DNA of 33,372 nt from Saprospiraceae bacterium (GTDB lineage Bacteria > Bacteroidota > Bacteroidia > Chitinophagales > Saprospiraceae). Under the pieces are notes generated by a model. It was not told where the DNA came from, made no database searches, and worked only from the letters and a program-made list of their open reading frames with translations. Within the stretch, counting starts at the first letter, position 1. Each line of letters starts with the position of its first letter. Of the stretch, positions 1 to 33,372 are shown piece by piece. The stretch covers positions 1 to 33,372 of the forward strand of contig JALHMA010000018.1 of assembly GCA_022844265.1 (NCBI GenBank), written 5' to 3'. Both the position numbers and the translations under genes were made by a program.

Positions 1-24
1 CACTTTAGTCCCAAACTCCTTACC

Positions 25-444
25 ATGAAAAAACTCCTCTTCCTCAGCGGTTTATTCCTGACAATAGCCGTCCAAGCCCAAACAACAACACCCCAACCTT
101 CCATCGACTCTATTCAAGCCCCAAGTCCGGCTGCGATTGCAAAACCCGTTCCCATTCCCCGGCCAGGCGGCATTGCGGTGGGCGGAGAACTCGCAGGTCG
201 ACCCTTGAAGCAAAGAGGCAGAATAACCAATTTGCAGGAAGGTATTGAAGGTGTTGCAATTGTCAAGATTTGTGTAGACAGCACTGGAAAAGTGAGTGAG
301 GCAATGCTCGTCCCTGAAAAATCTACCATTTCCAATCCGGTGGATGTAGAATGGATTCTGGAAGCGGCACGTCACTATCGGTTCGCCCCCGATGCAGACG
401 TTTTGCAATGCGGAAATATTACTTTCAAGTTTCAAAACAAGTGA
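25..444 (+). CDS. Secreted TonB C-terminal-domain protein
   Basis: A 139-residue protein with an N-terminal signal peptide (MKKLLFLSGLFLTIAVQAQ, likely cleaved after AQA), a Pro/Ser-rich linker (about 20-50) and a C-terminal TonB_C-like fold (about 65-139). The pattern VAIVKICVDSTGKVSEAML, followed by a helix with EAARHYRFAP, is the usual TonB_C alpha/beta signature. Canonical TonB stays anchored by an uncleaved N-terminal helix; here the leader looks cleavable, so it may be a periplasmic partner of outer-membrane proteins and not a true energy transducer (inference). Only 24 bases precede it in the window, so its promoter and operon are unseen. It converges on the VIT-domain gene. Confidence 0.8.
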   Translation: MKKLLFLSGLFLTIAVQAQTTTPQPSIDSIQAPSPAAIAKPVPIPRPGGIAVGGELAGRPLKQRGRITNLQEGIEGVAIVKICVDSTGKVSEAMLVPEKSTISNPVDVEWILEAARHYRFAPDADVLQCGNITFKFQNK

Positions 445-631
445 TTTTCCAGAAACTGCTAAGGCGGGCTGCCAGAGGATTGTTGAAAAGGGTTGATGAG
501 GGTTGATGTGGGTTTATAAGGTTGATAAAGAGGTTTATAAGGTTGATGAAGGTTGATAATGACCACTCTATGAAAGAGATTTTGCATTTTCCGAGTATGT
601 ATTATCAACCTTCATCAACTTCGAAGGCTTC
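445..631. repeat. Convergent intergenic region with TTGAT repeats and inverted repeat
   Basis: Between two convergent stop codons lie several imperfect direct copies of a GGTTGATGA/GGTTTATAA motif (about 489-560). The last copy pairs with a distal arm: GTTGATGAAGGTTGATAAT at 542-560 is the exact reverse complement of 601-619. The spacer is 40 nt. No T-tract follows the stem, so a simple intrinsic terminator is not obvious, but the structure could end transcription from both sides. Confidence 0.7.
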
Positions 632-2740
632 CTAACGCTTCACCTTCACCAATTTCATCACCCGCGCCTGATTTCCCCGTTTCAGCATCCCGAGGTATAT
701 CCCTGCCGGCGCCTCGCTGCCTGACAGGCCGGTTCCATCCCATTCGACACGGGTTTCGCTGTTGATAACGCCCAGTTCAAACAGGCGCACCAATTGCCCT
801 TTGAGGTCGTAAATTTCAAAAGAAACGCGGGCGTCACTTGCACCGATGTTCTTGATAAGCACCGTGGTACGGTCCACAAAAGGATTGGGGAAAGCCGTGA
901 GCACGGAATCGCGGGCGTTCAGGTCGTCCGTGCCGGTATACTGCGATTCGTCTTCACAGTCATCGCAAATCCAGTCAACGTTTTCGAGGCACAAGAAAGC
1001 CGTGTATTTAGATAAAACGCGCTCCGCCAGGCTGTTAAAAATAACATTACCGATGGCGGCATTGCCCTGCGCTTCCGTTTCCAGCGCCTGTATCAAACGC
1101 CCGTACCACATTTCGCGGATCAGCGTATCGGCGTTCAGAATATCCGGGGCCGCCACATCGACGGAAGAGAACCAGGGTTGTTCGAGGTGAATGCCGTTGA
1201 TTTCTACGGTAAAAGGAGCCGCGCCGACGTATTTTCCTATCTGTAAAACGGGGCGGTGGAGATTGGTGATGCTTCCGCCGGCGCCGACATTGAACCTGCC
1301 GTAGCAAAAACCATTGTCGGTGGAAGGGTACATTTCAAACGCTTCGACATGGGTTCCCAAATTGGCAAAACTGGACTCGAATGCCCGGGTCAACGATTGC
1401 GTCTGGAAGGTTTTAACATAAAAACCGCCGCTTTGGGTAGCCAGGTTGCTCAGCAGGTAACTGTTGGCGTAATAATATGCGCCGGCGGCGAAAAAATTGG
1501 GCGTGTTCTTTTCATTGTAATCCAGCGCATTGATGGCAACAGGCGGGTCCAGTACTTCCAGCACGTCATTGAGCAATGCATTGGAAGCGGAAAGATTGGC
1601 GTATTGACTCGAATTGGAAACCAGCAGTATCTCGCCGTTGGGGCCGTTTTCCTGCACCCATTGAATGCCGGTGGAAAGAAGGGCTTGCAGGTTGCTGTAA
1701 TTGGTGAGCGGATTGTTCAGCCCGGCGAAAATCTGTTGAATGGTATCCGGATGCGCCGGAATCCAATGGTCGGCCTGCCTTTTGATCGTAAACGCTGAAA
1801 AAAACAAGTTGAAAGAATCTTTCGGCCCGAGGTTGTTCAGCAAAGCGCTTTGGGCAGCCGCCAGCAACTGTGTGGTGGTAGGCGCGTTGGCGCCTGTTTC
1901 GTAATCGAACAACACCGCTATTTTTCGATTATTATCCAGGGGGAAAAAGGCGCCGGGCAAAACCGCCAACTGGTAAAAATTTTCGCCGCCCTCACTGAAC
2001 GTACTGAGGTAATAACCATCCTTTAGCGGGGAAGCGAATTCCACCCGAACATCGTCAACAAACAAAGCAGGCGGGAGGCTGGCAAGGTAAAAACTGCCGC
2101 CTGCCGAGTCGCTGATGGCCTCAAATTCAATTTCGGGGCGCGTTGCGATGGAAGGCGCCTGAAAACGCTCGTCCGACCAGACCAGCAGGTTAAAATCCAG
2201 CACGGCATTTTTGGAGGTTTTTAACAGTGAAAACGGCAGCGACAACTGTGTGCTGTTGTTCAAAAAGGTAGCCGGTTGCAGCCAGGTAATCTTTACCTTG
2301 CGGGTACTTTCATTGGCCATCGGAAATACGCGCAGCTGGTATTGCGTAGCCGAGTTTTTAAACAGGATGGATGGATCCTGGCGGCGGTTGACAATACCTT
2401 CATAAATGGTCGAAGCCGTCCAGCGATCAAAAATATGGGCTTTGACAATGTCGTTGCCCACCCACAACCAGGAGTCGTGCAGGATGGAACCTTCCGGCAA
2501 CGTGAAATTAAGCACCACCTCCAGCGAATCGCCATTGTTGCTGAAGGTAACGCCGCGGGCCGAAAACGTCAGGTAAAGCCCGCATTCCACGTAAATTCCT
2601 TTGGGTCGTATGGATAAAGTGGCTTCTTCAATCGTTCCCTGGCGAACGATCCAGTTTTGGCGAACATCGGAAACGGTTAGTTGCGCGAAGGAATACGCGC
2701 TGGTCAGCAGGAAAAGACAGGTAATTAGAACTGATTTCAT
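632..2740 (-). CDS. Secreted VIT/VWA-domain protein with type IX sorting tail
   Basis: A 702-residue protein with a signal peptide (to about residue 19, ending SFAQ). It has a VIT domain at about 25-155 (SILHDSWLWVGNDIVKAHIF and STIYEGIVNRRQDP are typical), then a VWA-like domain from about 265 to 400. The metal site that should read DxSxS reads DYETG, so the MIDAS looks degenerate. The last ~90 residues (from about 613, AFPNPFVDRTTV to KLVKVKR) are a Por-type C-terminal sorting domain, so the protein is probably exported by T9SS and anchored or released at the cell surface. VIT-VWA proteins generally mediate protein-protein contact; the partner here is unknown. It is divergent from the receptor gene starting at 2974. 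Confidence 0.85.
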   Translation of the reverse strand: MKSVLITCLFLLTSAYSFAQLTVSDVRQNWIVRQGTIEEATLSIRPKGIYVECGLYLTFSARGVTFSNNGDSLEVVLNFTLPEGSILHDSWLWVGNDIVKAHIFDRWTASTIYEGIVNRRQDPSILFKNSATQYQLRVFPMANESTRKVKITWLQPATFLNNSTQLSLPFSLLKTSKNAVLDFNLLVWSDERFQAPSIATRPEIEFEAISDSAGGSFYLASLPPALFVDDVRVEFASPLKDGYYLSTFSEGGENFYQLAVLPGAFFPLDNNRKIAVLFDYETGANAPTTTQLLAAAQSALLNNLGPKDSFNLFFSAFTIKRQADHWIPAHPDTIQQIFAGLNNPLTNYSNLQALLSTGIQWVQENGPNGEILLVSNSSQYANLSASNALLNDVLEVLDPPVAINALDYNEKNTPNFFAAGAYYYANSYLLSNLATQSGGFYVKTFQTQSLTRAFESSFANLGTHVEAFEMYPSTDNGFCYGRFNVGAGGSITNLHRPVLQIGKYVGAAPFTVEINGIHLEQPWFSSVDVAAPDILNADTLIREMWYGRLIQALETEAQGNAAIGNVIFNSLAERVLSKYTAFLCLENVDWICDDCEDESQYTGTDDLNARDSVLTAFPNPFVDRTTVLIKNIGASDARVSFEIYDLKGQLVRLFELGVINSETRVEWDGTGLSGSEAPAGIYLGMLKRGNQARVMKLVKVKR

Positions 2741-2935
2741 GGTATTGGTAAGTTTATGGTGAAAAAAGTTGGATGTCCTTTTTGGAACGCCCCTGTTCGG
2801 GAAAGTGCTGTTGTAATGAGGAGCATTGTTTTGCTCATGGCAGACATTTGTTTATTCAAACGCACGAATTCAAGGCATAAGTCGCCAGAAAACCGCGCTA
2901 CATCTTCACAGTAGTCAGAAGGTGTGTACCGTTGA

Positions 2936-2943
2936 TAACTTTG
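2936..2943 (+). promoter_or_regulatory. Candidate -7 promoter element for the receptor gene
   Basis: TAACTTTG matches the Bacteroidota -7 consensus TANNTTTG exactly, 30 bases before the chosen ATG at 2974. The base 19 nt upstream does not start a TTTG, so the -33 element is missing or weak. It also explains why the longer reading frame starting at 2932 is unlikely: that start would lie inside the promoter. Confidence 0.45.
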
Positions 2944-2973
2944 CTGCTCACTTACGCAAGCAGCATTTTTAAC

Positions 2974-5403
2974 ATGAGATATTTCCACACATCCTTTTCT
3001 CAAACCTCCATCCTTTTTTTCCTGATGCTGTTTGCCCTCCCGACATGGTCGCAAAACGCCACCGTAAAAGGCAAACTGACGGAATCCGCCACAGCCGCCC
3101 CGCTTGCTTACGCCAGTGTCCGTTTGTACCAAATGCCTGAAAAAAAATTGGCCGGCGGCGCTTTAACCGACGAAAAAGGCCAGTTCACCGTCGCCCTGCC
3201 TTTAGGTGTTTTTGCAGCAGAAATTGAATTCATCGGTTTTGAAACCATCAAAACCCCCGAATTTTCCCTGACAAAAGAGCACCCGCAGCACGATCTGGGT
3301 ACCCTGCGGCTGGCCGCTTCCGCCACAACGCTCGACGAAGTAGAAGTGACTGCCGAAAAAAGCAGCATGGTACTGGCTTTAGACAAAAAAATCTTCAATG
3401 TCGGCAAAGACCTTTCCAACGCAGGCGGCTCTGCCACCGACATTCTGACCAACATCCCCTCCGTCACTGTAGATCCGGAAGGCACCGTCAAACTGCGCGG
3501 CAGCGACAACGTGCGTATCCTGATCGATGGCAAACCCTCCGGCCTGGTCAGTTTTAAAGGCAGCAGCGGGCTGCAACAATTGCAGGCAAGCATGATCGAC
3601 CGCGTGGAAATCATTACCAACCCTTCGGCGCGCTACGAGGCGGAAGGCTCCGCAGGTATCATCAACATCATTTTGAAAAAAGACCAGAAACAGGGTTTTA
3701 ACGGCTCTGTCGAAGTGATCGCCGGGCAGCCCGACAATTACGGCGCTGCGGCCAACCTCAATTACCGCCACCGGAAAATCAATTTTTTCATCAACTACGG
3801 CTTTTCCTACCGCGTCACTCCGGGCGGCGGCGCCTTGTTCCAGGAGCGTACCAACGGCGACACCACGTTCCTGCTGCAACAAACCACCGACAACGAAATG
3901 ACGGGGCTGAACAACAACATCCGCGGCGGACTCGATTACTTTTTTACGGAAAACAACATTCTGACGGCTTCCTACCTGTGGCGGCGCAGCGACGCCCGGC
4001 GCCTGACCGACATCCGTTACGAGGATTTTCTCTACAACCTTGCCACGCCGATCGGCTACACCCTGCGCCAGCAGGACGAAACGGAGGACGAACCCAACTC
4101 GGAATATTCGATCGTTTACAAACGAAAATTCTGGAACGAAGGACACGAACTGACCGCCGAAGCCAAATACCTGAACTACTGGGAACGCTCCGACCAGTCG
4201 TTTCCACAACAAACTTTTTTCCCCGACGGAACGGAAGATGTTTCCAAAAATATTTTCCAGAAATCGCTGAACGACGAATACGAAAACCAGTACCTGCTCC
4301 AGATAGATTATGTGCGCCCCCTCGGGAAAGACGGCAAATTTGAAACCGGCCTGCGCAGCAGTTTCCGCGATATGGTGAACGACTATATCGTCACTGAAAA
4401 AAATGCAGACGGCACATTCGCAACGGTTCAGGGATTGGATAACTACTTCATTTACAAGGAAAACATCAACGGCGCTTACCTCATTTACGGCAACAAACGC
4501 AACAAATTTTCCTGGCAGGGCGGCCTCCGCGCAGAACACACCGACGTGAACACCGTACTCCGGGAAACGAACGTGGAAAACCCGCGCAATTATTTCAATT
4601 TTTTTCCCAGCCTGCACCTGACCTACGAATTGCCCAAAAACAACGCCATTCAATGGAGCTACAGCCGCCGCGTGCGCCGTCCGGTGTACAATGATCTGAG
4701 TCCCTTCGTTACCTTTACCGACAGCCGCAACTTCTGGAGCGGCAACCCCGATCTCAACCCCGAATTCAGCGATGTGGTGGAACTCGGACACATCAGGCAT
4801 TTCGATAAAGGGTCGTTCTCTTCCTCGATGTACTTCCGGCATACGAAGGACAAAATTGATCGCATCCGGCAAGTCGACAACGCAGGCAATGCCACCACCC
4901 GCCCGGAAAACCTGCTCCGCGAAAACGCTTTCGGGGTGGAATTTGCCACCGGCTATTCGCCCGAAAAATGGTGGAAACTGGACATGAATTTCAATTTTTT
5001 CCACGCCGACATCGACGGAAGCAATATTCAGACGAGTTACAAAACCGAGACCTACAGCTGGTTTGCCCGCGTCACCTCGAAATTCATCCTCCCGAAAAGC
5101 TTCGATTTCCAGCTGCGCGGCAACTACGAAGCGCCTCAAAAAACAGCGCAGGGCAGCCGAAAATCCCTGTATTTTGTCGACCTGGCTGCCAGCAAAGACA
5201 TTTTACGCAACAAAGGCACCCTGACACTCAACGTATCCGACCTGTTCAATACCCGGAAAATGCGCAGCATCACCGAGGGCGACAATTTCCGAAATGAAAG
5301 CACTTTTCAGTGGCGCAGGCGGCAGGTCAATCTGACCTTCAATTACCGGATCAACCAGGGCAAACCAATGGCCAAAAAGAAACCTGCCGGCGCCGAGGAA
5401 TAA
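2974..5403 (+). CDS. TonB-dependent outer-membrane receptor (OMP_b-brl_3 type)
   Basis: I chose the ATG at 2974 because it opens a clean signal peptide (MRYFHTSFSQTSILFFLMLF, cleaved near WSQ); the frame is open from 2932 but the extra 14 residues do not look like a leader. The 809-residue product has a carboxypeptidase-regulatory-like beta-sandwich (about 28-110), a plug domain (about 120-240, with NIPSVTVDPEGTVKLRGSDN and ILIDGKPSG), and a long beta-barrel with aromatic-rich alternating strands to the end. No SusD-like gene is adjacent, so it is not an obvious SusC of a glycan locus; the family is often linked to siderophore, metal or peptide uptake, and the substrate cannot be read from sequence. 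The basic KPMAKKKPAGAEE tail extends beyond the last strand. Confidence 0.88.
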   Translation: MRYFHTSFSQTSILFFLMLFALPTWSQNATVKGKLTESATAAPLAYASVRLYQMPEKKLAGGALTDEKGQFTVALPLGVFAAEIEFIGFETIKTPEFSLTKEHPQHDLGTLRLAASATTLDEVEVTAEKSSMVLALDKKIFNVGKDLSNAGGSATDILTNIPSVTVDPEGTVKLRGSDNVRILIDGKPSGLVSFKGSSGLQQLQASMIDRVEIITNPSARYEAEGSAGIINIILKKDQKQGFNGSVEVIAGQPDNYGAAANLNYRHRKINFFINYGFSYRVTPGGGALFQERTNGDTTFLLQQTTDNEMTGLNNNIRGGLDYFFTENNILTASYLWRRSDARRLTDIRYEDFLYNLATPIGYTLRQQDETEDEPNSEYSIVYKRKFWNEGHELTAEAKYLNYWERSDQSFPQQTFFPDGTEDVSKNIFQKSLNDEYENQYLLQIDYVRPLGKDGKFETGLRSSFRDMVNDYIVTEKNADGTFATVQGLDNYFIYKENINGAYLIYGNKRNKFSWQGGLRAEHTDVNTVLRETNVENPRNYFNFFPSLHLTYELPKNNAIQWSYSRRVRRPVYNDLSPFVTFTDSRNFWSGNPDLNPEFSDVVELGHIRHFDKGSFSSSMYFRHTKDKIDRIRQVDNAGNATTRPENLLRENAFGVEFATGYSPEKWWKLDMNFNFFHADIDGSNIQTSYKTETYSWFARVTSKFILPKSFDFQLRGNYEAPQKTAQGSRKSLYFVDLAASKDILRNKGTLTLNVSDLFNTRKMRSITEGDNFRNESTFQWRRRQVNLTFNYRINQGKPMAKKKPAGAEE

Positions 5404-5480
5404 ATGCGATGAAAATGCTGCAAATATTACCGGGGCGCTGCATGTTTGCCATATCTTTTTAACGAACCAACTTTTAAAAA

Positions 5481-5987
5481 ATGAAAAAGAAAATCCTATT
5501 AGCATTACTGGCGGTCTTTGTCATCATCCAGTTCATTCGTCCTGAAAAAAACGTATCGGACGATCAAACTTACCACCTTTCCAAAAAATACAATGTCCCG
5601 GAAGATGTTGCCGGTATTTTGAAAGTTGCCTGCGATGATTGCCACAGCAACAAAACCAGATATCCCTGGTACGCCCAGGTACAACCCGCAGCCTGGTGGC
5701 TGGCAGAGCATGTCGCCGAAGGCAAAAGGAAACTGAATTTTTCCAAATTCACGTCCCTGAAAATTGCCGTGCAAAACCATAAGTTTGAGGAAATAGTAGA
5801 AATGGTGGAAGAAAAGGAAATGCCGCTGTCTTCCTACACCTGGCTTGGTTTGCATGGAGAAGCAAACCTTTCAGACGCGCAACGACAAACGATCGTCAAC
5901 TGGGCCAAGGCACAAATGGACACCCTGAAAGCCCAATACCCCGCAGACAGCCTGATTTTGCGGAGACCGCCCCCGGCGGCCAAATAA
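5481..5987 (+). CDS. Haem-binding domain protein (single CxxCH)
   Basis: A 168-residue protein with an N-terminal hydrophobic segment (KKKILLALLAVFVIIQFI), most likely a membrane anchor or uncleaved signal. It contains one c-type haem motif, CDDCHSNKTRYPWY (about 50-64), followed by QPAAWWLAEHVAEGKRKLNF, the signature of the bacterial haem-binding domain family (Haem_bd). The protein should face the periplasm, where haem would be attached covalently. It lies 77 bases after the receptor and 48 before the GH3 gene, in the same direction; co-transcription is plausible but no functional link to glycan breakdown is evident. Confidence 0.82.
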   Translation: MKKKILLALLAVFVIIQFIRPEKNVSDDQTYHLSKKYNVPEDVAGILKVACDDCHSNKTRYPWYAQVQPAAWWLAEHVAEGKRKLNFSKFTSLKIAVQNHKFEEIVEMVEEKEMPLSSYTWLGLHGEANLSDAQRQTIVNWAKAQMDTLKAQYPADSLILRRPPPAAK

Positions 5988-6035
5988 GGAACGGCGCCAA
6001 ACGACCATATCCATCAGCATCAACCTAACTCTTAT

Positions 6036-8339
6036 ATGAAAAAATTTGTTTGCCACCTCCTGCTTGCCTGTATCCTCCTGACTGCAAAAACGGCATTCAG
6101 TCAAAACGCCGGGGTGGTACTCGTCAAAAACAACGCGGGCGCACAGCTCGGATACTCCCCCGCTTCCGGGGTTAAAATATTGAATGTCAATGGCCTGTCG
6201 TTCAAAGACCTGAATAAAAACGGAGCACTCGACGCTTATGAAGACTGGCGTTTGCCTGCCGACGTTCGCGCCCGCGATCTCGCCGGCCGCTTGTCCATCG
6301 AACAAATAGCAGGTCTGATGCTGTACAGCCGGCACCAGGCTATTCCGGCACGCAGCACAGGTTATTTTGCAGGTACCTACAATGGCAAATTGTTCAGCGA
6401 AAGCGGCGCAAAAGCGGAAGATTTAACAGACCAGCAAAAGGCCTTTCTGTTGAAAGACAACCTGCGGCACGTATTGATAACCACCGTTCAATCGCCCGAA
6501 GCAGCCGCTTTGTGGAACAACAATGTGCAGGCCTTTTGCGAGGGCATCGGACTGGGTATTCCGGCCAACAACAGCACCGACCCGCGGCACGGCACCGTGT
6601 CAACGATGGAATACAACGCCGGCGCCGGCGGGCAAATTTCGATGTGGCCCGGCTCTCTGGGTATGGCCGCCACCTTCGATCCGGCCCTGGTAGAACAATT
6701 CGGGCAGATTGCCGCAGCGGAATACCGCGCACTCGGCATCGCTACCGCCCTTTCTCCGCAGGTGGATATTGCTACCGACCCGCGCTGGAACCGCGCGAGC
6801 GGCACTTTCGGCGAAAACCCCGCACTTTCCGCCGCCATGGCGCAGGCTTACTGCGACGGATTTCAAACCTCGAAAGGCAGCCAGGAAATCGGCGACGGCT
6901 GGGGTTATACGAGTGTCAATGCGATGGTAAAACACTGGCCCGGCGGCGGTTCGGGCGAGGGCGGACGCGACGCGCATTACGGCATGGGCAAGTTTGCCGT
7001 ATACCCCGGCGGCAAGTTCAAAACACATTTTATCCCGTTTACCAGGGGCGCCTTCAAACTGAAAGGCAAAACGAAAATGGCCTCCGCCATTATGCCGTAC
7101 TACACTATTTCGTGGAATCAGGATACTAAAAACAAGGAAAACGTCGGCAATTCCTACAATTCCTATATCATCAACGACCTGTTGCGCAAGAAATACAAAT
7201 TCGACGGCGTGGCCTGTACCGACTGGGGCATCACCGGCAATAAAACGCAGATGGACAACTTCGTCGGCGGCAAACCCCACGGCGTGGAACAGCTGAGTGT
7301 AGCGCAACGGCATTACAAAGTGCTGATGGCGGGAGTAGACCAGTTTGGCGGCAACAATGAGGCAGCGCCCATCCTCGAAGCGTACCAAATGGGTATCCGG
7401 GAACACGGCGAACCCTGGATGCGGGCGCGTATGGAACAATCCGCCGTGCGGCTGCTGAAAAACATTTTCCGGGTAGGGCTTTTTGAAAATCCTTATCTCG
7501 ATATTGAAAACACCAAAAATACCGTCGGGAAACCTGAATTTATGGCGGCGGGCTACGAAGCGCAGTTGAAATCCATGGTGCTGCTAAAAAACAAAAACCA
7601 GGTTTTGCCATTAAAAACAGGCAAAACGGTCTATGTGCCCAAGAAATTTACCCCGGCGGGTAGAAATTTTATGGGTGTACCAACCCCGGAAAAAATGGAT
7701 TATCCGGTCAATATGGATATTGTCAAAAAATACTTCAACACGACGGACAATCCCGCCGAGGCGGATTTCGCGCTTGTTTTTATCAACAACCCGGATAGCG
7801 GCAATGGTTATGATTCGACGGATATCCGCAAAGGCGGCAATGGTTATTTGCCCATCAGCCTGCAATATGGCGAATACAAGGCGACGGATGCCCGCGCAAC
7901 CAGCATCGCCGGTGGCGACCCGATGGAAAAATTTACCAACCGCAGTTATAAAGACAAAACCGTCGTTTCCAAAAACATTACCGATCTGGGCATGGTGGCC
8001 GACACCTATCAAAAAATGAAAGGCAAACCAGTGATTGTTTCTGTGACAATGGATAACCCGATGGTTTTCAGCGAGTTCGAACAACAGGCCGACGCCATCT
8101 TGGTCAACTTCCGCGTGCAGGATCAGGCTATTCTAGACATATTTACGGGCAAAACAGAACCCTCCGGTTTATTGCCGATGCAAATGCCTGCGGATATGTC
8201 TACCGTCGAAAAACAGGCGGAAGACGCGCCGCATGACATGAAATGCCACACGGATAGCCAGGGTTCGGTGTACGATTTCGGCTTTGGGATGAACTGGAAA
8301 GGGAAAATCAAGGATGCGCGTAAAAAGCGATACAAATAA
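6036..8339 (+). CDS. Glycoside hydrolase family 3 (beta-glucosidase-like)
   Basis: A 767-residue secreted enzyme with a signal peptide ending AFSQ. The N-terminal TIM-barrel carries the GH3 landmarks: WNRASGTFGENP (about 250), AMVKHWPGGGSGEGGRDAHY (about 294-313), and GVACTDWGITGN, in which Asp396 matches the catalytic nucleophile. The second alpha/beta domain begins near SMVLLKNKNQVLPL (about 512) and runs to YDFGFGMNWKGKI. The terminal FnIII-like domain of many GH3 enzymes is absent. GH3 enzymes hydrolyse terminal beta-linked glucose, xylose or related sugars; the specificity here cannot be fixed. Its neighbours are esterases, consistent with debranching and deacylating the same glycans in the periplasm or at the surface. 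Confidence 0.9.
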   Translation: MKKFVCHLLLACILLTAKTAFSQNAGVVLVKNNAGAQLGYSPASGVKILNVNGLSFKDLNKNGALDAYEDWRLPADVRARDLAGRLSIEQIAGLMLYSRHQAIPARSTGYFAGTYNGKLFSESGAKAEDLTDQQKAFLLKDNLRHVLITTVQSPEAAALWNNNVQAFCEGIGLGIPANNSTDPRHGTVSTMEYNAGAGGQISMWPGSLGMAATFDPALVEQFGQIAAAEYRALGIATALSPQVDIATDPRWNRASGTFGENPALSAAMAQAYCDGFQTSKGSQEIGDGWGYTSVNAMVKHWPGGGSGEGGRDAHYGMGKFAVYPGGKFKTHFIPFTRGAFKLKGKTKMASAIMPYYTISWNQDTKNKENVGNSYNSYIINDLLRKKYKFDGVACTDWGITGNKTQMDNFVGGKPHGVEQLSVAQRHYKVLMAGVDQFGGNNEAAPILEAYQMGIREHGEPWMRARMEQSAVRLLKNIFRVGLFENPYLDIENTKNTVGKPEFMAAGYEAQLKSMVLLKNKNQVLPLKTGKTVYVPKKFTPAGRNFMGVPTPEKMDYPVNMDIVKKYFNTTDNPAEADFALVFINNPDSGNGYDSTDIRKGGNGYLPISLQYGEYKATDARATSIAGGDPMEKFTNRSYKDKTVVSKNITDLGMVADTYQKMKGKPVIVSVTMDNPMVFSEFEQQADAILVNFRVQDQAILDIFTGKTEPSGLLPMQMPADMSTVEKQAEDAPHDMKCHTDSQGSVYDFGFGMNWKGKIKDARKKRYK

Positions 8340-8350
8340 TACCCATTCTA

Positions 8351-8548
8351 AGTAATGCTCAAAAAACAAGTTCACGATTTGACTAACCCCCGCGCTTCAG
8401 CCGGGGGTATGGAAGAAACCAAACCCAACGGGGTTTTAACCCCAGATCACTCATTTTGGGTTAAAACCCATCTGTGTTGTCCCGTTCATTCCCCCCGGCT
8501 AAAGCGCGGGGGTTAGTCAAATCATGAACTTGTTTTTTAGGCATTACT
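8351..8548. repeat. Family I palindromic element (198 bp, 57-bp arms)
   Basis: Arms 8351-8407 and 8492-8548 are inverted and match at 53 of 57 positions by eye without gaps. The inner ends are GC-rich (CCCCCGCGCTT..., CCGGGGG) and the outer ends contain AAAAAACAAGTTCA. A second inverted pair lies inside: GGGTTTTAACCC (8431-8442) and GGGTTAAAACCC (8458-8469). CTAAGTA occurs at both edges (8348-8354 and 8547-8553) and could be a target duplication, although it partly overlaps the arms. It starts 11 bases after the GH3 stop and has no coding capacity, so it is a non-autonomous mobile-element or bidirectional hairpin candidate. Confidence 0.85.
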
Positions 8549-8601
8549 AAGTAGTTATCGGTTATTAGTTATCCGTTATCCGTGTTGATAATCAAGCATT
8601 T
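8549..8601 (-). repeat. Dispersed ~52-bp repeat, copy 1
   Basis: Read on the minus strand this stretch (AAATGCTTGATTATCAA... to ...GATAACTACTTAG) matches the plus-strand sequence at 21704-21758 upstream of the CHAT gene, with roughly eight differences. It abuts family I on one side, and its last bases overlap the -33 box of the promoter at 8599. Confidence 0.7.
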
Positions 8602-8629
8602 GTAAAAAATTTAAGCAAAACTAATTTTG
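8599..8629 (+). promoter_or_regulatory. Bacteroidota consensus promoter for the double esterase gene
   Basis: TTTG at 8599-8602, exactly 19 bases, then TAATTTTG at 8622-8629: a full match to TTTG-N19-TANNTTTG. The start codon is at 8641, only 11 bases beyond the -7 box, so the predicted mRNA leader is just a few nucleotides. The -33 TTTG straddles the end of a dispersed repeat. Confidence 0.8.
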
Positions 8630-8640
8630 CACACCTACTT

Positions 8641-10209
8641 ATGATAAAGAAAACCTTGTTTTCCGCCCTTCTTATCGGCAATGCCCTGTTTGCCCATGCG
8701 CAACAGGTCGTCCGGCTGTACGAAGGCCCGGCGCCAGGTTCCGAAAACTGGAAAAACCCGGAACGTGCCGACACCATGCCGGGAACCGATATGGTGTTTA
8801 TCAGCAATGTAACGACCCCAACGCTGACGATTTACAAAGCCAAAAGACCCAACGGTACAGCGGTGATTGTCTGTCCCGGCGGCGCTTTCCGGGGACTGGC
8901 TATTCAGCACGAAGGTATAGATGTTGCCAGGTGGCTCAACGCAAAGGGCATTACCGCCCTGGTGCTGAAATACCGCTTAGTGAACGCTCCACCCGACTTC
9001 GATCCGCAGTTTATGCAGGATATGCAGACCGGTAATTCTGCGCGCATCGACTCCATCAACATGCCCTACGTCCCGCTCGCCGTCGCCGACGGGCGCGAGG
9101 CCGTGCGGTATACGCGCCGCCATGCCGCCGAACTGGGTATCGAACCGGACCGGATCGGGATGATCGGATTCTCCGCAGGCGGTACCCTCATTGCCTCCGT
9201 AGCGCAGACCTACGACCGTGAAAGCCGCCCTGATTTTGTAGCGCCGATTTATGCCTACACCCCGGCAATACTCGGGGCTGCCGTACCCCAAAGTGCTCCG
9301 CCCATGTTTCTCGCACTGACGGGCGACGATCCCATCGCCCACGGCAATCCTGACCTGTACAAAAAATGGCGCGACGCCGGACGCAAAGCGGAAATACACG
9401 TTTACAGCAGTGGCGGACACGGATTCGGTCTCCGGAAACAAGGCCTGCCTTCCGATTCCTGGATCATTGATTTTGAAGCATGGCTCGATATGCAAAACTT
9501 ACTGATTACGCCTGAAAATGCAATATACCGCGCCCGATTCGCCCCGGCACAAAGGGCGCAATGGAAAGAACAGGGTGAAAACCGCCTGCGCTCCGACTGG
9601 GCATGGCTACAGCGTTATGCGGCAGACAACCAGAAACTTCCCGCGCCCAAAAAGGGCGAAAAACGGGTGGTTTTTATGGGCAATTCGATCACAGAATTCT
9701 GGTCGGACGTCGATAGCGCTTTTTTTGCCGGCAAGCCCTACATCAACCGGGGTATCAGCGGGCAAACGACGCCACAGATGCTGCTGCGCTTCCGGCAGGA
9801 TGTGATCGACCTGAAACCCGCCGTCGTCGTCATCAAAGCGGGCATCAACGATATTGCCGAAAATACCGGCCCGACTACCCTGGAGGCAACCCTGGGCAAC
9901 ATCGCTTCTATGACAGAAATGGCTCAGGCAAACGGTATCCGCGTGGTGCTTTGTTCTGTCTTGCCGGCGTATGATTTCCCCTGGAGTCCCGGCATGGAAC
10001 CTGCGGAAAAAGTGGTTCGGCTCAATGCCATGTTGAAAACGTATGCTCAAAAAAATGGCTGTATCTGGGTCGACTACCACTCCGCCATGAATGACGCCCG
10101 CAATGGTTTGCCGAGAACACTTGCCGACGATGGCGTACACCCTAACCTGGCAGGTTATAAAGTAATGGAACCGATGGTGGAAAAAGCCATTGCGGAGGCG
10201 CTGAAATAA
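8641..10209 (+). CDS. Two-domain secreted esterase: alpha/beta hydrolase + SGNH hydrolase
   Basis: A 522-residue protein with signal peptide (ends AHAQ). Domain 1 (about 30-290) is an acetylxylan-esterase/BD-FAE-like alpha/beta hydrolase: oxyanion region VIVCPGGAFRGLAI, nucleophile elbow GFSAGG with Ser178, and GGHGFG with His260. Domain 2 (about 335-522) is an SGNH/GDSL hydrolase: block I GNSIT with Ser349, block II GISGQTT, block III AGINDI, block V DGVHP with Asp497 and His500. Both active sites look intact. The likely job is to remove acetyl or other acyl esters from polysaccharide side chains, with two specificities in one polypeptide. It is preceded by its own promoter, follows GH3, and is followed by a hairpin at 10210. 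Confidence 0.88.
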   Translation: MIKKTLFSALLIGNALFAHAQQVVRLYEGPAPGSENWKNPERADTMPGTDMVFISNVTTPTLTIYKAKRPNGTAVIVCPGGAFRGLAIQHEGIDVARWLNAKGITALVLKYRLVNAPPDFDPQFMQDMQTGNSARIDSINMPYVPLAVADGREAVRYTRRHAAELGIEPDRIGMIGFSAGGTLIASVAQTYDRESRPDFVAPIYAYTPAILGAAVPQSAPPMFLALTGDDPIAHGNPDLYKKWRDAGRKAEIHVYSSGGHGFGLRKQGLPSDSWIIDFEAWLDMQNLLITPENAIYRARFAPAQRAQWKEQGENRLRSDWAWLQRYAADNQKLPAPKKGEKRVVFMGNSITEFWSDVDSAFFAGKPYINRGISGQTTPQMLLRFRQDVIDLKPAVVVIKAGINDIAENTGPTTLEATLGNIASMTEMAQANGIRVVLCSVLPAYDFPWSPGMEPAEKVVRLNAMLKTYAQKNGCIWVDYHSAMNDARNGLPRTLADDGVHPNLAGYKVMEPMVEKAIAEALK

Positions 10210-10228
10210 CGCCGAAACCTGTTCGGCG
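10210..10228 (+). terminator. Hairpin after the double esterase gene
   Basis: CGCCGAA-ACCTG-TTCGGCG forms a 7-bp stem with a 5-base loop beginning one base after the stop codon. No T-tract follows, so it is a weak terminator or RNA-stability hairpin. A related hairpin, CTCCGAA-CAGGG-TTCGGAG, lies at 10434-10452 on the other side of family II copy 1. Confidence 0.5.
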
Positions 10229-10239
10229 CCGCGCAAGTA

Positions 10240-10417
10240 GGGGTTGTGTCAAAAGTCTAAAGCGAAAAGAAATGTTTTTTCGCACCAAATTATAGTTGCC
10301 AAAAGCAATGTGAAAATTTGACAACTTTTTAAAAGTTGTCAAATTTAGTGCCCAACCAAAACTTTATTTGGTATTATTTGGCCAGGTTTTCAAACACCTG
10401 ACTTTTGACACAACCCC
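10240..10417. repeat. Family II palindromic element, copy 1 (178 bp)
   Basis: Perfect 18-bp terminal inverted repeats, GGGGTTGTGTCAAAAGTC (10240-10257) and its complement (10400-10417). The centre is a 33-bp palindrome at 10314-10346 (16-bp arms around one base). The outer 76 left and 71 right bases differ from copy 2 (24864-25373) at only one base each, yet the cores differ completely. No reading frame of note. It lies between the esterase and carboxylesterase genes. Confidence 0.9.
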
Positions 10418-10452
10418 AGATATTTTTTATATTCTCCGAACAGGGTTCGGAG
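10404..10452 (+). promoter_or_regulatory. Possible promoter and 5' hairpin for the carboxylesterase gene
   Basis: TTTG at 10404-10407 lies inside the right terminal repeat of family II; 20 bases later TATATTCT (10428-10435) is a partial match to TANNTTTG. The hairpin CTCCGAA-CAGGG-TTCGGAG (10434-10452) would fall at the start of the mRNA, 16 bases before the ATG. If real, the element contributes the -33 box. The match is imperfect in spacing and sequence. Confidence 0.25.
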
Positions 10453-10468
10453 GTACAACACATCTACC

Positions 10469-12073
10469 ATGAAAAAAAACATTTTCACCCTCCTGCTCCT
10501 CAGCCTTTTCACCCATGCTTTTGCCCAATTACAAACGGGCGAAAACGTAGCCGTTACCAGCACCGAGTCCGGTAAGGTTCGGGGTTATATCAACAATGGC
10601 ATCCGCACCTACAAAGGTATCCCTTACGCCCAGGCCGCGCGTTTTATGCCGCCCGCCAAAACCAAAGCCTGGACGGGCGTGCGCAGTTCGATGACCTATG
10701 GCCCGGTTTGCCCCTTGGTAGACCCCACCACATCGGTACAAGATGAGTCAGAGTTTCTGTTCCACCACGACTGGGGCTACACCAGCGAAGAATGCCTGGT
10801 GCTGAACGTGTGGACGCCCGGCATCAACGACGGCAAAAAACGCCCCGTCATGTTCTGGATACACGGCGGCGGATTCACCGCAGGTTCTTCGCAGGAATTG
10901 CCTTCCTACGACGGCGAAAACCTGAGTAAAAAAGGCGACGTCGTGGTTGTTTCGATTAATCACCGACTCAATATCCTCGGTTTTCTGGATTTGTCGGCCT
11001 ACGGTGAGCAGTACAAACAATCCGCCAACCTGAGTATTCTCGACATGGCTGCCGCGCTGGAATGGGTAAAGGCTAATATTTCCAATTTCGGCGGCGACCC
11101 CAATAACGTGACCATTTTCGGTCAGTCGGGCGGCGGCGCCAAAGTGAACACCCTGATGGCTATGCCTGCGGCAAAAGGGCTTTTTCACAAAGCCGTGAAT
11201 CAAAGCGGTTCGTTTAGAACGGCTATGCTGGAAAAATCGGAAACACAACGCATCGCTGCCGAAGTACTGAAGCAGTTGGGTTTAAAACCCGAACAAGTGG
11301 ATTCGCTGCAAAAAATGCCGTACGCTCAACTGGCCGGCGCGGGAAAAAAAGCCCTGAATATCATTGCAGAACAAATGAGAGCCGAAGGTAAGCCGGTTGT
11401 CGGCTTCGGCCTGAGTTGGGGACCCAGCCGGGATGGCGACGTACTGCCCTACCAACTTTTTTCCAACGAAGCTTTTGAACTTTCCAAAAACATCCCGCTG
11501 CTGCTCGGCACCACCAAAAACGAGTTCATGCCTTCGCTGGGCGCCGGACTAAGCAACGGCACTGCCGAACAAGTCCGGGAACTGGTTCAAAAACAATACG
11601 GCGACAAAGCAGACGCTTACACCGCCGCCGTCAAAAAAGCCTACCCCAAGGATACCAAACCATCGGATTTGATCGACATAGACACCCGGTTCCGTCCCGG
11701 CGCGGTCGTGCAGGCCAATTTAAAATCAGCCGTTGCCGGCGGCGCATCCGTGTACATGTACCTGTTTGCCTGGCAATCGCCAACGCTGGATGGCAAGTAC
11801 AAAGCAACGCACTGCATGGAGTTGCCTTTTATGTTCAACAACATCGCGCGTTGCCAGGAAATGACCGGCGGCGGAAAGACTGCCGAGGTTTTGGCCGGTA
11901 AAATGAGCCAGGCCTGGATCAATTTTGCCCGCACAGGTAATCCCAACCACCCGGGGTTGCCGAAATGGGCGGCTTATACGGCCAAGAATACGACCACCAT
12001 GTTTTTTGATAACCAATGTGTGGTGAAGCCGCAGCACGATAAGGAACTGATGGAATTGGCGACGCCGAAGTAG
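10469..12073 (+). CDS. Secreted type-B carboxylesterase
   Basis: A 534-residue carboxylesterase/para-nitrobenzyl-esterase family protein, close to the family's usual length. The signal peptide ends AFAQ. Landmarks are GIPYAQAARFMPP, SEECLVLNVWTP, the oxyanion segment WIHGGGFTAG, and the elbow FGQSGGGAKVN with Ser220 (the common form is GESAGG). Glu352 in GTTKNEF and His448 in ATHCMELPF complete the triad. The last region MSQAWINFARTGNPNHPGLP is typical. It would hydrolyse carboxylic esters outside the cytoplasm; with the two-domain esterase and GH3 upstream it may act on acylated plant or algal material, but substrate is inferred only from context. Confidence 0.9.
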   Translation: MKKNIFTLLLLSLFTHAFAQLQTGENVAVTSTESGKVRGYINNGIRTYKGIPYAQAARFMPPAKTKAWTGVRSSMTYGPVCPLVDPTTSVQDESEFLFHHDWGYTSEECLVLNVWTPGINDGKKRPVMFWIHGGGFTAGSSQELPSYDGENLSKKGDVVVVSINHRLNILGFLDLSAYGEQYKQSANLSILDMAAALEWVKANISNFGGDPNNVTIFGQSGGGAKVNTLMAMPAAKGLFHKAVNQSGSFRTAMLEKSETQRIAAEVLKQLGLKPEQVDSLQKMPYAQLAGAGKKALNIIAEQMRAEGKPVVGFGLSWGPSRDGDVLPYQLFSNEAFELSKNIPLLLGTTKNEFMPSLGAGLSNGTAEQVRELVQKQYGDKADAYTAAVKKAYPKDTKPSDLIDIDTRFRPGAVVQANLKSAVAGGASVYMYLFAWQSPTLDGKYKATHCMELPFMFNNIARCQEMTGGGKTAEVLAGKMSQAWINFARTGNPNHPGLPKWAAYTAKNTTTMFFDNQCVVKPQHDKELMELATPK

Positions 12074-12079
12074 AATGAG

Positions 12080-12190
12080 GAATGATGAATTATGAATTAT
12101 GAATGATGAATGATGAATGACCGAGCGTGATGTCCGACATCACGCTCGGTCATTCATCATTCATCATTCATAATTCATAATTCATCATTC
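12080..12190. repeat. Perfect 111-bp palindrome between convergent genes
   Basis: Arms 12080-12134 and 12136-12190 are exact reverse complements over 55 bases around a single C at 12135. The inner part (about 12119-12151) is GC-rich (GACCGAGCGTGATGTC and complement); the outer part is built from ATGAATGAT/ATGAATTAT units. Weaker symmetry continues to the two stop codons at 12071 and 12207. It probably terminates both transcripts, but its length exceeds a normal terminator and there is no clear T-tract. Confidence 0.92.
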
Positions 12191-12204
12191 ATAACTCATC
12201 ATTC

Positions 12205-15200
12205 CTAATCCACCTCCACCTCTATCCGATTGTCCTCCGGCACCCGGTCGATCATTTTGTTGTACGGATCAATGCCTGCGCGAACAGGTTTGCCGCTTAC
12301 GGTCAACACGATGGTGTGTTCGCCGGCCGTCAGGCGGTGTTTTTGCAGGTACAGCGGTTGCGTACTCTTTTTGCCGTTTTCCTCCACTTTGTCGTCGGTA
12401 AATACGCCGATGTCGAGGTAGTCATTGACGTCGGGCGCTTCGGTCTCGTTGCCTTTTTCGTCGGCGTACATTTTGCGGGCCTTCACCTGTAGCGTCACTT
12501 CGTACCGGTCGTCTGCTATTTTGCGCGCTTTGGCGCTGAGGACGCGGTTTTCGTACAGCGTAATTTTTTCCCAGGTGTCCGTCAAGTAGTAGTGCAGCGA
12601 ATCGGGTGTCACTTTTTTGACAAAATCGTAGAGGTCGTAACTGCCCGGAAACGGCGGCGTTTCCTTTAGCCCGAAACTGTCGCGGAAAGCGCGGATGGCG
12701 CCGTTCAGTTTGGCCTCGCCGACATAATCCTGCAAGGCGTACAAGATGATGCTGCCCTTCTGATACCACTGGTAGGGCCGGTTACAATTCAGGAACACAT
12801 TCTCTTTTTTACTTTCGCCGGCACGGCCGCGCAGGTACCGGTCGAGGTCGTATTTGAGAAATTGTTGCACGTTGTCGGGGCCGTATTTCTCCTTGGCGAT
12901 CATTAGGGCGGAATATTCAGCCAGCGATTCGGAAATCAGGTTGGAACCGCGCGTCAGGTTCGGCACCACCTGGTGGCCCCACCACTGGTGCGCAAGTTCG
13001 TGGGCCGTGACGTAGTAACCGTAATCATAATCGTTGGGGTCGCTGAAATCGGCGTACCAGCCAAAGTCTTCCGAGTAAGGAATGGTGTTCGGAAACGACT
13101 GCGCAAACGCTGCGTAACGCGGGAATTCAAGCACCCGCGCCTGCCGGAACTGGTAAGGGCCGAAATGCTTGTGAAAATAAGTCAGCCCGTCTTTCAGCGA
13201 GGCCACAAACCGGTCGAGGTTGTAGGCGTGTTCGCGGTGGTAAAATATCTCGATGTTCACGTCTTTGCCCTCCGGAGAAGTCCATTTGTCGCGCAGCACC
13301 TCGTAACGGGCAGAAACTATCGTGAAAAAATAATCCGTTTTGCTGTCCTGTTTGTAGTGAAAATAACGCCGTTCGCCTTCCGTCCATTCGCGCTGGAGGT
13401 AGCCGGGCGCCACAGCAATCTGGTCTGGCGAAGTACTCACCACACACTCGAAGGAAATATAATCAGCATCGTCGTTGAACAACAGGGTGCGTTCGCCGAA
13501 GGGGTCGCGGTGGGGCGGCAGGTCGTCGGGTTTGTCCGGCAGCCCGTATTTTTTGCGGTCTTCATCACTGTCCATTTCGCGGTTGCGGTCGTAGCCGATG
13601 GCAGGCACGTTGCCGTAACTGAACGTACCGTTTTCAACGACCTCGCGGCGGTAACCGTCGTTCACGAAGCCTGGATTTTTGACGGTGTACCTGAATTCAA
13701 GCGTAGCCGTATCTCCGGGCTGCATGATGCGCGGCAGGGCAAAAATGCGATAGCCGCCCGTGTCGGGTTTTTCATAAAAAACCGTCATCAATGGCCGCTG
13801 CATCAAGTCAAATTTCGCGGGCGATAAGGGCTGTTTGTCAAAAAACAACGCATATTTCTGCCCATCCTCCGAACTCAGGTGCAGCGAGTCGATGGGCCGG
13901 TCGGTTTTGTTCTGGATTTTCATCACGACCCGCATGTTCAGGCTGCGCGTATTGGGGAAAATATCGGCATAAACGGCCAGATCGGTCAGTTTCGGCTGGG
14001 CGAGATATTCGTATTGTTTGTACCGTTTTTCGTAATCCGACTGAATTTTTTTGACTTCATCCGCATTGTAGTGCTTATTCACCACACTCACATTGTAGTA
14101 GATAAAACTGCCGCTGCCGAGCCACACGGCGGCCAAGGCCAGTATACCCAGGCTGAAACGCGGGTTCCAGCGTCGGCGCAGGTTCTGCCAGCGGGTTTTA
14201 AAACTTTGCTCCGCGCCGCGCGACCACAGCAGGGCGGCGACAAAAAGCAAGATAAACCCGAACGCCATCCAGTACAGATTGAACCAGAATAAGGGTTGCG
14301 CAAAATGCCCGAAATTGTTCATGTCCGAAATCAGGTAACCCGGTTTGTAACTGTAAAAACCGAGGTTGTAACCGAAATCCATAAAACTGCGCAGCACAAA
14401 CATCATGATCCAGATGCCCAGTCCGACGAAGTGGCCGACAAATTTATTGTTGACCAGGGCATGTACGAAGAACGCCAGGAGGGCCATTTGCAGGTAATCC
14501 CAGAACGTAATCAGGTATAAATCAACAACGTAGAAACCGAATTTGAAATTAAAAAAACCGTGCAGCACCTGCACGACCACCCCTACGAGCATGGGAATGG
14601 TAGCCAATAGCACGCAGATGCCGACAATGGCGACAAACTTGGAGCCGAGTTGCACCCAGTTGGGTACCGGCAGCGCGTCGCCGATGTTGTCAAAACGGGT
14701 TGCGCGGTCGCGGTGTACCGTTTCGCCTACGTAAAACATCAGCAGGATAAAGACAAACAGGCTGTAATTGTAGGTTTTGAACAACAACATATTCATCGTC
14801 AGCGGCCGGTCAGGCACGCCGTATTGCAGGTTGCCGATCCAGTCGTCGAGGAAAAGAAAAATGACCGCTCCCAGCATAATCGAGATGAAATACGTGTCGC
14901 GGATGATGTTGCCAAACTCTAATTTGCCGAGGTTCCACAGGTTCGACCAGTCCAGACGGCGGGAAAACTGCCGCGTCAACAAAGGCAGCGCCACGCGGGC
15001 CGGCGCCGGTACGGCATCGGATTTACCCCCGCTTTTGCCGCGCGAAGTTTCCGAAACAAAGCGCTGAATATTGAACCGGAAATACACCCCGAGAATCGTT
15101 AGCAGCCCCACGCCCGTCCACAACAGCCTGTTCCACAACAGATTGCCTGTGAGGGGTACCAGTTGTGTGTTTTGTTCGGCGGGTGTTAAATATTTGGTGG

Positions 15201-15864
15201 CATTCGTATGCGTGTTGAGCGCAAAGGGATCGAGAAAATCCACGAGGTCGCGGTTTTCCAGATCGCGCACCAGGAAATTGGCCAGCAAATACAGGATAAA
15301 CAGGAGGATGGAAGCCGAATACAACACGCGGTTGTTGCGCGTCAGCGCCACCAGTCCGAAAAAGAGGCAACTGGTAAAAAACAGGCTGGGCAGGAAAATC
15401 GTCAGGAACGGCCAGAAGTAATGGATCGGCACATTCGGGCCGAAACGTTCGGGCTTGCTCCAGTCAAACGCCGGGCCGAGCCAGCTGCCCAGCACATAAC
15501 CTGCCAGGGCGCCGAGGCTGATCAATACCAGCACGGCAAACGATCCCCAGAATCGCCCCCAGAAATACGCTCCGGCAGATACCGGCGTAGATAACAGGTA
15601 TTCTTTGGTCTGGTGTTCGATGTCGCGGTACAGCGGTACGCCCATCACCGCCGAGCTGATAAGTACACAATAAATGCCGAGGATCGTCATGTACAGACTG
15701 ATCGAGACCGGGGCATTGTAATGCACTTTTTCGCTGATGCCAAGACCGCCGTTCGCGATGATCAGGGCCGTGAGGGCCAGCAGCGCGAAAGAATAAACGT
15801 ATGTCGCCGGGCGGCGCAGGCGATAACGGAGTTCAAAAAGGAAGATGGAGAGGAACATATTCAT
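12205..15864 (-). CDS. ABC-2 permease fused to M1-family aminopeptidase
   Basis: A 1219-residue fusion. The N-terminal half (about 1-590) is a polytopic ABC-2-type permease with two sets of hydrophobic helices (for example FALLALTALIIANGG and AVIFLFLDDWIGNLQYG), and a last helix near 575 (LGILALAAVWLGSGSFIYY). The rest is extracytoplasmic and contains a gluzincin site: HELAH at 955-959 with downstream Glu979 (ISESLAEYSA), 20 residues on as in this fusion family. The likely role is to process peptides or proteins on the outer face of the membrane, or to couple transport to peptidase activity. The ATPase gene ends 16 bases upstream on the same strand, so they form one transporter operon. Confidence 0.88.
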   Translation of the reverse strand: MNMFLSIFLFELRYRLRRPATYVYSFALLALTALIIANGGLGISEKVHYNAPVSISLYMTILGIYCVLISSAVMGVPLYRDIEHQTKEYLLSTPVSAGAYFWGRFWGSFAVLVLISLGALAGYVLGSWLGPAFDWSKPERFGPNVPIHYFWPFLTIFLPSLFFTSCLFFGLVALTRNNRVLYSASILLFILYLLANFLVRDLENRDLVDFLDPFALNTHTNATKYLTPAEQNTQLVPLTGNLLWNRLLWTGVGLLTILGVYFRFNIQRFVSETSRGKSGGKSDAVPAPARVALPLLTRQFSRRLDWSNLWNLGKLEFGNIIRDTYFISIMLGAVIFLFLDDWIGNLQYGVPDRPLTMNMLLFKTYNYSLFVFILLMFYVGETVHRDRATRFDNIGDALPVPNWVQLGSKFVAIVGICVLLATIPMLVGVVVQVLHGFFNFKFGFYVVDLYLITFWDYLQMALLAFFVHALVNNKFVGHFVGLGIWIMMFVLRSFMDFGYNLGFYSYKPGYLISDMNNFGHFAQPLFWFNLYWMAFGFILLFVAALLWSRGAEQSFKTRWQNLRRRWNPRFSLGILALAAVWLGSGSFIYYNVSVVNKHYNADEVKKIQSDYEKRYKQYEYLAQPKLTDLAVYADIFPNTRSLNMRVVMKIQNKTDRPIDSLHLSSEDGQKYALFFDKQPLSPAKFDLMQRPLMTVFYEKPDTGGYRIFALPRIMQPGDTATLEFRYTVKNPGFVNDGYRREVVENGTFSYGNVPAIGYDRNREMDSDEDRKKYGLPDKPDDLPPHRDPFGERTLLFNDDADYISFECVVSTSPDQIAVAPGYLQREWTEGERRYFHYKQDSKTDYFFTIVSARYEVLRDKWTSPEGKDVNIEIFYHREHAYNLDRFVASLKDGLTYFHKHFGPYQFRQARVLEFPRYAAFAQSFPNTIPYSEDFGWYADFSDPNDYDYGYYVTAHELAHQWWGHQVVPNLTRGSNLISESLAEYSALMIAKEKYGPDNVQQFLKYDLDRYLRGRAGESKKENVFLNCNRPYQWYQKGSIILYALQDYVGEAKLNGAIRAFRDSFGLKETPPFPGSYDLYDFVKKVTPDSLHYYLTDTWEKITLYENRVLSAKARKIADDRYEVTLQVKARKMYADEKGNETEAPDVNDYLDIGVFTDDKVEENGKKSTQPLYLQKHRLTAGEHTIVLTVSGKPVRAGIDPYNKMIDRVPEDNRIEVEVD

Positions 15865-15880
15865 CAGGTTTTAGGCAGGT

Positions 15881-16768
15881 TTACAACGTCACCAGATCCA
15901 TTTTACTCGAAATAGCGCGGAAGTACACGTCTTCCAGCGTCGGCTCGGCGGGCGTGAAACCATTGCCGGGATTCTCGTCGCTGGCAATGCGGATAAAGAG
16001 CCGCCCTTCGTTGAGGTTGGTAGCGATCACCTGGTATCGCTCCCGGTAATCATCCACCTCTTCTTTCGGGATGGATTTTGCCCAGATTTTGCCTACGAGC
16101 ATTTTTACGGCTTCATGGGGCGTGCCGACATACAGCACCTCGCCGTCGCAGATGATGGCAAACCGTTTGCACAAGGTCTGCACGTCTTCCACAATATGGG
16201 TGCTGAGAATGACGATCGTGCTTTCCCCGATTTCACTCAGCAGGTTGTAAAAACGGTTGCGCTCGGCCGGGTCGAGGCCCGCCGTAGGTTCGTCTACAAT
16301 CAGTAGTTTGGGATTGCCCAACAGGGCCTGCGCAATGCCGAAGCGTTGTTTCATACCGCCGGAATAGGTGCCGAGGTTGCGTTTTCGGGCCGACCAGAGG
16401 TTCACTTTTTGCAGCAAGGCTTCTACAAGTTGGGCGCGTTCCTTGCGGTTGGCCAGGCCTTTGAGCCGGGCGATATGGTCGAGCATGATTTCGGCGCTGA
16501 CACGCGGGTATACGCCAAATTCCTGGGGTAGATAGCCAAGTATCCGGCGCACCTGCTCGTGTTGTTGGAGCACATCCCATTCGCCGAGTGTGATGCTGCC
16601 GCTGCTGGCATCCTGCAGGGTAGCGATGGTGCGCATCAGGGTGGATTTGCCCGCGCCGTTGGGTCCAAGCAGGCCGAACATTCCCTGCGGGATGGTGAGC
16701 GATACGCCATTGAGGGCTTTTACACCATTGCCATAGGTTTTCGAGAGGTTTTCGATGACCAGTTCCAT
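15881..16768 (-). CDS. ABC transporter ATP-binding protein
   Basis: I take the ATG at 16768 (MELVIENLSKTYGNGVKALN) because the extra 32 residues of the longer frame are non-homologous and upstream of the usual start; the product is 295 residues. Walker A is GPNGAGKST, the signature motif is YSGGMKQR, Walker B is LLIVDEPTAGLD, and the switch His lies in ILSTHIVED. The C-terminal ~70 residues are the variable extension seen in CcmA/DrrA-like exporters' ATPases. It powers the permease encoded immediately downstream (16-base gap). Confidence 0.92.
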   Translation of the reverse strand: MELVIENLSKTYGNGVKALNGVSLTIPQGMFGLLGPNGAGKSTLMRTIATLQDASSGSITLGEWDVLQQHEQVRRILGYLPQEFGVYPRVSAEIMLDHIARLKGLANRKERAQLVEALLQKVNLWSARKRNLGTYSGGMKQRFGIAQALLGNPKLLIVDEPTAGLDPAERNRFYNLLSEIGESTIVILSTHIVEDVQTLCKRFAIICDGEVLYVGTPHEAVKMLVGKIWAKSIPKEEVDDYRERYQVIATNLNEGRLFIRIASDENPGNGFTPAEPTLEDVYFRAISSKMDLVTL

Positions 16769-16803
16769 GTGGTAAGTTCGTTGTTTGATGAGTAAAATTT
16801 GGC

Positions 16804-16834
16804 GAAAGATACTTTTTTGCGAAATATTAACACA
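16804..16834 (-). promoter_or_regulatory. Possible promoter for the ABC-M1 operon
   Basis: On the minus strand TGTG (16834-16831), 19 bases, then TATCTTTC (16811-16804): each box differs from the TTTG / TANNTTTG consensus at one base, with the correct spacing. It would give a leader of roughly 30 bases before the ATG at 16768. Confidence 0.4.
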
Positions 16835-16864
16835 ACAGAACCCAAAAAATACAAAATGAAACAT

Positions 16865-16884
16865 CCGGCAGCTAAAGCAGCCGG
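16865..16884 (-). terminator. Hairpin after the glycosidase gene
   Basis: On the minus strand CCGGCTGCTTTAGCTGCCGG folds into a stem (CCGGC/GCCGG plus three more pairs around one mismatch), 8 bases past the stop codon at 16892, and is followed by a T-rich stretch. A plausible intrinsic terminator separating the glycosidase from the ABC operon. Confidence 0.55.
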
Positions 16885-16891
16885 TACGAAT

Positions 16892-19552
16892 TTACCTCCG
16901 CACCACGCTCAAATAATCCAGCATGGCCGTGTTCACGTCCACATTCATATTGTTGTTCCAGTCTTCAAAAGATAGCGACACTACATTATCGCCTTTCTGA
17001 AGCGCAACACTGCGGCTGTTGGAAAAACCCCAGTCGGACCACTCGTCTTTGCCGCGTTGCGGAAAAACCAGCACGCCGATATATGTGCCATTGACCGTCA
17101 GGCTTCGGATGGCGCATTTATTGTCCGTATTCCAGGGGCCGCTACCGTTGGAATAGTGTGCCTGAATGAAATATTCTCCCGCCTCTTCTACCGTAATACG
17201 GCAGTCGATGCGCCTGTTCTTTCCTGTGCTGATTTCAACAAAACCGCTGCCGGAAAAATTGCTGTACGGCAATTTGGACGCGGGCGCGAAAGCCTCCATT
17301 TCAAATATTTTGACCGCAGCATCGCCGGTAAAAACGACCGGTTCGCTGCTGAACGACTCGTTGCCGGGCTGATCCACCGCAGTTACCTTGTACGCACTGA
17401 ATTGCTGCGATATATCCTTTATTTCCCATTGCGTCGCGACTGTTTTTTCTACAAACTGCCCGTTTTTATAAATCCGGTAATGCACAGCGCCTTCCACGGG
17501 TTCCCATTTCAACATATTGCCGGCCCGTACGGCCTGCGGGTTGGGAAGGCTGAACAGATTCGGTACCAGATGAATGGGCTGTTGTGAAAAATCATTGTTC
17601 TGCATGTCTATTTCAATCACATGCGAACCGGCGGTGGCAGCAGGCAAAAAAGCGTCTTTGAGCGGTTGGCCATCCATTAAAATGCTTTTAATTTGATTGC
17701 CAAAACCGTTCACGGTGATGTGCAATACCGCATTTCTGTAATGAAGATTACTCAGGGTCTTTTTGCCAGGATAAGTCTTTGGCACGACCGGCTGAAAACG
17801 AATACCGTCGGCTTCAAAAGACATGCCCATAAAAACCCGGTGCACCATAGCCAGGTTGCCCGCCATGCTCCAAAGCATCCGGTCGGAGTTGATTTCCGTA
17901 CCGTCAAAATCGCCGGTGCCCGCCACAAAATTTTCGTAATTGGTCAGAAACAGCGCACCGGCACGGTAAATCGACGCCAATCCGTGGTTCAACACCTGTT
18001 CGTTGCCCGCTTTGGCGGCAGCCAGGTTCCAGTAAGACTGTACAAAAGGCCAGATGGCGTCGTTGTGGTACGGCGGGATACCGGGAATTTGCGGATAGAT
18101 GCAGGTCACGCCAAAATCGGTCACCGGCGATCTGGACAGAATGGTTTTGGCCCTGTCCGGGTCGGCCACATCGAACAAGACGGCCAGCGCCTCACCCAGC
18201 GCTTCAAAACGCGGCGAAACCGTCAGATAAGGTCTGCCGTACAGAAATTGCGCGTAATAACCTTTGTCGGACATCCACAGATACTTGTTGATACCAGCCT
18301 TAATCATCTCGGCTTTGTACGTATACACCTGATGCGGTTGTCCCAAAATTCTGGCCATTTCAGCCAGAATCCGGTGGGTCTGGTAGTGAACGACGTTGGT
18401 TCCCAGGTTTTGAGAAACATAAATGTCCATGTTCGACATCCACTTGGGATAGGTTTGTTCGCGCCAGTCCAAAAAGGAGGATTCCCCGGAGTACATGCCT
18501 GTCAGAGGGTCGAAGATGGTTTTTTCGTCGTCTTCCACCGAGTTTTTGATAATGTTGTAGGCTTCGACGAGCCAGTTCCGGTCGCCCGTAGCCTTGTAAA
18601 TTTCCCAGGCAGCCAAGGCCCAGGTCATGCGATCCGACGACACCGGCCAGGCGCCGCCCGAACCGGTATCCTGAATGATGCGATCGCGTTTGACTTTTTT
18701 CCGGAGGCTGGTTTTGGCTACTTCCGGTTCGTGGAAAGCAAAGGCCAGCAAGGTGCTGTAACTCACATCGCGTGTCCACACCCCACCCCACTTGGCGCCG
18801 GTGCGGAAGGTGCTGTCTTGTTCGATGTTTTTGGTGGCTTCTTCGAGCGAGAGATTGAACAAGGCATCTACGATGGGCTGGTCGGAATGGTACTGCGCTC
18901 TTTTGGAAATATCCGTGCCGAGCGTCCAGTTTTTTTCATTTGATACACTTGCGTCGTACGGATTGAGGCGCAAGGTCAGGGTGTAGATATTATCCTTTCC
19001 GCTGTCCTTTAATTTTAAACCCTTGTTGTCCAGATTGACAAAATCCCAACTCAGCGGTTCTGCGCCGCCTGCTACATAAAAACCTTTAAAATCGGCTTTC
19101 GCCACCCGCGTCCCGTCGAATGCCTGGTAGTACCCTTTTTCATTGAACTCCCGGATCACCGGCGTCATATCGAAACGAAAAGTGTATTCATAATTGACGG
19201 GCAAAAAAGTGGCCGGTTTGGGCGGCTGCGGCGGCACGGGCGCACCGAATACGATCACGGGCGACTCGTGTTCATCGCCGATCAGCACCCAGTGGTCTTT
19301 ACCGGGCGGCAGCTCGTTGTCTTTTTCGTTGATGCTGCATTTGAACGTAACCAATCTGGAAAAGGTCGCGTTGGCGGGGCTCTGGTAGTTGGACTGTATC
19401 TGTGTGGGTGAAATAACCCGGGCTTCATGCAGGCCCTGGGTTACTTTGGCAGGGTAAACCGTAAATGCCTGTGACTGGTACAGGGGTGTTTTTTGGGCAG
19501 TTTGGCAGGCGGATAGCGCTGCGAGTGCGAAAAGCAATATTGTTTTGTTCAT
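16892..19552 (-). CDS. (alpha/alpha)6-barrel glycosidase lipoprotein with CBM
   Basis: The start at 19552 gives a lipoprotein signal (MNKTILLFALAALSACQ, lipobox Cys16); the longer frame adds 15 unlikely residues. The 886-residue product has an N-terminal beta-sandwich (about 30-210), a six-hairpin helical barrel (about 210-620) with GVWTRDVSYS, GGAWPVSSDRMTWALAAWEI and HNDAIWPFVQSYWNLAA resembling GH63/GH15/GH78-type folds, a fibronectin-III-like module (about 660-740), and a C-terminal CBM6/35-like module starting FEMEAFAP. WTRD and HNDAIWP are candidate catalytic-cleft segments. It should be tethered to the outer or inner membrane and cleave a glycosidic bond by inversion; the family number and substrate are uncertain. 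Confidence 0.78.
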   Translation of the reverse strand: MNKTILLFALAALSACQTAQKTPLYQSQAFTVYPAKVTQGLHEARVISPTQIQSNYQSPANATFSRLVTFKCSINEKDNELPPGKDHWVLIGDEHESPVIVFGAPVPPQPPKPATFLPVNYEYTFRFDMTPVIREFNEKGYYQAFDGTRVAKADFKGFYVAGGAEPLSWDFVNLDNKGLKLKDSGKDNIYTLTLRLNPYDASVSNEKNWTLGTDISKRAQYHSDQPIVDALFNLSLEEATKNIEQDSTFRTGAKWGGVWTRDVSYSTLLAFAFHEPEVAKTSLRKKVKRDRIIQDTGSGGAWPVSSDRMTWALAAWEIYKATGDRNWLVEAYNIIKNSVEDDEKTIFDPLTGMYSGESSFLDWREQTYPKWMSNMDIYVSQNLGTNVVHYQTHRILAEMARILGQPHQVYTYKAEMIKAGINKYLWMSDKGYYAQFLYGRPYLTVSPRFEALGEALAVLFDVADPDRAKTILSRSPVTDFGVTCIYPQIPGIPPYHNDAIWPFVQSYWNLAAAKAGNEQVLNHGLASIYRAGALFLTNYENFVAGTGDFDGTEINSDRMLWSMAGNLAMVHRVFMGMSFEADGIRFQPVVPKTYPGKKTLSNLHYRNAVLHITVNGFGNQIKSILMDGQPLKDAFLPAATAGSHVIEIDMQNNDFSQQPIHLVPNLFSLPNPQAVRAGNMLKWEPVEGAVHYRIYKNGQFVEKTVATQWEIKDISQQFSAYKVTAVDQPGNESFSSEPVVFTGDAAVKIFEMEAFAPASKLPYSNFSGSGFVEISTGKNRRIDCRITVEEAGEYFIQAHYSNGSGPWNTDNKCAIRSLTVNGTYIGVLVFPQRGKDEWSDWGFSNSRSVALQKGDNVVSLSFEDWNNNMNVDVNTAMLDYLSVVRR

Positions 19553-19733
19553 AAACGTCCTGTTATTCTTGGAACACGGATCAAACGGATGAGACACGGA
19601 TTTTTATAAATTTCTTTTTGATACCCACACGAGTATTTTTACCACAAAGTACACAAAGTGGTTTCACAAAGTTTTGTCGCTACTTATTTTTCCTCCAGAT
19701 TTTTAAGAAAAATCAACAGAAAAACAAAGCCGG
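19553..19733. repeat. Intergenic region with decayed family IV arm
   Basis: 19637-19671 (TTTTACCACAAAGTACACAA then AGTGGTTTCACAAAG) resembles the core of the family IV arms at 30523-30575, here as a single arm without a partner. Upstream at 19570-19600 are two ACGGAT-containing near repeats. The rest shows nothing recognisable. Confidence 0.55.
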
Positions 19734-20204
19734 TTACGTTCGCTCGTAATACCGCATCACACCCGGCCACATGGTAAAAACGATGATCGCAGTCGCCCAC
19801 AAACTATACGCTGCCTGCAATGGGCTGTAAGGCGGGCCTAACAACAACATCTGAACGTTGATCCAGATAGCCAGCGTAATACCGCAATAAAGTGAAAAAG
19901 TCCAGGCCCAGTGCCTGTCAGGATAGATGTTGAGTACTTCAGGCCAGCGCCATTCGGGTTGCAGGATTAATCCGTAAGCGATTAGAAGTGGAAATAAGCC
20001 ATTGAAAAACAGCAAAATGATACCCGGAATCAGGTAATCCTGAAACGGCGTACCCTCCAGCGCATTCAGCGGCATTTGTAATCCATTGCCTGTAGGATCA
20101 TCCGTCAGCATAAAGCCGCCGAAAATACCGCCGGCGCTAAGTCCGAGCAGAAGCAGCAACAGGATATAAAGCGGAAAGGGTCTGGGAAGGGCTGTGTAAT
20201 TCAT
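19734..20204 (-). CDS. Small integral membrane protein
   Basis: I do not recognise the family. The 156-residue protein has about four hydrophobic helices: LYILLLLLLGLSAGGIFGGF (11-31), YLIPGIILLFFNGLFPLLIA (57-77), TFSLYCGITLAIWINVQMLL (101-121) and AYSLWATAIIVFTMW (129-148), with short polar loops. The gene is divergent from the sigma-factor gene with 143 bases between start codons, and stands alone on its strand. Codon use looks like its neighbours. No catalytic motif is visible. Confidence 0.7.
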   Translation of the reverse strand: MNYTALPRPFPLYILLLLLLGLSAGGIFGGFMLTDDPTGNGLQMPLNALEGTPFQDYLIPGIILLFFNGLFPLLIAYGLILQPEWRWPEVLNIYPDRHWAWTFSLYCGITLAIWINVQMLLLGPPYSPLQAAYSLWATAIIVFTMWPGVMRYYERT

Positions 20205-20347
20205 TTTTTTTCTTACTTAAAGGTTGTTACAAAAGTGCCGTTTTACCACCCGCAGATCAATGATTTTGATTAATTAACGGGATGAGTTTATACACTGCCG
20301 CTTACCTTTACCCTACGTACTGCCATTAAGCTACGGAAGAATACACC

Positions 20348-20956
20348 ATGCGCATCAAAGATTGGTTCTTCCCAACCAACCCTTTTCAACAATATGATAC
20401 CCACGAACGACTCTTCGTGGGGCTTCAACGTTTGGAAAATGCTGCGATTCTTTGTATACAAAACAAGGCTATTCATTCGGTAAAAAAATTCGTCCGTCAG
20501 TATGGCCTGCCACCTGAACAGGCAGACGATATCCTGAACCAAAGCACCCTGATTTTTCTACAGAAAATCGAGGCCGGCAGTTATCAATTTCAAAATTACG
20601 CCCCATCGACCTACCTGATTGAAATCGCGCGGAGACTTGCCCTGTCGGCTACCCGTGCACTAAAAAAAGCGCCGGAAACCCTTGAAAACCATTATGATGT
20701 GCCCGATCCCGATATGGAAGAAAACGGTCGGCTACATGAAGCGACCGAGACCATCCGGTATTTGCTGACCCAGATGGGAGCGCCTTGCGAACAAGTGATA
20801 CGGCTACACCATATTGAAGGTTACAGCGACGAAGAGGTGGTGAGCCAAAAAATGACGAAGTACACGACTGTCGATTCGCTAAAAATGAAACGCAGCAACT
20901 GCATGAAAAAACTGATCCAACTGGCCCAACAATGGAAGATTTCAAACAATATCTGA
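20348..20956 (+). CDS. ECF-like sigma-70 family sigma factor
   Basis: A 202-residue protein. Region 2 lies about 50-115 (VKKFVRQYGLPPEQADDILN then FLQKIEAGSYQFQNYAPSTY, then LIEIARRLAL), and region 4 at about 140-195 (EQVIRLHHIEGYSDEEVVSQ with a helix-turn-helix and SLKMKRSNCMKKL). It should direct RNA polymerase to a small regulon. The N-terminal ~25 residues are not typical. The next gene starts inside its last codons (25-base overlap), which implies translational coupling; that next gene encodes a membrane protein in the position expected for an anti-sigma factor. Confidence 0.85.
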   Translation: MRIKDWFFPTNPFQQYDTHERLFVGLQRLENAAILCIQNKAIHSVKKFVRQYGLPPEQADDILNQSTLIFLQKIEAGSYQFQNYAPSTYLIEIARRLALSATRALKKAPETLENHYDVPDPDMEENGRLHEATETIRYLLTQMGAPCEQVIRLHHIEGYSDEEVVSQKMTKYTTVDSLKMKRSNCMKKLIQLAQQWKISNNI

Positions 20957-21666
20957 ACGACGACGCGGAAGAAGAAAAACGCGCCGCAGCCGAACAGGTT
21001 CGTTTGGGCTTGAGCGGTTTGCGGCTGGAGCACAAGGTAGCACAGGTGGCTGCCGAGCGCAAAACCTTGCTTCGACGAACGTTCTGGAGCCGAATTGCAG
21101 GAGTTGCTGCGCTTGTCGTCCTGGCGGGCGCGGCATTTTTGTTTTTTTGGAACAAAGAAAAACCGGCGCAGCCACCGTCCGATCCGCAGCAGCAAATGGA
21201 GTCGACACCGCCACTGCAACAACAGGAAACCGCACCGCAACAAACGCCGGATCAACCCAAAAAACAATCCATCGCCGAACGGCCCCACACACCGCGCGAG
21301 CAGGCTGAACAACCCCTGGTGCGGAGTGTGCAGCCCGATCTGGATACGATGACGACCCGCCTGATACAGGTTTTGCTGAGGATAACGGTAAACAATGACA
21401 TGCTTTACCGCGAAGAGCATTTTGACAAGAGGTTTGGCTGGGGGAAAATCGTTCAACTGCTGCGCGACAACAAACCCGCCGAAGCCAAGGCCGAAATTTT
21501 TGATGCCTATCCCGATCATGCGGAAGGCGACTGGCTTTTGGGTATCGCACTGCTGGAAGAAGGAAAAGCGGACGAAGCCCTGACTTTGTTTGAAAAAATG
21601 GCGAACAACCCGAAACACCACCGCCAAAAAGAAGCCCGCCTGGCCGTAGAAGCGTTACAAAACTGA
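20932..21666 (+). CDS. Single-pass membrane protein with TPR-like tail, putative anti-sigma
   Basis: A 244-residue protein overlapping the sigma-factor gene. A charged cytoplasmic N-terminus (1-43, MEDFKQYLNDDAEEEKRAAA) precedes one transmembrane helix (about 46-66, IAGVAALVVLAGAAFLFFW), then a Pro/Gln-rich linker (about 70-125) and a helical C-terminus with a TPR-like pair (about 185-244, GDWLLGIALLEEGKADEALT). The topology, overlap and position fit an anti-sigma factor or a signalling receptor, but no known anti-sigma domain is recognised, so this is inference. The CHAT gene follows after 93 bases. Confidence 0.7.
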   Translation: MEDFKQYLNDDAEEEKRAAAEQVRLGLSGLRLEHKVAQVAAERKTLLRRTFWSRIAGVAALVVLAGAAFLFFWNKEKPAQPPSDPQQQMESTPPLQQQETAPQQTPDQPKKQSIAERPHTPREQAEQPLVRSVQPDLDTMTTRLIQVLLRITVNNDMLYREEHFDKRFGWGKIVQLLRDNKPAEAKAEIFDAYPDHAEGDWLLGIALLEEGKADEALTLFEKMANNPKHHRQKEARLAVEALQN

Positions 21667-21703
21667 GTAAAAGGGTAAAATTACAAAGGACAAAAAGCAA
21701 TAT

Positions 21704-21758
21704 AAATGCTTGATTATCAATACTGATAACCAATAACTAATACTGGATAACTACCTAA
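21704..21758 (+). repeat. Dispersed ~52-bp repeat, copy 2
   Basis: Matches the reverse complement of 8549-8601. It contains ATAACTAATA-type units and ends one base before the start codon of the CHAT gene, so it makes up nearly all of the gap between that gene and its upstream neighbour. Confidence 0.7.
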
Positions 21759-21759
21759 G

Positions 21760-24700
21760 ATGAAATCCATTTATTTGACTTTTTTCTTTATCGGATGCTA
21801 CCTTCCTGTATTGTTGGCCCAGTCTGAAACAACGCAGCTCGCCCTGGAATTCACTGCGTTATTCAAAAAAAAAGATTACCCGAATGCTATCAAAACAGGG
21901 GAAAAATGGAAATCCTCTATGTATCAGACAGGTATCGCCAAAGCAGATTCGGCCCGTGTTGCCCGGCGTATTATGGACCTGGCGAGTTGCTACAAGTCCA
22001 CTTTGCAATTCCGTAATTCTGAAACTGTTTTACAGGAGGCGCTTGTAATTATGCCTTCCGATTCAGTTGATTATGACGCTATTAAGTCGGGGCTTGGAAG
22101 CATTAAAACATCGCTGGGAAAATACCATGAAGCCGATTCCATCCTTCAAGATGCGCTGTTATCCTTTAAAAAACATCGCCTGGATAAAGGAAGGGGTTAT
22201 AACGGCTGCATCCAAAACCTGGCAGATTTGCGTTTCAACCAGGGGTTGGTACAGGAATCGTATGCTTTGTACCAGGAAGCGCTTGCGCATTGTAATACCA
22301 ATAAACTGGGCGAAGGACCACTTCTTGCCCGGATATACAGCGGCCTGTATCAAGTATCTGATGCGCAGGGCAATTACTCACAAGCCGAAAAATGGCTTGA
22401 AAAATCATTCCACATTATTTCACAATTCTACCCGCACGACGGCGAAGTAGTCCTCGGCAGACAAAGGCAGTACGCTATATTGCTCATGAAAAAAGGGGAA
22501 CTGCAAAGGGCGGAACCTTTTTTGAATGATTTGATAAAACTGATTGAAAAAAAACGAGGTACCAACACGCTCGAATATGCCAGGGCCTTGTGCGTGATGA
22601 CCTGTATAGATCAGCAACTGGGCAAAACAAATGAAGCCTTGCATCTGACTACCCTGCAAGACCCTATTTTTACCAAAAACTTAGGTGGAGCACATTTTGA
22701 AACCATAGAAAACCGAACAAACCGCATCACCCTGTTGCTCGATTCGGGAAAAAAATCAGAAGCAAGAATACTGGCCCAAGCCTTGGTGGATACGCTGAAG
22801 TCCAGCGGGAATTATACAGAGATGCGGATGGCAACTTTTTATAATCTACTGGCACAATGCACGGAAAATGCCGACAGCTCGCTCGCACTACGGGAAAAAG
22901 CGTTTATAATAGTTCAAACATCAAGCGGACAGGCAGATGGAGGGAACAATGCAGATCCCGGTCTTTTTTTGGCAGCGGATTATCTGAAATCAGGAAGACT
23001 GGAGGATGCCCAACGAATACTCGCCTTGTTCGATGGCTTTGAATCGAAGGCCGGTTCAAAAAATAGTCAATTCTTAAAATTGCTGTCTCACCGGGCGCAA
23101 CTGCATCTGCTTCAAGGCAATACAACACAGGCTTTGCAGGATTATACACGCCTCGTACATACCCGCCGGGATTTAATCGTCGGCGACCTGCTCCTACTCA
23201 ACGATTACCAGCGCCTTGACCGCTTCAACCAGCTGAAGGGTATGAATAACTGGATGCTCACACAATGCCGGAATAAGGACATACAACAAGCAGGGTTTAT
23301 ATCATTAGCACTGGATTTTCAACTTTTTACCAAATCACTGCTCCTTTCTACATCTCAAAAAATCCGGGAGCATATTCAGACGGATACGTCGCTTACGCCC
23401 ATTTTTTCAGCCTGGACAGACACCCGCGAACGCCTGGCCTGGTGCTACACGCAACCCAAAGCAAAACTCGAAACACAAAATATCAGTATTGCAGCGCTTG
23501 AAACCCGCGCCGACTCTTTGGAAACAGTCATTTCCAGAAATAGCATCGCCTGGGCTACTGAAAACCGGCGCAAACCCTTTGCCTGGACAGACGTGCGCGA
23601 CCAACTCCAACCCGGTGAAGCCGCACTCGAAATCGCCCGCTTTCAGGAATCTCACCTCGAACCCTCCGATTCCTTGCGGTATGCAGTGTTCATTATACGT
23701 CCTGAAATGCGCGAACGCCCCACTCTTGTTTTCCTGCCGGATGCGGAGCGCCTCGATCAGGTTATGCTTGAAAAATACCTCGCTGAATGCGCTGTACCGG
23801 GTGGAAAAGGCCAAACCGGCCAGTTATACGAGGCTTTCTGGAAAAAACTGGAACCTTTCCTGACTGGTATTTCCCGGCTTTATGTTTCTGCCGACGGCGC
23901 ATTTTTTAAAATCAATTTAGGGGCTATCCAGTTGCCTGGCGGACAATACGTTGCCGACCGCTATGATGTACGCCATGTTTTTTCCCTGAAGGACATCAAT
24001 ACAAAAAATGATGCGCAGAAGGCTGAAAGCCTTGCCGGTAAAACGGCTTTTTTGGCAGGAAATCCAACATTTTTACTCAAAAAAGACGGCGAATCTGCAG
24101 TAGCAACCCTGCGCGCTGTTTCCGAAACATCCGATTCCCTGATGTGGATCAGCCCTTTCAAAAGCATTTTGCGCAATGCAGACGACGTGCGGGGCATCAA
24201 CCTTTCAGCTTTGCCCGGCAGCGAACAGGAAGTACAGGAGTTGAATGCACTGCTGCTTAAAAAAGGCTGGCAGACAACCCTCGTTACAGGTCTGACGGCC
24301 AACGAGGACACCCTGAAATCGCTGAAAAATCCCACCGTTTTGCATTTGGCAACACATGGTTATTTCCTGTCTAATGTGCGCAGCGGCGCTGCCGGATTGT
24401 CGCGCCCGGTGCTGGAAAGCAACCCGATGCTGCGCTCTATGGTATTTTTTGCAGGCGCGCAAAACACCCTGAATCAACAACCTGTGGGCAACGAAGACGG
24501 TATCCTGACCGCTTATGAGGCGCAAAATCTGCAACTCGAAGGCACCGAATTGGTCGTGCTCTCTGCCTGCCAAACCGCCCAGGGGAAAATCCAGAATGGC
24601 GAAGGTGTATATGGCCTTCAGCGGGCCTTGCGCATCGCCGGAGCACAGGCTGTGCTGCTTTCTCTCTGGGATGTGGACGACAAAGTAGGGCGCGAATTCA

Positions 24701-24828
24701 TGACCATATTTTATGAAAAATGGCTGGGCGGCGCGAGCAAGGCAGAGGCCTTTCGGGCCACCCAGTTAGCTGTGAAAAAGAAGCATCCGAAGCCATTTTA
24801 CTGGGCGGGATTTGTTTTTATGGAGTAA
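21760..24828 (+). CDS. Exported TPR-CHAT protein (caspase-like fold)
   Basis: A 1022-residue protein with a signal peptide (MKSIYLTFFFIGCYLPVLLA then QSE). Residues about 30-480 are helical TPR-type repeats (for example SYALYQEALAHCN and AEKWLEKSFHI). A helical linker follows (about 480-610). The C-terminal CHAT domain (about 690-1022) has the dyad: His866 in HLATHGYF and Cys937 in VVLSACQTAQG, and the family endings GVYGLQRALRIAGAQAVLLS, SLWDVDD and FYWAGFVFME. Most characterised CHAT proteases (for example in type III CRISPR) are cytoplasmic; the leader places this one in the periplasm or outside. With a sigma factor and a membrane protein upstream it may act in stress signalling. Confidence 0.88.
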   Translation: MKSIYLTFFFIGCYLPVLLAQSETTQLALEFTALFKKKDYPNAIKTGEKWKSSMYQTGIAKADSARVARRIMDLASCYKSTLQFRNSETVLQEALVIMPSDSVDYDAIKSGLGSIKTSLGKYHEADSILQDALLSFKKHRLDKGRGYNGCIQNLADLRFNQGLVQESYALYQEALAHCNTNKLGEGPLLARIYSGLYQVSDAQGNYSQAEKWLEKSFHIISQFYPHDGEVVLGRQRQYAILLMKKGELQRAEPFLNDLIKLIEKKRGTNTLEYARALCVMTCIDQQLGKTNEALHLTTLQDPIFTKNLGGAHFETIENRTNRITLLLDSGKKSEARILAQALVDTLKSSGNYTEMRMATFYNLLAQCTENADSSLALREKAFIIVQTSSGQADGGNNADPGLFLAADYLKSGRLEDAQRILALFDGFESKAGSKNSQFLKLLSHRAQLHLLQGNTTQALQDYTRLVHTRRDLIVGDLLLLNDYQRLDRFNQLKGMNNWMLTQCRNKDIQQAGFISLALDFQLFTKSLLLSTSQKIREHIQTDTSLTPIFSAWTDTRERLAWCYTQPKAKLETQNISIAALETRADSLETVISRNSIAWATENRRKPFAWTDVRDQLQPGEAALEIARFQESHLEPSDSLRYAVFIIRPEMRERPTLVFLPDAERLDQVMLEKYLAECAVPGGKGQTGQLYEAFWKKLEPFLTGISRLYVSADGAFFKINLGAIQLPGGQYVADRYDVRHVFSLKDINTKNDAQKAESLAGKTAFLAGNPTFLLKKDGESAVATLRAVSETSDSLMWISPFKSILRNADDVRGINLSALPGSEQEVQELNALLLKKGWQTTLVTGLTANEDTLKSLKNPTVLHLATHGYFLSNVRSGAAGLSRPVLESNPMLRSMVFFAGAQNTLNQQPVGNEDGILTAYEAQNLQLEGTELVVLSACQTAQGKIQNGEGVYGLQRALRIAGAQAVLLSLWDVDDKVGREFMTIFYEKWLGGASKAEAFRATQLAVKKKHPKPFYWAGFVFME

Positions 24829-24863
24829 AGTTCATTTTCGATGTTTGGTTTTTTGGGCGCGTT

Positions 24864-25373
24864 GGGGTTGTGTCAAAAGTCTAAAGCGAAAAGAAATGTT
24901 TTTTCGCGCCAAATTATAGTTGCCAAAAGCAATGTGAAACATGAGTCATCCCGAATTTATAGATAAAGGGGTCTACGGGCAAACGCATCAAATCTCGGCA
25001 AACAGTAGATGATTTAAGATTTAAGATTACATGATTTAAGATTTAAGATTGTGATGTACGATGTTTGATTTGGTGATAGGGCAAAATCTGCTGTAATCTG
25101 ATATTTTGCGAATTGTTATCACGATTGATTCCTTCTTTCAGGCAAAACCCAGGCATTCTGATGAAATCAAAAATCTTAAATCATGTAATCGGGAATCTAA
25201 AATCATTTAAATGGGGTATTTCGCGATTAAACTTCTGAACTTTGATGCGTTTGACCTGCCCCGTAGACCCCTTTATCTATAAAATTCGGGATGACTCATG
25301 TTAGTGCCCGACCAAAACTTTATTTGGTATTATTTGGCCAGGTTTTCAAACACCTGACTTTTGACACAACCCC
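24864..25373. repeat. Family II palindromic element, copy 2 (510 bp, alternate core)
   Basis: The same 18-bp perfect ends and 76/71-base flanks as copy 1, each with one mismatch. In place of the 33-bp palindrome it holds a 363-base core (about 24940-25302) beginning CATGAGTCATCCCG and ending CGGGATGACTCATG. Confidence 0.92.
24938..25302. repeat. Inner inverted repeat inside family II copy 2
   Basis: Arms 24938-24992 and 25241-25302 match closely, with an extra T and a six-base insertion in the right arm. Inside, GATTACATGATTTAAGATT at 25025-25043 is complemented at 25172-25190, with weaker pairing extending from it. The remaining ~130 bases between show nothing recognisable. Confidence 0.85.
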
Positions 25374-25401
25374 AACGCGCCCAAAAAACCAAACACTAAA
25401 C

Positions 25402-27903
25402 CTACGGTTTCGGAGCCAGCGTAAACCAATTCCACCCCAAATCGTCGGCCCAGAATCCATCCCGGATAGCACCGTCTTCATCGATCCAGAAAAACTCCAT
25501 TGTATTCGATACACGCGCTGTGGCGGCAATGCCGCTGTTCTTTTTAGCACTTCCTTCCGGAGCCACCCGATAGCCTTTCCATTGGCCGCTCTGATACCGG
25601 TATCGCCCCTCAATGGAACCCCTGGGGCCTACATACCACAGCTCCCTTCCGTCGGAAACGCGGCTGACGGCATCTATGCCGCTTTCCGTGGATGCGCTGT
25701 TGTCCGGAGCCAATTGGTAACGTGCCCAATTACCCGACAACCAGCTAGCGGCATTCACAGCTCCGTTCTTTCCAATCCACCATACTTCCATCGCATCCGG
25801 AATACGCGATACGGCGGTCAAACCACCTGTTACGGAAGCGGAACCCACCGGCTCCAGTCGATACAGCGTCCAGTTGCCTGACTGCCAGAATGCCCCTTGT
25901 ACGGAACCCTCGGGTCCGATCCACCAGAGCTCCGTGACGTCAGATTTCCGGCAAACGGCGGAAATCCCGCCATTCTTGGACGCGCTGTGGCTCGGCGACA
26001 GGGTGTAACGCGTCCAATTACCATTCTGCCAGAAAGCGCCCTGCACCGATTCATCGGGCGCCACCCACCATATCTCGGTGTAATCGCGCGTTCTGCAAAC
26101 GGCGGTGATTTTACTCCTCCGCGAAGCGCTGTTGTCAGGCGCGAGTTGGTACGGTTTCCAGCCTTGTCCTTCAATAAAGTAAGCGGCCTGTATGGAGCCG
26201 TTTGATCCGACCCACCAGACCTCCATCATGTTCGGACGGCGGCTTACGGAGGCGATCCCGCCCTCGATGGAAGCGCTTCCGGGGCCGGCCAGTTGATACC
26301 GCAACCAGAATTGGTCGGTATGCCAATAAGCGGCCTGCACGGAGCCATTTTCTTCTATCCACCAGGTCTCCATGGTTTCCGGGGAGCGAGATACTGCGGT
26401 AATGCTTTTTGCAGCCTTGGTCTTTCCGATCAGGTCGATGTCGCCGCCGCAGGGGTCACGGTTTATTTCACTATAGAAGGCAGCAACGCCGCTGATGTCG
26501 CTGGCGGTCATGAAGTTTTTGGGGCCCATGCATGGATCGCAGGCGGTAAAGTTGCCGGCTGCGTCTTTACATCGGATCGTGATGTCTCGTAGGTCGGGTG
26601 CAAGCACTTTCCCGAAAGCCCTTTCAGAATAATGCATGATGGAACAAAAATCGTAATCGCCTGTGATCACACCCGGTTCGATCTCAAAATTGTGTTTCGA
26701 GTCGCTTTGGATATTATCTTCCACAATTTCGATCCACTTACCCCGGTCTTCCCGGCTTTGCTCATGGTACACACCTATGGCGTGGAGCAATTCGTGCATA
26801 ATGACACCCTTCGAGGTGCCTTTGGCAAGCGTCAGGGTCTGTTCACCTCCCCGCCTGCCCATAGGCGACATACCTCCCGCACCCTTGGGTAAATCCCCTT
26901 CGGTATCAACTTTTATCCGGATGAAGTCCTCCTGGTCGGTACGGATGACAAAGCACACTTCCAGATCCTTGTTTAAGGCATCCAATGCATCCTCCACCGT
27001 TTTCTGCATGTTTGCATCATAAATGTTGCGGTCGACAGTAACGGGTACTATTCCGTTCGGCCAACGGTCATCGCGGTCGTCGACGCCCAGCGACCGGGCC
27101 CTCGGAAAGTCGTCGCCCACGATGATATCGCCATTCAGAATGTAGTAATGACCTACCTTTTGCACCCAGTAATCCTTTGCGTAATTTGAAAACGGCAATT
27201 TCAGGTTCATTTTGATGTAACCATTCGGTGCGGGCGGTTCGGGATCGGGCGCCCCTTTCCATTCAATGGTACCCGCTTTGTCATAATTGCTGTACACGTA
27301 ACATTCGACCGGCGTCCGGCGGTTTTTCAGTTTCACCGTACAGCGAATGCCCTTGCTGGAGAGCGGATCCTCGTAATCGACCTTTTCCGTCCGGGCAAGT
27401 ATACTGTTGGGCGCGTCCAGTTTGATATTGGTAATATTCGTAATGTCGCTGACTTTAAAAGTTTGCAAACCTTTCAGTGCATCCCAGGAGTTTTTATCGT
27501 CCGAAAAATTTCTGTATGTACCGACAGGTAAAAAACGCAATTCGAATACGTGGTTTTGGGTCGTGATCGGTGCTTCGTACACTACCGGATTCGGCGCACA
27601 GACGCCGTAATAGTCGTACACCCATTTTTCATTTCCCCAAATCACCCGCACGGAAGCGGAGTCTGGATAATAAAAAACGGTAAAGGAAACGGTGCCCGGC
27701 TTATCTACAAAAGTGTAACAGGTGGTCGACAGGCTGCCGAACGCAGCGATCGCCTTCATTTCACCGGAAATACAGGTATCGTTGGCGCCGCGTACCAGTC
27801 TTTGTACTGCTTCGAGCAAACTGTTTGCACAAGGGCTGACAGCCTGTTGGGCGCTTAAAGAAAAACAGCACAACAAGCAAAGGGGAACAAGGAATTTTTT
27901 CAT
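25402..27903 (-). CDS. Astacin (M12A) metalloprotease with seven-repeat beta-propeller
   Basis: An 833-residue secreted protein (signal peptide ending LSAQ). Residues about 20-270 are not assigned. The astacin catalytic domain (about 285-485) has the zinc site HELLHAIGVYHE with His370 and the Met-turn SIMHYSERAF. Residues 500-833 are seven repeats of about 48 residues, each with an AVSR strand, a MEVWWVG strand and a SVQGAFW strand; seven copies suggest a closed seven-bladed propeller similar to bacterial PLL-type fucose-binding lectins. The propeller probably targets the protease to glycans. No T9SS tail is visible after the last blade. A decayed gene lies 28 bases upstream. Confidence 0.88.
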   Translation of the reverse strand: MKKFLVPLCLLCCFSLSAQQAVSPCANSLLEAVQRLVRGANDTCISGEMKAIAAFGSLSTTCYTFVDKPGTVSFTVFYYPDSASVRVIWGNEKWVYDYYGVCAPNPVVYEAPITTQNHVFELRFLPVGTYRNFSDDKNSWDALKGLQTFKVSDITNITNIKLDAPNSILARTEKVDYEDPLSSKGIRCTVKLKNRRTPVECYVYSNYDKAGTIEWKGAPDPEPPAPNGYIKMNLKLPFSNYAKDYWVQKVGHYYILNGDIIVGDDFPRARSLGVDDRDDRWPNGIVPVTVDRNIYDANMQKTVEDALDALNKDLEVCFVIRTDQEDFIRIKVDTEGDLPKGAGGMSPMGRRGGEQTLTLAKGTSKGVIMHELLHAIGVYHEQSREDRGKWIEIVEDNIQSDSKHNFEIEPGVITGDYDFCSIMHYSERAFGKVLAPDLRDITIRCKDAAGNFTACDPCMGPKNFMTASDISGVAAFYSEINRDPCGGDIDLIGKTKAAKSITAVSRSPETMETWWIEENGSVQAAYWHTDQFWLRYQLAGPGSASIEGGIASVSRRPNMMEVWWVGSNGSIQAAYFIEGQGWKPYQLAPDNSASRRSKITAVCRTRDYTEIWWVAPDESVQGAFWQNGNWTRYTLSPSHSASKNGGISAVCRKSDVTELWWIGPEGSVQGAFWQSGNWTLYRLEPVGSASVTGGLTAVSRIPDAMEVWWIGKNGAVNAASWLSGNWARYQLAPDNSASTESGIDAVSRVSDGRELWYVGPRGSIEGRYRYQSGQWKGYRVAPEGSAKKNSGIAATARVSNTMEFFWIDEDGAIRDGFWADDLGWNWFTLAPKP
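25405..26406 (-). repeat. Seven in-frame tandem repeats coding propeller blades
   Basis: Seven units of 48-49 codons (the last 43), starting at residues 500, 549, 598, 646, 694, 742 and 791. Conserved positions are A-V-S/C-R, E-x-W-W-x-G, G-S-V/I-x-x-A/G and the ending L-A-P-x-x-S-A-S. They are similar but not identical in DNA, so they are old duplications. Confidence 0.9.
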
Positions 27904-27931
27904 GTTTGAGTATTTTGGTTTGGAAAATAAA

Positions 27932-28237
27932 TCACTTTCTGCGCTCCAATTCCGCTTTAATCAACTGTATCTCTTTTTGCTGCTGCTCGATCACCGCCTG
28001 CTGCTTCTGCACCGATTTTAAAGATTTTAAATCATCAATTCCGTAAGTAACCGGCGCAATACTCTTTTTAATCTAGCGGTCAGCCCCAAGCACGAGATCA
28101 GTACAATACACCACCTGCCATTTTTGCCCATTGGCACCCAAATCCATTACATCATTACCCCAGGGCAACATCGCGCTGCCATTAACACCCTGGAAACCTG
28201 TCCGGTCGGGTTCACAAGAGAGCCGGTGAACAGGTGC
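27932..28237 (-). pseudogene. Remnant of a tail-fibre/S74-chaperone-type gene
   Basis: One frame reads APVHRLSCEPDRTGFQGVNG, then MLPWGNDVMDLGANGQKWQV and DLVLGADR, then an in-frame TAG at 28073-28075, then IKKSIAPVTYGIDDLKSLKS and QQQKEIQLIKAELERRK before a TGA. PWxNDxxDLGxxxxKW...DLxLGADRRIKKxIxPVxYGI is the classic junction between a knob region and the intramolecular chaperone (S74-like) domain of tail-fibre-type proteins. The middle of the chaperone is missing (a deletion between YGIDDLKSL and the coiled coil), and the N-terminus is lost behind an upstream TAA. It is therefore a decayed gene fragment, located just upstream of the astacin gene. Confidence 0.72.
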
Positions 28238-28314
28238 TTATGGGGTTATGGCAGGAAATGGGGCGGAGGTAAGTGGTGGTGGAGTTTTTTTTGAAAAAAA
28301 GTCCAGAATAAGGT

Positions 28315-28437
28315 GTGCGGGGTCGTAAGACCCGCGCACGGCAGTAACGCTTGGCTTGCCAACACACAAAAGCCATTGATTACCACGAATCCTTGTGCCA
28401 AACGTAACCGCCGTGCGAGGGTCTTACGACCCCGCAC
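28315..28437. repeat. Family III palindromic element, copy A (123 bp)
   Basis: Ends GTGCGGGGTCGTAAGACCC (28315-28333) and its exact complement (28419-28437). The similarity continues inward through GCACGGCAGTAACG and its partner. Its interior (ACAAAAGCCATTGATTACCA) is in the opposite orientation to copies B and C. Confidence 0.88.
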
Positions 28438-28460
28438 TTCTTTTATGTACCGAACCGCAG

Positions 28461-28516
28461 TTTTTTTACCACAACGGACACTAAGTGGTTTTCACAAAAG
28501 AAACAAAGAGTTGACC
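28461..28516 (+). repeat. Decayed single arm of family IV
   Basis: TTTTTTTACCACAACGGACA then CTAAGTGGTTTTCACAAAAG and an ending AGAGTTGACC matches the core of the family IV arm at 30517-30575, with substitutions and a deletion. No opposite arm is nearby. It lies 24 bases past family III copy A. Confidence 0.7.
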
Positions 28517-28624
28517 ACACTCAACCCAAACAATGACAAAAATCAAGGCATCACCGTATCAAACACTTACAACTTTGTAGAAGGAAATCCCTTATAACTA
28601 TTCACCCTTCCAATACGTACCACC

Positions 28625-30331
28625 ATGCGATACTCCTCCCTTTTCCGATCCGGCCTGTTCCTGTTGCTTTTTTTACCGGCCTTGCAGGGCCAGAACGATA
28701 AAGCCCTGCTCCGGGAATTAGCCGAAGAAAATAAAAAATCTGTGGAGGCCCTGGCGCTGTATCCTTCCGAAACGCGCCTGGCCATCCTTGAAGCCGCCAA
28801 ATACCCGGAAGTTTTGATTAAAATGAACAATGCGGGCCAGAAAACCGCTGCGGCATTTCGGACGCTGATCGAGGATTTTCCACGCTCCACGCAAGAGGCA
28901 TTTTACAATATTACCCGTTATCCCGGTATGACCCGAGCACTGGTAGAAAAACAGGAATCGCCTGCCGCTGTCCGGGAAGTATTAAAACAAATGCCGGAGA
29001 AGGAGCGGGCGGACGCTTATGATATTGTGCAAAATCAGATGCGCACTTTGTTAAAAATCAACGAACTCGACCTGACAGCCCACAATACTTTTGAAGATTT
29101 GATTGCGGCTTATCCCGCTTCGGCCAAAACGGCTTTTCGTCAATTGATCGAACTGCCGGAAGTGCTGGAAATCCTCAACGAAGACCTGCGTTTCACGGTG
29201 CTGGTCGGCGATGTATACCGCGAAGACCCTGCCTGGGCCATTCATAAAATGGATTCGCTCAACCTGGCAGTCGCCCGCGCCCATGCCGAAGAACTGGATG
29301 AATGGAAAAAAGGGATCGAAAATGACCCGGCAGCACAAAAGGAATTGGAATCTGCCTCCAGGGAGTACGCCGCAGAATATGGCTATGACACGGACGACTA
29401 TTACGCAGACGATGACCTGTACTACGACGACAACCTCGTGCGTCGCCACCGCTTCGTCGAATACCACTACTCCTGGTGGTACGGCTACCCCTGGTGGTAT
29501 CCGCAACCCTACTGGCGGCCCTACCCCTGGTGGTATGACTGGGGTTTTTACCACCACCAACATTTCGTAGTGGTCTATATGCCGTCCTGGCATTTTATGA
29601 ACTGGTACTTCGACCGCCCGCACCACCACTACCATTACAGCAACTTGTCCTCTCATTTCGTGAACCACTACTACGGACACCGCCGTTCCGGCACCAGTAT
29701 TTCTATGGGCGTCGGCACCTGGCACGAACGGAACAGAACGGTTATTTCCGACGACTTTATGAAAGACCGGGGACGCCTGCCGGCACGGATGAAAGAATAC
29801 GGCCGTTTTGAAGAAAACAGGCAGCAATTCAATGGGCGCAACCCGAAAAACCCGGTCACGCCCGAGGCTTTTCTGGATAAAAATGCAACCAAATACCCAG
29901 AATTAAAACGGGCGCGGGTGCAGGCAACTGACGAAATCAAACGCGAACGCGAAACACAGGCTACCCAACCATCGCAATGGGCGCCCCGCAAAGAACCGAC
30001 CCCGGCCATTCCCAAAACGGAACCCGGGCGCGAACCCAAAACGGAGCCTGCTCAAAAACCTACGACGGTACGACCACCCAGAACACAACCGAGCGTTCCT
30101 GCCAACCCGAAAGACAAACCGCTGCCGCCGCGGACAGATCAACCACGCAACGACCGTCCGGTAGAAAAAGCCGATGATTACCACAAACAAAAATGGGAGG
30201 AAACCAGAAGGCAGGAAACGCAACGGGAACGACCACCAGCTACGACCACTCCCAGAGTACAGACGCCACGCAGTGAGCCGAAACCAGCAACCGTGCCGCA
30301 GCCGAAAAAAGAGCGGGGGCGGGGGAATTAG
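28625..30331 (+). CDS. Secreted W/Y/H-rich protein, DUF3300-like
   Basis: A 568-residue protein with a signal peptide (ends LQGQ). The N-terminal part (about 20-245) is helical and holds VEALALYPSETRLAILEAAK, resembling the ALxPYPDxLLxQILxA signature of DUF3300. Residues about 250-270 are acidic and Tyr-rich (YGYDTDDYYADDDLYYDD), then about 270-345 are packed with Trp, Tyr and His (for example YPWWYPQPYWRPYPWW). The tail (about 430-568) is basic and Pro/Thr-rich. It probably works at the cell envelope; the aromatic/His tract could bind metal, glycan or surfaces, but no function is established. Similar genes end close to repeats: family III copy B starts 3 bases after this stop. Confidence 0.75.
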   Translation: MRYSSLFRSGLFLLLFLPALQGQNDKALLRELAEENKKSVEALALYPSETRLAILEAAKYPEVLIKMNNAGQKTAAAFRTLIEDFPRSTQEAFYNITRYPGMTRALVEKQESPAAVREVLKQMPEKERADAYDIVQNQMRTLLKINELDLTAHNTFEDLIAAYPASAKTAFRQLIELPEVLEILNEDLRFTVLVGDVYREDPAWAIHKMDSLNLAVARAHAEELDEWKKGIENDPAAQKELESASREYAAEYGYDTDDYYADDDLYYDDNLVRRHRFVEYHYSWWYGYPWWYPQPYWRPYPWWYDWGFYHHQHFVVVYMPSWHFMNWYFDRPHHHYHYSNLSSHFVNHYYGHRRSGTSISMGVGTWHERNRTVISDDFMKDRGRLPARMKEYGRFEENRQQFNGRNPKNPVTPEAFLDKNATKYPELKRARVQATDEIKRERETQATQPSQWAPRKEPTPAIPKTEPGREPKTEPAQKPTTVRPPRTQPSVPANPKDKPLPPRTDQPRNDRPVEKADDYHKQKWEETRRQETQRERPPATTTPRVQTPRSEPKPATVPQPKKERGRGN

Positions 30332-30334
30332 GAA

Positions 30335-30767
30335 GTGGTCGTAAGACCCGCGCACGGCGGTAACTCTTGGCTAATTAACAGGCAGGGCAAAGAAATTAGT
30401 TGACTATCAATGGCTTTTGTCAATGGGCAAGCCAAGCATTATGCCGTGCGAGGGTCTTACGGCCTACGGTCTGTACACAATTCTAACAGTTCATTTACAT
30501 GTATATTCCACACGATTTTTTAACCACAACGGACACAAAGTGGTTTCACAAAGGACACAAGGCGTAGAGTTGACCGCATTCCGCTTAGTATTATCCGTGA
30601 ATCTGGCAAAAATCATCACAAGTGACCAAAATAATGTGGTCAACTCTACGCCTTGTGTCCTTTGTGAAACCACTTTGTGTCCGTTGTGGTAAAAAAATCG
30701 TGTGGAATACACATGTAAATGAAGTGTTATAGATGTGTGCAGACCGTAGGGTCTTACGGCCCCGCAC
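30335..30767. repeat. Family III element, copy B, split by family IV
   Basis: The left end GTGGTCGTAAGACCC is slightly deleted; the right end CCCCGCAC is at 30767. The element is interrupted in its right terminal repeat by a family IV insertion at 30465-30748. Without the insertion it would be about 136 bp, comparable with copies A and C. The interior (TTAGTTGACTATCAATGGCT) is shared with copy C. Confidence 0.85.
30465..30748. mobile_element. Family IV palindromic insertion (284 bp, 111-bp arms, 13-bp direct repeats)
   Basis: Arms 30465-30575 and 30638-30748 are inverted and match at about 104 of 111 positions; the inner 53 (30523-30575 / 30638-30690) match exactly. The tips are TACGGTCTG and CAGACCGTA. 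GGGTCTTACGGCC occurs immediately outside at 30452-30464 and again at 30749-30761, as expected for a target duplication. The loop (30576-30637) has no gene. It is a non-autonomous element with no transposase. Confidence 0.85.
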
Positions 30768-30820
30768 TTTTATATCGGTGCATTTTCAGAAAATCAAAGC
30801 GAATGGAAGGGTAAAAAAGA

Positions 30821-30961
30821 GTGCGGGGTCGTAAGACCCTCGCACGGCGGTAACTCTTGGCTTATTAACAGGCTGGGCGAAGGAATTAGTTGACTATCAA
30901 TGGCTTTTGTCAATTGGCAGGCCAAGCATTACCGCCGTGCGTGGATCTTATGCCCCCGCAC
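30821..30961. repeat. Family III palindromic element, copy C (141 bp)
   Basis: Left end GTGCGGGGTCGTAAGACCC at 30821-30839 intact; right end at about 30921-30961 more degenerate (GTGGATCTTATGCCCCCGCA). The interior shares TTAGTTGACTATCAATGGCT with copy B, in the same orientation. It lies 23 bases beyond the stop codon of the FGE-domain gene. Confidence 0.85.
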
Positions 30962-30984
30962 TTACTCAAAAGGCGGCAGCCTGA

Positions 30985-33372
30985 CTATAACGAACGCGCC
31001 AGGCGGAAGCCCAGATTATTACCCTTGCTCGTCGGAGCGTTGTCGTTGCGATTCGCCACGCGGCAGGAATTGGCGTCGTTGAGCCAACTGCCGCCGCGAA
31101 GTACGCGCCGATCGCCTTTTTCCGGCCCTTGCGGGTTAATCATGGTTATTTTTCCCATATAGTATTCGCCATACCAGTCGCTGCACCATTCCCATACATT
31201 ACCGCTCATATCGTATACGCCCAGTTCATTAGCCTTTCTAGAACCCACAGGGTAGGTTTTTTTTTCAGTATTGTTGCCATACCAGCCCACATCTTCTAAT
31301 TTATTACCACCTGCATATTTAAAATTTCGGGATTTTGGCCCGCCCCGCACAGCATATTCCCACTCGGCCTCAGTAGGCACGCGGTATTTTTTACCGGAAA
31401 GGGTGTTTAATTTTGTCAAAAACGCTTGCACATCCTCCCAACTGACCTGTTCCACCGGGCAATTATCGCAGTTTCTGAATGCACTTGGATTTGCACCCAT
31501 TACCGCCTGCCACTGCTTCTGAGTCACTTCAAACTTGGAAATGGCATAACTGCTCAAAGTAACCCGATGAACAGGTTTTTCGTCGTTTAGGCAGTCACCA
31601 TCCAGTTTGTCATCACAGCCCATCTGAAAAGTGCCGCCGGCTACGGTGACCATGTTTCGTTCTATTTCTGTCAGTGCATCATTTAAACTATATCCCGAAA
31701 TATCGGATGGCGATGATTGAAAATTGAGAAAACTTTTATGTACCCATTGATCCATGCCAATTTTAACCCAACCCGCTAGTTCTTCCAAAACTTGGACAGT
31801 TTCCCCTGGCTTCAACTGTTTTACTATATTATTTTCAGTACTTGGGCCGGATCTTACATTTAACGGACCTGTGGTATTGACAACAGCAGTTTTATTCAAA
31901 AGTGGAGGGCACCCGTCATTTGCTTTTTCCCCTTTTTCATTCGGGCATTTGTCATCTTTGTTCGCCACCCCGTCCCCGTCGTCGTCTGCATTCGCCTGGC
32001 GCTCGGCGTCGATGCGCAATTGTTGAGCCGATCTGTCCCTGGCCTCCTGCTCACTGCGCTGTTGTTCGGCGAGGGCCAGTTTGCCCGCCTGCTCTAACAG
32101 TCCAGGCAAGTCATTCCCTGTTCCCGGCACATCCGGGCATCGAGCAGCAGCAGTGAATTTCTCTTCTGCTTCCTTATATTTTTTCTGATCCATCAAAGCC
32201 ACACCCTCCGCGCGGAGCACTTCGTAGCATTTTTGCAAGGGAACCAGTTCGATCGTCTGGTACTTCCTAAAATCTGCCGGGCGAATGGTCATACGGAGCG
32301 GCTCAAAACCGGGAGACGTGATGTTCAATTCCACGGGCGTTCTCCGGTCGGCCGGCACTCGAATATTAAAAAACGCGCCCCGGCTGAGGAAGGCCGGCGG
32401 CAGCCCCCTGGCTTCGATTTTGGTCGCCATCCATTCGTCCATATACAGCGAACGTTTTTTTGCGGCGTTGTGTAGTTCGCCATAGATCCTGACGTCCTGC
32501 AGGGCCGGTGGCGCCGGTTTAGACGTTTGCCGGACTACCGGCAGGCTACATTTCGCGGCATCGCGCACATACCACAATTGCGCCGTATCGGGCAGCAAGG
32601 CATTAATTTCCTGTGCCCGGCTGAAATACGCACAAGCTTCCATGCGGGTGCGGTAGTTGGCGCCAACGGGTTTTTGGCCGCTGCGTTCCACGGTTTCCCA
32701 CATGGAGGAGTAGGATTTGTGAATTTTAACGCCTTCGTTGAAATAAGCGATGGCGGCGTTTTGGAGGAAGGAAATGGAGTCGAGGTAGGGTTTATTATCG
32801 ACCAAATCTGTTGGTGCAGCACCCTTCGCAAATACTTCCAAGTATATTTCCGTTCGCCTGCCTTTAGCGTTTGCAGGAGAAGGAGAAACAAACATATTAG
32901 CCTCTTTTTCAATGGCAGCCCTGAGTGCTGCGTTGTCTTGCGTTATTATCCGATTCTCCCACCCTACTCCCAACAAGAAGTCAGAAATACTATCTGCAGT
33001 GGTCAAATCGTCCGCCAGGAGCATATCCTGCACCAGCATTTCCCTGAAAACCGCCCATTCTTCAAAGTTTTCTATACAATATTCCTTCCCTTGATAGCTT
33101 GCATTTAATCCGGTGCATCCTATCCTTTCTGGCTGCCACCACAGCGCCAAACCGCACAACACCAGCCAGATCGGCACTGCCCACCACCAGGCGCGGCGCG
33201 GATTCAGGAATGCAAAACCTTTTTCCCGCAGGTGTTTTTTCCAGTCCGCGGGCACCTCGAACTGTTCGGGCGTGAGCGAGCGCCCCGGATCGAGCATGCG
33301 CAGCACCATAAAGTCGGCCTGCTGCCCTGCGGCGAGTCGGGCGGCGATGTCGCGCTGGAGTTCTTTTTTGCG
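30985..33372 (-). CDS. Membrane protein with TSP3, SH3 and FGE-sulfatase domains (N-terminus outside window)
   Basis: The frame is open to the window edge, so the start is not visible; the ATG at 33309 is internal. At least 795 residues are seen. One transmembrane helix (AWWWAVPIWLVLCGLALWW, near 33150-33200) splits a cytoplasmic part from an outer region, which has a PEGA-like beta segment, a thrombospondin-3-type calcium loop (DDDGDGVANKDDKCPNEKG), a bacterial SH3 (NVRSGPSTENNIVKQLKPGE), and a C-terminal FGE-sulfatase/SUMF1 domain (MVTVAGGTFQMGC to NLGFRLARSL). Of the two active-site cysteines of human FGE only the second has a counterpart (NSC); the first is Asn. It is probably a binding or signalling module and not a formylglycine-generating enzyme. 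Confidence 0.82.
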   Translation of the reverse strand, partial: RKKELQRDIAARLAAGQQADFMVLRMLDPGRSLTPEQFEVPADWKKHLREKGFAFLNPRRAWWWAVPIWLVLCGLALWWQPERIGCTGLNASYQGKEYCIENFEEWAVFREMLVQDMLLADDLTTADSISDFLLGVGWENRIITQDNAALRAAIEKEANMFVSPSPANAKGRRTEIYLEVFAKGAAPTDLVDNKPYLDSISFLQNAAIAYFNEGVKIHKSYSSMWETVERSGQKPVGANYRTRMEACAYFSRAQEINALLPDTAQLWYVRDAAKCSLPVVRQTSKPAPPALQDVRIYGELHNAAKKRSLYMDEWMATKIEARGLPPAFLSRGAFFNIRVPADRRTPVELNITSPGFEPLRMTIRPADFRKYQTIELVPLQKCYEVLRAEGVALMDQKKYKEAEEKFTAAARCPDVPGTGNDLPGLLEQAGKLALAEQQRSEQEARDRSAQQLRIDAERQANADDDGDGVANKDDKCPNEKGEKANDGCPPLLNKTAVVNTTGPLNVRSGPSTENNIVKQLKPGETVQVLEELAGWVKIGMDQWVHKSFLNFQSSPSDISGYSLNDALTEIERNMVTVAGGTFQMGCDDKLDGDCLNDEKPVHRVTLSSYAISKFEVTQKQWQAVMGANPSAFRNCDNCPVEQVSWEDVQAFLTKLNTLSGKKYRVPTEAEWEYAVRGGPKSRNFKYAGGNKLEDVGWYGNNTEKKTYPVGSRKANELGVYDMSGNVWEWCSDWYGEYYMGKITMINPQGPEKGDRRVLRGGSWLNDANSCRVANRNDNAPTSKGNNLGFRLARSL

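Follow-up and report, generated by a model that had tools for sequence, protein, structure and literature searches.

The window analysed here, a 33,372-nucleotide stretch of DNA from a Saprospiraceae bacterium, contains a nested inverted repeat of 554 nt (24842-25395) between two convergent genes. Our analysis confirmed that this block is real: its arms pair as listed below, and as single-stranded DNA it folded at −158.6 kcal/mol, whereas 100 dinucleotide-shuffled sequences averaged −59.1 and none equalled the block (z −20.9). The first-pass annotation had counted four levels, all of which are present; since an extra layer with GGGCAAACGCATCAAA ends (24977-25256) lies between its third and fourth levels, the block has at least five. 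The genes, layers, and arm pairs are as follows.

21760-24828, forward strand: convergent gene, encoding a TPR-CHAT protein.
25402-27903, reverse strand: convergent gene, encoding an astacin-like protease.
24842-24863, forward strand: layer 1, left arm, TGTTTGGTTTTTTGGGCGCGTT, with a perfect inverted partner at 25374-25395.
25374-25395, reverse strand: layer 1, right arm, inverted partner of the left arm.
24864-25373, forward strand: layer 2, family IIa miniature element with ends GGGGTTGTGTCAAAAG; copies in its own genome and full-length insertion sequences (ISs) were found.
24940-25300, forward strand: layer 3, 361-bp miniature element of an IS4-like IS, with ends CATGAGTCATCCCGAATTT.
24977-25256, forward strand: layer 4, element with GGGCAAACGCATCAAA ends; separate copies occur elsewhere.
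25006-25209, forward strand: layer 5, inner hairpin with TGATTTAAGATTTAAGATTACATG arms.
24842-24881/25356-25395: arm pair, 40 nt, 100% identity (the 22-nt outer arms plus 18-nt family II ends).
24938-24958/25282-25302: arm pair, 21 nt, 100%.
24956-24979/25260-25283: arm pair, 24 nt, 100%.
24977-24992/25241-25256: arm pair, 16 nt, 94%.
25006-25050/25165-25209: arm pair, 45 nt, 84%.
10240-10417, forward strand: 178-bp family IIa copy, the second in the window, lacking layer 3.
10316-10344, forward strand: central hairpin of that copy, 29 bp, ATTTGACAACTTTTTAAAAGTTGTCAAAT; absent between 24939 and 25301.

The outermost pair is perfectly complementary over 40 nt, although the two ends of family II copies elsewhere are often unlike each other; a recent origin, or palindrome correction during replication, may explain this. 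As the first-pass annotation had noted, the window appears to encode no transposase: none of the 12 window proteins scanned, the larger ones, matched a transposase family in Pfam. In the bacterium's own genome (G000; 6.05 Mb in 561 contigs), 129 matches to the block were found, spread over different parts of it, and every layer, or a recognisable relative, occurs separately elsewhere in the genome or the genus. The reading of the block as a fixed unit was therefore rejected, and the proposed serial insertion of nonautonomous elements was supported. Among the matches listed, which were to the CHAT gene or to repeats, no orthologous empty site for the block was seen.

Layer 2 belongs to a repeat family, family II, whose ends GGGGTTGTGTCAAAAGTC occur 44 times in forward and 43 times in reverse orientation in the own genome (up to 3 mismatches). 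Two-ended copies there are mostly 168 to 179 bp long and fall into three subfamilies, which have their ends in common and differ in their central hairpins; in the block, layers 3 to 5 occupy the place of the 29-bp central hairpin of layer 2. The copy at 10240-10417, flanked by an imperfect inverted repeat, is a form with fewer layers of the kind that the first-pass annotation had suggested looking for. Full-length elements with GGGGTTGTGTCAAAAG on both sides were found in two relatives (G021, 1,863 bp; G063, 1,866 bp), and both encode an IS1182-family transposase; the transposase at L084, in G021, scored 370.9 bits against NF033551, for which the cutoff is 270. Of 41 genomes, own included, 3 had transposases of this family above the cutoff, and in the third (G031, L146) no such pair of ends was seen. 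In the assembled own genome none exceeded the cutoff (best match, 19.5 bits), perhaps as a result of the many contigs that end inside repeats. With full-length elements that combine matching ends and a transposase of the family, the sequences identify layer 2 as a miniature element of an IS1182-family IS. No orthologous empty site was seen for eight family II sites in relatives either: among the matches listed, none outside the source genomes spanned both flanks. A palindrome, GTTTACGAAACTT..AAGTTTCGTAAAC, recurs across many genomes of the genus (L347, L350, L351, and others), and one relative carries a 33-bp minimal family II form (L099, G022:C329) with nearly abutting ends and AAACATC/GATGTTT flanks that resembles REP elements.

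Ends of layer 3 were found 28 times in forward and 22 times in reverse orientation in the own genome (up to 3 mismatches), where complete elements measure 51 to 392 bp; those of relatives measure 33 to 477 bp. The first 16 nt recur exactly in 17 of 40 genomes, own included, and a scan of named genomes for the ends returned at least 118 stretches. Full-length ISs with these ends occur in Lewinella cohaerens (1,442 bp), Spirosoma luteum (1,429 bp), two Flectobacillus species (1,447 and 1,462 bp), a Bacteroidota metagenome-assembled genome (1,459 bp), Aureispira (1,448 bp), and Pontibacter (1,453 bp), and tblastn detected the transposase in all seven. Five of the proteins, without L298 and L299, were aligned. 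All five carry the Y(2)R(3)E(6)K signature unchanged (Y349, R352, E356, and K363), and with D129 and D231 as the presumed aspartates, the D129-D231-E356 triad, with 101 and 124 residues between, fits the spacing D(60-110)D(100-150)E. The closest solved structure by sequence was the Tn5 transposase (phmmer, E = 4e-4). The nearest NCBIfam models for four of the transposases were those of IS4, with 43.5 to 58.5 bits, under every IS4 cutoff (115 to 250). As the enzyme has the IS4 signature and DDE spacing and its elements lack the target duplication, as described below, we call it IS4-like, working like IS1272. The first-pass annotation had suggested a search for IS200/IS605-like, RAYT, or other transposases; IS200/IS605 and RAYT sources were set aside because the full-length elements found with matching ends encode DDE transposases, which for layer 2 are of the IS1182 family and for layer 3 are IS4-like. 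Likewise, the DDE enzymes found with matching ends and the terminal inverted repeats of the elements speak against membership in the Y1 (HUH) REP-type class, which has no terminal inverted repeats.

The own genome retains traces of the autonomous layer 3 element. At L039, the 3′ end of such an IS encodes the last 36 transposase residues, 69% identical to the C terminus of the L241 transposase, and this stretch ends in NSG inside the terminal repeat. Several contigs (C162, C495, C275, C108, and others) stop shortly after a layer 3 end, and autonomous copies are thus probably missing from the draft. A search of 42 genomes of the genus with the 5′ IS end of L031 gave partial hits of 50 to 61 nt in three relatives, and no transposase was among the listed open reading frames of those loci. 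Hairpins of 33 to 35 bp with nearly abutting layer 3 ends (L131, L134, L135, L137, and L246) resemble REP elements. The 19-nt layer 3 end is also present in contigs that we take to be from Chloroflexota (L222, L258, L263, L275, L289, and L290); one of these cases is a 1,858-bp element of Dictyobacter vulcani, which contains a stretch related to the transposase (42% over 173 residues).

The junctions between layers 2 and 3 are exact. Plain family IIa copies read GTGAAA, ATTTGACAACTTTTTAAAAGTTGTCAAAT, TTAGTG, and the block reads GTGAAA, layer 3, TTAGTG. Comparison of the two sequences indicates that layer 3 exactly replaced the 29-bp hairpin of layer 2 and did not slip into its center. The same exchange was found at both junctions with a different layer 3 element at a second family IIa copy of the own genome (L016), at one junction each of two family IIc copies that lie at contig ends (L031 and L039), at both junctions of two copies in G030 (L091 and L092), and, with an extra C, at a single junction of L093. 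Each of the 29 layer 3 sites of the own genome (ends with up to 2 mismatches) was read individually; 4 lie inside family II hairpins, against roughly 0.006 for an even spread of sites across the genome, calculated from 45 copies of 29 nt each.

We looked for the flanks of eight layer 3 sites of G008 in G006. At three of the eight, the place of the G008 layer 3 is taken in G006 by another hairpin, and the lower stem is kept: a 59-nt hairpin versus a 146-bp element (L132/L317), a hairpin versus a 137-bp element (L130/L318), and a hairpin versus a 19-nt half element, with the lower stem TTGGGCAA in both genomes (L125/L316). At L128/L320, an asymmetric 19 bp was replaced. A minimal 35-bp form is present in both genomes at L129 and L126, the latter matched on its right side only, and L124 has a layer 3 element in G008 and G006 alike. 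For L127, which is without a right end, no clear counterpart was found in G006. The change at these sites presumably ran from hairpin to layer 3. Where sibling or orthologous sequence is comparable, the tip of the hairpin is missing, which indicates that the element replaced the tip and that the remaining lower stem forms the flanking arms. The earlier proposal that the targets are hairpins is supported.

Target duplications were lacking around both kinds of element. Allowing 1 mismatch, no direct repeat of 9 to 12 bp flanked any of 72 layer 3 elements, which therefore do not show the ~10-bp duplication of IS4, and one of the 72 had an 8-bp repeat; none of 43 family II elements had a direct repeat of 8 to 12 bp, in agreement with the first-pass annotation and with the absence of duplication that characterizes IS1272-type elements. 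Such duplications are detectable in these data when present, as the G006 copy of the L124 site (L323, 1681-1831) has a further insert flanked by 9-bp direct repeats, TAGAAGACT, which start 142 bp apart.

Inverted matches between the two flanks were more extensive than expected. For family II, the value was 7.02 versus 5.35 for shuffled partners (44 sites; 0 of 10000 shuffles), 6.67 versus 5.33 without the block (43 sites; 0 of 10000), and the own genome alone also gave 0 of 10000 shuffles (33 sites); without the three best sites, the signal shrank to 5.96 versus 5.34 (41 sites; 19 of 10000). Layer 3 sites of named genomes gave 6.84 versus 5.52 (47 sites kept and 1 dropped; 0 of 20000), and the signal at genus loci was weak (143 of 10000 shuffles), with 1 of 33 sites at the 99th percentile of controls. 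The flank sets hold some related or overlapping pairs (e.g., L131/L134, and L136 twice), the set of 44 family II and 33 genus layer 3 sites includes loose pairs such as L134 2459-2524, and the named-genome and genus layer 3 sets share at least two sites (L236 = L143 and L305 = L130). Long arms were rare, the 99th percentile of controls being reached by 6 of 44 family II sites and 6 of 47 named-genome layer 3 sites; this scarcity agrees with, but does not prove, loss of the entire stem-loop at the majority of sites. The clearest flanking-arm case for layer 3 is L111, where a 205-bp element lies inside a layer 1-type hairpin with 39 matching arm nucleotides (40 nt were examined; the match is offset by one base).

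The outer arms themselves gave short BLAST matches (86 to 90% over 29 to 35 nt) to a family of long-stem hairpin repeats with 98 matches in the own genome, both strands together, and by analogy they are probably the remaining lower stem of such a hairpin. In the fetched loci of this type, the GGGCGC/GCGCCC arms were 57 to 58 nt apart in 17 of 31 rows, which include some copies more than once, and they never abutted, the smallest spacing being 34 nt. L043 runs further inward from GGGCGC-GTT and AAC-GCGCCC, and the arms of the block stop at GTT and AAC. These observations bear on the history that the first-pass annotation had favored, namely, plain insertion at the TT/AA center of intact palindromes with the tip kept. 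Arms ending at 24863 and 25374 would indeed join as a perfect 44-bp palindrome with no extra bases. However, arms of layer 1-type copies never abut, so that this palindrome probably never existed, and the tip is gone both for layer 3 in layer 2 and at the three G008/G006 pairs. We therefore regard plain insertion as quite unlikely; the layer 2-layer 3 junctions contradict it directly, and for layer 1, loss of the tip upon entry of family II is, by analogy, the likely alternative to insertion at the center.

Layer 4 has separate copies in the own genome (L009) and elsewhere (L086, L165, and L310), as well as a degenerate one (L147), and L009 and L086 contain layer 5-like arms too. Hairpins with layer 5-like arms also occur away from the other layers (L022, L023, L026, L028, and L088).

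We consider it highly probable that the block is the product of successive transpositions, by two unrelated DDE families, that each replaced a stem-loop. A genomic long-stem hairpin, layer 1, would first have lain between the two convergent genes. A miniature element mobilized by an IS1182 transposase would then have replaced its tip, leaving the 22-nt arms as the leftover lower stem, and an IS4-like transposase would in turn have swapped the 29-bp central hairpin of layer 2 for a miniature element with CATGAGTCATCCCG ends. Layers 4 and 5, repeated palindromic elements themselves, lie within layer 3, and their own arrival may likewise have been by replacement. Following the stem-loop-replacement model published for IS1272 (PMC5678879 and PMC4923244), the target palindrome would extrude as a hairpin or cruciform, and the transposase would join the 3′ ends of the element at the base of the stem or close to it, with loss of the stem-loop. 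Such joining would leave no target duplication, and the leftover lower stem would become the flanking inverted repeat. As the elements carry or form hairpins, insertion would recreate a target, which makes nesting possible.

Two further explanations were considered. Replication slippage, or hairpin cleavage of the SbcCD type followed by repair with another palindrome, would give the transposases no part in the choice of target, and palindrome-correcting repair may account for the long arms being perfectly identical; however, the junctions coincide with layer 3 element ends at L001, L016, L031, L039, L091, and L092, and autonomous elements with the same ends are known for both families, which makes this account very unlikely. 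Also very unlikely is a composite assembled once and then moved or copied as a unit, with the nesting the outcome of one ancestral accident and of recombination between repeats sharing hairpin flanks. In its favor, family II and layer 3 are combined at two sites of G030 (L091 and L092), and a 477-bp layer 3 composite has two differently flanked copies in G021 (L141 and L142), the latter suggesting that composites move as units. However, the layers are also found apart, and the nested layer 3 elements of the own genome differ, as do their hosts (IIa for L001 and L016; IIc for L031 and L039). That one kind of host hairpin holds varying inner elements already speaks against a single origin.

Stem-loop replacement has precedents. 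IS1272 and TnSha1, both of the IS1182 family, target hairpins, part or all of which are deleted, without duplication (PMC5678879 and PMC4923244). Layer 2 resembles them in its derivation from an IS1182-family transposase lineage, its terminal inverted repeats, and its lack of target duplication; the layer 1-type hairpins and the inverted flanks lend indirect support to loss of the target hairpin by layer 2 as well. Unlike IS1272 and TnSha1, the Saprospiraceae elements are miniature and carry central hairpins of their own, which are themselves targets, and the nesting seen here is not described for those two elements in the available parts of PMC5678879 and PMC4923244. The IS4 family is defined by the YREK signature, DDE spacing, and ~10-bp duplications (PMC2266710). 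The full-length layer 3 IS is like the IS4 subgroups IS231 and ISH8 of that account in its Y(2)R(3)E(6)K signature, its DDE spacing, its ends starting with CAT, and its length of 1.43 to 1.46 kb; it differs from them in that it lacks the 10-bp duplication, replaces hairpins, and has NCBIfam scores below the cutoffs. REP palindromes also receive IS insertions, including those of ISRm22, an IS4-family member (PMC1525189), and layer 3, as an IS4-like element choosing palindromic repeats, is similar to ISRm22. Unlike layer 3, ISRm22-type insertions go into REP sequence, and loss of a hairpin is not described in the available text (PMC1525189). A limited literature search turned up no account of an IS4-like element replacing hairpins, of replacement in nested form, or of nested palindromes of miniature inverted-repeat transposable element, IS, and hairpin.

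On balance, we favor the view that an IS4-like DDE IS replaces hairpins independently of the IS1182 family; this IS is widespread in Bacteroidota, and some contigs taken as Chloroflexota bear its ends. If it does replace hairpins, at least two transposase lineages would have arrived at structure-guided hairpin replacement, which would then not be peculiar to one family, and an exception would be needed to the 10-bp duplication by which IS4 is defined. Since the target is set by structure and the outcome, a lost hairpin without duplication, is readable from sequence, the idea is directly testable. The miniature hairpin-bearing elements of both lineages would be each other's targets and so build multilayer palindromes. 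This would offer a simple origin for the long multilayer palindromes between bacterial genes, in which each hairpin-bearing element becomes the target of the next.
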